Assembly (NCBI RefSeq): GCF_013343005.1 | Contig: NZ_CP054491.1 | Location: forward strand, 2,338,501 to 2,402,500 | DNA from: Candidatus Reidiella endopervernicosa | GTDB taxonomy: Bacteria > Pseudomonadota > Gammaproteobacteria > GCF-013343005 | Reading direction: 5' to 3' | Length of the DNA: 64,000 nucleotides | Shown here: in pieces, positions 1-64,000 of the stretch | Numbering within the stretch: position 1 is the stretch's first letter | How the letters are laid out: each line of letters opens with the position of its first letter | Notes under the pieces: generated by a model | What the model was told of the DNA's origin: nothing | What the model saw: only the letters and a program-made list of their open reading frames with translations | Databases searched by the model: none | Translations under genes and position numbers: made by a program

Positions 1-517
1 TGGCAATCGCACTGCCCATCCCGCAAAAGGCGTGAGCACCGATTGAGCAGAACTGATGAACCAGTGTGAATCCGCCAAGTATTGAATAGTCATCGACGGT
101 GACGTGTCCCGCCAGTGAGGTGCCGTTGGCAAAGATTGTATTATTTCCAACGATGCAGTCGTGCGCTATGTGTACATAGGCCATGACCCAATTGTCGTCA
201 CCAAGCTTGGTGAGATTACCGCCCTGGGTTGTCCCTCGACTGAAGGTGCAATATTCACGAATGACGTTGCGATCACCTATCTCCAGAAGGGTTGGCTCAT
301 CGGCATACTTCTTGTCCTGCGGGTCACCACCAAGTGAGGCAAACTGATAGATCTTGTTCTCAGCACCAATTCTTGTGGGCCCCTCGATCACTACATGAGG
401 ACCGATCGTGGTCCCATCACCGATCTCAACATCGGCACCAACTATCGAATAGGGTCCTACCGAAACATTACTGCCCAGCTTTGCATTTGGATCAATGATC
501 GCTGCTTGGTGAATCAA
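1..517 (-). CDS. lpxA: UDP-N-acetylglucosamine acyltransferase LpxA (3' part outside window)
   Basis: LpxA transfers an R-3-hydroxyacyl chain from acyl-ACP to UDP-GlcNAc, the first step of lipid A synthesis in the cytoplasm. Reading the minus strand from a TTG at 517 gives [18 protein letters not shown] and onward left-handed beta-helix hexapeptide repeats, including the [18 protein letters not shown]-type turns, for 172 codons until the window edge. Full LpxA is about 256 residues, so roughly a third is missing. The TTG start overlaps the TGA of fabZ (TTGA), which implies translational coupling. There is no ATG near the family N-terminus, so the TTG start is favoured. It is the last gene seen in the lpxD-fabZ-lpxA block. 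Confidence 0.93.
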
Positions 518-963
518 GATTCAATTTCTCTCTCTGTACACATAATCTCAGCCGTCGCCACGACAGCATCGTCGACCTTTGCAACGGCATCAAACACCCA
601 GATACCACGTTTAACCCGAAGCAGATTGACCGTCAGGATCAGTTGATCACCCGGTCCAACCGGTTTTTTAAAACGAGCCTTGTCGATACCAACAAAATAG
701 TAGAGCGTATTACGCTCCTCCGGCTGCTCCTCTGTACGAAACGCTAGTAGCCCTGTTGCTTGAGCCATTGCCTCAAGGATGAGTACACCCGGCATAATCG
801 GCTTTTGTGGAAAATGGCCCGGGAAAAAGGGTTCATTAACCGTCACATTTTTGAGCGCAGTCAGTGTTTCGCCCGGAACAATATTGAGCACGCGATCGAT
901 CAGCAAAAATGGGTAGCGGTGAGGAAGTAACTTCATCACCTCATTAATTTCTATAGTTTCCAA
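514..963 (-). CDS. fabZ: 3-hydroxyacyl-ACP dehydratase FabZ
   Basis: FabZ dehydrates 3-hydroxyacyl-ACP in type II fatty acid synthesis and competes with LpxA/LpxD for the same acyl-ACP pool. The 149-residue hot-dog fold protein shows [11 protein letters not shown] near residue 15 and the catalytic region [15 protein letters not shown] followed by [11 protein letters not shown], giving catalytic His about 50 and Glu about 64. The start is a TTG at 963 with an AGGA about nine bases upstream. This start gives the normal N-terminal length, whereas the next ATG at 936 would remove conserved lead-in residues. The gene overlaps lpxA by four bases. Confidence 0.96.
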
Positions 964-1026
964 GACACCAATCCTTTTCTGTTGTTATCACGTGTTTAGT
1001 GGCTGAAACGAGCCATAATACCACGC

Positions 1027-2034
1027 TCAGCGATCTTCCAACGCCTTGATTTTACGCGCCATTGCATCGAGCTGCTTCATTCTAACGGCATTCTTTCGCC
1101 ACTCCCCGCTCTCCTGCAGAGGTGATCCTGATGAGTAGCTACCCGGATGACGAATACTCTTGGTAACCACTGACATGCAGCTAATATGCACATCGTCGAC
1201 GATCTCAATGTGACCAACTACCACTGCTGCACCGGCGATAGTGCAGCGCTTTCCAATTTTGGCCGATCCTGCGATACCGGTGCATGCAGCAATTGCGGTG
1301 TGCGCACCGATATGGGCGTTGTGAGCGACCTGAATCAGGTTATCGAGCTTCACTCCTTCTTCGATCACGGTATCTTCTAGCGCACCACGATCAACCGTGG
1401 TATTGGCTCCAATTTCAACGTCGTCGCCAACTGTTACCGAACCAATCTGCGGCACCTTCTCCCAGACGCCATTGTTGTTGGCGAGACCAAAACCATCACC
1501 ACCAATAACAACTCCTGGGTGGAGTAGCACTCGTTCACCAATGCATACGCCATCACAGAGGGTGACATTTGCCACCAGCCTACTGGCTGCACCTACCACG
1601 ACGCCCTTACTGATGACAGAACCCGGACCTATCTGCACACCCGCACCAATACTTGCCCCTCGATCGATAAAACAGTTGGCACCAATCGAGGCTGTCGGAT
1701 CAATGGTTGCATCATCACTGACAGTGGCCGATGGATGACAGCCAGCAGACGCCTGTGGCTCAGGGTATAGAAGCTTTGCGATCTGTGCGTAGATGGCACG
1801 TGGATTATCAACCACCAACGCATCAACAGGCGAGGCATCGACCTCCTGGTATGAAATCACCACGGCCTCAGCCGTAGTATTCAGAAGCTCCTGTCGATAG
1901 CGACTGTTTGTAAAAAAAGAGAGTTGATTCGGCCCCGCGTTATTTAATGTTGCTATCGCGGAGATTGACCGGGAGGGATCGCCGCGGAGCTCGGCATTTG
2001 TCAGCTCCGCAAGCTCACCCAGTGTATATGACAC
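1027..2034 (-). CDS. lpxD: UDP-3-O-acyl-glucosamine N-acyltransferase LpxD
   Basis: LpxD adds the second R-3-hydroxyacyl chain to UDP-3-O-acyl-glucosamine in lipid A synthesis. The 335-residue protein has the N-terminal uridine-binding domain (about 1-100), then repeated hexapeptides forming a left-handed beta-helix, then a C-terminal helix (KNAVRMKQLDAMARKIKALE) typical of the family. The catalytic His lies in the segment LIQVAHNAHIG near residue 240. The start is a GTG at 2034, giving MSYTLGELA. It follows skp by 21 bases and precedes fabZ by about 60 bases, in the usual gammaproteobacterial order. Confidence 0.96.
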   Translation of the reverse strand: MSYTLGELAELTNAELRGDPSRSISAIATLNNAGPNQLSFFTNSRYRQELLNTTAEAVVISYQEVDASPVDALVVDNPRAIYAQIAKLLYPEPQASAGCHPSATVSDDATIDPTASIGANCFIDRGASIGAGVQIGPGSVISKGVVVGAASRLVANVTLCDGVCIGERVLLHPGVVIGGDGFGLANNNGVWEKVPQIGSVTVGDDVEIGANTTVDRGALEDTVIEEGVKLDNLIQVAHNAHIGAHTAIAACTGIAGSAKIGKRCTIAGAAVVVGHIEIVDDVHISCMSVVTKSIRHPGSYSSGSPLQESGEWRKNAVRMKQLDAMARKIKALEDR

Positions 2035-2055
2035 GGCTACCGACCCTGCTACTGA

Positions 2056-2571
2056 TTATTTACCGAACTCTGCCTTGAGGCGTTTCATCACCGCTTCAGT
2101 CAGATCGACACGAGTACTCGCGAAAATAACACCCTCGCCCATCACGATATCGAACTTCTGACTCTTCGCCTCTGCGGTGATTGCGTCATACACAGTTCGC
2201 TGTAGTTTTCTCAGCTCTTCATTACGACGAATATTGAAGTCCTCACGGAACTCCTCCTGGCTTCTCTTCAGATCGCGTTTCTGGTCACGGATAGAGCGTT
2301 CAAGGTCACGGCGCGCTGATTCGCTCATGATTGCTCCATCTTTGGATAGCATATCTTCATCTTTACTCAGCGCCTTCTTTCCGGAGACAAGCAGCTCATC
2401 GCGAGACTTGAACTCCTTAGCGAGCAGATCCCTTGCCGCCTTGGCGTGTGGGGTGGATTCAAGCAGTTTCGCCGTATTAACAAAACCAACCTTGTACTCC
2501 TGAGCCCAGGCGGTACCTGTGGTCGCTGCAAGCATCAGGAGTGAAACAAATAGTGCGGAGATCTTTTTCAA
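2056..2571 (-). CDS. skp: periplasmic chaperone Skp/OmpH
   Basis: Skp holds unfolded outer-membrane proteins in the periplasm on their way to the BAM complex. The 171-residue precursor has a signal peptide (MKKISALFVSLLMLAATTG, ending AWA-QEYK) followed by VGFVNTAKLLE. A long charged helical segment (about residues 60-130) rich in Lys, Arg and Glu forms the coiled-coil tentacle. The start codon is TTG at 2571 with GAGGA upstream at good spacing. It is directly downstream of bamA (21 bases), so cargo carrier and receptor are made together. Confidence 0.94.
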   Translation of the reverse strand: MKKISALFVSLLMLAATTGTAWAQEYKVGFVNTAKLLESTPHAKAARDLLAKEFKSRDELLVSGKKALSKDEDMLSKDGAIMSESARRDLERSIRDQKRDLKRSQEEFREDFNIRRNEELRKLQRTVYDAITAEAKSQKFDIVMGEGVIFASTRVDLTEAVMKRLKAEFGK

Positions 2572-2592
2572 AGCAGAATCCTCGTTTTAATT

Positions 2593-4872
2593 CTAGAAGG
2601 TTGAGCCCAGTGTGAACTGGAATGACTCAGTCTCATCACTGCTCTTGTCGTTAAAGGGAAATGCGTAGCTGAAGCTCATGGGCCCAAGCGGTGAAAGCCA
2701 GGTAGCGGCAACACCCGCCGAGTAGCGTAGCTCTTCGGCATCAAAGTCCTGCACGGTACCGTAGACACTACCGATATCACCGAAGAGACTCATGCGGAAA
2801 GTATTGCTATCGAGTGCGAAGGGAAATGGGAAGATCAGCTCACCATTACCCACCAGTTTCAGATTGCCACCCAAGGGATTATTACTTGAGTCACGTGGAC
2901 CGATGGTGTTGTCTCTGAAACCACGAATAGAACGTATACCACCCGCATAGTAGTTTCGGAAGAAGGGAAACTCTTCCGTTTCTCCATAACTCTCGCCATA
3001 GGCAACATTAGCCTTGATCGCCATGGTCAGGTGCTTGGCAATTGGGAAGTAACGGTTATGGCGATATGAGAGTGTGTAGTACTCAAGATCGAGTCCCGGA
3101 ACAGTGATATCTGCATTCAAACTCTGCAGCCCTCCCTCCGTCGGGAAGACCACCTTATTACGGGTATCGTGTGCCCAACCCAGACGTAGCGAGACGTTAT
3201 CGAAGACATCACCTTCATTGGCTAGGAAATCTGTAATCTCTGTTGAGGTGTAGGGCCCAGTATGTACGGCCAGGTTCTCATAGGAGAGGCCCAATGAGAC
3301 GGTATCGTATTCATTGATTGGGATATCCATCGTGATACCGAGGCCCTTACTATCGGTCGTATAACTCGAAATGTTTGCCTCTTCCGCGTCGGTCTCTTTA
3401 TAACTCGCATTCAGACCGAGACTCAGCCCGTCCATGGTGAAGTAGGGATCGAGGTAAGAGAGACTGTATACGGTGTTGACGTCACTGTTGTTGAAGGCGA
3501 GAGAAACCCGTTTGCCCTCACCCAGGAAATTATCCTGGGTAATACTGGCATTGAAAATTGCACCCTGAGTCTGTGAGTAGCCGACCGCCGCCATCAGATT
3601 ACCCGAAGGTTTCTCATCAACTGAGAAGTTTACATCGACCTGATCCGCACTCCCCGGTACTGCGGGTGTTTCAACATTGACACGATCGAAGTAGTTGAGA
3701 CGTTGTAGTCGAATACGTGAGCGGTTGACCTTCGAGGTTGAAATCCAGCCACCCTCTATCTGGCGCATCTCGCGACGTAACACCTCATCCTTGGTCTTGG
3801 TATTACCAATAAAGTTAATGCGTCGGACATAGACACGATTGCCGGGATCAACAAAGAAGGTCAATGCGACCTGTTTCTTCTCCTTGTCGATATCGGGAAT
3901 GGTATTCACATTGGCAAAGGCGTAACCATCATCTCCAAGGCGGTCACTGATTGCGCTCGAGGCAGTGGTGGTCTTCTTCCGTGAAAAGGTCTCACCATTG
4001 TCGATCTTAACCAGAGGTAGAAGCTCCTCAGCTGGAACCACGAGATCACCCGCCATTTTCACACTACTGATTGTATAGACATCACCCTCGGTGAGATTGA
4101 TGGTGACATAGATATCTTTCTTGTCGGGTGTAATGGAGACCTGAGTCGAGTTAATCACGAAATTGATATATCCGCGATTGAGGTAGAACGAGCGCAGCAT
4201 CTCCAGATCGGCACTCAGCTTCTCACGAGAATACTGGTCTGATTTGGTATAAAAAGAGAACATCGTCGAGGTGCTGAGCTGGAATTCATCGAGCAGGTCA
4301 CCATCATCAAACGCCTCATTGCCGATGATGTTGATCTCCTTGATACGTGCCGCACGCCCCTCGGAGACATCGATATTGATATCAACACGGTTGCGCTCCA
4401 ACGGGGTCATGGTGGACTGAATCTTCACACCATACTTCCCGCGCGCAAAGTACATGCGCTGCAGCTCCTGCTCCACCTTGGCCAGCAGTGAGCGGTCAAA
4501 CACACGACCTTCGGCCAGACCGACCTGCTTCAGGCCCTCGAGCAGCTGTTCGGTCTCGATATCCTTATTGCCACTGATATTGACGTCTGAGATCGCCGGG
4601 CGCTCCACCACGAAGACCACTAAAACGTCGCCCTCACGCTCAAGACGAACATCTTTGAAAAAACCGGTTTTAAACAGTGACCTGATTGAATCACTGGAGC
4701 TGGAGTCGTTAAGCTGGTCGCCGACCTTGACCGGCAGGTAGTTAAATACCGTGCCTGCCGAGATGCGCTGCAGTCCCTCTACCCTAATATCTTTGATCTC
4801 AAAGCTCTCTACCGCGAATACCTGGGTGGTTGGGAGCAGTAGAAGAAGCAGAAAACGCCTAAATATCGTCAT
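2593..4872 (-). CDS. bamA: outer membrane assembly factor BamA
   Basis: BamA is the central beta-barrel of the BAM complex that inserts outer-membrane proteins. A signal peptide (MTIFRRFLLLLLLPTTQVFA) precedes five POTRA-type repeats (about residues 23-420), beginning with FEIKDIRVEGLQRIS. The C-terminal 16-strand barrel follows. The IRGF motif (SIRGFRDNTIGP) that marks the lid loop is present, and the protein ends in phenylalanine (FQFTLGSTF), the expected beta-signal. I place the start at the ATG at 4872; a TTG six bases upstream is also open. Length (759 residues) is slightly below that of E. coli BamA. It lies between rseP and skp. Confidence 0.97.
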   Translation of the reverse strand: MTIFRRFLLLLLLPTTQVFAVESFEIKDIRVEGLQRISAGTVFNYLPVKVGDQLNDSSSSDSIRSLFKTGFFKDVRLEREGDVLVVFVVERPAISDVNISGNKDIETEQLLEGLKQVGLAEGRVFDRSLLAKVEQELQRMYFARGKYGVKIQSTMTPLERNRVDINIDVSEGRAARIKEINIIGNEAFDDGDLLDEFQLSTSTMFSFYTKSDQYSREKLSADLEMLRSFYLNRGYINFVINSTQVSITPDKKDIYVTINLTEGDVYTISSVKMAGDLVVPAEELLPLVKIDNGETFSRKKTTTASSAISDRLGDDGYAFANVNTIPDIDKEKKQVALTFFVDPGNRVYVRRINFIGNTKTKDEVLRREMRQIEGGWISTSKVNRSRIRLQRLNYFDRVNVETPAVPGSADQVDVNFSVDEKPSGNLMAAVGYSQTQGAIFNASITQDNFLGEGKRVSLAFNNSDVNTVYSLSYLDPYFTMDGLSLGLNASYKETDAEEANISSYTTDSKGLGITMDIPINEYDTVSLGLSYENLAVHTGPYTSTEITDFLANEGDVFDNVSLRLGWAHDTRNKVVFPTEGGLQSLNADITVPGLDLEYYTLSYRHNRYFPIAKHLTMAIKANVAYGESYGETEEFPFFRNYYAGGIRSIRGFRDNTIGPRDSSNNPLGGNLKLVGNGELIFPFPFALDSNTFRMSLFGDIGSVYGTVQDFDAEELRYSAGVAATWLSPLGPMSFSYAFPFNDKSSDETESFQFTLGSTF

Positions 4873-4935
4873 TACCAAACCATTGTTGATTATTAGTTAA
4901 AAAGCTTCCAACCCTTGCCGATAAGCCCCTGTTAT

Positions 4936-6300
4936 TCAACAGATAAGCCTGACAAGATCGTTATAGAGCGCCAACATCATCAGCAGTAGCAGTGCAGCGA
5001 TGCCATATCGTTGACCGGCAAGCTGAGCCTCCTCTGACAGGGGCGATCCCTTGACGGATTCTACAAGGTAATAGAGTAGATGCCCACCATCGAGAACGGG
5101 AATTGGCAGTAAATTCAGCACACCGAGGCTGACACTAACCAGCGCCATAAAACCAAGCAGTGCCGACAAACCAATTCTGCTCGATTCGCCGGCGTATTTT
5201 GCAATTGTTACCGGTCCGCTCAGGTTGTTCAGCGACACCTCGCCCAACAGCATTTTACCAATCATCTTCACCGTCAGCAGTGAGACATCCCAGGTGCGAG
5301 TAAGTGCCCGGCTGGCGGAATCAAGCGGTGAATAGGCCGTTTCAATACGAAGATTACTTCCGTATCCCACTGGCACCTTGGCCGAGGCGCCCATGTACCC
5401 GTAGCCTTCAGCACAGCGCGCGCCCTTTCTACCCAATTTGAGTGCAAGTTCAACCGACTCACCACCTCGTTCAACCACAACCCTGATCAGCGATTCAGGG
5501 CGCTCACGGACATATTTCGTCCACTCGCTCCATCCCTCAAAGCTCAGATCGTTCGCTGATAAGATTCGATCACCGGCAAGAAAGCCAGCCCGCTCAGCAG
5601 GGCCATTCTGTTCGAGCGATGCAATCAACGGAGGTATCTCTGGTCGCCAAACGCTCAGACCGAGATTCTTCAATAGATCGCTTTTTTTAAGGGCATCAGG
5701 GGCGCGGGAGAGATCCAGTCTCCGCTCTAGGAGACCAACCTCGGGGCGAATCACCTCAACATTTACCGCCTCGCCCTTGACCGTCGCCTCTAGCAGCGTG
5801 AAGAGAGCCTCTTCCCAGGAGTTAATACTGGAACCGTCAATGGTGCGAATCTCATCACCACTGATAAAACCAGCAGCAGATGAGATCGTCTGCGGGGCCA
5901 CATCACCAATAACAGGTCGCACCCCACTGACACCATGCATAAACATCAGCCAGTAAGCGAAAATCGCAAAAATAAAATTGAAGACCGGCCCTGCTGCGAC
6001 AATGGCCGAACGAACCGGAAGTGATTTTCGGTTAAAGGCCTGTGGCAGGTCTTGAGGATCGACCTCACCCTCTCGCTCATCGAGCATCTTGACGTAGCCA
6101 CCCAACGGAATCGCAGCGACCACATACTCGGTCTGATCTCGGCCCTGCCACTTGATAAGGGGTTTGCCGAAGCCGATAGAGAAACGCAACACCTTCACAC
6201 CGAGACGACGGGCCACCCAGAAGTGGCCAAACTCGTGTGCGGTAATCAGCACACCAACAACAAGAACAAATGAGGCGATCGATACGAGCAATTGACTCAT
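4936..6300 (-). CDS. rseP: site-2 intramembrane zinc protease RseP
   Basis: RseP cuts the membrane-embedded anti-sigma factor RseA during the sigma-E envelope stress response and also removes remnant signal peptides. The 454-residue inner-membrane protein shows the zinc motif HEFGH at residues 22-26 in the first membrane segment. Two PDZ domains follow (about residues 130-300), then the second metal-site motif LDGGH near residue 390 inside the C-terminal membrane segments. It sits between dxr and bamA; the dxr stop is only three bases upstream, so translation is probably coupled. Confidence 0.96.
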   Translation of the reverse strand: MSQLLVSIASFVLVVGVLITAHEFGHFWVARRLGVKVLRFSIGFGKPLIKWQGRDQTEYVVAAIPLGGYVKMLDEREGEVDPQDLPQAFNRKSLPVRSAIVAAGPVFNFIFAIFAYWLMFMHGVSGVRPVIGDVAPQTISSAAGFISGDEIRTIDGSSINSWEEALFTLLEATVKGEAVNVEVIRPEVGLLERRLDLSRAPDALKKSDLLKNLGLSVWRPEIPPLIASLEQNGPAERAGFLAGDRILSANDLSFEGWSEWTKYVRERPESLIRVVVERGGESVELALKLGRKGARCAEGYGYMGASAKVPVGYGSNLRIETAYSPLDSASRALTRTWDVSLLTVKMIGKMLLGEVSLNNLSGPVTIAKYAGESSRIGLSALLGFMALVSVSLGVLNLLPIPVLDGGHLLYYLVESVKGSPLSEEAQLAGQRYGIAALLLLMMLALYNDLVRLIC

Positions 6301-6303
6301 ATC

Positions 6304-7491
6304 CTAGCGCTGCACTTCGGCAGACACCCTCTCAGTGGCGCACGCTCTGGCCTCACTATCCGCAGCGAGTACCTGATCAAGCGAATCGGCGGCTGTGACG
6401 CTGATCTCAGTGAGTACCGATTCGATCAACTGCGGTATCTGGGTGAAACGAATCTGCTTTCCAAGGAAGGCATCAACCGCAACCTCATTAGCAGCATTCA
6501 ATATCGACGGTGCCGTGCCTCCCGTACTGATCGCTTCGTAGGCGAGTCGTAGACAGGGGAAACGGTCGAGATCGGGCTGTTCGAAGTTGAGTTGTGCAAT
6601 CGCGAACAGATCGAGATTCTCCACACCGGAGCTGATTCGATCTGGCCATGCCAGAGCATGTGCTATAGGTGTGCGCATATCCGGGTTGCCTAGCTGTGCC
6701 AACACGGAACCATCGTTATACTGCACCATCGAGTGGATCACGCTCTCAGGATGTACGACTACCTGTATCAGCTCTGGTGAGGTATGAAAGAGCCAGCAGG
6801 CCTCTATCACCTCCAATCCTTTATTCATCATCGTCGCCGAATCGACCGAAATCTTTCGACCCATCTCCCAGTTCGGGTGTGCACAGGCCTGGTCAGGCGT
6901 CACATCGTGGAGCTGATCAATCGGCATGGTTCGAAATGGTCCACCCGATGCCGTCAGCAATATCTTATTCACGCCAACCTTTTCCAGACCCGACACAAAG
7001 TTCTGCGGCATGCTCTGGAAAATTGCATTGTGCTCACTATCGATCGGCAGTAACTCGGCACCATTAGCCTTCACCTCTTCCATAAAGAGATGACCTGACA
7101 TGACTAACGCCTCTTTATTGGCGAGCAGCACCCGTTTACCAGCGCGTGCCGCTGCAAGGGTTGGCATCAATCCGGCTGCCCCAACTATCGCTGCCATCAC
7201 ATAGTCAACCTCTGCAGCGGATGAGACTCGCTCAAGACCTTCGACACCCGAGAGTACTTCAGTATCGACATCAAGACTTGCAAGCTTACCCACAAGTCGC
7301 TCTGCAGATGAAGAATCGGCCATTACCGCGTAGCGGGGATTAAATTGAACAACCTGCTCAGTGAGTCGCTCCACATCACGATTAGCCGTAAGGGCATAGA
7401 CAAGGTACTGCTCCGGATGGCGCGCTAATACATCAAGCGTACTTACACCAATCGAACCGGTGGCTCCAAGAACCGTGATTGAAATCACCAC
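6304..7491 (-). CDS. dxr: 1-deoxy-D-xylulose-5-phosphate reductoisomerase Dxr
   Basis: Dxr (IspC) converts DXP to 2-C-methyl-D-erythritol 4-phosphate with NADPH, the committed step of the MEP isoprenoid pathway. The NADPH site [14 protein letters not shown] starts at residue 9. The segment [10 protein letters not shown] and the region [15 protein letters not shown] carry substrate and metal ligands. The length, 395 residues, is typical. The start is a GTG at 7491 or 7488; the latter forms a GTGA overlap with the cdsA stop. The product feeds UppS, encoded three genes upstream in the same operon. Confidence 0.96.
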
Positions 7492-8339
7492 TTCCCTCCC
7501 AGAAGAGACAGACCGAGCAGAAAGATGGGGGCTGCCGCGAGTAGACTATCGATTCGATCCAGCACACCGCCATGCCCCGGCAACAGCTGTCCACTATCTT
7601 TAAGACCGATGCGTCGTTTAAGCAGACTTTCGTAAAGGTCTCCAGCAATCGAGAAGAGAGCCGTTATCAAACTCACAACAACGAGCAACAGACCCTGCTC
7701 AATATTTAGACCAAAGAGATAGGCTCCAAGAAGCGCCCAAATTGAAACGGCCAACAGTGCACCGAACGCGCCCTCGAGGGTCTTACCGGGACTTACATAA
7801 CGCGCAAGACGGTTCTTTCCAAAACGTCTTCCAGAGAAGTAGGCACCACTATCAGCCACCCAGATCAAGGTAAGCATATAGAGTAGCGAAAGCGCACCAC
7901 TGGGCAGCGTCTCATCAACGACAGGAGAGAATTGCCCGCGGTGAATTAGTAGTAATGCAAGCCAGGTAGAACTGAGTAGCCAGAGACCTGCGACAGCATG
8001 AAAGAGGCGCGTCACAACGGTTACACCGCTCTCACCCCGATAACGAACAATCGCTGCAATTATCACAACCCAGACAACTGCGGTTGCGATAAGTAGATTC
8101 GTTACCAGAACAGGTATTTCAGAAAGCGTCCATCCGGCATAGAGCAGTAGAATCAACAGGATCAGATAGGCCAGTTTGGCAAGAGGACGCTCAAGACCAA
8201 TCAGACGCCCCCACTCCCACGCTCCTGCAAGCGCAATCGCTGCAAATAGTATGGAGAGCTGTGACGAGCTGAGGCCGAAGATAGCGGCGAAGGCAATCAG
8301 TATGAGGACAGCTGCTGTAATCAGACGCTGTTTAAGCAC
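7485..8339 (-). CDS. cdsA: phosphatidate cytidylyltransferase CdsA
   Basis: CdsA makes CDP-diacylglycerol from phosphatidic acid and CTP, the branch point of phospholipid synthesis, in the inner membrane. The 284-residue protein is strongly hydrophobic with about eight membrane segments. Its C-terminal signature [19 protein letters not shown] holds the conserved aspartates. The start is a GTG at 8339 that overlaps the end of uppS by eight bases, and the stop overlaps dxr. Confidence 0.95.
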
Positions 8340-9102
8340 CCTTGATCTGCTCCACCTGATTACCGGTCATTCCAAATCGACGTTGGCGATTGGCAAACGA
8401 CTCGAGTGCCGACGCAAACGCTTCAGTTTTAAAATCTGGCCACAAGGTGTCGGTAAAATAGAGTTCTGAATAGGCGAGCTGCCACAGCATAAAATTACTG
8501 ATACGCATCTCTCCACCAGTACGGATAAAGAGATCGGGCTCAGGAAGCTCTCGGAGCGAGAGGTAACGTTCGATATGCTCGGAGGTAATCGCATCGGGTG
8601 CAAGATTGCCTTCAGCAACCTCCCGAGCGACTCCACGCATCGCTTCAGTGATATCCCATCTTCCGCCGTAGTTAACGGCAATGGTAAAGGTCAAACCACT
8701 ATTTTCGATTGTCAGCTCCTGTGCAGCTGCAATCTCTTTCTGTAATTTCTTCGGGAAGGCAGAGATATCGCCGATAAAGTTCATGCGAACCTTATTTTTA
8801 TGCAGTCGTTTTATTTCACGGCGCAGACTGATCAAAAACAGATCCATCAGCAGGCCGACTTCCTCTTTAGGTCGTCGCCAATTCTCACTACTGAAGGCAA
8901 AAACTGTAAGCGCTTTAATGCCTTTATCACTACAGCACCGAACCACCTGCCGTAGCGAATCAACCCCGGCCTTGTGTCCTGAGAAGCGCATTTTTTTACG
9001 CTGTTCTGCCCAGCGACCGTTGCCATCCATGATGATGGCAACATGACGCGGCACGGCACTACCCAGTCGTTCTAAGTCGGGTTGTTCGACAGAGTCGTTC
9101 AT
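8332..9102 (-). CDS. uppS: undecaprenyl diphosphate synthase UppS (IspU)
   Basis: UppS condenses isopentenyl diphosphate onto farnesyl diphosphate to form the C55 lipid carrier used for peptidoglycan and polysaccharides. The 256-residue cytosolic cis-prenyltransferase has the motif IIMDGNGRWA with catalytic Asp about 26, the helix FAFSSENWRRP, and the late signature FIRTGGEMRISNF. An ATG at 9102 gives normal length. It lies 50 bases after frr and overlaps cdsA. Confidence 0.96.
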   Translation of the reverse strand: MNDSVEQPDLERLGSAVPRHVAIIMDGNGRWAEQRKKMRFSGHKAGVDSLRQVVRCCSDKGIKALTVFAFSSENWRRPKEEVGLLMDLFLISLRREIKRLHKNKVRMNFIGDISAFPKKLQKEIAAAQELTIENSGLTFTIAVNYGGRWDITEAMRGVAREVAEGNLAPDAITSEHIERYLSLRELPEPDLFIRTGGEMRISNFMLWQLAYSELYFTDTLWPDFKTEAFASALESFANRQRRFGMTGNQVEQIKGA

Positions 9103-9152
9103 CTTCTATTTATGACTCTCTTTCCATACTTATTGTGATTTATGAAGATCCT

Positions 9153-9710
9153 TTAGATCTCCATCAGATCCTTCTCTTTGATCTCGAGCAGCTTATCAAC
9201 CTCACCAGTATGTTTGTCGGTGATCTTCTGCACATCATCCTGTGCACGCCGCTCATCATCCTCAGAGATCTCCTTCTCCTTCTGCAGATCCTTGATATCA
9301 CTCAACACATCGCGGCGGATATTTCGGATCGCCACCTTGGCAGCTTCGCCTTCGCCACGGACGATTTTGATCATGTCCTTACGACGCTCCTCAGTCAACG
9401 GAGGTAGCGGCACACGAATCACTTCACCCGCGCTCATCGGATTAAGGCCGAGATCGGAGGTGGCAATCGCCTTCTCGATATCCTTGGTATTACCCTTGTC
9501 CCATGGGGTAATTGAAAGGGTGCGTGAATCACTCACTGTAATAGTTGCAGCCTGACTCAACGGCATCAGCTGACCATAGAGCTCTACTTTCACGTGATCG
9601 AGCAGACTGGTATGTGCACGGCCAGTTCGGATCTTGGTCAGTTCATTTTTCAGTGATTCAATGCTCTTCCCCATGCGGGTCGTGGCATCCTGCTTCAGTT
9701 CATCAATCAT
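9153..9710 (-). CDS. frr: ribosome recycling factor
   Basis: RRF splits post-termination ribosomes together with EF-G. The 185-residue protein is exactly family length. Its N-terminal helix [18 protein letters not shown], the domain-II beta strands ([15 protein letters not shown]) and the C-terminal helices rich in Lys/Glu are all recognisable. It follows pyrH by 11 bases, the common proteobacterial arrangement. Confidence 0.97.
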
Positions 9711-9721
9711 GAAAACCTCTC

Positions 9722-10441
9722 CTATTGAACAATGGTGCCGATGCGCTCGCCAGAGACGATCTTCATCAAAGCACCTTCATTATTAATATCGAATACGCCC
9801 AATGGCATCTGTTGATCGCGACAGAGCACCACAGCCGTGGTATCCATGACGCCTAGCTTGCGCTCAACCACTTCGTCATAACTGAGCGTTTCGTAGCGTT
9901 CAGCATCTGGATTCTTCATCGGATCGTCTGAGTAGACACCGTCGACCTTGGTTGCCTTAAGCATAATATCGGCGCCAATCTCGATGGCACGCAGACTAGC
10001 CGCTGAATCGGTAGTGAAATAGGGATTACCCGTGCCCGCCGCAAATAGCACGACCTCACCGGCCTGCATCGCTGCAAGTGCCTTACGCCGATCAAATGCC
10101 TCACAAACGGGAGCCATCGGAATTGCAGACATCACCTTGGCTGGGACGCCGATGCGCTCAAGCGTATCCTGCATTGCCAGTGCATTCATTACTGTCGCCA
10201 ACATACCCATATAGTCAGCATTCGAGCGCTGCATACCCGATGCCGAGAGACTGATTCCGCGGAAGATATTGCCCCCACCTATCACCAGACCGACCTCTAC
10301 ACCGCGTTTAACAATATCGCGAATCTCACCAGCAACACGTTCGATAACTGCGTTATCAATACCGTAGTCACCGGAACCCATCAGGGCCTCTCCGCTCAGT
10401 TTCAGCAGTAGTCGTTTATAGGTCAGCTCGTTTTCAGACAT
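9722..10441 (-). CDS. pyrH: UMP kinase PyrH
   Basis: PyrH phosphorylates UMP to UDP in pyrimidine nucleotide synthesis. The 239-residue hexameric amino-acid-kinase fold protein starts with [14 protein letters not shown], the P-loop-like Lys/Gly region, and has [13 protein letters not shown] and [16 protein letters not shown]. The gene lies after a hairpin that follows tsf, so its level may be set by read-through plus an own promoter, as in other rpsB-tsf-pyrH clusters. Confidence 0.97.
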
Positions 10442-10506
10442 CGGTGCTCCAGCAGAATCGTAATATCGTTGTATTGCTCACCCAGGTTCATGAGCCTCCT
10501 ATAAAA

Positions 10507-10527
10507 TGGGGTCGCTATGCGACCCCA
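10507..10527 (-). terminator. hairpin between tsf and pyrH
   Basis: On the minus strand an eight-base stem GGGGTCGC/GCGACCCC with a three-base ATA loop, extended by one T-A pair, is followed by ATTTTAT. It lies 66 bases after the tsf stop and 66 bases before the pyrH start. The U-run is short and broken, so it may act as a partial terminator or as an RNA processing or stability site rather than a full stop. Confidence 0.6.
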
Positions 10528-10592
10528 CCTAAAAACTTTAAGGATGGTATGAAACGACCAGAATGCACCGTTCCATACAACCCTTTAGATCA

Positions 10593-11471
10593 TTAACCCT
10601 TAACCTGGGCCATGACCTCATCAGCAAAGTTCTCGACCTTCTTCTCGATACCCTCACCTACCTCAAGACGCTCGAAACGGATTACGCTAGCACTCGCACC
10701 GCCCAGCAGCTTCTCAACGGTCTGATCGGGATCCTTAACAAAGGGCTGTCCCAGCAGGGTGATCTCTTTAAGGAACTTATTGATACGACCAACAACCATC
10801 TTCTCGATGATCTCGGCTGGCTTACCGCTCTCAGCAGCCTGAGCGCTGAAGATTGCCTTCTCTTTCTCGATCACGTCAGCATCGACATCGGCCTCAGAGA
10901 CACACTGTGGACGACTTGCTGCAACGTGCATCGCAACATCACGAGCCAGCGCCTCATCACCACCTTCCATCTCAACAACCACACCAATGCGGCCACCGTG
11001 AAGATAGCTAGCCAGATGACCGTTGCTGGTTTCGAAGGTCGCAAAGCGACGCACACTCATGTTCTCACCGATCTTGGCGATCATCGCCTTGAGCGAGTCA
11101 GCAATAGACACGCCATCAGCCATCGTCACTGCCTGCAGTGCATCCATATCGGCAGGCATATTGGCAAGAACGGCCTCAGCAACGGCACTTGCAAAGTTAT
11201 TGAAATCATCACCCTTGGTAACGAAGTCGGTTTCACAGTTGACCTCAACCATCACCAGTTTTTTGCTGTCATCACTCTTCTTAACAACAATCATGCCTTC
11301 TGCGGCGGTACGACCCGCCTTCTTGTCGGCCTTGGCCAGACCACTCTTACGCATGTTCTCGATAGCGGCATCGATATCGCCATCGGTTTCAACCAGTGCC
11401 TTCTTGCACTCCATCATGCCGGAACCGGTACGCTCGCGCAGTTCCTTGACCAGTGCTGCAGTGATTGCCAT
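10593..11471 (-). CDS. tsf: elongation factor Ts
   Basis: EF-Ts is the guanine nucleotide exchange factor for EF-Tu. The 292-residue protein opens with [21 protein letters not shown], the UBA-like N-terminal domain. The TDFV motif ([12 protein letters not shown], about residue 80) that contacts the EF-Tu nucleotide site follows, then two core subdomains. It is 86 bases downstream of rpsB with an attenuator-like hairpin between them. Confidence 0.97.
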
Positions 11472-11513
11472 AACTATTTACCTCTATATAAAACGTAATA
11501 ACTCTGTAGAAAA

Positions 11514-11538
11514 GCAACCGGTCAGAACGACCGGTTGC
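11514..11538 (-). terminator. attenuator hairpin between rpsB and tsf
   Basis: A perfect ten-base stem GCAACCGGTC/GACCGGTTGC with a five-base loop is followed on the minus strand by TTTT. It lies in the 86-base gap between rpsB and tsf. Partial terminators at this place are known from E. coli, where they lower tsf expression relative to rpsB. Confidence 0.75.
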
Positions 11539-11557
11539 ACATATTCAGATCGAATAA

Positions 11558-12346
11558 TCAGCCCTTGGCTGCTTCTTCTGCACCCGCTTCCGCCTCGACC
11601 TCAGCCTCAGCCTCCTCCTGAACCTCAACAAACTCGTCGCTAGACTTAGTCATTTGCTGAACGTCTGCGGCACGACTATCCATGATGCTGTCAGCCATAC
11701 CAGCGGTGTAGAGCTGAATAGAACGGATCGCATCATCATTACCAGGAATAACGTAGTCGATATTATCGGGGCTATTGTTGGTATCAACGACACCAATGAC
11801 AGGAACACCGAGTTTGACCGCTTCCATTACCGCGTTCTTCTCATAGCCAACATCAACGATAAACAGTGCGTCAGGCAGGTAGTCCATGTTCTTGATACCA
11901 CCCAGACTGCGTTCAAGCTTCTCCTGCTCACGTTTCAGGACCAGTGCTTCCTTCTTACTGAAGCGACTGATACTTCCGTCCTGCTCCATCGCCTCAAGAT
12001 CCTTCAGGCGCTTAACACGCTGCTTGATGGTCTTGAAGTTGGTCAGCATGCCACCGAGCCAGCGATGGTTTACGAAAGGCATGCCACAACGCTCGGCGTG
12101 CTCTTTAACCGCGTTCTGTGCCGCACGCTTGGTGCCGACAAATAGAACCTTACCCTTACGAGCAGCGATGCTACCGATATAATTGGCCGCATCATTGAAC
12201 AACGGCAGGGTCTGCTCGAGGTTGATGATATGGATCTTGTTACGGTGACCGAAAATGTAGGGAGCCATCTTGGGATCCCAGTAGCGGGTCTGGTGACCGA
12301 AGTGAACACCGGCCTCCAACATTTCACGCATTGTTACTTTTGACAT
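11558..12346 (-). CDS. rpsB: 30S ribosomal protein S2
   Basis: S2 binds the head-body junction of the 30S subunit. The 262-residue protein starts [26 protein letters not shown] and holds the IIDLEQT-like strand ([11 protein letters not shown]) and FVGTKRAA. The C-terminus is a low-complexity acidic tail of Glu and Ala (about residues 235-262), longer than in E. coli. The ribosome-binding site is GGAG before ATTAAGTA and the ATG. It begins the operon. Confidence 0.98.
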
Positions 12347-12470
12347 TACTTAATTTCTCCAGTTTGGGTTGGGACTCACATAAATCTGGCCGTGCAACCC
12401 GTAGTTGATTCGGGCACCCTGCAACAACCTGTTGTCGATTTATGTTCGAATTTGCCTAAAAGGCGCGCGA
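12347..12470 (-). promoter_or_regulatory. rpsB 5' leader, candidate S2 autoregulatory region
   Basis: About 118 bases of untranslated leader lie between the predicted promoter and the rpsB ATG. In enteric bacteria and relatives the rpsB leader is a conserved structure through which S2 represses its own mRNA. This leader contains GACAACA/TGTTGC-type complementary segments (about 12418-12440) that could form a hairpin. The regulatory role is inferred from position and family knowledge only. Confidence 0.4.
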
Positions 12471-12499
12471 TTTATACCATACCCAGCGCACAACAACAA
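12471..12499 (-). promoter_or_regulatory. rpsB-tsf operon promoter (extended -10)
   Basis: On the minus strand a -35 TTGTTG (12494-12499) is separated by 17 bases from TATAAA (12471-12476). The -10 is preceded by TGG, making an extended -10, and followed by a GC-rich CGCGCGCC discriminator. This layout (strong core plus GC-rich start region) is typical of stringently controlled translation genes. Confidence 0.65.
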
Positions 12500-12587
12500 C
12501 GTGGAGATGCGATTCAGGGCCAGTTCAGCCCGTCACGCAAAAACCACACAAACACAATAATTAGCATCTCTTTCAAGAGGATAGAGA

Positions 12588-13355
12588 ATGAGCGTCAAAA
12601 TAAAGACCCAGGAAGAGATCGAAAAGATGCGTATCGCTGGCCGACTTGCGGCTGAGGTACTGGAGATGATTGAACCCCATATTCAGCCCGGCATCACCAC
12701 TGACGAGATCGACAGAATCTGTCATGAACACATCGTTAACGTGCAACAGGCGATCCCCGCACCACTCAACTACCACGGATTTCCCAAATCGATCTGCACC
12801 TCAGTCAATCATCAGGTCTGTCACGGCATTCCAAGTAACAAACGACTGAAAAAAGGCGACATCGTCAATGTAGACATCACCGTCATCAAAGAGGGTTACC
12901 ACGGCGATACCAGCAAGATGTTCTTCATCGGCAAACCGAGCATCATCGCCGAGCGTCTGAGTCGTGTCTCTCATGAGTGCCTGATGCTCGGTATCGAGAT
13001 GGTCAAACCGGGCGCACGCCTTGGCGATATCGGTCACGCGATTCAGAAGCATGCCGAGGCGAGTAAATACACTATTGTACGTGAGTACTGTGGTCACGGT
13101 ATCGGTGAAGAGTTTCACGAAGATCCACAGGTTCTTCACTATGGAGAGCCCAACACCGGCCTGTTTCTAGAACCTGGAATGATCTTCACCATTGAGCCGA
13201 TGGTCAATTCTGGTAAGCGTGACATTAAAGTACTACCCGACAAGTGGACCGTCGTCACCAAGGATCGCAGCCTCTCTGCACAGTGGGAGCACACCATTCT
13301 CGTTACTGCCGATGGTCATGAGGTGTTGACCCGCCGCAGTGACGAACAGTTCTAA
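12588..13355 (+). CDS. map: methionine aminopeptidase, type I
   Basis: Map removes the initiator methionine from new proteins. The 255-residue pita-bread fold protein has the metal ligands Asp (VNVDITVIKEGYHGDTSKMF), His (REYCGHGIG) and Glu (FTIEPMVN, and QWEHTILV near the C-terminus). An AGAGGATAGAG ribosome site precedes the ATG. It is divergent from rpsB, the standard gammaproteobacterial arrangement, and 18 bases ahead of glnD. Confidence 0.97.
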   Translation: MSVKIKTQEEIEKMRIAGRLAAEVLEMIEPHIQPGITTDEIDRICHEHIVNVQQAIPAPLNYHGFPKSICTSVNHQVCHGIPSNKRLKKGDIVNVDITVIKEGYHGDTSKMFFIGKPSIIAERLSRVSHECLMLGIEMVKPGARLGDIGHAIQKHAEASKYTIVREYCGHGIGEEFHEDPQVLHYGEPNTGLFLEPGMIFTIEPMVNSGKRDIKVLPDKWTVVTKDRSLSAQWEHTILVTADGHEVLTRRSDEQF

Positions 13356-13373
13356 GCTGGTTACTTAACCTTC

Positions 13374-16121
13374 ATGGACAATCTCTCAAGGGACCGTCGT
13401 AGCTGCGACGATGCAGAGTTATTTGATGCGGAGTCGTTTGACCGCGAGATAGTGACAACGACCTCCCCTCTTCCACTCTTTAGAAACGCGCTACAGCAAG
13501 GCAACACGGTACTGCACGAGCGCTTCCTTGCGGGCTGTGCAGTAACGACGTTGGTCAACCAACGCGCCAAGCTGATCGACGCGCTACTGAGTCGCGCCTG
13601 GCTGCACGTCATCGGCGAGAACATGAGTGAACTCGCCCTGATAGCCGTTGGCGGATATGGCCGCGGCGAACTCCACCCCGGTTCAGATATCGACATCATG
13701 TTGCTATTTGGCAAGGTTGAACCCGAGGCCTACCAGCCGCAGATCGAAGCACTGCTAATGTTGCTCTGGGACATCGGCCTGGAGGTGGGACAGAGTGTTC
13801 GCACGCTGGAAGATTGTGAACGTGAGGCAGAGGCCGATATCACTGTCGCGACAAATCTGATGGAAGCGCGACAGATCTGCGGTCCAGAAGCACTGTTCAG
13901 TGAGATGCGCACCCGTGTTGGACCCGATCGACTCTGGCCTGGACGCAGCTTCTTCGAAGCGAAGTGGCGTGAGCAGCAGCAGCGTCACCACAAGTTCAAC
14001 GACACCGCCTACAACCTGGAACCCAACATCAAAGAGGGACCCGGTGGACTGCGTGATATTCAGATGATCGGCTGGGTCGCCAAACGCCACTACAGTGTCG
14101 ACACACTGGGCGAGCTGGTCGATCACGGTTTCCTGACCCAAGATGAGTATCGTGATCTGGCTGAGGGACAGGCCTTCCTCTGGAAGATAAGATTCGGTCT
14201 TCACGATCTAACAGGACGACGTGAGGATCGGCTCCTGTTTGATCATCAGCGCACTCTGGCCCAGATGTTCGGTTACCGTGACGAGGATGGAAAGCTGGCG
14301 GTCGAGCACTTCATGAAGGTCTACTACCGCACGGTGATGGAGCTGGAACGGCTAAACGAGATGCTACTGCAGCTGTTCCAGGAGCAGATACTGCTCGCCG
14401 ATGACTCTGCTGAACCGCTACCGATCAACAAACGTTTTCAGAGTCGCAAGGGCTTCATTGAGGTCACCCATGAGCGTACCTTCGAGACCTATCCCTTTGC
14501 CCTGCTGGAGATCTTTCTGATTCTGGCCCAGCATCCCGACACCGGTTTCTGGTATGAAGATGGAAAACTCACCCATGAGCAACACGATGATGATCAGGAT
14601 GCACTGAAACTTCGCGGTGTCAGTGCGGCAACCATCCGTCTGATACGTCACAACCGGTACCGCATCGATGAAAACTTCCGCCACGACCTGCGATGTCGAT
14701 CACTTTTTATGGAGCTTCTACGACAGCCACAGGGGGTGACCCATGAACTGCATCGGATGAATCGCTACGGCATTCTAGCCGAATATATCCCCGCCTTTGG
14801 TCAGATCGTCGGCCAGATGCAGCACGATCTGTTCCACGTCTACACCGTCGATGAACACATCCTGTTTGTAATTCGAAACCTGCGTCGTTTTACCGTACCC
14901 AAATTTGAACCGGAGTTCCCACTCTGCAGCAAGATCATCAACCACCTGCCCAAGAGTGAACTGCTCTATATCGCAGGACTCTTTCACGATATTGCCAAAG
15001 GACGTGGTGGCGATCACTCAAAACTGGGCGCGGTTGATGTGGAGCAGTTCTGCCAACAGCACGACATCAGTGAATACGATACCCGTCTGGTCAGCTGGCT
15101 AGTGCGCAGTCACCTGATTATGTCGACGACGGCACAACGACAGGATATCAGCGATCCCGAGGTCATCAATGACTTCGCCGCCCTGGTTGGTAATACCAAC
15201 AGACTCGATTACCTCTACCTGCTCACCGTTGCCGATATCCGCGCCACCAGTCCATCGGTCTGGAACTCCTGGAAAGACTCACTGCTGGCCGAGCTCTACC
15301 ACAGTACGCGACACGCGCTACGCCGTGGACTTGGGAATCCGATCGAACAACGGGAGGTAATTGATGAGACCAAGGATGAGGCACGTACCATACTGAGTAA
15401 TAACGGCTTGACAGAGTCTGCAATCAACACCATCTGGGATCGTGTCGGCGATGACTACTTTCTGCGCTACACCGCACATGAGATCGCCTGGCATACAGAA
15501 GCCATCTCCCAGCATCAACGGGTCGACACACCTCTCATCCTGATTCAGCAAGAGGTTGAACGTGGTGGCACCGAAATATTCATCTATATGCCGATCATGG
15601 CGCATCAGTTCACCAGCACCACTGCAACGCTCGATCAACTTGGTCTCAACATTCTCGACGCACGCATCATCTCAACCAGCGACGACTACACGCTCGATAC
15701 CTATATGGTACTGGAGCAGGATGGACAACCGATCAGCAGCAGTCAGCGAATCCACGAGATAGAAGATGCACTCAACCTATACCTGATCCATCCTGAGCAG
15801 CAGCCTGGTAGGGTCTATCGTCAAGTAACACGACAGCAGAAGCAGTTCGATATCCCGATTCAGATACGTTTCTATCCCGATCAATATCAACCACGCACGA
15901 TCATGGAAGTCGTGGCCTCTGATCGTCCCGGTATGCTCTCGCAAATCGCACGCGCCCTTGCCAACTGTAATGTCCAGTTACAGAACGCACGAATCACAAC
16001 ACTGGGTGAGAGGGTTGAAGATATCTTCTATATTACTGATGCTGAGAACGGCGCCATTGAGGATGAGTCACAGACAGCACGGCTCAGAGAGACCGTGATT
16101 GATCTGATAGAGAACCACTAA
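13374..16121 (+). CDS. glnD: bifunctional PII uridylyltransferase/uridylyl-removing enzyme GlnD
   Basis: GlnD senses glutamine and adds or removes UMP on PII proteins, controlling nitrogen assimilation. The 915-residue protein has an N-terminal nucleotidyltransferase domain with GGYGRGELHPGSDIDIML (residues about 92-109). The HD domain with LFHDIAKGRGGDHS follows (about 535-550), then two C-terminal ACT domains (about 730-800 and 840-915; the second has VVASDRPGMLSQIARAL). All key motifs look intact. It ends 27 bases from the convergent alg8 stop, with no clear terminator between. Confidence 0.97.
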   Translation: MDNLSRDRRSCDDAELFDAESFDREIVTTTSPLPLFRNALQQGNTVLHERFLAGCAVTTLVNQRAKLIDALLSRAWLHVIGENMSELALIAVGGYGRGELHPGSDIDIMLLFGKVEPEAYQPQIEALLMLLWDIGLEVGQSVRTLEDCEREAEADITVATNLMEARQICGPEALFSEMRTRVGPDRLWPGRSFFEAKWREQQQRHHKFNDTAYNLEPNIKEGPGGLRDIQMIGWVAKRHYSVDTLGELVDHGFLTQDEYRDLAEGQAFLWKIRFGLHDLTGRREDRLLFDHQRTLAQMFGYRDEDGKLAVEHFMKVYYRTVMELERLNEMLLQLFQEQILLADDSAEPLPINKRFQSRKGFIEVTHERTFETYPFALLEIFLILAQHPDTGFWYEDGKLTHEQHDDDQDALKLRGVSAATIRLIRHNRYRIDENFRHDLRCRSLFMELLRQPQGVTHELHRMNRYGILAEYIPAFGQIVGQMQHDLFHVYTVDEHILFVIRNLRRFTVPKFEPEFPLCSKIINHLPKSELLYIAGLFHDIAKGRGGDHSKLGAVDVEQFCQQHDISEYDTRLVSWLVRSHLIMSTTAQRQDISDPEVINDFAALVGNTNRLDYLYLLTVADIRATSPSVWNSWKDSLLAELYHSTRHALRRGLGNPIEQREVIDETKDEARTILSNNGLTESAINTIWDRVGDDYFLRYTAHEIAWHTEAISQHQRVDTPLILIQQEVERGGTEIFIYMPIMAHQFTSTTATLDQLGLNILDARIISTSDDYTLDTYMVLEQDGQPISSSQRIHEIEDALNLYLIHPEQQPGRVYRQVTRQQKQFDIPIQIRFYPDQYQPRTIMEVVASDRPGMLSQIARALANCNVQLQNARITTLGERVEDIFYITDAENGAIEDESQTARLRETVIDLIENH

Positions 16122-16148
16122 GCTGGCATCAAATCCCTGGTAACGATG

Positions 16149-17648
16149 CTAAAACAGCGCCTGAAGATCTTTAAGTTCATAGAGACCGACAAAGAACGAC
16201 ATCAGCACCAGAAAGAGTAGCATCGATGTACCCCAGGCGAGTCGTGATTCAAAATCCATGTAGCGTTGTTGCCAGTATCCCTTTCGACTCTTGAGACTGG
16301 TCTTCTGCCGAGTCCAGGTCTGTTTATAGAGATGGTGCAGCATGAAGATTTTAACCAACGAACCATAGATCTGATTGAAATAGACCAGAAATGGCCAGCT
16401 GATTGAGAACTGCTTGTGGAATACCGCCAGCGCCTTGGCCATGATATAGCGGGTAAATAGTATCCAGAGGGTGAAAGCGAGTAGCAGCTCGGGACCGAAC
16501 TTCAAGCTACCCAGAATTGCCGCCGTAAAACCGAAGAGCGAAGTCCACATACTCAACATCTGGTCACGTAGCGCCCACCAGGTGTAGGTGCCAGTCGTCT
16601 TCCTCGGAATCATCCGTGCGCGTGCATTGGTACGCAACATGTTGCCAAACCACCGTCGCATCAACACATTGGCACCGGTGAAGAACTCCTTATTAGGTGG
16701 CTCCTCAACCGTCAGGATTAATGCATCGGGTACATAGCCCATGTCCCAGCCATCTTTGAGCACGTGATACCAGGTCGACTTATCATCACCCGTCAAAAAG
16801 CGGAACCGGCCTAGACGCCAATGGTCAATCGCATCGAACTCAACGCGACTAATAAATTCAGGATCACCCACAATATTTCCACGGAACATCGACATGCGAC
16901 CGGTCAGTGTTAGCACATGGCGCGATAGTGCCATTGAGGCCATATAGACATTGCGCTGCGCAAAACGCAGGTTGTACCAGCGACGGTAGATCCCCGTCAC
17001 CCTCCCCTCACCGATCAGGGTGCACTCCTCATCGGTGGTCACAGCGCCAAGTCTTGGGTTGATCTTGAACATGCGAAAACAGGCCGAGGCACAGCCGGGA
17101 CTGAGTATGGTATCGCCATCGATCACCGAGACCACTGAGTCCTCAAGATGGACAGGCGTGGAAGAGACTGCCCGGAATCCGGCAGCGAGTGCATCACGCT
17201 TACCTGTTCCGGGAATGCGAACCAATTTGAGATCGACATTCTCGGGTGGATTGAGGCTCTGGAAGATCTGTTTAACCAGTCGCTCCTCACTCATCTCCAC
17301 AATTGAAGCAATGACCGTTGAGGGCACACCACAACGAATCGCCTCTTTGACCGTTTCACGATAGACATCCACCGAAGTATCGGTATCGATACGGAAGGTC
17401 GTCACCAGAAAGAAGGCGTGGATTGGATCGCCCTCTGTGCCGAGCGCATCGGCCTTTTTTCGCATGCGCGGAAAGACAACCTTCAAATAGATGAGGGCAC
17501 GGAAGAAGTGTTGAATCGCCCAGCTATAGCGCCAAACCGCAACCACACCGATGATAAAGATGAATTGCCGCGCATCGGGATCGAAATAGATACTGGGCAG
17601 CGCCATCGCCATAACCACCATCACCAGGATATAGATGAGCTGACCCAC
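16149..17648 (-). CDS. alg8: mannuronan synthase catalytic subunit Alg8
   Basis: Alg8 is the inner-membrane GT2 glycosyltransferase that polymerises GDP-mannuronate with Alg44 as co-factor subunit. The 499-residue protein matches family length. It has N-terminal membrane segments, the cytosolic GT domain with SVIDGDTILSPG (DxD region, about residue 175), TGDDKSTWYHV (about 285) and the acceptor motif MRRWFGNMLR (about 330). A cluster of C-terminal membrane segments follows. The start is a GTG at 17648, overlapping by one base the stop of the preceding beta-helix gene. Unlike in Pseudomonas, it is the last gene of the locus rather than second. Confidence 0.92.
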   Translation of the reverse strand: MGQLIYILVMVVMAMALPSIYFDPDARQFIFIIGVVAVWRYSWAIQHFFRALIYLKVVFPRMRKKADALGTEGDPIHAFFLVTTFRIDTDTSVDVYRETVKEAIRCGVPSTVIASIVEMSEERLVKQIFQSLNPPENVDLKLVRIPGTGKRDALAAGFRAVSSTPVHLEDSVVSVIDGDTILSPGCASACFRMFKINPRLGAVTTDEECTLIGEGRVTGIYRRWYNLRFAQRNVYMASMALSRHVLTLTGRMSMFRGNIVGDPEFISRVEFDAIDHWRLGRFRFLTGDDKSTWYHVLKDGWDMGYVPDALILTVEEPPNKEFFTGANVLMRRWFGNMLRTNARARMIPRKTTGTYTWWALRDQMLSMWTSLFGFTAAILGSLKFGPELLLAFTLWILFTRYIMAKALAVFHKQFSISWPFLVYFNQIYGSLVKIFMLHHLYKQTWTRQKTSLKSRKGYWQQRYMDFESRLAWGTSMLLFLVLMSFFVGLYELKDLQALF

Positions 17649-18712
17649 TACTTACTACTCCACTTGCTCATATCACAGCTTGGATTAATCTTGTCACGTA
17701 CCTGACTGCCACGACGCACCACTTTTGTCTTTGCAGAGTGGTGAATCTTATTTCCGCAGAGTGCAAGCTGCGGTGAACGCATTATCTTTATCGCACCGGC
17801 GCGGTTATTCTCAATATGGTTCTTCTCCACCCGGTTATAGACACCCTGATCTGCTGTATCTCCGCCCATGCGTACCGCTACACCTGCACCATTGATAATG
17901 GTGTTGTAACGAACGGTATTGTAGTTACCACGGAGTGAAACGCCCCCTGAATCGGGGTCGTTTGCCTGATCACAAAGATTGTATTCAATTCGGTTTCTCA
18001 CCGAGCCCTCTTTGATATCAACACACTCACTCCCCCCGACCACAATGATATTGTGGTGTATCCAGTTGGAGTTGGAGTGATCTGCATAGTTTTTTAACTG
18101 CTCCGGTGCGGTACCAATATAGATTGCCTCACCATTTTTTTTACCACGACCAAATCGAAAATCACGCAACCCACAGTTTTCGATCGTTGAATAGGCCAAC
18201 TCAGTGCCAACCGCATTACCCTTGATGCGTAGACACTCGCCATAAGCGTTCTTTAACCTTAGTCCCCGCATCACAACCTGTTTGATGCCATGCTTGTGAC
18301 CGTCGATATAGATAAGCTTGTCACGACAGGCCTCGATACCCTCACCTTCACTATGATGACCATCAATAGTCAGGCCGTTGAGTTCAATATAGCTGTGGTT
18401 AATCTCAAAAACGCGATTGCGGCTTCCTCCGTGTAATACCGCATCAGGATAGGCCTGGATGCTAATCGGTCGACGCGGTTCACCCGAGCGAACACTCTGC
18501 AACGACTCATAATAGTGACCACTACCAATCACCACCGTATCACCCGGATGTGATAGTTGTAGCGCTCGTTGAATTGATGACAGCGCTTCAGCGGCTGACT
18601 TCCCACTACCGCCGGGCTTGGCCTGTGGCGAGACAAAGTAGTGCTGTGCCGAAGCAACGCCACTAAGCAGCAGTAGCGGAATCATTAACCAACGTTGCAA
18701 ACGCACGTTCAT
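17648..18712 (-). CDS. secreted right-handed parallel beta-helix protein in alginate locus
   Basis: A 354-residue protein starting at the ATG at 18712, five bases after the algD stop, with signal peptide MNVRLQRWLMIPLLLLSGVASA. A longer open frame would overlap algD and is unlikely. The mature part begins HYFVSPQAKPGGSGKSAA and PGDTVVIGSGHY, typical of pectate-lyase-like beta-helix proteins. Asn-rich rungs follow (NSNWIHHNIIVVGG, NTVRYNTIING, NRVEKNHIENN). It lacks the DPHD motif of AlgG. It could be a periplasmic lyase, an epimerase or a polymer-binding protein; the standard alginate genes AlgL and AlgX do not have this fold. The function is not known from sequence. Confidence 0.75.
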   Translation of the reverse strand: MNVRLQRWLMIPLLLLSGVASAQHYFVSPQAKPGGSGKSAAEALSSIQRALQLSHPGDTVVIGSGHYYESLQSVRSGEPRRPISIQAYPDAVLHGGSRNRVFEINHSYIELNGLTIDGHHSEGEGIEACRDKLIYIDGHKHGIKQVVMRGLRLKNAYGECLRIKGNAVGTELAYSTIENCGLRDFRFGRGKKNGEAIYIGTAPEQLKNYADHSNSNWIHHNIIVVGGSECVDIKEGSVRNRIEYNLCDQANDPDSGGVSLRGNYNTVRYNTIINGAGVAVRMGGDTADQGVYNRVEKNHIENNRAGAIKIMRSPQLALCGNKIHHSAKTKVVRRGSQVRDKINPSCDMSKWSSK

Positions 18713-18716
18713 CAAC

Positions 18717-20024
18717 CTACCAGCAGATTCCGTTGTAGCGTTCGTTACTGCACTGCCCCGAGATGCGTACCAGATCAACCACCGGTTTCTCAGCCACCTT
18801 GTCACAGATTTGAGTGAACTCTTCATCACCATTTCCAACAACGATCACATCAGCCTCAGAGAGCACCGTATCGATGTCGTTATAGATCCGATCCGAGACA
18901 TGGGAGATACGGTTATCGAGATTCTTATCCTTTGCGTCACGGTTGATACTGTTATAGACATTTCGGTCGTAGATAAAGAGTTCATAGCCCTTGCCGAGTA
19001 GTCGCTCCGCCAAAATCAGTTGAGGACTCTCACGCACGTCGTCGGTATCGGGTTTAAAGCTAAGACCAAGTAGTCCTACCCGTTTTTTTCCCGTGTCTCG
19101 AATCATGCCAATGGCACGATCTATCTGATAGAGGTTGCTCTTCATGATGTTAGAGATCATCGGTGAACGCAGGTCTAGCTTGTCCGACTGGTAGGCGAGC
19201 GCACGCACATCCTTAGGCAGACAGGAACCGCCAAAGGCGAAACCGGGTTTCAGGTAATAGGTGGAGAGGTTGAGCTTCTGATCCTGACAGAAGATATCCA
19301 TGACTGCATGACCATCAACGCCCGACTCCTTGGCGATGTTACCGATCTCATTGGCGAAGGTCACCTTCAGTGCGTGCCAGACATTATCGGCATACTTAAC
19401 CATCTCTGCGGTAGAAATGGAGGTACGAATCAATGGAGCATCGAGCTCTTTATAGATCGATTCAAGCATTGCACCTGCCCTCTCACAGCTCTCACCGATA
19501 ACCGTCTTGGGCGGATTGAAATAGTCAAAAATCGCCGTACCCTCACGCAGAAACTCAGGATTCGAAGCGTACATGAAACCTGTATCGAGCCCCTTGCCAG
19601 AGGTTTCAGTAATGATAGGAACCACTGTATCCCGTGCTGTTCCCGGCAGGACGGTACTCCTCATTACCACCAGATGATCTCCCTGCTTCTCTCGTAGTGA
19701 GATTCCTAGCTGGTTGGCGACATTTCGCACGAACTTAAGATCGAGTTCACCACTTGGCTGACTCGGCGTACCTACGCAGATAAAGCTCGCCTCGGACTCC
19801 ATCACCGCAGCGTGGTGATCGCTGGTCGCCTTGAGTTTCCCTGCGTCGACCACCTCTTTCATCAACGCATCTAGCCCCGGTTCAAACAGCGGTGCACGAC
19901 CCGAGTTGATAAGATCAATCTTATTCTGGTCTACATCAACTCCGATTATTTCGTGTCCCATCTTCGCCAGACAGGCACTACAGACTGCACCGACATAGCC
20001 CAAGCCAAAAATACTGATCTTCAT
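18717..20024 (-). CDS. algD: GDP-mannose 6-dehydrogenase AlgD
   Basis: AlgD oxidises GDP-mannose to GDP-mannuronic acid with two NAD+, the committed step toward alginate. The 435-residue protein begins KISIFGLGYVGAVCSACLAKMGH with the Rossmann motif GLGYVG. The catalytic cysteine lies in FGGSCLPKDVRA near residue 266. ASNPEFLREGTAI and SFKPDTDDVRESP are typical of the UDP/GDP-sugar dehydrogenase family, and no UDP-glucose-specific features were noted. The context (alg8, alg44, algG) supports the GDP-mannose substrate. It lies mid-operon, 48 bases after algK. Confidence 0.92.
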   Translation of the reverse strand: MKISIFGLGYVGAVCSACLAKMGHEIIGVDVDQNKIDLINSGRAPLFEPGLDALMKEVVDAGKLKATSDHHAAVMESEASFICVGTPSQPSGELDLKFVRNVANQLGISLREKQGDHLVVMRSTVLPGTARDTVVPIITETSGKGLDTGFMYASNPEFLREGTAIFDYFNPPKTVIGESCERAGAMLESIYKELDAPLIRTSISTAEMVKYADNVWHALKVTFANEIGNIAKESGVDGHAVMDIFCQDQKLNLSTYYLKPGFAFGGSCLPKDVRALAYQSDKLDLRSPMISNIMKSNLYQIDRAIGMIRDTGKKRVGLLGLSFKPDTDDVRESPQLILAERLLGKGYELFIYDRNVYNSINRDAKDKNLDNRISHVSDRIYNDIDTVLSEADVIVVGNGDEEFTQICDKVAEKPVVDLVRISGQCSNERYNGICW

Positions 20025-20071
20025 CTACTCATTCCTTCAATCACAATTTTCTTGCAAAAATAATCGGACAG

Positions 20072-22504
20072 CTACTCGGACAACACGCCGGTCACCTTAA
20101 ATATTTCACTCTTTAACTCGAGCGAGCGTAGATTGGCCCGTCGGATATCGGCCGCACGATTGATTCGATCCATCAATGACAATGCCAGCTTCAATGCACC
20201 CGAGCTATTGCTGCGCGCTGCGGTCAGCACAAAGGCCAATCCCTCGGCTTGGTTACGCTTTGCTGAGATTCCGTTGAACAGCCGTTCGCCGTAGCGGCTC
20301 ATGGCCCTGCCGTGCCCTGCAAGGGCGGCCTCATGATAGAGGCGCATCACATAACGACGATCCTGCCCCTTTTGAGAATCGAGCAGTTCGGCCAGGGCAT
20401 ATTTGGCATCGAGATAGCCGAGCTGTGCGGCACGCTCATACCACTTGATCGCCAGTGCCAGCCAATCTGTCGAGAGCTGGGTTTTATGAATGGAGTAGAG
20501 CTCACCCAGTTCATAGGCGGCCTTGATCGTACCGGTTACTGCAAAACGTTCAAAGATCTGTCGTGCATACCGAAGATCTCGGGGCACTCCCTTACCGACG
20601 GCATGAAGTCGTGCCATCTGCAGATTGCCGAGATCGTAGCCTTGATCAATCGACTTGCGATAGAGACGCACCGCCTTGTCGATATCCAGCGTTTCAAAGC
20701 GCCCATACTCAACCAGTTTTCCGAGTCTGAAGGTCGCCGCCCCCAGGCCACGTTCAGAGAGTATTCGGTAGCTTGCAATGGCACGGTCGACATTCTGCTC
20801 AACACCAATCCCCTCCAGTTGCAAATCGGCATAGCGCAGCTGAGCCGGTGGATAACCGGCCACTGCCGATCGCTCATAGAGCGCCACGATCTCGGGTGTC
20901 ACAGCGTTATCACCGAGACGGAACTCGAGCATACGCGCCAGCTTGTAGGTAGCCGCGTGATCACCCGCCTTAGAGAGATCGACAAAGATCACCCTGGCGG
21001 CCTCAAAGTCCCTGACTGCCTCATCCCCCTGAGCATAGAGATCGGCCAGCTTGAGACGTGCGTTACCGTCATGACCCTCGACAGCTGCGAGATAGTGATC
21101 ACGCGCCTTGATATGGTTGCGCGGCAGATAATTGCCGTCTCGGTAGTAGTCACCGAGACGAACCATCGCAGGGGTATATTGCTCCTCGACCAGCGCCTCA
21201 AGAAGCGCTACCGCACGCGACTTATCAAGATCGACACCCAGACCTTCCCAGTAGAGTCCGGCCAGTCGCAGCCTTGCACCCTGATGTCCGGCCTCTCCAG
21301 CGCGCTGATACCAACTCACGGCCTCTAGCGGAAAGTGATCAAAGTCGGCCATCAGTTCGATCATTTGGGCCGCACCGTAGGCGGCACTGACATCACCCCG
21401 TAGTGCATATTTATGGTAGATCAGTCGGGCTGCACGAATATCACGTGTCACCCCAAGGCCATACCCCATCATTCTCGCCATGCGCAGCTCAGCACGTTCA
21501 AAACCCTGGTCATAGGAGAGCTGATAGAGCTCGTGGGCGTAGGCATAATCGAGTGGCTTCTCCTCGCCATCGCGGTAGAGATCCCCGAGCTTCGCGGTAG
21601 CCGGACCATAACCGCCGATCGACATCTCTTGATAGGTGTTGATCGCCTTATCGATATCACGCTCAACACCGATACCATGAAAGTAGAGATCGGCCATACG
21701 CAGTCGGGCCGCCTCATAGCCACCACTGGCCGCCTGCCGATAGAGCTCGACTGAACGGGCCGAAGGGCCGGATTCACCAGAGAGTTGCTCCTCCAATGCG
21801 GCCAGCCGATAAGCGGCACTCATATTGCCAAGATCGATCTGCTGCTGTAACAGCTCACGAGCTCGGTCGTAATCGACAGCCACGCCACGTCCCTCGATAT
21901 AGAGGGTAGCCAAGCGGTTCGCGGCACTCCGATGCCCGAGTGCAAGGGCACGCTGATAGTAGTCGTATGCCTTGGCATAGTTCTGTTGCAGCGCGATACC
22001 CTCGTCATAGAGCAGCGCCAGCTTGTACTGGGCACGTGGATTATCGGCATTGGCATGGCGGGACAGGATTTCTACACCGCGCGACGTATCACGTGGCAGG
22101 TATTGCCCTTCGATGTAGAGCTCGGCCAGTACAATCTCGGCAGGTACGCTACCCGCCGTCGCAGCCTGTTTCAGTGCATCGATCGCCGTGGCACGTTCGA
22201 CATCGCTCTTTGCATAACGCAGCAGAAACTGCCCCATGCCGTAGAGCGCACCGGTATGACCCAGTTCAATCGCACGCTGGTAGTGCGTAAGCGCCTCTTG
22301 TTGACGATCGGTACCAAGATGGCCTGCCGCATAGAGCTTGGCCAGTTGGTACTCCGCTTCAGGGAAATCCTTCCTGGCCAGCACCTCCCAGTTATCGAAG
22401 GCGGTCTCGTAGTCGCATTCCAGATTGGCCCTCTGTGCCACCTGCAGGTCGGCACAGCTTGTGAGCAACAGGATCGAAATCAATAAAGTTAATAGATGAC
22501 GCAT
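20072..22504 (-). CDS. algK: AlgK-like lipoprotein with very long Sel1/TPR repeat array
   Basis: In Pseudomonas AlgK is an outer-membrane lipoprotein with TPR/Sel1 repeats that docks the AlgE porin. This 810-residue protein starts with MRHLLTLLISILLLTSCADLQ, a lipoprotein signal with lipobox LTSC. The rest is a chain of Sel1-type repeats, roughly 36 residues each, with motifs such as AEYQLAKLYAAG, ARLRMADLYFHGIGV and ATAKLGDLYRDG. It is much longer than the roughly 475-residue Pseudomonas protein, so the scaffold is extended. The ATG at 22504 is preferred over a GTG at 22513; the algE stop is at 22507-22509. Confidence 0.82.
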   Translation of the reverse strand: MRHLLTLLISILLLTSCADLQVAQRANLECDYETAFDNWEVLARKDFPEAEYQLAKLYAAGHLGTDRQQEALTHYQRAIELGHTGALYGMGQFLLRYAKSDVERATAIDALKQAATAGSVPAEIVLAELYIEGQYLPRDTSRGVEILSRHANADNPRAQYKLALLYDEGIALQQNYAKAYDYYQRALALGHRSAANRLATLYIEGRGVAVDYDRARELLQQQIDLGNMSAAYRLAALEEQLSGESGPSARSVELYRQAASGGYEAARLRMADLYFHGIGVERDIDKAINTYQEMSIGGYGPATAKLGDLYRDGEEKPLDYAYAHELYQLSYDQGFERAELRMARMMGYGLGVTRDIRAARLIYHKYALRGDVSAAYGAAQMIELMADFDHFPLEAVSWYQRAGEAGHQGARLRLAGLYWEGLGVDLDKSRAVALLEALVEEQYTPAMVRLGDYYRDGNYLPRNHIKARDHYLAAVEGHDGNARLKLADLYAQGDEAVRDFEAARVIFVDLSKAGDHAATYKLARMLEFRLGDNAVTPEIVALYERSAVAGYPPAQLRYADLQLEGIGVEQNVDRAIASYRILSERGLGAATFRLGKLVEYGRFETLDIDKAVRLYRKSIDQGYDLGNLQMARLHAVGKGVPRDLRYARQIFERFAVTGTIKAAYELGELYSIHKTQLSTDWLALAIKWYERAAQLGYLDAKYALAELLDSQKGQDRRYVMRLYHEAALAGHGRAMSRYGERLFNGISAKRNQAEGLAFVLTAARSNSSGALKLALSLMDRINRAADIRRANLRSLELKSEIFKVTGVLSE

Positions 22505-22506
22505 CA

Positions 22507-24152
22507 CTACCACCGCACCTTCAACTCAAGACGCGCACTATAGGCAGTATCATCGGCGGCAACCCCATCAAAGGCATCTCCACCCTGGAACACTCCCAAT
22601 ACACCTTCGGGAGTCGCTATTTTTGCGAAAGTTTGTTTTGGGCATCAAGCCCAAGCAAACAGCAAAACTTAACGCGACCGTTTATGCCTGCGGCGCCCCG
22701 ACGTCCTGCGTACGTTGCGTAATCACCTCTTCGCGGCTCTACACAACTCCCTCAGTGACTCTACGCCGACATAAAGCCGCTGCTGCATCTTCTCCGTCGT
22801 TCGCTCGCGCTCTCAACTACGAATAGGCAGACGGCGTCGACTATCGGGACTAACCGCCCTCACTTCGCTCTCCATGGCGGTCAGCGGAGGCGTATATCCC
22901 GATGCAGATCACCACCCAGAGTAAGGTCGAGCCCGTAACCAATATCGGTAGAGAGACCGTTGGGACGTAACCGCGTCCTTCCTGCCTGTAACCAGCTGTC
23001 TGCCTCCATCTGCTGGTAGTGGTAGTACGCACCCTCCAGCCAGACCGATTCGTTCAACGGCAGACCCGCAAACACAGAGACGATCTGCAGATTGCCAAGT
23101 GCAGGGTCGAGCGTATCACCGTAGTAGCGCAGCCGCGTATCACCTACCCGACGGTCTTTGTTTGAAGCGATATGTGGCTGTAGATAACCGCTATAGTCAC
23201 CACTAAGCGTCGGATCGCCCTGCCCCAACGCATACCTCACTCCAATGGCATGACCTTGTTCAGAGAGACGGGTAATCAGACCCAGATCGAGACCAAATCC
23301 TCCTGAGATCGACTGATCAACCCAACTCACCAGATGGGTAACAGGATCTTCAATACGTAGATTGCGATCACCCTGAACGGTCGCCAGGTCGAGCCAGTAA
23401 TTGAACCGACGTCCAGTGTTGTAACGCTTCTCACCTTCAAATGAGATGACCAGCCAATTCAACTCTGAGTTCTCGCTCAGCGCATTCGATTCATAGAGCT
23501 CATCGAAGGTAAAACGCTCGGGAGCCTCATAGGATTCGTGAATAAGTTGCAGACGCATAAAGTGGCGATGGTGCCACTGATATTCGATTGCGCCGAACAG
23601 ATAGTAGCTATCACTATCATCATTCCGGCTATTGTCATCTTCATCGAAGATATCGTCGAGGCGTGGATTCCAAACCCATCTGGCAGCACCCAGACCGATA
23701 TCGAGCAGGGTTGAGTCGTAGTAACCCTTGATCAGATCGATATCGTCATCAAATAACCAGGAGCGCTGATCACGCAGCCGGGTACGTCCAATATCTGCCG
23801 CCAGAAAGGGTGACTCAAAAAGGTTCTCACCACGAAGATAGAGGCGTTTAATCTCTGCAGAGAGACCACAATCGATCTCATTGGAACCAAACAGTTCGCG
23901 ACAGGAGAAGATGGCGCGCAGATCGGCATCGAGCAGCCAATCCTCCCACATCAAACGGTTATACCGAATCCCCAGCCTGACCAGTCCCTCGCTCGCTTCG
24001 TAGCGTTCATCGCCAAGCGGAGCCATATCGGAAAAACCACTGAGTTTAAAATCACTATAGAAGTGGTGACTGGAGAGTTCGCGTGGTTCAGCAGCCACAG
24101 CGGTCGCAGCGAGGATTAGAACAACCGCGTATCGACGCAGGATTTTAATCAT
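22507..24152 (-). pseudogene. algE: AlgE-like alginate export porin, interrupted by repeat near C-terminus
   Basis: AlgE is the outer-membrane barrel that exports alginate. From an ATG at 24152 (overlapping algG by four bases) the protein has signal peptide MIKILRRYAVVLILAATAVA and then barrel-like alternating strands (ELSSHHFYSDFKLSGFSD and many aromatic/charged pairs). It runs in frame to about residue 423 (HRDIRL). There the 22610-22886 repeat enters, adds one residue and gives a TGA at about 22881. Beyond the repeat the frame resumes as EGVLGVFQGGDAFDG and ends SARLELKVRW with a TAG at 22507. The terminal Trp is a typical OMP beta-signal, now severed. The encoded product lacks its last one or two strands and is probably not assembled. 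Confidence 0.85.
22610..22886 (+). repeat. ~277-bp dispersed repeat, copy 1 (inside algE)
   Basis: This segment matches 27522-27787 in inverted orientation almost throughout. Both copies share the end sequences GGAGTCGCTATTTTTGCGAA and CCATGGCGGTCAGCG, and a completely matching core of about 70 bases around 22708-22778. Differences are mainly small indels near 22636-22655, 22692-22706 and 22820-22850. It contains a hairpin-forming segment (GTTTG...GGGC/GCCC...CAAAC, 22630-22660) and an inverted pair CTAACCGCC/GGCGGTCAG near one end. No transposase and no long terminal inverted repeat are visible. It carries a short open frame (22623-22826), but indels between the copies break it. I interpret it as a non-autonomous MITE-like element. 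Confidence 0.85.
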
Positions 24153-26578
24153 CTCTCCACCCCGGCCCATCTTGATAGCTGGGTATAGCTCACCCTGGCG
24201 CCTGGATCACGATGACGGTTAACCTTACCCAGCACCTGCTCCAGTCGCTCCTTGTGTCTCTGCATATCTTCTGCACGTGTGGCGATCAGATAACGGTCGG
24301 ACGTCCTCTCTCGCATCGCCTTTCGGTCAAGATAGGCACGACGCTCTCCCGTCGCCTCTCGTCCCTCAAGCAGCTCACGCTGGCGACGCGCTTCGCGCTT
24401 GACCTTTAAACGATTAATAGCCTTCTGTTCGCTCAGGTACTCCTTCAGTTTGTCTGGTCCATAGGCCTGAAACCGATCAATCTCTGGTTTAAAAAGCCGC
24501 AGTACAGCGCGATAACTGCGTAGTTTTTCTGGCTCATTGCTCTGTGCCGCAGGTCTCTGCTCAGATGAACACTCATCACCCACACACAAATCAGCCGCTA
24601 CCAACTCTGCCCTGGCACGATTCACTGCAGAGACCAGTTGATTCTTGCTCACGCCAGTAATCAGCGGTAACCACTTGAGTTCAATGGCAGCCTTGGCATC
24701 GCCGTGAAGCGCTGCCAGAGCAAGTTTTGTTAGAGGCCCAACAACACGCTCTCCTCGATAGCCATGCTCTCGAAGCTTCAGATGTGCAAGCAGGCGCAAC
24801 GATGAGCTATGACCCGATTCAGCCGATTGTGATAGTGCATCTGTAATTCGTTTTATTGACTGTTTATTGGCGACACTCAACTCTCTGAGCTGAAGTACCG
24901 AGAGTTCATAGCTCGCTGCAACTACACCCTCTTGAGCAAGCTGCTCGAGTATTTCGCGTTTATAGCGATTAATGTCCCCCTGACGACTGGGTTTAACGGC
25001 ACCCCCTGCCCGTTTTTGTCGATGTAACTTTGACTGTCCACCGAATTGTTGACCACTACAGAGGCGCTTTGGATCACCACAGAAGGAGACACCACCTTGA
25101 AGATTACCGAGCAGTAGCTGATCAGCCACACCCTGAACATCATCTGAGAAGAGAGATGAACCAGAGGAACTAAAATCGTTACCGAACAGCTGTAGATAGG
25201 CACTCGATTTAATAGCAACAGCCCCCGATAGATTTTCAGAAAGGGTGTTTCTATTAAGTCTCAGACCACTCGCCATGTGGTAGGGATCACGTTCAAAGTC
25301 ACGCGTCTCCAGCTTATCGATATTGACGACTGCTGTTTCAACACCAAAATGGCCATTGCGGAAGAACCTGTTGTTATCAGCCGTTACCGAGAGACTATTG
25401 CGTACAAACAGTCCGTTATTGGCATTGGAAAAGAGTGTATTGCCACTGATGCGATTGTTATCGCTCTCAAAGATTGCCACTCCATCACCATGATTGGCAA
25501 AAACCACATTGTCACGAATCAGGGTTCTCTCAATATTTCGATCCAGCATGATGCCGGAACCGTGGTTACCGAAGGAGATATTCTCACTGATCAATGCATC
25601 CTTGATCTCACGTGAAAGGATTATGCCGTGTGCGTGTTTGGCATCGAAGGTGATGTTGCGCGCAACAATCAGCCGCTTGGTAAAATCGTGCGGATCTACG
25701 TTATAGATAAGGTTGTCGTGAAAAATATTTCCTATCAAGACTACACGATCGGCATCGTTGGTATAGAAACCGAAAAAACAGTTCACTATCCGGTTTCCGA
25801 CAAAGATACCGTGTGGTTTTGGGAGATATTTGATCGCGCCTGAGAGCGAAGAGACGGTCCAGAGTGACTTGATCTGCGGCGCTGTTAGCGACAGACCAAA
25901 ACTGGCCCGACCGTTATAACCAAGTCCATTAATGGTTGAGTTTGCAAAGTAACTGCCTGATCCTTCCATGCCCTGAATATAGGGGCGTGCGTCACGCTTG
26001 GCGTAATGCAGTAGCTCTGCCTTTGGCAAAACGGGTCGTGGTCCGTAGTCGCCACGACTTTCATCCCAGCTGGTAATGGTCGCATCGACCACATAGAGAT
26101 CGCCGTTATAGGCAAGCACAGCGGTGTCGGGTACAGATAGACGCAGTGTCACTCCCTGTACCACCAGCTTGGCAGTGGGTGCCACGTAGATCGGGCGGTA
26201 ACTGATGTAGGTCTTAGCATCGACCTGTCGAATCAGGCGATCATCGTTGACCAGCCGCACCACATCGGCAAGATCATAGACACCATTGGCAAGCATGATC
26301 GCCTTTACAGCCCCCCGTTTTCCCTGATGCTGTCGTGTTGTCTGTAACTCAAAATAATTTTCGACAGGAAAAGTATAGAGCTGATCGAGACGAATAAGCG
26401 ACACATCACTGCCGTGTCGACGCTGAGGTAGCCTCTCGCGAACCGACTCAACGGTATAACGATCCAGCTCACTCGCACCTGTCTGGTTGAGGGGAAGCTC
26501 AACAGCAAATAAAGCTTGGCTACAGAACAACAACGACCAGAGCAGTTGCCCCAAGTGCTGCATCGACAGACGCATCAT
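24149..26578 (-). CDS. algG: AlgG-like mannuronan C5-epimerase with C-terminal extension
   Basis: AlgG converts mannuronate to guluronate residues in the periplasmic polymer and helps protect it during export. The signal peptide (LLWSLLFCSQALFA) is followed by the AlgG N-terminal domain, then a right-handed beta-helix. The catalytic motif DPHDFT lies near residue 295, followed by HGIILSREIKDALISEN and SGIMLDRN, closely like Pseudomonas AlgG. Pseudomonas AlgG ends near residue 543. Here about 270 more residues follow: an alpha-helical Sel1/TPR-like part (about 555-660) and a very basic, Arg/Lys/Glu-rich predicted coiled coil (about 700-790). That fusion is unusual. The gene is 14 bases after alg44. 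Confidence 0.86.
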   Translation of the reverse strand: MMRLSMQHLGQLLWSLLFCSQALFAVELPLNQTGASELDRYTVESVRERLPQRRHGSDVSLIRLDQLYTFPVENYFELQTTRQHQGKRGAVKAIMLANGVYDLADVVRLVNDDRLIRQVDAKTYISYRPIYVAPTAKLVVQGVTLRLSVPDTAVLAYNGDLYVVDATITSWDESRGDYGPRPVLPKAELLHYAKRDARPYIQGMEGSGSYFANSTINGLGYNGRASFGLSLTAPQIKSLWTVSSLSGAIKYLPKPHGIFVGNRIVNCFFGFYTNDADRVVLIGNIFHDNLIYNVDPHDFTKRLIVARNITFDAKHAHGIILSREIKDALISENISFGNHGSGIMLDRNIERTLIRDNVVFANHGDGVAIFESDNNRISGNTLFSNANNGLFVRNSLSVTADNNRFFRNGHFGVETAVVNIDKLETRDFERDPYHMASGLRLNRNTLSENLSGAVAIKSSAYLQLFGNDFSSSGSSLFSDDVQGVADQLLLGNLQGGVSFCGDPKRLCSGQQFGGQSKLHRQKRAGGAVKPSRQGDINRYKREILEQLAQEGVVAASYELSVLQLRELSVANKQSIKRITDALSQSAESGHSSSLRLLAHLKLREHGYRGERVVGPLTKLALAALHGDAKAAIELKWLPLITGVSKNQLVSAVNRARAELVAADLCVGDECSSEQRPAAQSNEPEKLRSYRAVLRLFKPEIDRFQAYGPDKLKEYLSEQKAINRLKVKREARRQRELLEGREATGERRAYLDRKAMRERTSDRYLIATRAEDMQRHKERLEQVLGKVNRHRDPGARVSYTQLSRWAGVER

Positions 26579-26592
26579 CCGTTCCAGTCCGA

Positions 26593-27950
26593 TCAGTAGA
26601 GTGAATCGAGATCGAGAGTGGAGATTTTCACCGTTGCCACTGAATCAAGCATTTCAGCAGGGATTGGGCGACTCGGTTCAATGACGACGGTTGCATACTC
26701 ACTCGCCTGGCCGCGGTTTCGACTGAGCGGTGCAGACTGCAGATATTCAGAGCGGGTATGGGCCCTGACCTCAATCACCTTACCGGTGAGCAGTTCGCCG
26801 TTAACCAATCGCACCTCGGCGTCATCACCAACCTTGAGTCGATCGACAAACTCAAAGGCAACCTGCGCTTCAATACGCATGGAGGCACTCTTATCTGTCA
26901 AGGTAAAGAGCGGTTCACCCTTGGCAACAAAAACGTCATCTCTTACGTGTACATCATGAAGCAGACAGTCACAGGGGCCTTCAATCGTAGCTGCGCCACC
27001 ATTGACCAGTTTTACGATACCCAGCATCTGCCCTGAGTTGATCTCCTCGCTTCCGGCCTTAAGTGATTGATGGAAAAAACCATCATCTGGTGCCCTGAGG
27101 ACGACAATCGATCCCTGCACCTTGGCCGCCAGTGACTCAATGACAAACAGACGGTTGTAAGCAGTGAAGCCGATAAACCAGAGCAGTGCGGCAAAGATGG
27201 AGAAGAGAACGAGACGGCCGACAAAACGTTTCACACCCTGTACAAAACGGGTAAAGCCACCAACATTCTCCTCAAGTTTCTTATCAAGATCCTTTTTGAT
27301 GAAGCTGTCACGGCCAACAACGTGCAGTAGATCACCCGCATTGACCAACTCTCCCGAGAGGAACGCGTTAATAACATAGTGAATAAGCGAAAGGTTCTGT
27401 TTGGAGAGGTTAACGAAACGACAGCCAAAATCACACGATTCAGCATCATATCGAATCACCTCCATCTCAAGTTCAACAATCAGCTGAAAACCATCAAAGG
27501 CAAAGAGCAGCTGACCACCATCGCTGACCGCCATGGAGAGCGAAATGAGGGCGGTTAGTCCCTCGAATCCACGCCGTTGCCTATCGTAGTTGGCGCGAGC
27601 GAACGACGGAGAAGATGCAGCACGGCTTTATGTCGGCGTAGAGTCACTGAGGGAGTTGTGTAGAGCCGCGAAGAGGTGATTACGCAACGTACGCAGATGG
27701 TCGAGCGCCAGGCATAAACGGTCGCGTGAAGTTTTGCTGTTTGCTTGGGCTGATGCAAAGACAAACTTTCGCAAAAATAGCGACTCCGGGTGCTTGCGCC
27801 TATCTCCTGCGGAATTTTGATCGCAGAAAGACCGGAGACAGACCACTCCTCTATCTCATAGGGATTGCCGCCCATGATCAGTTTGGCAGGAATTCTGAAA
27901 CGGGCATGCTGACGAGAGTATTCAGCCTCGTGCACAATTTGTGTGGTCAT
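26593..27950 (-). pseudogene. alg44: Alg44 c-di-GMP receptor/alginate polymerase subunit, PilZ domain split by repeat
   Basis: Alg44 binds c-di-GMP through an N-terminal PilZ domain and activates Alg8; a single membrane segment and a periplasmic HlyD-like part follow. Here the N-terminal piece (ATG 27950) has the PilZ Arg motif RQHARFRIPAKL and the SVSG-type second motif, then reaches EIGAST. The repeat 27522-27787 follows and produces a TAA at 27555. The rest resumes in another frame as DGGQLLFAFDGFQLIVELE, FGCRFVNLS and ISTL at the C-terminus, including membrane segment VLFSIFAALLWFIGFTAY and HlyD-like domain. An ATG at 27534, 20 bases past the TAA and inside the repeat, could reinitiate the distal part. 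The intact receptor cannot be made as a single chain. Confidence 0.88.
27522..27787 (-). repeat. ~266-bp dispersed repeat, copy 2 (inside alg44)
   Basis: This is the partner of 22610-22886. On the minus strand it has the same start GGAGTCGCTATTTTTGCGAA and the same end CCATGGCGGTCAGCG, with small internal indels making it 11 bases shorter. It runs in the same direction as alg44, whereas copy 1 runs against algE. No convincing target-site duplication longer than two bases is visible. Joining the flanks at ACC|GAT gives EIGAST-DGGQLL, an in-frame PilZ sequence, which suggests a clean insertion. Confidence 0.85.
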
Positions 27951-28016
27951 TACACCTTTCTCTCTTTCACAATATTCATGGGGTTAAATCCAGGCTCAGA
28001 TGAGGTGGTTTAAGGT

Positions 28017-28040
28017 GTGTGAATAGTATATGGGTCACAC
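28017..28040. promoter_or_regulatory. inverted repeat GTGTGA-N12-TCACAC overlapping alg44 promoter
   Basis: A perfect six-base inverted repeat with a 12-base spacer covers the predicted -10 of the alg44 promoter. The spacer is too long for the CRP consensus (six bases). It could be an operator for another regulator or a transcript hairpin. A second, ten-base palindrome CCCATATGGG lies at 28073-28082. Confidence 0.4.
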
Positions 28041-28054
28041 ATATAGAACAACAA
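28025..28054 (-). promoter_or_regulatory. candidate promoter of the alginate-type operon
   Basis: On the minus strand TTGTTG (28049-28054) is followed 18 bases later by TATACT (28025-28030), about 75 bases ahead of the alg44 ATG. This resembles a sigma-70 promoter. No clear AlgU/sigma-E type GAACTT...TCTGA pair was seen, so control may differ from Pseudomonas algD. Confidence 0.4.
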
Positions 28055-28236
28055 TCTAGCTAACTATTCTGCCCCATATGGGACTCTATATGCGTTAGAC
28101 TGCAGCTAGGCTGAAAGCCCTATCGTTAATATCGAGCAAGCAGGCTCAAATAGCGACTCGAACGACTTCTTAGTGAGAGAGAAAAACAGTGAAAATCACC
28201 CTAACAACCACACTCAGCACATCTCAAAGTTAGACT

Positions 28237-29661
28237 ATGACTCACATCATTCCAGTCGTCCTTTCTGGCGGATCCGGTAGTCGGCTCTGGCCTCTATCCA
28301 GAGCACTCCACCCAAAGCAGTTTCTTCCCCTCACCGATGAGGAGTTGACGATGTTGCAGCAGACCATCGCACGGGTTCGCGGGATCGAGACCGAATCGCT
28401 TATGGTGGTCTGTAATGAACACCACCGCTTTCTGGTTGCTGAGCAGCTACTCAAGTCTGGCATTGAGAACAGCTCAATTATCCTGGAACCTGAGGGACGC
28501 AATACTGCACCAGCGATCTGCATCGCAGCACTAGAGGTCATAGAGAAACATGGCGATGGGCTGATGCTTGTACTGCCTGCTGACCACAAGATCAATGATG
28601 TTGATGCTTTTGAAGCGGCGGTAAGACACAGCGCAGCACTTGCAGACTCGGGAAACCTGGTCACATTTGGCATTAAACCGACAAATCCCAATACCGGTTA
28701 CGGATATATCCTGGCTGGTGAGCAGATCGATGAGAGTGCCTTACATGTCGATCGATTCGTCGAGAAGCCCAACCAGAAAGATGCGCAGCGATATCTCGAT
28801 GAAGGCACCTACTACTGGAATAGCGGCATGTTCATGTTGCGAGCAAGCGACTATCTCAATGAGCTCGCTCAGCATCAACCAGCCATTCTTGACGCTTGCA
28901 GGCAGTCGTACCAGCAGAGAACTATTGATAGCGACTTTGTTCGCATAGAGGCCTCCCATTTCGTAACCTCCCCCGCCATTTCAATCGACTACGCCGTGAT
29001 GGAGAAGACCGCACATGCAGCAATGGTTCCCTTCTCTGCAGGATGGAGTGATGTCGGATCCTGGAGTTCACTCTGGGAGGTTGGCGAAAAAGACATGAAA
29101 GGCAACGTCATACGCGGTGATGTTCACACCTCAGACGTCAACAATTCACTTATTTATGCCGAAAATCGCATGGTGGCTGCACTCGGTGTAAGCAATCATG
29201 TTGTGGTTGAGACAGCAGATGCGGTTCTGATTGCCGACATGAATTCGACTCAGGATATCAAACAGGTTGTTGAGACTCTCAACAGCAACCAACGCGAAGA
29301 GGCGCTACTCCATCTTAAGGTTGCCAGACCCTGGGGCTCATACGCTTGCATCGACGAGGAGCCGCGGTTCAAGGTCAAGCGAATCATCGTCAAACCACAC
29401 GCCTCACTCTCCCTGCAGCTCCACCATCAGCGTGCTGAACATTGGGTTGTAGTCAAAGGGAGTGCTCTGGTAACACGCGGCGATGAGAACTTTGTGCTCA
29501 ATGAGAATGAGTCGACCTATATACCGGTTGAAACCAGACACCGCCTAGAGAACCCTAACGACACACCACTTGAGATTATCGAGGTTCAATCAGGCAACTA
29601 TCTAGGCGAGGATGATATCGTCCGATTCGATGATCACTACGGTCGACATAATGGTAACTAG
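28237..29661 (+). CDS. algA: mannose-1-phosphate guanylyltransferase/mannose-6-phosphate isomerase
   Basis: This bifunctional enzyme makes GDP-mannose for alginate and other mannose polymers. The 474-residue protein has the N-terminal nucleotidyltransferase motif VVLSGGSGSRLWPLSR (residues about 6-21) and the signature FVEKPNQKDA. The C-terminal cupin isomerase domain begins near residue 367 (RPWGSYACIDEEPRFKVKRI), with zinc-site segment SLQLHHQRAEHWVVVKG. It is divergent from alg44, with a 286-base shared upstream region. In Pseudomonas algA is the last gene of the operon. Other users of GDP-mannose are possible, so manC would be an equivalent name. Confidence 0.93.
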   Translation: MTHIIPVVLSGGSGSRLWPLSRALHPKQFLPLTDEELTMLQQTIARVRGIETESLMVVCNEHHRFLVAEQLLKSGIENSSIILEPEGRNTAPAICIAALEVIEKHGDGLMLVLPADHKINDVDAFEAAVRHSAALADSGNLVTFGIKPTNPNTGYGYILAGEQIDESALHVDRFVEKPNQKDAQRYLDEGTYYWNSGMFMLRASDYLNELAQHQPAILDACRQSYQQRTIDSDFVRIEASHFVTSPAISIDYAVMEKTAHAAMVPFSAGWSDVGSWSSLWEVGEKDMKGNVIRGDVHTSDVNNSLIYAENRMVAALGVSNHVVVETADAVLIADMNSTQDIKQVVETLNSNQREEALLHLKVARPWGSYACIDEEPRFKVKRIIVKPHASLSLQLHHQRAEHWVVVKGSALVTRGDENFVLNENESTYIPVETRHRLENPNDTPLEIIEVQSGNYLGEDDIVRFDDHYGRHNGN

Positions 29662-29695
29662 CAACAGCCGATCTATGTAATCGTCACCGTAATAG

Positions 29696-30061
29696 TTAGC
29701 CTATCAACTCAACACCATTACCATCAGGATCTCTGCAGAATATTGCTAAACGACCTGACTGGCTGCTCGTATAGCTGATGCCAGCCTGTTCGAGACGTCG
29801 TTTGACAGCGTCCAAATCGGTGACAGCCATTGCCAAGTGGCGATCTCTTCCCACGTGGTCAGGCCGCGCAACACCTGAATCTGGGCTGGGCAGCTCTAAC
29901 AGATGAATCTGTTGCTCTCCCAGCTGTAACCATGCACCAGGAAAGCTAAGCTCGGGACGATAACAGGACTCAATTTCCAGCAAGCCCGTGTAGAAGGCAA
30001 GTGCCCGCTCTGTATCTTCAACAATAAGACTGACGTGATGTAACGAAACCATGCCACTCAC
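29696..30061 (-). CDS. VOC (glyoxalase/dioxygenase) family protein
   Basis: A 121-residue cytosolic protein with the two beta-alpha-beta-beta-beta modules of the vicinal oxygen chelate fold. It has LHHVSLIVEDTERALAFYTGLL near the start, metal-type residues (His in LHHV, His in RHLAMAV, Glu in NGVELIG) and the ending FCRDPDGNGVEL, typical of this family. A GTG at 30061 lies five bases after an AGGAGG, so I choose it over the ATG at 30052 or GTG at 30067. The substrate cannot be told. It lies 23 bases downstream of the nucleotidyltransferase gene and may be co-transcribed. Confidence 0.8.
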   Translation of the reverse strand: MSGMVSLHHVSLIVEDTERALAFYTGLLEIESCYRPELSFPGAWLQLGEQQIHLLELPSPDSGVARPDHVGRDRHLAMAVTDLDAVKRRLEQAGISYTSSQSGRLAIFCRDPDGNGVELIG

Positions 30062-30083
30062 ACCCACCTCCTAATAGATCAAC

Positions 30084-31205
30084 TCAATGCCCAAGCTGTC
30101 GGGAAATATAACGAAATGTTCTCGAACCAATCTTAACCAGCACATCGAATGGATTATTTGCATGTAGCACACCACTCAGGTGTCTGGGAAAACCCACAAT
30201 CAGTGCGATAGCACCTCGATGCTCATGCAGTCTTGCATAGGGCCCCCAGAATTTGGCTAATGGGAATAGCAACGGCCAATCGAGACGCATGCACCGTTCA
30301 AAACGCTCCAACCTACTGATGTGTTGAAGTGAGAGCTGCTCGATCACATTATCAGGCACCACCACCTCATGATGTTTGATCAGATAACGTAAACCTGCCA
30401 GGAGTATTTTTCCCATCCGTATTCGACTCGCAATCAGGACCACTCGCTGCCAGTCTATGTTCTTTTCACTCCTCATCAACAACACCGCATCGGCTATCCA
30501 TCGGATAGAGCCATCGCGATTAGGTCGCAGGCCGTGAACAATCGTGTGAACGAGATGTCCCGCCCCATCAAGTGTCTGTGCAGCAAATGTGGCGTGTTTT
30601 ACCGACTGACTTGCTTGCCAAAAGAGTTCATTACAGCGATCACTCAGGCACTCAGGAACGACAGAGAAGTGTAGATCGATCTCAACACCATCTTGACTCC
30701 TCAACGCTACCGCATGATTTAAACAGCTATTTTCAGCATCTCTTTGATCAATCGCCTGCCAACCCAGCTGGGTCAGCACCTCAATAGCTTCATACGTGTA
30801 TTTTCGAGGCACCATAAGATCTAGATCCAGCATTGGACGAAGCCCGGGATCACGGTAGTAAAGTAACGTCAGAGGCACACCCTTTAGCAGTAGCGTGGGA
30901 ATATTGCGTTGCTTCAACGCCTCTAGAACTGTTGCCAGACGGGCAAATATCAGCTGATTGTGATACCAGGTACGCCTGAATGTACCTTTCATTCGCCCAA
31001 GATCAACATCCGCTATACCGAGATTCTCCAGTCGATGGTAGAGCAGAGGAATCAACCTGTTACTACTATGATCCAGATGATCAAGATCGATAATGTCGTA
31101 CCACGACTTCCATGCGGAAATAGCTGCGTCATCACGATTCAGTGATGCTTCCAGCATCAAAGATTGCACAGGTGTCGGCCAGACAGAGAGAGTTGATAGC
31201 GCCAC
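30084..31205 (-). CDS. nucleotidyltransferase-fold protein (NTP_transf_5 type)
   Basis: A 373-residue protein with the core TLLLKGVPLTLLYYRDPG then LRPMLDLDLMVPRKYTYEAI (about residues 100-135), in which D-x-D-L matches the metal-binding aspartates of the 'uncharacterised nucleotidyltransferase' family PF14907. The later region GVEIDLHFSV holds the third acidic position. Such genes accompany HprK-like and PqqD-like proteins in HPr-rel-A and some lasso-peptide and exopolysaccharide loci. The start is a GTG at 31205, three bases after the stop of a short upstream frame. The substrate is unknown. Confidence 0.75.
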   Translation of the reverse strand: MALSTLSVWPTPVQSLMLEASLNRDDAAISAWKSWYDIIDLDHLDHSSNRLIPLLYHRLENLGIADVDLGRMKGTFRRTWYHNQLIFARLATVLEALKQRNIPTLLLKGVPLTLLYYRDPGLRPMLDLDLMVPRKYTYEAIEVLTQLGWQAIDQRDAENSCLNHAVALRSQDGVEIDLHFSVVPECLSDRCNELFWQASQSVKHATFAAQTLDGAGHLVHTIVHGLRPNRDGSIRWIADAVLLMRSEKNIDWQRVVLIASRIRMGKILLAGLRYLIKHHEVVVPDNVIEQLSLQHISRLERFERCMRLDWPLLFPLAKFWGPYARLHEHRGAIALIVGFPRHLSGVLHANNPFDVLVKIGSRTFRYISRQLGH

Positions 31206-31207
31206 CT

Positions 31208-31390
31208 CTAAACAACGCCTCTAGACGCACCATCTTTCAGCAATACGGCCTCACCCACACACTCACTTAGCCCATAAAAGTGACTACTGCGAAGAATAGA
31301 GGGTGAATATTCAAGGGTACGAAGGGTGTCTATTAAATGTTCAATGGATTTCATAGCAAGACATTTTGTAGGCTCATTCTGAATTAACAA
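31208..31390 (-). CDS. short open frame before nucleotidyltransferase gene
   Basis: A 60-codon frame (TTG at 31390; internal ATG at 31354 gives 48 residues) ends three bases before the nucleotidyltransferase start. The sequence includes KSIEHLIDTLRTLEYSPSIL and FYGLSECVGEAVLLKDG. The same frame stays open upstream to 31471 (GHYQTLEIDSTLLGNQRLLI) without a good start, so it could be the remnant of a longer gene rather than a complete small one. There is no strong ribosome site and I do not recognise the family. TTG starts are used by neighbouring genes, so translation is possible. Confidence 0.35.
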   Translation of the reverse strand: MLIQNEPTKCLAMKSIEHLIDTLRTLEYSPSILRSSHFYGLSECVGEAVLLKDGASRGVV

Positions 31391-31550
31391 CCGTTGATTG
31401 CCGAGCAGCGTACTATCAATTTCAAGTGTCTGATAGTGACCACATGAGATCTTCTCACTTCTATTGCGGACTCATACCGTTATTTTCAGCCTCGCACTCT
31501 CCTGAAATAGTTAGCATATAGTTACCAACCACTCCGCTCTTATTGTTCAA

Positions 31551-32240
31551 TCACGACTCTTTCAGATCTGATTTGCGCCTACGATCAAGCATTGTCTTGA
31601 GCAGATGGGTTAAGTCATCTCTCTGCGCGCGTTGCAGCACACTGGTATTACTCCCATGCACTCGTCGTTCTGCAACCACATGATCAAGAAGGTGAATTTT
31701 CAGCCCGGCATCTTTGGCACGCCCATACCAGTCTATAAACTCACCAAGAGAAACATCTTCAGAGAATTTACCGATACGCTCAATCACCCTCGCTCGGATT
31801 AAGAGAGTACTGGCGTAATAACCCGGCATCGCATCGGTCCGCACTTCAAGCTGTGAGGCCTCACTTCCTGCATGTGGACACAGGAACTCCACCACATGAC
31901 CAAACACCATATCAATACCGAGATTCTGATTTAAACAATCGACCTGCAGTGCCAACTTATCTTCATGCCAACGATCATCGGCATCGAGAAGTGTCACCAG
32001 CTCACCACAGACGTGATCAAGCCCTAGATTGCGTGCAGCGCCAATACCTCTATTCTCCTGACGAAATAGCTTTATGTCATTGCCAAAGCGACTGGCAACT
32101 GCCGCCGTCTCATCCTCAGAGCCATCATCAACCACGATAATTTCAGTCGCTGGATAGCTCTGCGCCAAGACACTCTCAATCGCCTCAGCAATGAACGTAG
32201 CGGCATTGTAGGCGGGGATAACCACACTGACACTACTCAC
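31551..32240 (-). CDS. family 2 glycosyltransferase
   Basis: A 229-residue GT-A fold enzyme starting from a GTG with a strong GGAGGAAG site seven bases upstream. The N-terminus SVSVVIPAYNAATFIAEAIESVLAQSYP and VVDDGSEDET are typical GT2 donor-binding segments, and TLLDADDRW carries the DxD-like metal site (about residue 88). No membrane segments are present. The region after about 185 is short. It lies between the HprK-like gene and the nucleotidyltransferase gene, so it probably decorates the same product. Donor and acceptor are unknown. Confidence 0.85.
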   Translation of the reverse strand: MSSVSVVIPAYNAATFIAEAIESVLAQSYPATEIIVVDDGSEDETAAVASRFGNDIKLFRQENRGIGAARNLGLDHVCGELVTLLDADDRWHEDKLALQVDCLNQNLGIDMVFGHVVEFLCPHAGSEASQLEVRTDAMPGYYASTLLIRARVIERIGKFSEDVSLGEFIDWYGRAKDAGLKIHLLDHVVAERRVHGSNTSVLQRAQRDDLTHLLKTMLDRRRKSDLKES

Positions 32241-32290
32241 GAATCTTCCTCCTACCTTTCATTATCTTGACCATCTGCAGCCATATCCTC

Positions 32291-32419
32291 CTACTGGGAT
32301 CGACGTCGGTTGAGTGACTGTTTTATAACCTGCATGAATCCCGGTTGAGTGGCCTGGGTATCATTCGTGACAGTGTCGGCGTGACGTCGATAATAGAGAG
32401 AGACTTCCTCAAGGCTCAA
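32291..32419 (-). CDS. candidate 42-residue small protein downstream of HprK-like gene
   Basis: A TTG at 32419 inside the end of the HprK-like gene starts a frame with EEVSLYYRRHADTVTNDT and ends QVIKQSLNRRRSQ at a TAG. The overlap style (TTG within the previous gene's last codons) is the same as for the HprK-like gene itself. An AGGAGG lies just after the stop. It could be a genuine small protein or peptide substrate of the cassette, or chance; the translation has no recognised family. The 168-base gap between HprK-like and GT2 genes otherwise holds nothing I can name. Confidence 0.3.
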   Translation of the reverse strand: MSLEEVSLYYRRHADTVTNDTQATQPGFMQVIKQSLNRRRSQ

Positions 32420-33479
32420 GCTGCAACAATCTTTTTATCACTGATACGTTGTGTGTCCGGTCCTGACTCAGTTCGAGCCGGTAGCAGGGAGTAGAGGTGA
32501 CTATGTTCGATAAGATTGAAAGCTTTGTCTGCTCAGAACCATTTAGTTGCTGCAAAACACTTGGCAACAGCGCCTTCAGTGCCTCTCCAGAACCGATCAG
32601 ATTCAGTACGGGTTCAGGGCTATCACAGATTTTAGGCACAATCACCGCTCGTATCGGCGCCTTGTTGAGCATCTTTTCAACAGGATTGAGTATTACCACC
32701 TTATCCTCATCCTCTTTAGGCGCGATGTGTTGATAACTCACTAGTTGCGGAAACTGTAGTGATAGCTGTTCAGGTTCGACTTTTCCTGAGCAGTAGAGCG
32801 TCCCAACCTCTGCTCCCGTCTCCCCTGCTCCAACCATCACATAGTCATCTCCGATATACCCCAGCCCCGCCGACAGTGCACCCAATGCCAGTGATGACTT
32901 ACCGGCACCTCCCGGCCCAACGACAAGCGCTGCCCCTGTAGAATTTCCAAACGCAGCACCATGACAGAGCACCCGCTGCTGCGGTGTAAACCACCAATCG
33001 AGAATTCGTAACATCGGCGCAGCAGTAACCCAGTAGGGCACTTCATCAGCAGAAGGGAACCAGATAGCCGCAAGTCGCTTTGACGGATCGAGCAGATGAA
33101 CACAGCTGGAGTAACGATCGAAGAGCGCGACGGCTCCATTAGCAGAAATGCGGACCGGTTCACTTCGTTCCCAACAGGCCGCCACCTGCCACTCGGTAGG
33201 AGTCAACTCCAAAGGGGTCGGACTCCCCTCCCAGGCGATGATCGTCAATTCAGAGTCATGGTGAGGAGTTGACTTCAGGTGTTCAATCGCTGGTGTCAAC
33301 TTTTTCGCAAGCCGCTCCGTGCAACTCAAACGAACTCTTTTACCACCACTTTGAAAGTCAAACCGTTCAGTTGCCGACTCGACTAACTGATGTTGCGCGT
33401 GCGAGAGAAGCGTCGAGATGACTTCGTAGGTCCCGCTAATCTCACTCTGATGTGACACAGAATCTAACAACGGAATCAA
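32409..33479 (-). CDS. HprK-related kinase (HprK_rel_A type)
   Basis: A 356-residue protein resembling HPr(Ser) kinase. The Walker A loop VVGPGGAGKSSLALGAL lies near residue 190. It is followed by GYIGDDYVMV, the HprK-like catalytic loop with two aspartates, and a C-terminal domain without the usual HprK hexamer extension. The N-terminal 150 residues are not HprK-like. Family knowledge links such kinases to a PqqD-like protein in an undefined peptide-modification system ('HPr-rel-A'); related kinases phosphorylate the lasso peptide paeninodin. The TTG start at 33479 overlaps the TGA of the PqqD-like gene, so the two are coupled. Confidence 0.82.
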   Translation of the reverse strand: MIPLLDSVSHQSEISGTYEVISTLLSHAQHQLVESATERFDFQSGGKRVRLSCTERLAKKLTPAIEHLKSTPHHDSELTIIAWEGSPTPLELTPTEWQVAACWERSEPVRISANGAVALFDRYSSCVHLLDPSKRLAAIWFPSADEVPYWVTAAPMLRILDWWFTPQQRVLCHGAAFGNSTGAALVVGPGGAGKSSLALGALSAGLGYIGDDYVMVGAGETGAEVGTLYCSGKVEPEQLSLQFPQLVSYQHIAPKEDEDKVVILNPVEKMLNKAPIRAVIVPKICDSPEPVLNLIGSGEALKALLPSVLQQLNGSEQTKLSILSNIVTSTPCYRLELSQDRTHNVSVIKRLLQLEP

Positions 33480-33916
33480 TTCAATTTATTATCGCTACGA
33501 GGCCATCCCATCTCATCGACATCATGTATTGGATCGAGCATCAGCAGTTCTGACATATCCTCAAACTTCTCTCTTACCGGTGGGACAAAGGCTCCATCAG
33601 AGCTAGCCGCCGAAAAACTCTCAGAACCTCCCTGATTCTCGCTCTCTGCTGAATGGAGAAGGCCATCTTCAACGAGAGACTCTACGAACGCTGGAATTGT
33701 GCTCTCTATCTGTTCTCTCTGCTCAGGGTATTGATCAATGTATTCAGAGATGATGTGGGTAACCGATTTACCGTTCAAGAGTGCCTGCCAGATCAGGGCC
33801 GCTGTCTCACGCAAACTGAAATAGGCACCATTAAGAAAGTCCACTACGATCACTTCACCATCAATTAGCTGATGTGCTACCTGTGTGGCGTCAACGGTAT
33901 AACACTGTCCCATCAT
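33476..33916 (-). CDS. PqqD-like peptide-binding protein (HPr-rel-A system)
   Basis: A 146-residue protein from the ATG at 33916 (an AGAGAGG site lies just upstream; longer frames start without one). Residues about 1-80 are a PqqD/RRE-like winged helix: GEVIVVDFLNGAYFSLRETAALIWQALL, then ITEYID-like helices and FVESLVEDGLL. PqqD-type domains bind leader peptides for modifying enzymes. The C-terminal 60 residues are extra and disordered, rich in Ser, Glu and Pro. It is the first gene of the cassette; about 180 bases of AT-rich sequence separate it from the DMT transporter. Confidence 0.8.
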   Translation of the reverse strand: MMGQCYTVDATQVAHQLIDGEVIVVDFLNGAYFSLRETAALIWQALLNGKSVTHIISEYIDQYPEQREQIESTIPAFVESLVEDGLLHSAESENQGGSESFSAASSDGAFVPPVREKFEDMSELLMLDPIHDVDEMGWPRSDNKLN

Positions 33917-34096
33917 GCCTCTCTCTGCTCCAAATTCACCAATGCAATAGATACAAATACACGAAACGCTGTGCACTCAATAAGCGCTTAGCATACCTGC
34001 ACTTTACGCCGACTATAACCACACATTAACAGCGATTATTTACATGGGATTTTTTTCACAAATAAAGAACAGTAATAGATGTTCGTTATGTGATAT

Positions 34097-34978
34097 TTAC
34101 GATTTTATTTCACGTTTTGCGGTTAGATAAGCCGCCAGAATAATCAGCACACCACCCACCCACTCCTGCCAACCAATAACCTCATCGGTTAATAGCTGTG
34201 AAGAGAGCGCACCCGCCACAATCTCAAACAGCAGGATCACCGCCGAGCGTTGTACCGGCATATGGGTAACCCCGTATTGGACAGCCAGAGTCATCACCGT
34301 TATCGCCAGGGCACCCAGCAGCAGTGCCCCCACCCAGACCGATCCACTGACAACGGGTAGTGATATGCCCATCACGACAACCACCACTCCCGCCACAACG
34401 ACGCACCCCAACCAGGCGACCACCGTCTTCACATCAATATCGATCGACTGCAGATAACGTGTCTCAACATTCATAATCGCAAAGGCAAATCCCGACGAGA
34501 GCGCCAGCCAGTCAGCACCCGTCTCAGGCCAGGGATAACCGACCCTCGGCTCCCATAGCATAATCACCGCTCCAGAGAGAGCGATCGCCAGCACTGACAG
34601 CCCCCCACGTGAAGGGCGCTCACCAAGCAACAGCCAGCCGAGCACCACCGCCCAGATCGGAGAGAGGTAGAAGAGCAGCAGTACTCGCACAATTTCACCG
34701 TCAAGCACGGCGAGCATAAAGGAGAGGTTGCACCAGCCCGAGGCCAGCGCCATAACCGTAAGATTAAGCAGGGCTTTGGGGTAGGCCTCGAAAACCCGTG
34801 GCCAGCAGCGGACGAAGATGAGCGCCGCTGTAGCGTAGAGCACAACTGCCTGCCAGGCGCCGTGGAGCCCACCCTGCTCCAACAATCTCATCGGATACCA
34901 GATAACGCCCCAGAGCGTTGCGGCGATCAACAGGCTGAGAACGGGGAGAAAGTTGGTCGTTTGTTTGGATGGCATCAT
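34097..34978 (-). CDS. EamA/DMT family transporter
   Basis: A 293-residue inner-membrane protein with about ten hydrophobic segments in two EamA repeats (from SLLIAATLWGVIWYPMRLL and again from WLALSSGFAFAIMNVETRYL). It ends with the typical positive tail TAKREIKS. The family exports metabolites such as amino acids; the substrate is unknown. ATG codons at 34978 and 34975 are equally possible. It is divergent from dapC, whose start is 48 bases away. Confidence 0.88.
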   Translation of the reverse strand: MMPSKQTTNFLPVLSLLIAATLWGVIWYPMRLLEQGGLHGAWQAVVLYATAALIFVRCWPRVFEAYPKALLNLTVMALASGWCNLSFMLAVLDGEIVRVLLLFYLSPIWAVVLGWLLLGERPSRGGLSVLAIALSGAVIMLWEPRVGYPWPETGADWLALSSGFAFAIMNVETRYLQSIDIDVKTVVAWLGCVVVAGVVVVVMGISLPVVSGSVWVGALLLGALAITVMTLAVQYGVTHMPVQRSAVILLFEIVAGALSSQLLTDEVIGWQEWVGGVLIILAAYLTAKREIKS

Positions 34979-35026
34979 CGATACCTTTATACTAGCCGCT
35001 TTTCCGAACGGCTATACCCGGACACT

Positions 35027-36238
35027 ATGAATCCCGATCTCGATCTCCTGCAGCCCTACCCCTTCGAGCGTCTCAAGCAACTCAAGGCGGGTATCGAACC
35101 CCCTGCCGGACTGTCACATATCCCGTTATCGATCGGTGAACCGAAACACGCCGCACCCGGTTTTGTCACCGAAGAGCTGATCACACACCTGCACACCCTC
35201 TCCAGCTATCCGCTAACCAAGGGGATGGTTGAGCTGCGTGGTGCAATTAGTGACTGGCTGATACGACGTTTCAATCTCCCTGCCGAGAGCCTCGATATCG
35301 AGCAGCAGATCCTGCCGGTCAATGGCACTCGCGAGGCGCTCTTCGCCTTCGCCCAGGCGATAGTAGATCGTAATACCGACTCATCAGAGGGTGGACCTCT
35401 GGTAGTCATGCCCAACCCCTTCTATCAGATCTATGAGGGTGCCGCGCTGCTGGCTGGTGCCGAACCGTTGTTCCTCAATGCAACTGCGGATAACCGCTAT
35501 CTACCCGACTTTGATGCTGTCCCTGAGGCGGTCTGGCAACGTTGCCAGCTGATCTATATCTGTTCACCCGGCAATCCAACCGGTGCGGTGATTGGCGAAG
35601 CAGCCCTGAAACAACTGATCGAGTTGGCCGACCGTTACGACTTCATCATCGCCTCCGATGAGTGCTATTCGGAGCTCTACCCCGACGAGTCACAACCGCC
35701 GGTCGGTCTACTGGAAGTAGCCGCCAAGATGGGACGCAACGACTACAAGCGCTGCGTGGTCTTCCACAGCCTCTCTAAACGCTCCAATCTGCCGGGCCTG
35801 CGTTCCGGTTTTGTGGCAGGTGACGCCGAGGTGCTTAGCCGCTTTCTGCTCTATCGCACCTACCACGGCTGCGCTATGCCGCCCGCCTCTCAGCACGCCA
35901 GTATCAAGGCGTGGCAGGATGAGCAGCATGTAGAGACCAATCGTGAGCTCTACCGGCAGAAGTTCGATGCTGTATTAGAGATACTCTCTCCGGTGCTCGA
36001 GGTTTCACGTCCCGATGCCGGTTTCTACCTCTGGGCCAGAACACCGATTAATGAGTGTGAATTCGCGCAAGGACTCTTTGCAGCGAAGAATATTACCGTG
36101 CTACCCGGCAGCTATCTCTCACGTGATGCACATGGCGAGAATCCCGGCAGCGGTCATGTACGCATGGCACTGGTGGCGACACTGGAGTCGTGCATCGAGG
36201 CTGCCCACCGAATTCGTGACTATATCGAGACTATTTAA
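35027..36238 (+). CDS. dapC: N-succinyldiaminopimelate aminotransferase DapC
   Basis: DapC transfers an amino group to N-succinyl-2-amino-6-ketopimelate in lysine/diaminopimelate synthesis. From the ATG at 35027 it is a 403-residue class I/II PLP enzyme; the longer frame upstream would overlap the divergent transporter and lacks homology. It shows IPLSIGEPKHAAPGF at the N-terminus, the aspartate in ASDECYSELY, and the PLP lysine in HSLSKRSNLPGLRSGF near residue 250. The next gene, dapD, makes the precursor's succinylated form, which supports DapC over other aminotransferases. Confidence 0.92.
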   Translation: MNPDLDLLQPYPFERLKQLKAGIEPPAGLSHIPLSIGEPKHAAPGFVTEELITHLHTLSSYPLTKGMVELRGAISDWLIRRFNLPAESLDIEQQILPVNGTREALFAFAQAIVDRNTDSSEGGPLVVMPNPFYQIYEGAALLAGAEPLFLNATADNRYLPDFDAVPEAVWQRCQLIYICSPGNPTGAVIGEAALKQLIELADRYDFIIASDECYSELYPDESQPPVGLLEVAAKMGRNDYKRCVVFHSLSKRSNLPGLRSGFVAGDAEVLSRFLLYRTYHGCAMPPASQHASIKAWQDEQHVETNRELYRQKFDAVLEILSPVLEVSRPDAGFYLWARTPINECEFAQGLFAAKNITVLPGSYLSRDAHGENPGSGHVRMALVATLESCIEAAHRIRDYIETI

Positions 36239-36303
36239 CGCTACAATTCGCATCAAACCGAAAGGTAGCAACCCTACATTTTTCAGGATAAGGAACTGAA
36301 CCA

Positions 36304-37128
36304 ATGAGCGACATCAAGAGCATCATCGAAGAGGCGTTTGAGCGCCGTGCCGACATCACCCCACGCAATGTAGAGCCACACGTCAAAGAGGCCGTCGATG
36401 AAGCACTGCGCCAGCTCGACTGCGGTGAGGCACGTGTTGCCGAGCAGAAAGGTGTGGGCGACTGGAGTGTTAACGAGTGGTTAAAGAAGGCAGTACTGCT
36501 CTCCTTCCGCATCGAAGACAACAACCTGATGAAGGGTGGTTTCACCAACTACTACGACAAGGTCCCCTCCAAGTACGCCGACATGAGCTCACGCGAACTG
36601 CGTGATGCCGGTGTACGAGTGGTGCCACCCGCCTCTGCACGCCGTGGTGCCTACATCGCTCCTGGTACCGTTCTGATGCCCTCATACACCAACATCGGCG
36701 CCTACGTCGATTCCGGCACCATGGTCGACACCTGGGCCACCGTCGGCTCCTGTGCGCAGATCGGTAAAAACGTCCATCTCTCCGGTGGCGTTGGCATCGG
36801 TGGTGTACTTGAACCTCTGCAGGCCGCTCCCACCATCATTGAAGACAACTGCTTCATCGGCGCACGTTCCGAGGTTGTTGAGGGTGTCATCGTTGAAGAG
36901 GGTGCGGTTATCTCGATGGGTGTCTACATTGGGCAGTCGACCAAGATCTACAACCGCGAGACCGGCGAGATCATCTACGGCCGTGTACCGGCCGGTTCAG
37001 TGGTGGTCTCGGGCAACCTGCCGAGCAAGGATGGCAGCTACAGCCTCTACTGCGCGGTGATCGTCAAGCAGGTCGATGCCAAGACCCGAGGTAAGGTCGG
37101 CATCAATGAGCTGCTGCGTGATATCTAG
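36304..37128 (+). CDS. dapD: tetrahydrodipicolinate N-succinyltransferase DapD
   Basis: DapD succinylates tetrahydrodipicolinate with succinyl-CoA, opening the ring in lysine biosynthesis. The 274-residue protein is exactly E. coli length. An N-terminal helical domain is followed by a left-handed beta-helix of hexapeptides ([47 protein letters not shown]). An AGGA-type site (ATAAGGAACTGAACC) lies upstream of the ATG. It is followed by a good terminator. Confidence 0.97.
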
Positions 37129-37139
37129 GCGATAACAAT

Positions 37140-37180
37140 GCGATTGCGGCACAGGGAAGTGCCAGAGTCGCGATTTTTTT
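37140..37180 (+). terminator. Rho-independent terminator after dapD
   Basis: A stem with GGCAC/GTGCC around an AGGGAA loop and an outer GCGA/TCGC pairing is followed by a run of seven T (37174-37180). It lies 12 bases after the dapD stop and is the best terminator seen in the window. Confidence 0.8.
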
Positions 37181-37233
37181 ATAATTCAGCAGTAACGTAA
37201 GACGAATAACCTTCCGGCTATCGATTCAGATGG

Positions 37234-37713
37234 CTATCCAGCCGCTGGCTGACCAATCACACTCTCAAGATCGAAAAGATGTCCCTGCTCGATACAGTAG
37301 AGCAACCACTTCTCCAGAAAGACGTTGATCTCCCACTTCCACTCCAGAACCGGCAGCTTCACACCGGGACGGGCTATACGGGTAAAGGGCAGCGGTTGTC
37401 GGAAACGGCACGCCTCCACCTCGGCCACCCGTGCATCGTGATAGATGCGAATACGCGCCGCCGGATCGGCAACAGAGCCATCATCAAAGAGATAGGTCAG
37501 GGTCAGAATCGTGGTATAGGTCGAGCGATCTTCGATCTGTAGGTGGAGATCGAGATCGTCGCTGCTGGTAGAGATAGCCCGATCGGCAATCTGGGTCAGC
37601 GCTGGAATCAGGTGTTTTAGGCGCCGATAGTTGGCCTCATAGATCGCCATCAGTTGGTTCAATGATCGTTGTGGCTGGCAACGATCCCGGCTCTGGTACT
37701 CTTTTATCAGCAT
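37234..37713 (-). CDS. DUF1249 (YqiB-like) protein
   Basis: A 159-residue cytosolic protein with the DUF1249 pattern: RSLNQLMAIYEANYRRLKHLIP, LHLQIEDRSTYTTILTL, then RIRIYHDARVAEVEAC, and KWEINVFLEKWLLYC near the end. E. coli YqiB belongs here; its role is not established. The ATG at 37713 gives the family's usual length; the frame is open six codons further upstream. The gene is divergent from pgm. Confidence 0.85.
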   Translation of the reverse strand: MLIKEYQSRDRCQPQRSLNQLMAIYEANYRRLKHLIPALTQIADRAISTSSDDLDLHLQIEDRSTYTTILTLTYLFDDGSVADPAARIRIYHDARVAEVEACRFRQPLPFTRIARPGVKLPVLEWKWEINVFLEKWLLYCIEQGHLFDLESVIGQPAAG

Positions 37714-37715
37714 AG

Positions 37716-39485
<1,770 letters not shown>

Positions 39486-39526
39486 TATGAGATTCAACCA
39501 CTAACGGTGACGAGCTGAAATAGCCC

Positions 39527-42500
39527 ATGAACGACTATACCGGCTACCTGAAAAAGAGGATCCTGATTCCTCTATCGATCATCATTTTCATCGTGATGAT
39601 GATTTTCATTGCTGCAACGTTCTGGCACATATTTGAGGGTATTGATAAGGAAACCACTCTGCAGATGCAGGTGGTAGAGACTATCTATCAAGGTGATCTT
39701 GAGGCCGATGCCTCACTGATGAGATCGAGCCTGAATTTAATTGCTAGAGATGAGAGGATCATTGAGGCTTTTTTACAGCGTGACCGAGTTCAACTTCTTA
39801 ATCTCAGCAACACCCTCTACAAACAGTTAAACCAGCAGAGCCAGATCACTCACTTCTACTTCACCACTCCCGACCGGATCAATCTGCTACGCGTACATCA
39901 ACCGACCCGTCATAGCGATCGCATTGAGCGCTTTACCACCCTGGAGGCAGAACGAAGCGGCAAGGTCAGTTACGGACTTGAGTTAGGAATACTCGGTACC
40001 TTCACACTCAGAGTCGTCCACCCCTGGTATCACCAGGGTGAGTTGATCGGTTATGTCGAGCTAGGCAAAGAGATCGATCACATTTTGGGCAAGCTACACG
40101 ATGCCCTGGATGTATCGCTTTACGTTCTCATTGAGAAAGATCATCTCGACAGGCAGCGATGGAAAGAGGGAATGCAGATGCATGGACGTGAAGCATCCTG
40201 GAATGACTACCCCGAACACATCATGGTCTCATCAGCGAAGCTCTATCAATCGCTCCCTAAGCAGCTAGAGGAAAGGCTTCAGAATCCTGGAGAACTACGT
40301 TTTAGAGAACCTGTAAACGTCAGCATTCCTGAGAAGAGATTCAAAGCATCATTCCTGCCGCTTGAAGATGTCACTCAACAGCAGGTAGGTATTCTGCTTG
40401 TACTCAATCCTACAGAACACTGGTTTGAAAGCGGGTGGCGCATTCTCAGCTTCTCTGCAGTTCTAGTACTTAGTGTTGGCGGCATCGTCTTCATTCTCTT
40501 CTATCTGCTAGCTGAGAACACAGAAAACACCCTAACTGCTACTGAACAAAAACTTGAGGATGAGTATGAACGACGCACTGACCTGCAACAGGAACATATC
40601 CTCTCGCTGCAGGAGAGTAACCAACAGCTTGAATCGACTCAGAATCAGCTACAGCAGAGCAACGAGATGCTGGCTGAGGCACAACATATTGCACATATCG
40701 GTAGCTGGAATTGGTCCATTCACGACAACCAAGTCATCTGGTCTGATGAACTCTATGAGATCTTTGGCCTCGAAAAAAGTATCAACACTCTGAGTTATGA
40801 GTATGTGCTGCAGTTAATCCCAAACAGTGAGCGCCGCTATGTTGACGAGGTTATTCAACAGGCCCTGAGAAGTGGCGAACCCTTTCAGATCGAACACACC
40901 ATCATCCATGCTGATGGTTCAACGCGCTTTGTAAGAGACCAGGCACAGCTAAGTTTTGATTCAGATCACCGCCCTATCAGCATGCTTGGAACGCTGCAAG
41001 ATATTACCGAACAGAAACAGTCTGAAGATATCACCATCCAGCTGGCGCACATTTTTGATAATGCGAGCAACCAGATTTACCTGCTCGACATCGAAACACT
41101 AAAAATCCTGCGTACCAATAAAACAGCCACCCAACATCTAGGCTATTCAGAAGCGGAATTCAAACAACTCACCTACTCCGACTTCCTTGAGAGCAAGGAT
41201 GTCGGTGACCTGAAACAGAGTTTCTCAGCCCTAGATAATGACACGCTAAAAGAGCTTCGATTCGAAGCTGATCATCGCAGTAAAGACGGCACGTGCAGAG
41301 CAATGGATATAAGAGTACAGCGCTCGCGACTCGCCATTAAGGATATTTATCTCGTTATTGCCCTTGATATCAGTGAGCGTCATCAGTACCAGAGAGATCT
41401 TCAATACCAGAGTCTGCACGACACTTTGACCAGACTACCCAATCGCGCCCTTTTGCTAGAGCAGTTAAAAAACGAAATTTCGAGATCACGGCGCCTGAAT
41501 AGCTGCCTGCTACTCCTCCATCTCAACATTAATAGCTTTGGCGAGATAAACGACACACTCGGACACGATCAGGGAGACCAGCTACTTGCAATGCTTGCGG
41601 AACGTTTGAAAAACACCATCCGAGAGGGAGACACCATCGCAAGGACCGGTGGCGATGAGTTCGCACTGCTTTTTCCAGAGGCCTTGTTCGACGATAGACA
41701 GACTGTTATTGACCAACTCAACCATGCGCTACTCTCACCTTTTGAAATTGGCGATTTCAGTCTGAACGTTGAGATCACCATCGGCCTTGTCTCATACCCT
41801 GAGCACGGTGACAGCGCCGAGGAGCTTCTACGCCACGCAGGTGTTGCACTCAAGCAAGCCAAATCATTTCGTAGTGGTTACGAGAGTTATCACCCTGAGT
41901 TTGATCAACATAGCGTTCGTCGACTGATGCTCAATAGCGACATGCGTGAGGCTATCGATCGAAAAGAGTTCTCGCTCTATTTTCAGCCCAAGATGCCTAG
42001 CAATCCAGCACACCCCATCAATGCCGAAGCACTGATCCGTTGGCAACACCCCGAACATGGCTTTATCTCACCCGCAGAGTTCATACCACTGGCTGAGCGC
42101 AATGGCTACATACAGAAGATCACTCGCTGGGTACTCGATGAGGCCGCCAGCCATCTGCAACGGTGGAATAAAAACAACTGTTATCTAACCATTTCAGTCA
42201 ATCTCTCAGCACGCAACCTCCAGGAAGCGGGACTGGTTCAACACATCAGGGATCTTTCAGAGCGCTGGAAGATCAGCCCCGAACAGTTGACCTTTGAAGT
42301 GACCGAGACGGCCATGCTGAACGATCCAGACTACATTGCCACGATACTCGATGAGATCAGCAGCATGGGCCATGGCATCTCTATCGATGACTTTGGTACC
42401 GGATATTCTTCACTCTCCTACCTGCAGCGACTTCCTGCCAATGAACTGAAGATCGATACCAGCTTCATACAGCGCATGATCGAAGATGAGGATAGCGCCA

Positions 42501-42694
42501 TAATTGTTCGCTCCACGAGAGAGCTCGCTCACAATCTCGGACTGGCCGTCACCGCTGAAGGGGTAGAGACAGAAGAGATGGTAGAGGCGCTCACCTCTCT
42601 TCACTGCGATCGACTGCAGGGCTACTATTTTAGCAGGCCGCTTCCAGCAGATAATTTCATCACCTGGATGGAACAACATCGGGTGAACGTATAG
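39527..42694 (+). CDS. membrane sensor with PAS-PAS-GGDEF-EAL domains
   Basis: A 1055-residue c-di-GMP enzyme. Membrane segments at about residues 13-32 and 310-335 enclose a periplasmic sensor resembling a dCache domain (LGTFTLRVVHPWYHQGELIGYVELG). A coiled coil (345-390) and two PAS domains (about 390-500 and 505-620) follow. The GGDEF domain has an intact TGGDEFALLF (about 708) and the inhibitory I-site REGD five residues before. The EAL domain has NAEALIRW, FEVTETAM and DDFGTGYSSLSYL. Both activities look possible. A ppsA remnant begins directly after its stop. Confidence 0.92.
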   Translation: MNDYTGYLKKRILIPLSIIIFIVMMIFIAATFWHIFEGIDKETTLQMQVVETIYQGDLEADASLMRSSLNLIARDERIIEAFLQRDRVQLLNLSNTLYKQLNQQSQITHFYFTTPDRINLLRVHQPTRHSDRIERFTTLEAERSGKVSYGLELGILGTFTLRVVHPWYHQGELIGYVELGKEIDHILGKLHDALDVSLYVLIEKDHLDRQRWKEGMQMHGREASWNDYPEHIMVSSAKLYQSLPKQLEERLQNPGELRFREPVNVSIPEKRFKASFLPLEDVTQQQVGILLVLNPTEHWFESGWRILSFSAVLVLSVGGIVFILFYLLAENTENTLTATEQKLEDEYERRTDLQQEHILSLQESNQQLESTQNQLQQSNEMLAEAQHIAHIGSWNWSIHDNQVIWSDELYEIFGLEKSINTLSYEYVLQLIPNSERRYVDEVIQQALRSGEPFQIEHTIIHADGSTRFVRDQAQLSFDSDHRPISMLGTLQDITEQKQSEDITIQLAHIFDNASNQIYLLDIETLKILRTNKTATQHLGYSEAEFKQLTYSDFLESKDVGDLKQSFSALDNDTLKELRFEADHRSKDGTCRAMDIRVQRSRLAIKDIYLVIALDISERHQYQRDLQYQSLHDTLTRLPNRALLLEQLKNEISRSRRLNSCLLLLHLNINSFGEINDTLGHDQGDQLLAMLAERLKNTIREGDTIARTGGDEFALLFPEALFDDRQTVIDQLNHALLSPFEIGDFSLNVEITIGLVSYPEHGDSAEELLRHAGVALKQAKSFRSGYESYHPEFDQHSVRRLMLNSDMREAIDRKEFSLYFQPKMPSNPAHPINAEALIRWQHPEHGFISPAEFIPLAERNGYIQKITRWVLDEAASHLQRWNKNNCYLTISVNLSARNLQEAGLVQHIRDLSERWKISPEQLTFEVTETAMLNDPDYIATILDEISSMGHGISIDDFGTGYSSLSYLQRLPANELKIDTSFIQRMIEDEDSAIIVRSTRELAHNLGLAVTAEGVETEEMVEALTSLHCDRLQGYYFSRPLPADNFITWMEQHRVNV

Positions 42695-42904
42695 CTTAGC
42701 AATACAGACGATGTTGAGACCCTACGGATCTCCGAAGTCAAGATCCATCAGTGGATGATGCGTGGTGAACTGCCCTCTGTGTTGGCCTTTTACTATAGTG
42801 ATGCCCACAAAGGGCTTGAAACGGGGCATGGTGAGAACACCGATGTCACGGTACGCTCCTCAGCCACCGTAGAAGACCCACCCACACCACATTTGTCAGG
42901 TTGA
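42695..42904 (+). pseudogene. ppsA: remnant of phosphoenolpyruvate synthase (ppsA)
   Basis: Read in frame after the preceding stop, this 70-codon stretch gives SNTDDVETLRISEVKIHQWM and then DVTVRSSATVEDPPTPHLSG before a TGA. PpsA has a TDDVEAL...IRQW segment and the hallmark VAVRSSATAEDLP-ASFAG about 60-70 residues later, part of its ATP-binding domain. Everything before and after is absent. The spacing between the two motifs here is shorter than in PpsA, pointing to internal loss. There is no start codon context. It is a decayed fragment, probably left by a deletion. Confidence 0.7.
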
Positions 42905-43221
42905 AGGGGTGTAGCTCAAATTACACGATAAACCAACCTGCACACCACCTGTAAACAGCTCTTTAGCACACTCTTTAACAATCGCGCCATCTCCTACCGT
43001 ATCAATCAATAATTTAACCATATGGATCTCATCCCCCAGACAAATCATGATCGACATACCAGCCATAATAAATTATCTTTAAGAAGTTGGAACACAGCAT
43101 AAGACGCTGTATCCATATAGGTATCATGAAGCGTTTGATATAGGTCATATGCTTGATAGGGCTACCGCTGCAGGATGTTGAAAATGCTCTGATCTCATCA
43201 ACAAACCTGGCGTATACGGTC
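42905..43221. other. intergenic region, no gene found
   Basis: This AT-rich stretch separates the ppsA remnant from the PhnD-like gene. No ORF with recognisable homology, tRNA cloverleaf or strong terminator was seen. A sequence GGGGTGTAGCTCA at 42906 resembles a tRNA 5' end but has no matching acceptor or T-arm. Confidence 0.5.
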
Positions 43222-44094
43222 ATGTACTACATAAAACATTTGACGGCACACCTTTTTGCAATATCCCTACTGCTCACATCAAACACTGTGGTCGCAGATG
43301 CAGAAAATGGATTGACTCTCGGCATACACCCCTACCTACATGCAACCACACTGGTAGAGCGTTTTACCCCACTGACAGAATATCTTTCAAAAACAACCGG
43401 CAAACACATCCATATACGTGTCGGTACCAGTTATCAGGATCATATCGATGCGGTTAACCAAGGTGAGGTCGATTTCGCCTATTTTGGTCCTGCTGGATAT
43501 ATCAAGGCAACCGAACTTAACGAGAACATCGTACCACTCGGCAGGCTGAGCTTTGCAGGCAGGGATACATTTCGAGGTGTAATCACTATCCGCAGAGATA
43601 GTAAGATCACCTCATTAAGCGAGCTCAAAGGGAAAAGTTTTGCATTTGGCGATCCCAACTCAACCCTGAGCAATCTGGTACCGCAAAGATTGCTTAACGA
43701 TGTCGGAATCGATTTAACCGATCTGGACTCCTACTCACATCTTAAAAACCACCACAATGTCGCATTGGCGGTTTTGATGGGGAAATATCACGCCGGTGGC
43801 ATTAAAGAAGAGGTGTTTCGTGAGTACGAGGCTCGAGGGCTTAAAGCACTGAAGTGGACCCCTGACGTTCCCACTCATATTTTTGTTGCTGGTCCAACAA
43901 CAAAAAGAGAGCTTATCGACGAACTGATCCCACTCTTACAAAATCTTCACAAACAATCGGGAGCGGCCTTGATTTTAAACAAAATCAAAAAGGGTGCCAC
44001 CGCGATCATTCCCGCGACAAGCCAGGAGTACGACAAGCTACGTGCTCTTATCTCAGACCGTCCATTGTTAGAGCAAAGAAAAACAGCACCGTGA
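43222..44094 (+). CDS. PhnD-like periplasmic binding protein coupled to GGDEF-EAL gene
   Basis: A 290-residue secreted protein: signal peptide MYYIKHLTAHLFAISLLLT ending near VVA, then LTLGIHPYLHATTLVERFTPL, VGTSYQDHIDAVNQGEVDFAYFGPAGYI and KGKSFAFGDPNSTLSNLVPQ. These match phosphate/phosphonate-type (PhnD, PF12974) binding proteins. No ABC permease or ATPase gene is near. The stop overlaps the GTG start of the following GGDEF-EAL gene, so it probably senses a ligand for that enzyme rather than feeding a transporter. The ATG at 43222 is chosen because it starts the signal peptide; 23 codons upstream are open but lack such features. Confidence 0.85.
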   Translation: MYYIKHLTAHLFAISLLLTSNTVVADAENGLTLGIHPYLHATTLVERFTPLTEYLSKTTGKHIHIRVGTSYQDHIDAVNQGEVDFAYFGPAGYIKATELNENIVPLGRLSFAGRDTFRGVITIRRDSKITSLSELKGKSFAFGDPNSTLSNLVPQRLLNDVGIDLTDLDSYSHLKNHHNVALAVLMGKYHAGGIKEEVFREYEARGLKALKWTPDVPTHIFVAGPTTKRELIDELIPLLQNLHKQSGAALILNKIKKGATAIIPATSQEYDKLRALISDRPLLEQRKTAP

Positions 44095-46358
44095 TTTCAT
44101 TGAAAAAAACAGCTCACAGACAAAGCTGGTTTGGCATCGCTCTGCTATTCACACTATTCCTGGTGGCCGGTAACTTTTTCATATACCAGCAGCAACACGA
44201 CTCACTTTTCAGTAGCTTTGAAAACTCACAACAAAACGTCGTAAAACTACTCACACAGTTGGCACGGGAGTCGTTAATCACCGAGAACTTCGCTCTAATC
44301 GAGTGGTATTTCAACAGCTGGGGGAAAGGACACAGCGAAGTAGTAACACTTACTTTAGTCAATGAGGACGGTTTTGCGCTGAGTACATACAATCGACCTA
44401 CCCCATCAGTGAGAGAGACATTCACCAGTTCTGGATCAATAACGGTTAATCACGACCGATATGACCTGACACTCACTAGCGAACCTATTGTTACCACACA
44501 GCTCCTAAACAGCCTAATCAAACAGTTGGCTCTTATAAGTTCCATCGCAACCATTTTGCTTGGTATAACAACCTGGTTTCTTTTTCACAAATTTTCCATC
44601 ACACCACTACTGCATGAAATAGAGCGTCGCCGTAATGCCGAACATGAAATAGCCAAACAGCACCGGTTATTACAATCTGTAATCAATGGTGTTCATGATG
44701 GGATCATGCTGATTAACACCGATTATGAAGTGGAGCTTATCAATGACTCTGCTGCAGGCACTGAAGACCCCCAATTATTTAACGACCAGCAACAACCTAT
44801 CCACTGCTATGAGATCTCCCATAACCGTGACACACCCTGCGATGGCGACGACCATCCCTGCCCACTTCGGCAGGTAAAACTAACTGGAAAACATGCCACG
44901 ACGCTTCACAACCACCCAGATGAGAGTGGAAATGACCGTTTTTTTGAGTTACTCGCCTCTCCACTCTTTGATGACAACGGCAAACTGACGGGAATCATTG
45001 AATCATCTCGTGAGATGACATCCCATATCCTTTTGCAGCATGAGATTGAAGAAAAGAGTCAGCACCTGGACCACCTGGCCCATCACGACACACTCACATC
45101 ACTACCTAACCGACTACTCTTCCTGGACCGGCTGGAACAGACGTTACTAAAAGCCAGAAGAAACGGTGAACTGTTTGCATTGTTCTTTATCGATCTTGAT
45201 CAGTTCAAACAGATCAATGACAGCGTTGGACACAGCGTTGGTGACAAGGTCCTGATACAGACGGGTAAATGCCTTCAACAGTGCATACGCGCAGATGACA
45301 CCATCGCTCGTCTTGGGGGAGATGAATTCACGATAATTCTCACCTCTGTAAATAGTCCAGATGATGCCGCCTCTGTTGCTCAAAAGGTAATCGAGGCGAT
45401 TAAAGAGCCAATGGATATCGATGGTAACAATTACCATCTAACGGCGAGCATATGAATCAGCATCTATCCACAAGATGCAGACAGTTGCGAAACGCTCATT
45501 CGTAATGCTGATGCCGCGATGTTCAAGGTAAAAGAGAGAGGCCGTAACTCATATCAGTTCTATACGGAAGATCTTACCCATCGAGCCATGCAAAGAATGT
45601 TGTTGGAGAACGGCATTCGAAAGGCCCTGACAGATCAACATTTTGTTGCCTGGTATCAGCCCCAATATGACATTGAAACCAACCAATTAATTGGGATGGA
45701 GGCACTTGCTCGATGGATATCCCCTGATCGGGGCATTATTTCACCACTTGATTTCATTCCTCTCGCGGAAGAGACCGGGCTGATACTGGAGCTAGGTGAA
45801 CAGATACTAGATCAGGTCATGCAGCAGGTGGTCGGCTGGCACGAACAGGGGCTGAATCCAGGTCGGGTTGCCATCAATGTATCGGGAAAACAGCTACTAA
45901 ATGGAAACATAAGCGCTACGGTTAAGCGACTCCTTGAACAAAACCGGTGCAAGGTCGAATGGATCGAGATTGAAGTCACTGAAGGCTTTGTTATGGGTCA
46001 GGGTGAAGGTGCCATTGAACAACTTCAAGAACTACAGGCGCTGGGAGTGCAACTATCTATTGATGATTTTGGTACCGGCTATTCATCGCTTGCATACCTA
46101 AAACAGCTACCCATCTCCAAACTAAAAATTGACAAATCGTTCGTCGATGACCTTCCACACGATCTGGACGACACAGGTATAACACGCGCCGTTATCGCCC
46201 TGGCAAACAGCCTCGGTCTAGATGTTATTGCAGAAGGTGTCGAATCGCGTGAGCAGGCAGATTTCCTTCTACAAGAGGGCTGTCCACTTGCACAGGGTTA
46301 CCTCTACTCGAAGCCCCTACCTGCGGATAAGATTACTACGTTACTGAAAAACGGTTAA
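44091..46358 (+). pseudogene. PAS-GGDEF-EAL protein interrupted by in-frame TGA
   Basis: The frame begins at a GTG (44091) overlapping the previous stop. It has membrane segments near residues 14-32 and 145-165, a PAS-like region (about 200-320), then a GGDEF domain with RADD I-site and LGGDEFTIIL (about 410). At codon 455 a TGA (45453-45455) replaces the glycine expected in SI-G-ISIYP. Without any frame change the sequence continues ISIYPQDADSCETLIRNADAAMF and a complete EAL domain (MEALARW, IEVTEGFV, DDFGTGYSSLAYL) to 46358. A single GGA-to-TGA change explains it. The EAL part could restart at a later codon (for example the ATG at 45519), but the GGDEF domain is cut. A sequencing error is also possible. 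Confidence 0.9.
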
Positions 46359-46484
46359 TAGTTGAATACTGACGCCACAGTACATCCGACAACAACCTAC
46401 TCGGGATCGAACGATACTAATCAACGTAGATTGTAACCATCATCGAAGCTGACAATTTCTATCAAGCCAATTGAAACCACTTAT

Positions 46485-49400
46485 TCAATCAGCATTAAAC
46501 CATCTATCAATCCAGATCTCAGCCTGTTCTGGTTTACCATACAGATAGCCCTGATGAATCACCTCGGAGCGTGCATTGAGGAAGTCGGCCTGCTCCTGCT
46601 TCTCAACACCCTCTGCCACCACCTTCAGACGCATAGACTTGGCCACCAGAAGAATGGTTTCGACCAACGCAGCATCATCAGCACTGTGAGGCGCATCCTG
46701 CACAAACGATTTATCAATTTTCAACTCATTAATAGGAAGCCGCTTCAGATAGGAGAGAGAAGAGTAGCCAGTACCAAAGTCATCGATAGAGAAATTAACA
46801 CCCATTGCAACCAGCTCATCCATCTTCGCCACCACATCGGACAGATCATCGATGAAGAGTCCCTCGGTCACCTCAAGTGTAAGATTCGTCGGATCGGCAC
46901 CACTCTCATTGACGAGACCTTTAAACCAGGGCACAAAGCCCTGCTTACGGAACTGTCGTGGACTCAGGTTAACCGACAACTTAAGCTGGTGCCCCGCCAT
47001 ATCACACCTGGCCATCAGGTGCATCGCCTCGGTAAGCACCCAGCCACCGACATCGACAATCAGATCCGACTCCTCGGCAATGGGGATAAAGACACCCGGT
47101 GGTATCAGGCCACGCTCAGGGTGCTCCCATCTGACCAGTGTCTCCGCAGCTACCAGCACACCATCGGCATCGACCTGCGCCTGAAGAAATATCCTCAATT
47201 CAGCGTTGTTTACTGCATGGTAAAGTTCACGCTCGATCTGATAGTGTCTCTGTACCACCTCATCCATGCCTCTCTCGAAGAAGGCGCACTGATTACCGCC
47301 CGCACGTTTGGCGCGATGCAGTGCACTATCGGCGCGTCGCAAGATATCCCTAGGTTGATCGGAGGCGCTCTCCGGGAAGAGAGTCGCTCCCATACTGACG
47401 GTGATATTGACCGCCTCATCACCGACAAGCAGCGGATCACGAACCACCGCCTGAAGTTTGTCGACCACAGCTATCGCATTACGCTGTTCACTCTCGCGAC
47501 TCTTGTTCAGGTGTGGTAATAGCACGGCGAACTCATCGGCAGATAATCTCGCCAGGGTATCCTCTTTATAGAGGTGCTGTTCGAGCCTTCTTGCCAGTGC
47601 AACTAGCAGGAAATCACCCATATTGTGACCGCGCGCTGTGTTTATATTGGTAAAGCGATCGATATTGAGCAGCACCAGCGTCGCCTTGTTGTTGAGGCGT
47701 TGCGCCGTTGCCAGCTGTTGGGTGACCCGGTCTATCATCAGGGCACGATTGGGCAGTGCCGTCAGCTCATCATAGTAGGCGAGGTAGTGAATCTTCTCGT
47801 CAGCCTTCTTCTTCTCCGAAATATCAGAAAAAGAGACGACGACGCCTGTAATCCGCTCATCCTCAACAATCGGACTACTGGAGTAGGAGACCGGAAAGAA
47901 ATCCCCCCCTCTCTTAATGAACCACTCTTCACCGCTATGAGGCACTCCACTGATGCCAGTTTCACGAATTGGACACTCCTGGGCCGGATAATCATCTCCA
48001 TCTGGATGGTGATGGTGCCAGATCGCGTGTGAAGGCTGACCAATCAGCTCTTCGGCGCTGTAGCCCAACATTTCTGCTGCGGCAGGATTGACGAAGGCGT
48101 GTCGTCCCTCACTGTCGAGCCCGAAGATACCCTCACCTGAAGAATCGAGGATCAGACGATTGTGTTTGGCCAGCGCATTCATCTGCTCTTCGAGCGCCTT
48201 TCTGGCCGATATATCGCGTACCACGGCGAGGACACGTCGTTTATCACCGATATACGAAGCGCGCGTCGAGACCTCTACCCAGAACAGTGAGCCGTCGTTA
48301 TGCCTTGCATGCCACTCGAAGGTCTGTGGTCCCTCCACCACCGTCAACCGCACCTTCTCGTGGGCGTTCTCTTCCGTATAGGGGGGTGTGCCTGAGCTGG
48401 ACGCCTCGGCTGAGAGCCGTAGTGCCTCACTCCGCTCCAGACCATACATCTCCAGCATGCGATTATTGACATCGATGATCTTGCCTGTTGTCGCATCATG
48501 GATAAAGATCGCTTCACTGGTGGCATTAAAGATCTCGTGATAACGCTGCTGCTCCTCTTTGATAAGCACCTCTGCCTCGCGCGTCTCGGTAACATCCTCT
48601 CCCGAACTGAGCAGGCCGATCACCTCGCCCGCCTCGTTGGTCAACTCTGCAGAGTACCAGCTAATCATGCGCTCGCTGCCATCGCGACAGATCACACTAT
48701 TCTCAAAGTGGTCATTCTGTACGACCTCGCCTGCCATTATCTTGAGAAAGATGGGATAGACAAGCTCCATACCATCGGGCTCAGGCAGACAGCAGTCAAA
48801 CCAGTTCCTGCCGATCAACTCCTCCTTCTCGTAACCGAGAAGTTCACGCCCTGCACGATTGATCATGGATATATCGCCCCTATTATCGAGGGCAACCATG
48901 ATCGTCTGCATCGTGTCGAGATAACGCTGTTTTTCATCCCTCTCATCACGCAGTACCGCCTCTGCCTGATGCTGCCGGGTAATATCTCGGCCGATACCCA
49001 AGACACCAACAAGCTCACCTTTTATATTGAATATCGGCGTTTTTATCGTCTCGATTCGCTCACGATGGCCATCGTCTGCAAACACGACCTCCTCTGTGTT
49101 GATTCTCGGTCCGCCATTCCGAATCGCGGCCATATCGTTTTCTCTGAAAAGGTCTGCCAACTCCCGGTTGACGAAGTCGTAGTCGGTCTTGCCGACGACC
49201 TCATGTTCAGGATGGCCGAAAAACTGCTCGAAGCGGTCGTTGCAGAGTAGATAGAAACCGTCTGGGTCCTTCATCCACACCAGGTCAGGAATCGTTTTGA
49301 TGAGTGCTTTGAGAAAACTGCGTTCACTGACCAGACTATCCTTGTCAACCTGTAGCTGACTGGCCATATGGCTCAGATCGTGGGCCAGCTCCTCGAAGTC

Positions 49401-50195
49401 ACTGCTCGCCCTGATATCGATCAATGTATCGAGTTGGCCAGAGCCGATCCTGCGCGCGGCAGCGGCAATATTCGAGAGTGGTTCTGTAACCTGGCGCCTG
49501 ACCGTCCATCCGATAAGCAGACCGATTAGTAAAATCAGCGCTGATTTTAGATATAGCTGAAGGTAGACCTGCTGGCGGATGCGGCTCTCCATATTGCTGG
49601 CCGGTATCTTGATGCTGAGCACACCACGCAGTTCGCCAAGCTTGTAGTCGTAGGCCTCATCGTAGCTCTCCTGAATCGTAACCGGAGCATTATCTTTGTC
49701 ACCGTGACACTTCAGGCAGTACTGTTCGACCCAGATCGGCCTTGCATAGTGGTAGTTGAGCTCTCCTTTCTCGTTCTCGTAGGGGACAAAATGAAACTCC
49801 TCTTCTGGTTTGTTACGGAAGAAGGCGATCGCCTCCTCCTCGAGTGCATCAGCCTTATGCAGTGGATTTCGTGGATTATCAGAAACGTTGTTGAATGAAA
49901 AACCATCGCTCGACCAATTGGACAGATCGTTCGAAATCTCACCCATTGCATGGGCCGGTAGGAAACCGATGGTCTTTTTATTTAGCGGGAGCCCGCTATC
50001 GATGAACTGATGCTGATAGACACGACGGGTTGCCATCAAGACATCACGTATCCGGTCTGCCGACGAGAGCAGCTCCGTCTCGGCATCGGCCTTGATATGG
50101 CGATACTCAACCCACCAGAACGCCAACAGGCTGGCAACCAGCACACCACTGATCAGGATCAGAAGCTTACGTTCCAGATTCCAGCGTTTACCCAT
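46485..50195 (-). CDS. haem-type sensor with HAMP, several PAS, degenerate GGDEF and EAL
   Basis: A 1236-residue protein. A membrane segment at about residues 10-28 is followed by a periplasmic domain with CLKCHGD (about 158-164), a c-type haem site of the Tll0287/DUF3365 kind. A second membrane segment (about 215-233) and a HAMP domain come next, then about four PAS domains (300-790). The cyclase site reads LSADEFAVLL instead of GGDEF and the RxxD I-site is lost, so synthesis is unlikely. The EAL domain has AAETLVRW, LEVTEGLF and DDFGTGYSSLSYLKRLP, so hydrolysis of c-di-GMP is plausible. It likely reports redox state or a small gas. Confidence 0.9.
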   Translation of the reverse strand: MGKRWNLERKLLILISGVLVASLLAFWWVEYRHIKADAETELLSSADRIRDVLMATRRVYQHQFIDSGLPLNKKTIGFLPAHAMGEISNDLSNWSSDGFSFNNVSDNPRNPLHKADALEEEAIAFFRNKPEEEFHFVPYENEKGELNYHYARPIWVEQYCLKCHGDKDNAPVTIQESYDEAYDYKLGELRGVLSIKIPASNMESRIRQQVYLQLYLKSALILLIGLLIGWTVRRQVTEPLSNIAAAARRIGSGQLDTLIDIRASSDFEELAHDLSHMASQLQVDKDSLVSERSFLKALIKTIPDLVWMKDPDGFYLLCNDRFEQFFGHPEHEVVGKTDYDFVNRELADLFRENDMAAIRNGGPRINTEEVVFADDGHRERIETIKTPIFNIKGELVGVLGIGRDITRQHQAEAVLRDERDEKQRYLDTMQTIMVALDNRGDISMINRAGRELLGYEKEELIGRNWFDCCLPEPDGMELVYPIFLKIMAGEVVQNDHFENSVICRDGSERMISWYSAELTNEAGEVIGLLSSGEDVTETREAEVLIKEEQQRYHEIFNATSEAIFIHDATTGKIIDVNNRMLEMYGLERSEALRLSAEASSSGTPPYTEENAHEKVRLTVVEGPQTFEWHARHNDGSLFWVEVSTRASYIGDKRRVLAVVRDISARKALEEQMNALAKHNRLILDSSGEGIFGLDSEGRHAFVNPAAAEMLGYSAEELIGQPSHAIWHHHHPDGDDYPAQECPIRETGISGVPHSGEEWFIKRGGDFFPVSYSSSPIVEDERITGVVVSFSDISEKKKADEKIHYLAYYDELTALPNRALMIDRVTQQLATAQRLNNKATLVLLNIDRFTNINTARGHNMGDFLLVALARRLEQHLYKEDTLARLSADEFAVLLPHLNKSRESEQRNAIAVVDKLQAVVRDPLLVGDEAVNITVSMGATLFPESASDQPRDILRRADSALHRAKRAGGNQCAFFERGMDEVVQRHYQIERELYHAVNNAELRIFLQAQVDADGVLVAAETLVRWEHPERGLIPPGVFIPIAEESDLIVDVGGWVLTEAMHLMARCDMAGHQLKLSVNLSPRQFRKQGFVPWFKGLVNESGADPTNLTLEVTEGLFIDDLSDVVAKMDELVAMGVNFSIDDFGTGYSSLSYLKRLPINELKIDKSFVQDAPHSADDAALVETILLVAKSMRLKVVAEGVEKQEQADFLNARSEVIHQGYLYGKPEQAEIWIDRWFNAD

Positions 50196-50356
50196 CGAAC
50201 ATCTTCCGTAACACCCTACCCTAAGGAGTCGAACTACACCGGCAACACGCTTACGGTGTTGATACCCCGGGAATTTCTGAGCAATCTACTACTGCCGACA
50301 GTATAGAGCGATCTCGATACTAAGTGTATTGAGACTGATCAATAAGTCTTACCATT

Positions 50357-51568
50357 CTACTCTTCACTGACCACCCTATTTCGCCCCTGTGACTTCGCCA
50401 TATAGAGACGAACATCAGTGCTCTTCAACATCTGATTAATCGCACTAAATGATTGATTATATTCAGTAACACCAAAACTGGCCGTCACACTGCCCACACC
50501 TTGCATCGACTGTCGTGCAACAGCACGACGCGCACGCTCAGCCAATTCCACCGCACCCTCAATCGGTGTATTGGTCAGCAGCAGCATAAACTCTTCGCCG
50601 CCCCAGCGGGCGAGCGTATCGCTATCACGCAGTATTGAAGAGATCCTGTCAGCGATCTCCTTGAGCACTCGGTCACCCACATCGTGCCCCCACTCATCGT
50701 TAATATGCTTGAAGTAATCGATATCGAGCATCACCAGTGAGAAGGTGACGGAGTAGCGCTGACTCCTCAACCACTCCTCATCAATCAGCGAGATCATCTT
50801 GGCCCGGTTATAGCTACCGGTCAGTACATCGGTGGTTGCCTGTTTCTGCAGTGTCTGCTCAACCTCTTTGCGACGTTTGATCTCCTGCTTTAACTCCCTA
50901 TTCGTCTCCTCCAGTGTTCGAAGGTTATAGAGCTGCTGTTGCATAAATCGACTAAAAACAATGAATACGGCAAAGGTAATCAGCAACGCTGTCACGAAGA
51001 GCAGAGCATGGTTGAGAAAAAAGTAGTGCCTCGATTCGGCGAGCATCTGCTGCAGGTAGGTTTCGACCTCATCCGCCTCGGCGATAAACGCTGAAAAAAC
51101 CGCATCGAAACGTTGGTCAAGCTCACTGCCGGGCCCCATATCAAGACCCGCCTCCCAACGTAACTGCATAATGGACCGAAATTCGGTCAGCTTGAGCAGC
51201 ACATTTTCAATATGACCACGCATCACCGCATCTTCAAGCGGTAGAAAATCACCTTCCTGATTCTGCCCGCCACTCAGCATCGCCTGCGCGTACCACTCCG
51301 CCGCATCAAGGTGGCTTCTTACCGACTCGATACTCTCACTCCGATCACCCGACATCATTTCTTCAAACCAGAGGTGTGCGGTTGTCGCCTCAAATTTAAT
51401 CTCCATCGCCGCATCGATCATCGGTGCATAGAGATCGCTCATGCGACTACCGAGTTTGAAGCTATAGAGAACGGCGCTGGAGACAACGAGGCCGATGACG
51501 AGGATCGAGATCAACAGCGGACGGTGGAGTGTGCTTGCTACCCTGATGTGACGTTTATTGTTATCCAT
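50357..51568 (-). CDS. diguanylate cyclase with four-helix periplasmic sensor
   Basis: A 403-residue protein with two membrane segments (about 18-37 and 188-208) around a helical periplasmic domain of the four-helix-bundle chemoreceptor type. A coiled coil (220-245) and a GGDEF domain follow. The active site is WGGEEFMLLL (about 320) and the I-site RDSD lies five residues upstream, so it should make c-di-GMP with feedback inhibition. It begins at an ATG at 51568 and is transcribed away from the DHOD-like gene. Confidence 0.92.
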   Translation of the reverse strand: MDNNKRHIRVASTLHRPLLISILVIGLVVSSAVLYSFKLGSRMSDLYAPMIDAAMEIKFEATTAHLWFEEMMSGDRSESIESVRSHLDAAEWYAQAMLSGGQNQEGDFLPLEDAVMRGHIENVLLKLTEFRSIMQLRWEAGLDMGPGSELDQRFDAVFSAFIAEADEVETYLQQMLAESRHYFFLNHALLFVTALLITFAVFIVFSRFMQQQLYNLRTLEETNRELKQEIKRRKEVEQTLQKQATTDVLTGSYNRAKMISLIDEEWLRSQRYSVTFSLVMLDIDYFKHINDEWGHDVGDRVLKEIADRISSILRDSDTLARWGGEEFMLLLTNTPIEGAVELAERARRAVARQSMQGVGSVTASFGVTEYNQSFSAINQMLKSTDVRLYMAKSQGRNRVVSEE

Positions 51569-51618
51569 ACCTTAAAGTCTAGTACCAAATGACGTGCAGT
51601 ATGTTACAAACGGACTGG

Positions 51619-52635
51619 TTACCTCACGCCTTCACCAGCCGAATAGCTATCGAGCACCCAGAGATAGTTGGCCCTCTCGTAACGCCCCTCATCCTGGCTA
51701 TTCTGCTGACTCAACACACCTCTAACTTGATCCAGAGATTCAAACCCCTGTTGCTCCATCCAATGCTCGATACCCTGGTAAATCTCTGAAATCGTGTGAC
51801 TCCCCGATTCAAGCAGGACACTGCAGAGATGGGTAACATCGGCACCAGCAAGGATCATCTTGATCGCATCCTCGGCAGTATGAATTCCACCCGTTGCAGC
51901 AAGCGTGATTGGTGACAGATCACGCAACACTCCAATCCAGCGCATTGCTAACAGCGCATCAGCCGAGCGTGAAAGCTGAATCTGCGGTGTCACCTTGAGC
52001 GCATCGATATCGATATCGGGTTGATAGAAACGATTAAAGAGCGAGACACCTGCCGCTCCCGCCGCCTCTAGCTCCTTTACAAAGTGAGGCAATGCACTGA
52101 ACTGTGGTGAGAGTTTCATCGCAACCGGCAGTGAGACCTCATTCTTTAGCGCTCTCAGCAGTTTGATATAGCGCCCTTCAACCTCACCACTGCGTAGTTC
52201 ACAATCGGTGGCCATGTAGTAGACATTGAGTTCCAGCGCATCGGCCCCAGCCTGCTGCAGTGCTTTGCTGTGTGCTATCCAGTTATCGAGTGTAATGCCG
52301 TTAAGACTGGCTATTACCGGGATCTCCAGATGCGCCTTTAACTCACTCAATTGCCGCAGGTAGCGATCAATGCCGCGCTCGAAGGTGCCGTGCATCGGCA
52401 GGTAGCTATCGGCCTCGGCACACCCAATCGACTGCTCCTCAACAAAGCGCGCATGCATCTCATCCTCATGCTCCAGCTCCTCCTCGAAGAGCGAATACAT
52501 CACGATCGCAGCAGCACCGGCATCCTCAAGTTCACGTGCACTGTCGAGGCTGCGTGAGAGCGGCGATGATGAGGGCACCAACGGACTCTTCAACTTTAGC
52601 CCCAGATAGTTACAACTCAGATCTAACTCACTCAC
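51619..52635 (-). CDS. dihydroorotate dehydrogenase-like protein
   Basis: A 338-residue FMN TIM-barrel protein: DLSCNYLGLKLKSPLVPSSSPLS at the N-terminus, VIASLNG, ALELNVYYMA, VAMKLSPQFSALP and LAATGGIHTAEDAIKMILAGADV. It resembles the class 1/1B DHOD family, but this subtype is regularly paired with pyruvate:ferredoxin oxidoreductase and is unlikely to be the pyrimidine enzyme. A GTG start overlaps the nifJ stop by four bases (GTGA), so the two are translationally coupled. Its substrate is not established. Confidence 0.85.
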   Translation of the reverse strand: MSELDLSCNYLGLKLKSPLVPSSSPLSRSLDSARELEDAGAAAIVMYSLFEEELEHEDEMHARFVEEQSIGCAEADSYLPMHGTFERGIDRYLRQLSELKAHLEIPVIASLNGITLDNWIAHSKALQQAGADALELNVYYMATDCELRSGEVEGRYIKLLRALKNEVSLPVAMKLSPQFSALPHFVKELEAAGAAGVSLFNRFYQPDIDIDALKVTPQIQLSRSADALLAMRWIGVLRDLSPITLAATGGIHTAEDAIKMILAGADVTHLCSVLLESGSHTISEIYQGIEHWMEQQGFESLDQVRGVLSQQNSQDEGRYERANYLWVLDSYSAGEGVR

Positions 52636-55600
52636 GGCTTACTCCTCTCAACCTCATCGGTCCCCTGCTCATCGTCCACCTTTAAAGATGCCAGCTCCTG
52701 GTAGTGGTGATACCGCTCATAGATATCCCGCTGCGCCCGCTCAAATAACTGCTCGGCGGAATCGGGATGGCTACGTTTCAACACACTAAAACGTGCCTCC
52801 GTTGCCGCATAGTCACGAAAAGGTATTGAGGGCATTTTCGAGTCCAGGCGCAGCGGGTTCTCTCCCAGCTTGAGTTTGCGTGGATCGTAACGAAGCAGAG
52901 GCCAGTGACCACTACGCACCGCCAGATCCTGTTGGCGCAGGTTATTCTTAAGATCGACACCGTGGGCGATACAGGGTGAATAAGCGATGATCAGCGATGG
53001 CCCCTCATAGGACTCCGCTTCGATAAATGCTCTCAGCGTCTGTACATCCTTGGCACCGAAGGCGACCTGAGCCACGTAGACGCCCTCATAATCCATCGCA
53101 ATATGAAACAGGTCCTTCTTCTTTGTCACCTTACCCGCAGCAGAGAACTTCGCTACCGCACCGCGCGGTGTCGCCTTGGAGGTCTGACCTCCCGTGTTGG
53201 AGTAGACCTCCGTGTCGAGTAGCAGGACGTTAACGTTGCGCCCTGAGGCAAGTACATGGTCAAGTCCGCCAAAACCGATGTCATATCCCCAGCCATCACC
53301 ACCCACAATCCAGACACTGCGGCTTATCAGCGTATCGACAACTGCCAACAACTCCTTAGCTTCATCAGTAGCATTCTGCTCAAGCTTCTCACGCAGCAGT
53401 ACAATTCGTTCACGCTGAACCGTTATCTCAGCCTCATCGGACTGCTCACTCTCAAGGATTGAATCCACCAGATCGCGATCGAGCTGTGATGCGATACGCC
53501 GCAGTAGTTCAGTCGCATATTCACGTTGCTTATCAATTGCGACTCGCATTCCAAGTCCAAACTCGGCGTTATCCTCAAACAGGGAATTGGACCAGGCAGG
53601 ACCACGCCCCTCGCTGTTGGTCGTCCAGGGGGTAGTCGGCAGGTTTCCACCGTAGATCGATGAGCAGCCGGTGGCGTTAGCCACCACCATGCGATCGCCG
53701 AAGAGTTGGGTGGCGAGGCGCAGATAGGGGGTCTCACCACACCCCGAACAGGCCCCAGAAAACTCAAACAGCGGCTCCATTACCATCGAGGCGGGGATCG
53801 TATTTGCCTTCAGCTGCGATCGTTCATATTCGGGTAACTTGATGAAGAAGTTCCAGTTCTCACGCTCCTGCTCACGCAGCGGTGGCTGTGGCGCCATATT
53901 GATCGCCTTACGCCCCGGCTGCTGTTTATCGCGAATCGGGCAGACCTCGACACAGAGCGCACAGCCGGTACAGTCTTCCACCGCCACCTGATAGCTAATC
54001 TCCAGCCCGGTAGGGTAGGCCTTACTGCGAAGCGGCACATGTTTGAATGTGACTGGGGCGTTGTTAGACATTTCAGCTGGGAAGATCTTGCTACGGATGA
54101 CACTGTGGGGGCAGACAAAAACACACTTACCGCACTGGGTGCAGAGATCGGTCTCAACCACCGGTACTTCCAGCGCCAGATTGCGTTTCTCATAAGCGGC
54201 AGTACCGAGAGGAAAGGTGCCATCGTTCGGCATCAGGCTGACCGGTATCGCATCACCCCAGCCTGCAATAATCTCAGCCGTTACCTGCTGTACAAATTGT
54301 GGGGCATCCTCCGAGATGACAGGCGGCTTCTCAAAAGTGCTGTTCGTTTCATTCGGTAGCTCAACCCGGTGCAGATGGGCCAACGCCTGATCGATCGCGG
54401 CGATATTGGCCTTGAGGATTCGCTCCCCCGCCTTGGCGTAGCTCTGCTCGGCTGCCACCTTGATCGCTGACACAGCCACGCGACTCTCAACCACATGTGA
54501 TAGTTCGAAGAAACACGCCTGCATGATGGTATTGATACGCCGGCCAAGCCCGACCTTCACCGCCACTGCGTAGGCATCGATCAGATAGAAGTTGATCTGT
54601 TTATCGATCAGCTGCTGCTGCATGCTGCGCGGCAACGTCTCCCAAACCTCTTCAAGCCTGACCGATGAATTGAGTAGAAAGGTGGCCCCGACAGTCGCCT
54701 TGTCGAGCATGTCGTAACGTTCAAGAAAGACCTGCTGATGACAGGCGACAAAGTGGGCCTGATCATCACCAATCAGATAGCTGGAGCGAATCGGTTTAGG
54801 TCCGAAGCGCAGATGTGAGACGGTAACCGCTCCCGACTTTTTCGAGTCGTAGACAAAGTAGCCCTGAGTATAGAGATCAGTCGACTCACCGATGATTTTG
54901 ATCGAATTTTTATTCGCGCTGACGGTGCCATCGGCACCGAGACCGTAGAAGAGCGCGCACTTCATCTCACGTCCGGCATCGGTGCGGTAACAGTTATCCC
55001 ATTCGAGACTGCTTCCACCCACATCATCATTAATACCGATGGTGAAACTGTTTTTTGGCCTCTCCTCGTTAAGGTGATCGAACACCGCCTTGACCATGCC
55101 AGGATTAAACTCCTTGGATGAGAGACCGTAACGCCCGCCAACCACCAGTGGCATGGTATTAAATCGCCCTGTTCCACGACAGCCATCCTGAGCCAGCGCT
55201 GTTACTACATCCTTGTAGAGCGGCTCTCCATCGGCCCCCGGCTCCTTGGTACGATCAAGCACTGCGATACGTTGTACCGTCGCGGGAAGTGCATCGATCA
55301 GGGCACGACTATCGAGGGGACGGAAGAGCCTAACCTTGAGCAGCCCAATCCGTTCACCGCTGGCATTCAGATGTTCAACCGTCTCATGAACCGTCTCGGC
55401 CGCAGAGCCCATCACCACCACCCGCTCTGCATCTTCAGCACCAACGTAATCGAAGAGTCGGTAGCGACGCCCCGTCAACTCGGCAAAGCGATCCATCAAC
55501 TGCTGCACAACAGCCGGCATCCGCTGGTAATAAGGATTAACGCTCTCACGCGCCTGGAAGTAGACATCAGGATTTTGTGAAGAGCCTCGTAGTACCGGAT

Positions 55601-56237
55601 GCTCGGGAGAGAGGGCTCGATTTCGATGTGCGGTGATAGTGGCCTCATCGATCATTGCCCTGGCCACCGATGACTCGACCGCCTCGATTTTGGATATTTC
55701 ATGAGAGGTACGAAAGCCATCAAAGAAATGGAGCATCGGCAACCGCCCCTGTAGTGAGGCCGCCTGTGCAATCAGAGCAAAGTCCATCACCTCCTGCACA
55801 CTGCCAGCTGCCAACAGGCAGAAACCGGTCGAACGGGCCGCCATCACATCGCTATGATCACCGAAGATTGAGAGCGCCTGGGCCGCCAGAGAACGCGCCG
55901 CGATATGGAACACCGTTGGCGTCAGCTCACCGGCGATCTTGTACATATTGGGGATCATCAACAGCAGACCCTGTGAGGCGGTAAAGGTGGTGGTCAACGC
56001 CCCACTCTGCAGCGAGCCGTGAATCGCTCCAGCGGCACCCGCCTCGCTCTGCATCTCGATAATGTGCGGTATTGAGCGCCAGAGGTTGGGCTTCCCCTCG
56101 GCAGCCCACTGATCGGAGAGCTCACCCATCGGCGATGCCGGGGTGATCGGATAGATCGCTATAACCTCATTGGTAAGATAGGCGATGCGCGCAGCGGCTT
56201 CATTACCATCGATGGTCAGCATCTTATTATCGGCCAT
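52632..56237 (-). CDS. nifJ: pyruvate:ferredoxin (flavodoxin) oxidoreductase NifJ
   Basis: NifJ splits pyruvate with CoA to acetyl-CoA and CO2 and reduces ferredoxin or flavodoxin. From the ATG at 56237 (GGAG six bases before; longer frame lacks a site) it has 1201 residues, all domains fused. The order is: domain I (IDGNEAAARIAYLTNEVIAIYPITP), the CoA and gamma regions, two 4Fe-4S motifs CTQCGKCVFVCP (about 700) and CTGCALCVEVCP (about 760), then ACSGCGETPYLRLATQLFG and ATGCSSIYGGNLPTTPW. The TPP domain carries GGDGWGYDIGFGGLDHV. It supplies low-potential electrons, which fits the nearby hydrogenase. Confidence 0.96.
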   Translation of the reverse strand: MADNKMLTIDGNEAAARIAYLTNEVIAIYPITPASPMGELSDQWAAEGKPNLWRSIPHIIEMQSEAGAAGAIHGSLQSGALTTTFTASQGLLLMIPNMYKIAGELTPTVFHIAARSLAAQALSIFGDHSDVMAARSTGFCLLAAGSVQEVMDFALIAQAASLQGRLPMLHFFDGFRTSHEISKIEAVESSVARAMIDEATITAHRNRALSPEHPVLRGSSQNPDVYFQARESVNPYYQRMPAVVQQLMDRFAELTGRRYRLFDYVGAEDAERVVVMGSAAETVHETVEHLNASGERIGLLKVRLFRPLDSRALIDALPATVQRIAVLDRTKEPGADGEPLYKDVVTALAQDGCRGTGRFNTMPLVVGGRYGLSSKEFNPGMVKAVFDHLNEERPKNSFTIGINDDVGGSSLEWDNCYRTDAGREMKCALFYGLGADGTVSANKNSIKIIGESTDLYTQGYFVYDSKKSGAVTVSHLRFGPKPIRSSYLIGDDQAHFVACHQQVFLERYDMLDKATVGATFLLNSSVRLEEVWETLPRSMQQQLIDKQINFYLIDAYAVAVKVGLGRRINTIMQACFFELSHVVESRVAVSAIKVAAEQSYAKAGERILKANIAAIDQALAHLHRVELPNETNSTFEKPPVISEDAPQFVQQVTAEIIAGWGDAIPVSLMPNDGTFPLGTAAYEKRNLALEVPVVETDLCTQCGKCVFVCPHSVIRSKIFPAEMSNNAPVTFKHVPLRSKAYPTGLEISYQVAVEDCTGCALCVEVCPIRDKQQPGRKAINMAPQPPLREQERENWNFFIKLPEYERSQLKANTIPASMVMEPLFEFSGACSGCGETPYLRLATQLFGDRMVVANATGCSSIYGGNLPTTPWTTNSEGRGPAWSNSLFEDNAEFGLGMRVAIDKQREYATELLRRIASQLDRDLVDSILESEQSDEAEITVQRERIVLLREKLEQNATDEAKELLAVVDTLISRSVWIVGGDGWGYDIGFGGLDHVLASGRNVNVLLLDTEVYSNTGGQTSKATPRGAVAKFSAAGKVTKKKDLFHIAMDYEGVYVAQVAFGAKDVQTLRAFIEAESYEGPSLIIAYSPCIAHGVDLKNNLRQQDLAVRSGHWPLLRYDPRKLKLGENPLRLDSKMPSIPFRDYAATEARFSVLKRSHPDSAEQLFERAQRDIYERYHHYQELASLKVDDEQGTDEVERSKP

Positions 56238-56387
56238 TACAAACTCCATCCCGTAGCGCCTCTTTTCACTCCAGTCTATCAAACCGCACTACGGTCTCAA
56301 GCGGTCAATCACGCTCCCCTAATCTGGTAAGGTAGGCAGATATATCGAAGAAGAACACGCTACGGATAGCGAGGTAACAGAGAGCCC

Positions 56388-57833
56388 ATGGCCACATCCA
56401 AAAACACCATCTACTGGCACGACTATGAGACCAGCGGTATCGATCCGGCACGTGATCGACCAATGCAGTTTGCCGGTATTCGCACCGATGAGGATCTTAA
56501 TATCGTCGGCGAACCGTTGATGATCTACTGCAAGCTGGCCAATGATGCCCTGCCCCATCCAGAGGCGTGCATGGTGACTGGACTCACTCCACAGGAGGTC
56601 AACGAGAAGGGCGTTAATGAGGCGGCGTTTATCAAGGCGATCCATAGTGAGCTGGCGCGACCCGGCACCTGTGGTGCCGGTTTTAACTCGATCCGTTTTG
56701 ACGATGAATTCACCCGCTTCTCGCTCTATCGCAACTTCTTCGATCCCTACGCCCGCGAGTGGCAGAGCGGTAATACTCGTTGGGATATCATCGACATGGT
56801 ACGAATGACCCGTGCACTGCGACCCGAGGGAATCGAATGGCCCGACTACGATGACGGTAAACCCTGTTTCAAACTGGAACGTCTGACCGAGGCAAACGGC
56901 ATTAGCCACACCGCTGCCCACGATGCCCTCTCCGATGTGCACGCCACCATTGCAGTAGCTAAGCTCGTCAAAGATCATCAACCTCGTCTCTATGAGTACA
57001 TCTACCAGCTACGTAATAAACGCAAGGTATTCGATCAGCTTAATGTGCGAGCGATGAAACCGGTTCTGCACACCTCCGGAATGATCCCGGGCGAGTTTGG
57101 AAGCACCGCGCTGGTCGCCCCAGTGACCAACCACCCGAGCAATAAAAACGGCATCATCGTCTACGATCTACGCTTCGATCCAACACCTCTGCTCAGCCTC
57201 GATGCAGAAGAGATCGCCAAACGGATCTTTACCCCCAGGGATGAGATGCCGGAGGGCGTGGAGCGCATTCCGCTCAAGGTAGTGCACGCCAACAAGTGTC
57301 CGGTAGTCGTTACCCCGAAGACTATGGATGAGGCGGCCGCCGAGAGACTACAGATCGATGTAGCAACCAGTCTGCAGCACCTCGAGGCGCTGAAGGGTGC
57401 CACTGGTCTGGAGACGAAGATCCAGCAGGCATTTGCCGATAGAAAATTCGACCCGACCAGCGACCCTGACGCCTCTCTATACGGCGGCGGTTTCTTCAGC
57501 AGTGATGATCGTCGCAAGATGGATAAAATTCGTGCCACTGCACCCGATAAGCTCGCCAACATACCGGCCATTTTCGATGACCAACGGATTCCAGAATTAC
57601 TGTTCCGCTACCGGGGTCGTAACTGGCCTGAGAACTTCAACAGTGAAGAGCGTGCAGAGTGGGATGAGTATCGCCACCACCGCCTTACCGATGAGACGGG
57701 GGGAGGTTCAATCACTCTTGATAGTTATCGGCAGCGCATAAAAGAGTTGATCAACGATAGTGAAACCAGCGAAGCAGATCGCCAGTTACTCAAAAAACTA
57801 GAGGACTATGGAGAGACGCTGTTGAGTAGATAA
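56388..57833 (+). CDS. sbcB: exodeoxyribonuclease I SbcB
   Basis: SbcB degrades single-stranded DNA from the 3' end in mismatch repair and recombination. The 481-residue protein starts with the exonuclease ExoI motif YWHDYETSGIDPARDRPMQFA; its first two acidic residues form the metal site. GFNSIRFDDEFTRF and HTAAHDALSDVHATI supply the remaining DnaQ-type acidic residues. A C-terminal SH3-like/helical domain follows. Length is near E. coli (475). Confidence 0.96.
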   Translation: MATSKNTIYWHDYETSGIDPARDRPMQFAGIRTDEDLNIVGEPLMIYCKLANDALPHPEACMVTGLTPQEVNEKGVNEAAFIKAIHSELARPGTCGAGFNSIRFDDEFTRFSLYRNFFDPYAREWQSGNTRWDIIDMVRMTRALRPEGIEWPDYDDGKPCFKLERLTEANGISHTAAHDALSDVHATIAVAKLVKDHQPRLYEYIYQLRNKRKVFDQLNVRAMKPVLHTSGMIPGEFGSTALVAPVTNHPSNKNGIIVYDLRFDPTPLLSLDAEEIAKRIFTPRDEMPEGVERIPLKVVHANKCPVVVTPKTMDEAAAERLQIDVATSLQHLEALKGATGLETKIQQAFADRKFDPTSDPDASLYGGGFFSSDDRRKMDKIRATAPDKLANIPAIFDDQRIPELLFRYRGRNWPENFNSEERAEWDEYRHHRLTDETGGGSITLDSYRQRIKELINDSETSEADRQLLKKLEDYGETLLSR

Positions 57834-58005
57834 CCCTCACGCCACGTCGTGAGCTGTGCGACAACCGCTTCACAGATCGATTCAACCACTGCCTCAATCG
57901 CAGCTGAAGGATGGGCGTCAACCTCCCAGCAATCGATCGTTACACCAAAGAGACAGAGTCGCCGGGCAATTGACAGCGTATGGGCGTCAACTCCGCATCG
58001 ATCGT

Positions 58006-58344
58006 TCAAGAGAGTGCCGGGGAATGACGACGTATCGGCGGGACCAGAATCTGACGCAGATCGATCTGGTGACTCGAGATCGCATCCACCTCACCGAGCA
58101 GTGCCTCGCGTTCAATCACCTTAACTATTCCGACCTGATCGTCACTGCGGAGCGCATCGATCAGTAGCGTGGGCCTATCGTGTTGCAGCCACTGAAGTAG
58201 CTCTGCACTCCCCCGTTCAGCGGTAAGCAACTCGCTCTGCAGCATGGTCGACATCGACTGCAGACGCTCGACGACCATCCAGCCAAAACGATCATCACCC
58301 CAGGGCGAACCGATACCGATAATCAGTGGATCTGTTCTACTCAT
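58006..58344 (-). CDS. hydrogenase maturation protease, probably frameshifted
   Basis: HyaD/HoxW-type proteases cut the C-terminal peptide of the large subunit after Ni insertion. The start PLIIGIGSPWGDDRFGWMVVERL has the family GxGNxxxxDDxxG pattern, and LLIDALRSDDQVG supplies the second acidic ligand; ISSHQIDL gives the His. The open frame stops at 58006 (112 residues), whereas proteins of this family are about 150-170. A different frame right after it (57830-58009) reads VDAHTLSIARRLCLFGVTID and AAIEAVVESICEAVVAQL, a plausible missing C-terminus. A one-base frameshift or recent truncation is likely. It is the last gene of the hydrogenase operon, overlapping the large subunit by eight bases. 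Confidence 0.75.
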   Translation of the reverse strand: MSRTDPLIIGIGSPWGDDRFGWMVVERLQSMSTMLQSELLTAERGSAELLQWLQHDRPTLLIDALRSDDQVGIVKVIEREALLGEVDAISSHQIDLRQILVPPIRRHSPALS

Positions 58345-59638
58345 CTCGCGACAAGGTAAGGTCGAGGAAATGGGTGGCGCAGGAGATACAGGGGTCGTAG
58401 TTTCTGATCACCGTCTCGGCGTGAAGGCGTATCTCCGCCTCATCCCGGTCGAGCCCAAAACGGTTGAGTGAGAGGCGCAGATCCTCTTCGATACGCATCT
58501 GATTCTGTGCGGTCGGAGGAACGATTCGAGCCGAGACAACCCGCCCATCACCATCCGACTCGTAACGGTGCCAGAGAATACCGCGTGGTGCCTCACTGCA
58601 ACCAAAGCCGATACCGCTACGAGGCGTGATCTCAACGTCGGATCTCGTCGGCTGTCTATATGCCTCAAGTATCCGGATCGCCTCAACGATTGCGTAGTGA
58701 AGCTCCACACCACGTGCAATCAGGCTGTGAAACATATTCTGGCTGGGGAAGCGGATACCACTACGCTCCAGAATCGCCTTAACGGTATCGGGAAGTCGGT
58801 CGAGATTGAGGTTGAGCCGCGCCAACGGTCCGACCAGATAGGGTTGGCCCTCAAGTGTTGAGTGGAGTGCTGTCGAATGCGGCACGTGGTGTTCACTAAA
58901 GTGGCGCTCATACTCCTCAATCGCAATATCGAGTCCACTGCTCGAGACCAGTCGTCCTTCATTCATTGGATATTCATTCGGATGGCGCATCGCCACCGAG
59001 ACAAACGGTTGCTGATCATCAGGCAGATCAAGTGATGCGAGCCAATCTACCAACGCCTCCGCCTCAGGCAACGCCTCATGCAGACGAAGTAGTAACGCAT
59101 CAACATCACCTTGAGAAGGTACATGGTAGAAACCACCGACCTTGGCACCCACTGGATGGACCGAACGACCACCCAGCAGTTTGATCAGATCATTACCCAA
59201 TGCCTGGAGACGCAGACCGCGACGCACCTCATCGGGGTGCTCTTTGGCCACACCGATGACACTGCCAAAACCGAGAAAGTCGGGCAGTGCCAACAGATGC
59301 ATATGCAGCGCATGACTCTCGATCCACTCGCCACAATAGATCAGACGACGCATCTCGCGTACCCACGGACCGGTGTTGGCTCCATAGATCGATTCAAAGG
59401 CGTGCACCGCACTCATCTGGTAGGCGACCGGGCAGATACCGCAGATACGTGCCACGATATCGGGCACCTCACTGAAGTGGCGCCCCTCGAGGAACTTCTC
59501 AAAGTAGCGGGGTGGTTCGAAGATACGCAGACGCAATTCGCTGATCGCTCCACCCTCGATCTTCAGCTCAAGCGCACCCTCCCCCTCGACCCGCGCCAAC
59601 ACCGGGACGTTGATCTCCAGTGTGCGCTGCTCACTCAT
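58337..59638 (-). CDS. [NiFe] hydrogenase large (alpha) subunit, group 3b type
   Basis: The catalytic subunit binding the NiFe(CN)2CO centre. The proximal ligands are in RICGICPVAYQMSAVHAFE near residue 65. The distal ligands are in YDPCISCATHFLDLTLSRDE at the C-terminus, where the maturation protease should cut after the histidine. With 433 residues it matches the cytosolic sulfhydrogenase/NADP-reducing (HydA-like) family. The ATG at 59638 is preceded by GAGGTG at good spacing; a GTG six bases upstream lacks it. The 58337 stop overlaps the protease gene. Confidence 0.92.
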   Translation of the reverse strand: MSEQRTLEINVPVLARVEGEGALELKIEGGAISELRLRIFEPPRYFEKFLEGRHFSEVPDIVARICGICPVAYQMSAVHAFESIYGANTGPWVREMRRLIYCGEWIESHALHMHLLALPDFLGFGSVIGVAKEHPDEVRRGLRLQALGNDLIKLLGGRSVHPVGAKVGGFYHVPSQGDVDALLLRLHEALPEAEALVDWLASLDLPDDQQPFVSVAMRHPNEYPMNEGRLVSSSGLDIAIEEYERHFSEHHVPHSTALHSTLEGQPYLVGPLARLNLNLDRLPDTVKAILERSGIRFPSQNMFHSLIARGVELHYAIVEAIRILEAYRQPTRSDVEITPRSGIGFGCSEAPRGILWHRYESDGDGRVVSARIVPPTAQNQMRIEEDLRLSLNRFGLDRDEAEIRLHAETVIRNYDPCISCATHFLDLTLSRDE

Positions 59639-60431
59639 CTTCACCTCGCCACTTCAGCCCCTCAGCTTTGAACGCCGGGGCGGCACTGTTGATGAGTAGA
59701 AAGTGATCAGCAACCGCCTTGGAGGTAAGCCCCATGGCGTGAAGCTGATGCGCCAGGGCAGCAGTGTTGGTTGAAGCCGCAGGACCGTAACAGGCGTAAC
59801 AACCGCGTCCAACCGAGGGGCAGATCGCACCACAACCGGCGCGGGTGACCGGTCCCATACAGGGTTCTCCTTTGGCGACCATCACACAGACCTTCAGTTG
59901 GCGTTTACACTCACCGCAGAGTGTCTCTGTCTCAGCACGCGGTGTGACACCGGCCAGCAATGAACGCACTGTCTGCAACACCTGCGCCCCATTCACTGGA
60001 CAGCCCCAGAGCTCAAAGTCGACCTTCACATGTGATGCGATCGGTGTGGAGGTTGGCAGCGAATCAATAAACTGTGGTGAGGCGTAGATCGCGGCAGGCC
60101 ACTCACCCGCATCGGCAATATTTCGTAATGCCTGCAGGCCACCGGCAGTGGCACAAACCCCGATGCTCACCAGATAGCGACTACGTTGGCGGATCGCATC
60201 AATACGCCGCTCTTCAGCGGGAGTGGTGACACTCCCTTCAATAAAGGCGATATCGACCTCCGCCTCACTATCGATCACCCCTGCCTCGGCAAAGTGGGCA
60301 ATCTCGACCAGCTCAGCCAGCTCCAACAGCGCCTCACCGGCGTTTAGAAAGGCGAGCTGACAGCCGTCACAGGAGCTGAACTTGTGGACCGCGATACGAG
60401 TTTTTGTCACGGAGAAAGTAGTCATCATCAT
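59631..60431 (-). CDS. [NiFe] hydrogenase small (delta) subunit
   Basis: This 266-residue protein carries the electron-transfer iron-sulfur clusters. It shows FSSCDGCQLAFLN (proximal cluster ligands) near residue 17, VGVCATAGGLQALRN and ASPQFIDSLP, then CKRQLKVCVMVAKGEPCMGPVT, AGCGAICP and CYACYGP. There is no Tat signal, so the enzyme is cytoplasmic. The start ATG overlaps the gamma gene stop (ATGA) and the end overlaps the large subunit, as expected for subunits made in fixed ratio. Confidence 0.92.
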   Translation of the reverse strand: MMMTTFSVTKTRIAVHKFSSCDGCQLAFLNAGEALLELAELVEIAHFAEAGVIDSEAEVDIAFIEGSVTTPAEERRIDAIRQRSRYLVSIGVCATAGGLQALRNIADAGEWPAAIYASPQFIDSLPTSTPIASHVKVDFELWGCPVNGAQVLQTVRSLLAGVTPRAETETLCGECKRQLKVCVMVAKGEPCMGPVTRAGCGAICPSVGRGCYACYGPAASTNTAALAHQLHAMGLTSKAVADHFLLINSAAPAFKAEGLKWRGEDE

Positions 60432-61261
60432 AAACCCGGCTCGCTGAGCAGATCGGCAATCTCAGCGTAGTTAAAAACAGGGCCATCCCTGCAGACAAAC
60501 TTGGCACCGATCTGACAGTGGCCACAGTGGCCAATCGCACACTGCATGTTGCGCTCCATGCTGAGCCAGATGTCATCATCGGAGACACCGCGTGCCATCA
60601 GATGATCGGTGACCGCCACCATCATCCCCTGCGGACCGCAGAGCATGGCGGTGCAGTTCTCTGGATCAAAATCGGCACGATCGATCAGCACCATGATATT
60701 ACCCTGTGCCCAAGGCCATTGCGGCCCGCTCTCTCCTGCTGCAAGTAGAACCTGAGTATCGGGTAGCTCTGCCCACTGTTCATAGCTGCTACGCCAGATC
60801 AGGTCATTGGAGTGTTTGATCCCCTGCATGATAATCAGACGGCCAAACTGTTCTCGGCGTCGTACCACGTAATTAATCATCGATACTGCCGGTGCACAGC
60901 CGAGGCCACCAGTGGCGATCACCACATCACGCCCTACTGCCCCCTGCATCGGCCAGCCACGACCGTAAGGGCCGCGAACACCAAGCCGATCGCCCTGACG
61001 TAACGTCCGTAGACCATTACTCACCCGTCCAACGCCGCGAATGGTGTGGTTATACATATGCTCATCTTCGGGATCGGAGACGATGGAGATCGGTATCTCA
61101 CCCACGCCGGGCAGCCAGAGCATGTTGAACTGGCCCGGTGCAAAACTATAGGCACGATGTACGGCAGGATCGGTGAAACGAAGTCGCAGAGTGAAGATGT
61201 CTCGCGCCTCCTCAATACGCTCGACAATCTCTGCCTCCTGGGGCAGGTAGGGATTAATCAT
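60428..61261 (-). CDS. hydrogenase gamma subunit, FAD/NAD(P)-binding
   Basis: A 277-residue ferredoxin:NADP reductase-like protein. It has the FAD domain AYSFAPGQFNMLWLPGVGEIPIS, the pyridine-nucleotide motif VVIATGGLGCAPAVSMINYV and MLCGPQGMM. The C-terminal Cys cluster MQCAIGHCGHCQIGAKFVC holds a [2Fe-2S] centre as in dihydroorotate dehydrogenase PyrK-type and sulfhydrogenase HydG proteins. It links the hydrogenase to NADP(H). ATG at 61261; the preceding gene stops eight bases inside it. Confidence 0.92.
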   Translation of the reverse strand: MINPYLPQEAEIVERIEEARDIFTLRLRFTDPAVHRAYSFAPGQFNMLWLPGVGEIPISIVSDPEDEHMYNHTIRGVGRVSNGLRTLRQGDRLGVRGPYGRGWPMQGAVGRDVVIATGGLGCAPAVSMINYVVRRREQFGRLIIMQGIKHSNDLIWRSSYEQWAELPDTQVLLAAGESGPQWPWAQGNIMVLIDRADFDPENCTAMLCGPQGMMVAVTDHLMARGVSDDDIWLSMERNMQCAIGHCGHCQIGAKFVCRDGPVFNYAEIADLLSEPGL

Positions 61262-62372
61262 GACTACCCTCCCCGCAGATAATCTCTACCTCTTCGGTCA
61301 GATCAATGCCCACTGGGCACCAGCTGATACAGCGACCACAGCCGACACAGCCTGAACGCCCATACTGTTCATGCCAGCTTCCAAGCTTATGGGTTAGCCA
61401 CTGGCGATAACGAAATTTCGGCTCACTCCGTACATGCAGGCCGTGGATATAGCTGTGCCCCTCACTGAAACAGCTCTCCCACTCACGTAGGTGCTCACCA
61501 CTGGAGCCATCGAGTGCACCTTGATCGAATTCGCGATGACAGAAACAGGTAGGACAGACTGAAGTGCAGTTACCACAGCTTAGACAGCGCTCCGCGACGG
61601 CCTGCCAGTGTTGATGGTGGAGATTGGCAAACAGGCGTCGTTGTAGATCGAGTTTGGGCAGAGCGCGCTGTTGTCGTGCCACCGCTGACTCATGCTGCTG
61701 GTGGGCAAGGTAGCGCTGATCATCGGTGACTTTTTCGAGAGCAAGTTGTGACAGTAGTGCATGACCTGCCACGCTACCGCCGCGTAGCAGAAAACCCTCT
61801 TCCAGTTCGGTCAGCGCAAGATCGTAACTGTGCTCCACCTCCGGCCCATCACCCGTCGAGACACAGAAGCAGCTCGCCGAAGGGTGGCTACAGTCAACGG
61901 CGATGATGAAGAGCGATTCACGACGACGCTGATAATGGAGATCGGGAGATTCCTGTTCCAGAAAGTGTTGATCATGAATCTTCATCGCTGCCAGATCGCA
62001 GGCGCGAACACCAATCACAGCCGTAGGTTCGAGTTGCGGTTCGCTACTCGTAAACTGAAGCTCTCCTGTGTTATCACGCTGATAACGCCACAGCGGCTCC
62101 TGCGGTGCGAAGAGCATCGGTTTGAGTGCCTGCGGGCCATTGGCCCAGGCGAAGTTGCGCCGATCGAATCGTTCTACCAGACGATAGTGGCCTGGTCCCT
62201 GTTCATCACCAATCGCAGTGGGCAACGGTTGACCAGCAGCGAGTGGTTTATAAAGCATCGCCCCACTCTCTTCCTGGGCAGCGAGTAGTTGATACTCTGC
62301 CTGGACTAGCAAGAGCAACAGCTCAGGCAACTGCTCTCTGGGGAGATATCCATGGTAGTCGATCCGATCCAT
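61254..62372 (-). CDS. hydrogenase beta subunit, 4Fe-4S electron carrier
   Basis: A 372-residue protein like sulfhydrogenase HydB and anaerobic sulfite reductase AsrA. It has an N-terminal domain with [20 protein letters not shown], then two 4Fe-4S motifs [15 protein letters not shown] (about 268) and [17 protein letters not shown] (about 340). Such subunits carry electrons between the gamma subunit and the NiFe core or to polysulfide. It is the first gene of the operon; the ATG is at 62372 and only a weak AGGA site is close. Confidence 0.9.
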
Positions 62373-62385
62373 GGTCCTAGTCTAG

Positions 62386-62401
62386 ATTAATTTAAATTAA
62401 T
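62386..62401. promoter_or_regulatory. 16-bp perfect palindrome upstream of hydrogenase operon
   Basis: ATTAATTTAAATTAAT is a perfect two-fold palindrome starting 14 bases before the first hydrogenase gene. Its AT-rich symmetric form fits a dimeric repressor site in the 5' leader. Confidence 0.45.
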
Positions 62402-62419
62402 ATTTCCATGGTTATTTAA

Positions 62420-62435
62420 CCTCTCTATAGAGAGG
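62420..62435. promoter_or_regulatory. second 16-bp perfect palindrome, hydrogenase/sulfurtransferase intergenic
   Basis: CCTCTCTATAGAGAGG is a second perfect palindrome, centred 34 bases from the first and between divergent hydrogenase and sulfurtransferase genes. It could be an operator for both or a small hairpin. Its central TATA lies where a -10 element for the hydrogenase operon could be. Confidence 0.45.
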
Positions 62436-62518
62436 CTATTTATCAGACACGACAGCGACATAGTGATTGGATAATAATGACACGGTAGTAGCCTAATAAA
62501 ATAACAAACGGAGCTGAA

Positions 62519-63337
62519 ATGAGCGACCCAACCCTGCCCCTTATCGTTGAGCCCGATCTTCTTGAGCTGCATCTAAATCAGGACAATCTGCTCATTCTCG
62601 ATCTCTGCAAGGAGAGCAGCTACCAGAGCGCCCATATTCCAGGCGCTATCTATCTCGATTACGGTCAAATTGTACTCAACCGCAAGCCGGTGTTTGGTCT
62701 GCTTCCCGATGCTTCCAGCTTCTGTCAGCTACTTGCTTCGCTGGGAATCACACCAGATACCCATGTGGTTGCCTATGATGATGAGGGAGGTGGCAAGGCG
62801 GCACGACTGCTCTATACGCTGGAGACGATTGGCCACCCACACTACTCGCTGCTCAACGGTGGACTGCACGCATGGAGTAATGAGGGACATGCCCTCGAGT
62901 CCGAACAGATCAAACCCGTCGCAGCCGAATATCCAGACCGACCATTCACCCAGGCGATCGCCGATCAGCACTATATTGAGTCACAGCTCAATAGCGGTCA
63001 GCTGGCACTACTCGATGCACGTAGCGTCGATGAGTATCGGGGGGTGAAACGCTTTGCCGAGAAAGGTGGTCACATACCTGGCGCGGTCAACATGGAGTGG
63101 ACTCTGGCGATGGATCAGTCGCGCAATCTACGTCTGCTGCCGGCGAGTGAGTTACGAAAGATGCTGGAGGGATTAGGTATCACGCCGGAACACGAGGTGA
63201 TCGTCTACTGCCACAGCCACCACCGCTCAGCACACACCTATATCATGCTGAAGAGTCTCGGCTATCCCAATATCAAGGGCTACCCAGGCTCCTGGTCGGA
63301 GTGGGGGAATCTCCCCAACACACCCGTAGAGGTTTGA
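62519..63337 (+). CDS. sulfurtransferase with two rhodanese domains (SseA-like)
   Basis: It moves sulfane sulfur from thiosulfate or 3-mercaptopyruvate to a thiol or cyanide acceptor. The 272-residue protein has an inactive N-terminal rhodanese domain (LVEPDLLELH to about 130) and an active C-terminal domain with the catalytic cysteine in VYCHSHHRSAHTYIMLKSLGYP (about residue 232). The CHSHHRSA loop differs from classical CRKGVTA and CGSGVTA loops. A good GGAG site precedes the ATG. It ends eight bases from the convergent orn. Confidence 0.93.
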   Translation: MSDPTLPLIVEPDLLELHLNQDNLLILDLCKESSYQSAHIPGAIYLDYGQIVLNRKPVFGLLPDASSFCQLLASLGITPDTHVVAYDDEGGGKAARLLYTLETIGHPHYSLLNGGLHAWSNEGHALESEQIKPVAAEYPDRPFTQAIADQHYIESQLNSGQLALLDARSVDEYRGVKRFAEKGGHIPGAVNMEWTLAMDQSRNLRLLPASELRKMLEGLGITPEHEVIVYCHSHHRSAHTYIMLKSLGYPNIKGYPGSWSEWGNLPNTPVEV

Positions 63338-63345
63338 TTATCTGG

Positions 63346-63891
63346 TTAGACCTTGATGAAGTGCTCACGGTAGTACTGCAACTCACGAATCGAGTCACGC
63401 GTATCGTCGAGCGCCAGATGGTTACCACTCTTCTTAAATCCCTTGGCCATAGCGGGTGCCCAGCGCGCTGCCAGCTCCTTGAGGGTGCTGACATCAAGAT
63501 TGCGATAATGAAAGAACTCTTCGAGCCTGGGCATACCACGAACCATAAAACGTCGGTCCTGGCAGATACTGTTGCCTGCCATCGGTGAGGCACCCTTTGG
63601 CACGTACTGCTCAAGGAAGGCAATCGTCTCCGCCTCTGCCTCTTCCTCACTGTAGTGGCTATCCTTGACCCGCTGGGTTAGCCCAGATGTACCGTGTTGA
63701 TTGGTATTCCACTCATCCATGCCCGCCATGATCTCATCACTCTGATGAATGGCGATGACCGGACCTTCGGCAAGGATATTAAGCTCAGCATCGGTAACGA
63801 TGGTAGCGATCTCGATAATCTTGTCATTATCGGGATCAAGACCGGTCATTTCGAGGTCGATCCATATCAGATTCTTAGAGTTCTGTTCCAT
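63346..63891 (-). CDS. orn: oligoribonuclease Orn
   Basis: Orn degrades 2-5 nt RNAs and pGpG, the product of EAL phosphodiesterases, so it closes c-di-GMP turnover. The 181-residue DnaQ-like protein has the four acidic residues in order: [13 protein letters not shown], then [10 protein letters not shown], then [18 protein letters not shown]. Length and motifs match E. coli Orn. The ATG at 63891 is chosen because it starts just ahead of the conserved N-terminus. Confidence 0.97.
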
Positions 63892-63977
63892 GGGTACCCT
63901 TTATATTTCTGTTAGACTAATGACCATTCTAGCAAACGGGCACCGGTGCCGCCGCACTCATCCCTACGAGACCCTTG

Positions 63978-64000
63978 ATGTACGAATTCAGCCTGATTTT
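63978..64000 (+). CDS. start of a gene running off the window (possible)
   Basis: An ATG at 63978 opens the codons for MYEFSLI and the window ends. In related genomes an M48-family metalloprotease commonly lies divergent to orn, and its N-terminus is a short hydrophobic stretch of this kind. Seven codons cannot prove this. Confidence 0.25.

Follow-up and report, generated by a model that had tools for sequence, protein, structure and literature searches.

The window analysed here, a 64,000-nucleotide stretch of Candidatus Reidiella endopervernicosa DNA, contains an alginate cluster on its minus strand. The cluster runs from 27950 to about 16150 in the order alg44, algG-like, algE, algK-like, algD-like, a gene for a beta-helix protein, and an alg8-like polymerase gene. 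With an algA-like gene lying divergently, alg44 is in the company of alginate genes (Table 1). Two genes of the cluster are interrupted, each by a copy of the same element of about 280 nt. alg44, which extends from 27950 to 26593, is broken within its PilZ domain by an insert of 266 nt, and algE is broken by a second copy in the orientation opposite to the alg44 copy. No frameshift or nonsense change is seen in either piece of alg44 or, algE aside, in the genes downstream. The AlgG-like protein is 809 aa long; in relatives L170 and L171, a gene of its own encodes the C-terminal part.

Table 1. Genes and element copies of the alginate cluster, with positions in the window
Feature	Position	Strand	Details
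algA-like GMP/PMI gene, divergent	28237-29661	+	TIGR01479 above cutoff
alg44 proximal piece, 54 native codons	27788-27950	-	RQHAR (RxxxR) and EEWSVSG (second PilZ site)
Read-through ORF, proximal piece into element	27555-27950	-	stop TAA at 27557-27555
Element copy in alg44, ~280-nt interspersed structured family	27522-27787	+	266 nt; antisense to alg44; blastn 91.8% to consensus; aligned with 30 copies
alg44 distal piece	26593-27534	-	PilZ remainder, membrane helix, periplasmic adaptor (HlyD_3); ATG element-derived
algG-like epimerase gene, intact	24149-26578	-	NF038177, below cutoff; 45% identity to relatives
algE main piece	22881-24170	-	Alginate_exp; stop TGA from element (CGC/TGA)
Second element copy, in algE	22610-22886	-	97.5% to consensus
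Detached algE C-terminus, 33 codons (EGVLGVFQGGDAFDGVAADDTAYSARLELKVRW)	22507-22609	-	22507 edge approximate
algK-like Sel1/TPR lipoprotein gene, intact	20072-22513	-	NF038194, below cutoff; Sel1; relatives
algD-like nucleotide-sugar dehydrogenase gene	18717-20024	-	56% to relative
alg8-like GT2 polymerase gene	16149-17648	-	61% to relative

The broken genes alg44 and algE

In Pseudomonas aeruginosa, Alg44 binds c-di-GMP via its PilZ domain and interacts with Alg8 (PMC8461298). By that review's account, Alg44 mutations that block c-di-GMP binding stop alginate production there (Merighi 2007, reviewed in PMC8461298). The gene in the window shares the domain order (PilZ, TM, MFP) and operon company of this c-di-GMP receptor and also has the RxxxR motif, whereas here a mobile element separates the c-di-GMP motifs from the remainder of the gene. 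It further differs in having E at the D44 position and D at the R95 position.

The distal ORF comprises 313 codons, from ATG 27534 to 26593. It matches the Alg44 PilZ structures PDB 4RT0, 4RT1, and 4XRN from its residue 7 on, aligns to residues 54-109 of the 4RT0 chain, and contains an HlyD_3 adaptor domain. Both PilZ sites are found on the proximal piece, namely RxxxR and a second c-di-GMP motif, EEWSVSG, which has E in place of the D/N of (D/N)xSxxG and was aligned to DLSAGG of 4RT0 via the DNWSVSG of relatives. The break lies past the WSVSG motif region and ahead of the GQLLF strand. The preliminary description had reported a split inside the PilZ domain, with RxxxR on the N-terminal piece and the PilZ remainder plus membrane anchor on the other. 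The two minus-strand frames, 27950-27555 and 26593-27534, are as it described them, the alignment with relatives bears out the placement of the motif, and the start coordinate it gave, 27522, is the exact edge of the element.

It had also proposed checking relatives for an intact alg44, and G174 and G191, both also Gammaproteobacteria, have one. In these genomes PilZ, membrane helix, and MFP form a single chain, where the window has two ORFs with the element between them. The true homologues (n = 2) came from a class-wide draw of genomes; the 56 nearest genomes, searched for Alg44, gave only a weak MFP match. Identity to the two intact homologues is 38% for the distal piece and 54-58% for the proximal piece. 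When the flanks of the insert are joined, the gene has the same length as the relatives' alg44, with 0 codons missing. An AlphaFold model of an intact relative had pLDDT <50 across the PilZ region and was left out of the placement of the break. The search of the present genome returned one Alg44 match and no second Alg44, and a search of a collection of genome contigs with the distal piece found no relative. With at least 40 occurrences of the ~280-nt sequence in the genome by direct scoring, and 46 copies per 400 kb sampled, insertion is the sole reasonable cause of the alg44 split.

In algE, the relatives' protein runs ~33-37 residues past the end of the main piece. The lost C-terminus, ending LELKVRW, is in frame (frame 1) just past the element and aligns with the last AlgE strands of relatives. 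Outer-membrane barrels need their C-terminal strands for assembly, and therefore export should fail as well; this truncation would block export irrespective of the state of Alg44.

A structured element that enters genes

Thirty copies of the element, aligned with their flanks, share the ends CGCTGACC... and ...GCGACTCC. An alignment of 12 sequences gave a consensus fold in which 19 of 45 pairs were changed on both sides, and such cells numbered 51, where shuffles gave 14.2 ± 2.8; the signal collapsed in slid controls. The 5′ end of this alignment was picked by an exact pattern, which imposes conservation there; helices 3, 6, and 7 covary independently of that choice. Rfam covariance models gave no match at E up to 1 at three loci and none at gathering in the window. 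No terminal inverted repeats were found, the inverted-repeat search of the algE copy giving internal hairpins only, and no flank repeat was consistent enough across 83 copies to indicate a target-site duplication. The insertion context is fixed. A C stands four bases before the left end in 81/83 copies and the base preceding it is a non-C in 81/83, which reads as non-C, C, NNN, then element.

A whole-genome search scored 40 copies among 366 candidates, which makes at least 40, and 46 matches in 400 kb of evenly spaced stretches extrapolate to about 400 copies in 3.45 Mb. The flanks were long enough for scoring in 75 of the sampled copies. Of these, 33 (44%) split open frames, 20 in antisense and 13 in sense, by the mechanical criterion of an open frame of at least 60 codons on both sides, under which a few of the 33 may be shadows. 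An orientation bias of gene insertions, suspected at about 16 to 5, did not reach significance once more insertions were counted (20 to 13, P = 0.30). When the joined pieces of six split genes were scanned, a Pfam domain crossed the junction in five (SBP_bac_8, ABC_tran, T2SSE, Molybdopterin, and Response_reg). The split genes we saw are accessory, encoding GGDEF/EAL proteins, sensor kinases, chemoreceptors, TonB receptors, a PilT-like ATPase, and transporters.

The element has relatives that share its ends in Thiodiazotropha, Chromatiales, Thiotrichaceae, Methylococcaceae, and other MAGs, and Methylobacter and Methylomonas plasmids carry partial matches. In Gammaproteobacteria MAGs (Ifr-MOX-184, Chromatiales 354-166, Thiodiazotropha), the family is often at contig ends, as if breaking assemblies. 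The present genome also has three RAYT-like Y1 transposase genes (L172:1456-1899, L173:1363-1938, and L174:1456-2173); the one on L174 is frameshifted, and the one on L172 lies 157 nt from an element copy.

Entry of small mobile repeats into genes has precedents, the in-frame Rickettsia elements among them, and the copy number of MITEs such as ERIC can be as high as 711 (PMC2229807, PMC10969869). Like the bacterial MITEs Correia/NEMIS, ERIC, RUP, and Chunjie, the element is small (~280 nt), non-coding, non-autonomous, and high in copy number (46 per 400 kb), has strong RNA secondary structure, and sits both within and between genes. Unlike them, it shows neither terminal inverted repeats nor a target-site duplication in our searches, while it does show clear covariation across genera, and 44% of its sampled copies split genes. 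Insertion within protein-coding genes is also a trait of Rickettsia palindromic elements, but these are fused in frame and leave the gene readable, whereas all the antisense gene insertions sampled here have an upstream frame that ends within the element. With REP/REPIN sequences, which are moved by RAYT (Y1 HUH), the element has in common its high copy number, its hairpins, and the RAYT-like genes in the genome. It differs from them in measuring 280 nt against the 20-40 nt of REPs and in being often intragenic, and the terminal GTAG or CGTC tag is absent from CGCTGACC and GCGACTCC. In its effect the element resembles the known gene-entering repeats, and it fails the tests of terminal repeats and target duplication.

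Tentatively, and at somewhat less than even confidence, we suggest that the insert belongs to an undescribed Gammaproteobacteria family of ~280-nt structured mobile elements. Its members would share a fold backed by compensatory changes and a fixed insertion context, and would lack both terminal repeats and target duplications. In one genome the family would have reached about 400 copies and split on the order of 150 genes, moving perhaps by a single-strand (HUH-type) mechanism. In the literature, where the sequence itself cannot be searched, we found no paper that names this element. The element is more novel than the alg44 split. For genome biology, it is a structured element of ~400 copies, inside genes in 44% of the sample and without the usual MITE marks, and it offers a useful case for the study of element movement and genome tolerance.

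Probable consequences for Alg44 and alginate

We consider that a high-copy, non-autonomous, structured mobile element disrupted alg44 and algE and most likely disabled a dispensable pathway. One copy entered alg44 cleanly between the c-di-GMP-binding part of the PilZ domain and the remainder, and another entered algE. Alg44 and AlgE would then be nonfunctional or nearly so, and alginate would be neither made nor exported. Any distal Alg44 would probably be made at a low level, by chance restart at the element ATG, and would lack the c-di-GMP site. This knock-out draws on insertions with precise breaks and no codon loss, on intact relatives, and on many gene-splitting sister copies in both orientations. 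Two observations stand against it: the alg44 copy is the most diverged one sampled and yet the alg44 halves are open, and the short in-frame spacing from stop to ATG is unusual.

By pairwise alignment, 16 events separate the alg44 copy from its nearest neighbour, of which 4 are substitutions and 12 are indels. This is the largest distance among 83 copies; the next-highest is 11, and most copies are at 1 to 6. This divergence weakly favours selection on the halves. If it postdates the insertion, selection has kept about 1.1 kb of alg44 open, which would be an argument that the pieces are used. If the copy was already divergent at insertion, or the repeat was imperfectly assembled, nothing follows on selection.

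Imperfect assembly bears on the frames inside the element as well. It is unlikely, though worth keeping in view, that the stop position and the stop-to-ATG gap are partly assembly error around a real insertion, which would be compatible with the knock-out. A repeat of 400 copies is hard to polish, and indels dominate the differences between copies, not only in the alg44 copy but also in another with 11 indels to 0 substitutions. On the other hand, several of the alg44-copy indels lie outside homopolymers, and the remaining genes of the window are frame-perfect.

The preliminary description had pointed to an upstream stop at 27555 followed, 20 nt on and within the element, by an ATG, and had read this as a possible reinitiation site. 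The arrangement holds, and the ATG at 27534 is in frame after a gap that is unusually short. The ATG is a fixed part of the element end (CTCCATGGCGGTCAGCG), present in most copies. For the 20 other antisense insertions into genes, the ATG shares the frame of the downstream half only twice, with about 7 such cases expected by chance; the 7 of 20 insertions with an altered ATG motif were scored as not in frame. In those with a recognisable ATG, the stop-to-ATG gap ranges from 19 to 202 nt, and the copy with 19 nt is out of frame. Typically, the upstream frame ends 48-200 nt before the element ATG. The combination of 20 nt and an in-frame ATG at alg44 is uncommon among copies. Because the element ATG is in frame in only 2/20 of the other antisense insertions, the element is no general restart device.

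At alg44 itself, reinitiation across 20 nt is physically possible, if unproven. The SD-like sequence AAAGGTG, a good ribosome-binding sequence, precedes the proximal ATG 27950. No purine-rich ribosome-binding sequence (SD) was found ahead of the distal ATG 27534, no promoter-like site was found in 27400-28300, and the RNA fold of the restart region was no more stable than shuffles (z = −0.8). We saw no sign of a restart that is used or has evolved, with 2/20 in frame, no SD, and AlgE cut.

It is improbable that the split alg44 is still in use, with translation stopping at TAA 27557-27555 and restarting at ATG 27534 and the pieces assembling into a working or c-di-GMP-independent Alg44. The in-frame ATG 20 nt past the stop, the adaptor retained on the distal piece, the oldest-looking element copy with open halves on either side, and the intact operon genes other than algE would all suit such reuse. 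However, the distal ATG has no SD, the element ATG is generic and elsewhere usually out of frame, AlgE is cut as well, and the distal piece has neither c-di-GMP motif. Complementation between the Alg44 halves, or c-di-GMP-independent alginate, is speculation.

Removal of the element from the mRNA as an intron, or its bypass by frameshifting, to give full-length Alg44 is very improbable: the clean insertion, the open halves of many interrupted genes, and the structured, covarying element would agree with it, but splicing is made unlikely by the occurrence of both orientations in genes (20 antisense, 13 sense), which is incompatible with an RNA intron, and by the lack of any RVT_1 match in the genome. 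There is also no Rfam intron match, and the genes seen to be interrupted are accessory rather than essential. Intron, retron-type, and IS110-type routes were rejected, as neither RVT_1 nor Transposase_20 was found in the genome.

Many genes are broken by the same repeat as alg44, and therefore the split Alg44 gives no new regulation to infer. For alginate biology this is a warning that an apparent split c-di-GMP receptor can be one of many repeat-broken genes. Elsewhere in the genome, a PilT-like ATPase gene (L153:15803-16594) and a TonB receptor gene (L163:5486-6435) apparently contain two element copies each.

Follow-up and report, generated by a model that had tools for sequence, protein, structure and literature searches.

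Loss of c-di-GMP genes has been described in Shigella and in Yersinia pestis, and a review on the subject (PMC10333796) also recounts that YciR becomes a cyclase when it is cut just after its GGDEF domain. In Shigella flexneri, the genes dgcE, dgcQ, and dgcN carry stops that are located before the GGDEF region; as stated in the report on them (PMC11327459), c-di-GMP is still raised and multiple proteins are produced. The gene described here is likewise a c-di-GMP gene that is interrupted by a stop codon, in this instance a TGA inside the GGDEF region. The TGA is very probably a recent nonsense mutation in a genome that has many other lesions and shows broad gene decay.

Materials and Methods

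The window (the whole stretch of DNA that was analyzed, 64,000 nucleotides in length) comprises positions 2338501-2402500, forward strand, of a genome assembled as a single contig (3,446,950 bases). The listing for this assembly gives 100% completeness and 0.02 contamination. All of the relatives returned by the GGDEF-EAL search were no closer than the same class. Shine-Dalgarno pairing was scaled against ten gene starts in the window, which ranged from -0.4 to -6.8, and against the gene's own GTG, which scored -2.1.

A codon-usage survey for stops in coding sequence was carried out on 464 kb and yielded 281 candidates. Frame separation was poor (the wrong-frame 90th percentile of the model was 0.15, compared to a true-frame median of 0.20), and no rate was drawn.

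Results

The features of the locus are collected in Table 1. The TGA at 45453-45455 lies in the reading frame that the GTG at 44091 opens (+ strand). When the TGA was taken as a residue, the frame 44091-46358 specified 755 amino acids, ended at the stop at 46356-46358, and contained no other stop or shift. Read through, the gene has the architecture membrane region-PAS-GGDEF-EAL. The Pfam matches located before the TGA were PAS_4 and GGDEF (profile positions 1-127 of 161, E 2.5e-40), and that located after it was EAL (profile positions 4-236 of 236, E 2.7e-72). The run of some 300 codons past the TGA encodes a complete EAL domain without a change of frame, which cannot be put down to chance. 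By codon usage, the sequence past the TGA looked no less gene-like than that before it (0.12 and 0.03, respectively, in a weak model).

Table 1. Features of the interrupted locus, in window coordinates
Feature	Coordinates	Strand	Evidence
Periplasmic phosphonate-binding-like (PhnD-like) protein, PF12974	43153..44094	+	Pfam E 3.1e-57, ORF list
Upstream half: membrane region, PAS, and GGDEF to profile position 127/161; 454 aa, then TGA	44091..45455	+	ORF list, Pfam
In-frame TGA, residue 455, conserved glycine position	45453..45455	+	Sequence, alignment
Downstream half: last 34 GGDEF profile positions and whole EAL, same frame	45456..46358	+	Pfam, motif positions
Longest ORF with its own start past the TGA, 279 aa, hypothetical EAL-only product	45519..46358	+	ORF list

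The GGDEF motif (residue 409) and the RxxD inhibitory site (RADD, residue 400) are both encoded upstream of the TGA. The segment NADAAMFKVKERGRN at residue 472 lies downstream of it, and the EAL, NVS, EVTE, DDFGTG, KIDKSF, EGVE, and QGY motifs were all found past it. The protein before the lesion thus had the GGDEF and RxxD motifs and the complete EAL domain of a hybrid GGDEF-EAL enzyme, but the gene as now encoded does not hold both domains in one uninterrupted frame. In the PAS region, a cysteine-rich stretch, HCYEISHNRDTPCDGDDHPCPL, is encoded at window positions 44800-44875; it could bind a metal or a cofactor.

In relatives, the site of the TGA is a strand that reads SIGI or SVGI. Before glycines were counted, any row with under 80 bases of context was discarded, and rows that shared one context were merged. 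In the alignment of the genome's own GGDEF domains, 45 of the 47 places with a letter at the TGA column were glycine (13 gaps), and the two exceptions were the TGA itself and a serine at a different broken locus. Among the 62 loci fetched from other genomes, glycine stood at the same column in 48 of 49 lettered places (2 gaps). A sequence-only reading of this DNA had claimed that the frame continues unshifted past the TGA and that the TGA replaces a conserved glycine; the 755-residue frame without a second stop and the glycine counts bear out both points. The gene therefore shows one mark of a pseudogene, in that the disabling lesion falls on a residue that relatives conserve. The read-through protein could be aligned to the structures 5m3c (residues 331-748, E 2.5e-123) and 4rnh (residues 327-749).

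The PhnD-like gene and the GGDEF-EAL gene share 4 nt, where the stop of the former runs over the GTG start of the latter. PhnD-like matches were found in 8 of the 62 loci from other genomes. Six of the 20 loci from the N-terminal search (L084, L090, L091, L095, L098, and L099) have this gene adjoining the sensor gene, and in five of these six the membrane region was also matched by tblastn; in L009 and L014, the PhnD-like matches were weaker and farther from the sensor gene. As judged by eye, some of the sensor genes end in a histidine kinase-like part, one in a response regulator-like part, one in an EAL-like part, and one (L084) in a GGDEF-like part. The PhnD-like binding protein and the membrane sensor thus seem to form a conserved pair whose output domains vary. 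The N-terminal 300 residues had a match in 76 of 369 genomes of the class (own genome included). Besides the gene itself, these matches covered mostly the PAS part, and the best over the membrane part was 38% identical (L084). On plasmids, 1252 records had a match, none of which covered 80% of the query; on viral contigs, there were two pattern matches, neither of which was a relative of the protein.

The genome gave 97 GGDEF matches, which were joined into 83 loci, one split pair (3221726/3222031) being merged by hand. Sixty-two of these loci were whole, 3 were partial, 4 had an in-frame stop alone, and 14 were split between frames. Interruptions thus affect 18 of the 83, in the form of in-frame stops, frameshifts, or a repeat of ~280 bp. 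In two complete genomes of the class, none of 73 GGDEF matches had a stop or a split, and one was partial. The comparison of 18/83 with 0/73 gave a Fisher p of 4.8e-6, a value that pertains to two comparison genomes and to family members that are not independent within a genome. In the best 150 GGDEF-EAL matches listed, which came from 56 genomes, a stop was present in 3 of the 12 rows from the genome itself and in 1 of the 138 others (counted by eye; Fisher p 0.0015, rows not independent). The lesion pattern of the EAL matches in the genome was like that of the GGDEF matches. ABC transporter domains were also broken, at about six places (grouped by eye), and the decay is thus not confined to the GGDEF family. 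The stops inside GGDEF, EAL, and ABC transporter matches were 12 TGA, 9 TAG, and 7 TAA (by eye).

The ~280-bp repeat had 363 first-look candidates in the genome. Forty were scored, and at least 41 matches were listed, at 96-100% identity; 32 near-full copies were present in the 464 kb sampled. The repeat interrupts at least four GGDEF domains, and among the 14 split GGDEF loci, four hold a copy (the fourth is L006). Its ends carry hairpin-like sequence, and clear terminal inverted repeats or target duplications were not seen at them (both by eye). Rfam gave no match to the repeat. In its ends, it may resemble non-autonomous elements of the IS200/IS605 type. Twenty-eight of 368 further genomes of the class hold parts of it, and two methanotroph plasmids carry its left end only. 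The literature, searched for a short repeat of high copy number in a gammaproteobacterial genome under decay, yielded nothing relevant. Two copies are located in the window, at 22609-22887 (+) and 27522-27787 (-).

Elsewhere in the window, five genes of core type, those of BamA, RseP, GlnD, pyruvate:ferredoxin oxidoreductase, and GMP_PMI, matched their models over the full length or almost so. Alginate biosynthesis-like genes (an AlgG-like epimerase and a mannose-1-phosphate guanylyltransferase/isomerase) were noted at 24152-29658, and an AlgK-like match was noted at 20075-22513; the AlgG and AlgK matches were both under their cut-offs.

The genome and the locus were also searched for the components and signals of recoding. 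No match to SelB reached the cut-off (242 bits); the best two, at 184 and 180 bits, came from frames of ~400 codons and are presumably elongation factor Tu. Likewise, no tRNA-Sec was found at the cut-off: the best match was a serine tRNA, and a second overlay tyrosine, glycine, and threonine tRNAs. Neither component of the selenoprotein machinery was thus found over its cut-off. RF2 was present, over its cut-off and in an open frame. There were no Rfam matches near the gene. The segment 45420-45500 folded better than its shuffles (z -4.0, compared to -1.7 and 0.0 for two other segments). The strongest element of this fold was a hairpin at 45420-45438 with 8 bp and no mismatch, which precedes the TGA, and a 6-bp hairpin was located just past the TGA; the fold was given no weight.

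Discussion

In the explanation that accounts best for these results, a single-base nonsense mutation, real and recent, would have broken a membrane-PAS-GGDEF-EAL gene that stands in an operon with the PhnD-like gene. Translation would stop within the GGDEF domain, past the active-site motif and before the last strand and helix. The diguanylate cyclase would then lack its fold or its activity, and the EAL domain would not be made as part of the full protein. The genome would be losing genes, those for c-di-GMP among them, by nonsense mutations, frameshifts, and short-repeat insertions, and the TGA would be one such lesion. The TGA, the intact frame on either side of it, the conserved position, and the other broken loci are seen directly, whereas we infer that the mutation is genuine, that it happened recently, and that its product is inactive; a truncated product that lacks the last 34 GGDEF positions should not fold into an active cyclase. 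Read through, the GGDEF domain of the gene was the fifth-best of the 97 matches in the genome; this high rank indicates that there has been little other decay, which suggests a recent event. The interrupted gene is probably a pseudogene. A nonsense mutation had been offered by the sequence-only reading, and the like damage at 17 other GGDEF loci of the genome supports it. Since the genome is full of such lesions, the TGA here is ordinary. The retention of the EAL motifs and the gene-like codon usage past the TGA would also be expected if the downstream half were still used.

The TGA could instead be a one-base error of sequencing or assembly, with the gene intact in the living organism. It is a lone substitution and the rest of the gene is undamaged, as such an error would leave it. 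However, the whole insertions of ~280 bp in sister genes are not base-calling errors, the assembly is a single contig with the completeness and contamination given above, and the core-type genes of the window are intact. An error is therefore regarded as unlikely.

The gene could also have become two working parts, i.e. a truncated sensor-GGDEF protein and a phosphodiesterase that consists of the EAL part alone, with translation initiated internally or re-initiated past the TGA. The EAL domain is complete and has its catalytic motifs, and in-frame starts past the TGA are available at 45519, 45588, 45597, 45600, and 45603. There is also precedent in the nonsense-mutated diguanylate cyclase genes of Shigella flexneri, which are reported (PMC11327459) to increase c-di-GMP even so and to yield multiple proteins. 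The start signals speak against this proposal. The first in-frame ATG past the TGA, at 45519, has no Shine-Dalgarno pairing (+0.6 kcal/mol), the later starts are weak (-1.0 to -2.2 kcal/mol, although the gene's own GTG is itself at no more than -2.1), and a further candidate at 45696 scored +0.4. The ATG that overlaps the TGA (45452) is in another frame, which meets a stop at 45503. An internal start past the TGA is thus not favoured, and the existence of two working parts is improbable. The earlier suggestion that the EAL domain might be expressed alone accordingly stands as to the whole domain and its motifs, and it falters as to the first downstream ATG, which lacks a start signal, and the later ones, which are weak. 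Slighter still is the chance that the TGA has rewired a PhnD-linked signal. In that case, the nonsense mutation would have left a dual enzyme as a truncated sensor plus an EAL phosphodiesterase with a start of its own, and the signal, once dual in its output, would lead to c-di-GMP breakdown alone.

Synthesis of a full-length enzyme by programmed or leaky read-through, which had been raised earlier as a rare option, or by selenocysteine insertion would suit the unshifted frame, the favorable fold, and the hairpins on either side of the TGA, but it is without support and extremely unlikely, because SelB and tRNA-Sec are under their cut-offs, RF2 is present, and TGA, TAG, and TAA all occur among the lesions of the genome. 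To our knowledge, a glycine in a beta strand is not a usual position for selenocysteine.

Taken alone, the TGA matters little, as it adds a further nonsense allele among c-di-GMP genes; of the two, the high-copy repeat deserves more notice. With about 83 GGDEF loci, 18 of them interrupted, and several hundred copies of a short repeat, the genome may serve as a case study of the dismantling of a very large c-di-GMP network. It may also show whether cyclase and phosphodiesterase genes retain some of their function once broken.

Among known systems, 5m3c, a solved GGDEF-EAL structure, has a glycine at the position aligned to the TGA; both it and the 4rnh/4rnf motility regulator are uninterrupted GGDEF-EAL proteins, unlike the gene here. 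The degenerate dgcE, dgcQ, dgcN, dgcM, and pdeR of Shigella flexneri are likewise GGDEF or GGDEF-EAL genes hit by nonsense mutations, and that organism has likewise lost much of its c-di-GMP network (PMC11327459, PMC10333796). In those Shigella genes, the stop precedes the GGDEF region and a whole GGDEF domain is left downstream, whereas here the stop is inside the GGDEF region and a whole EAL domain is left downstream. Leftover activity has been demonstrated for the Shigella genes, whereas here any such activity is putative. YciR (PdeR) of Escherichia coli is also a PAS-GGDEF-EAL protein, and it too has been truncated between the two domains (PMC10333796). The cut in YciR, however, falls after the GGDEF domain, whereas the last 34 positions of the GGDEF profile are removed here, and a gain of cyclase activity like that of YciR is therefore not expected.
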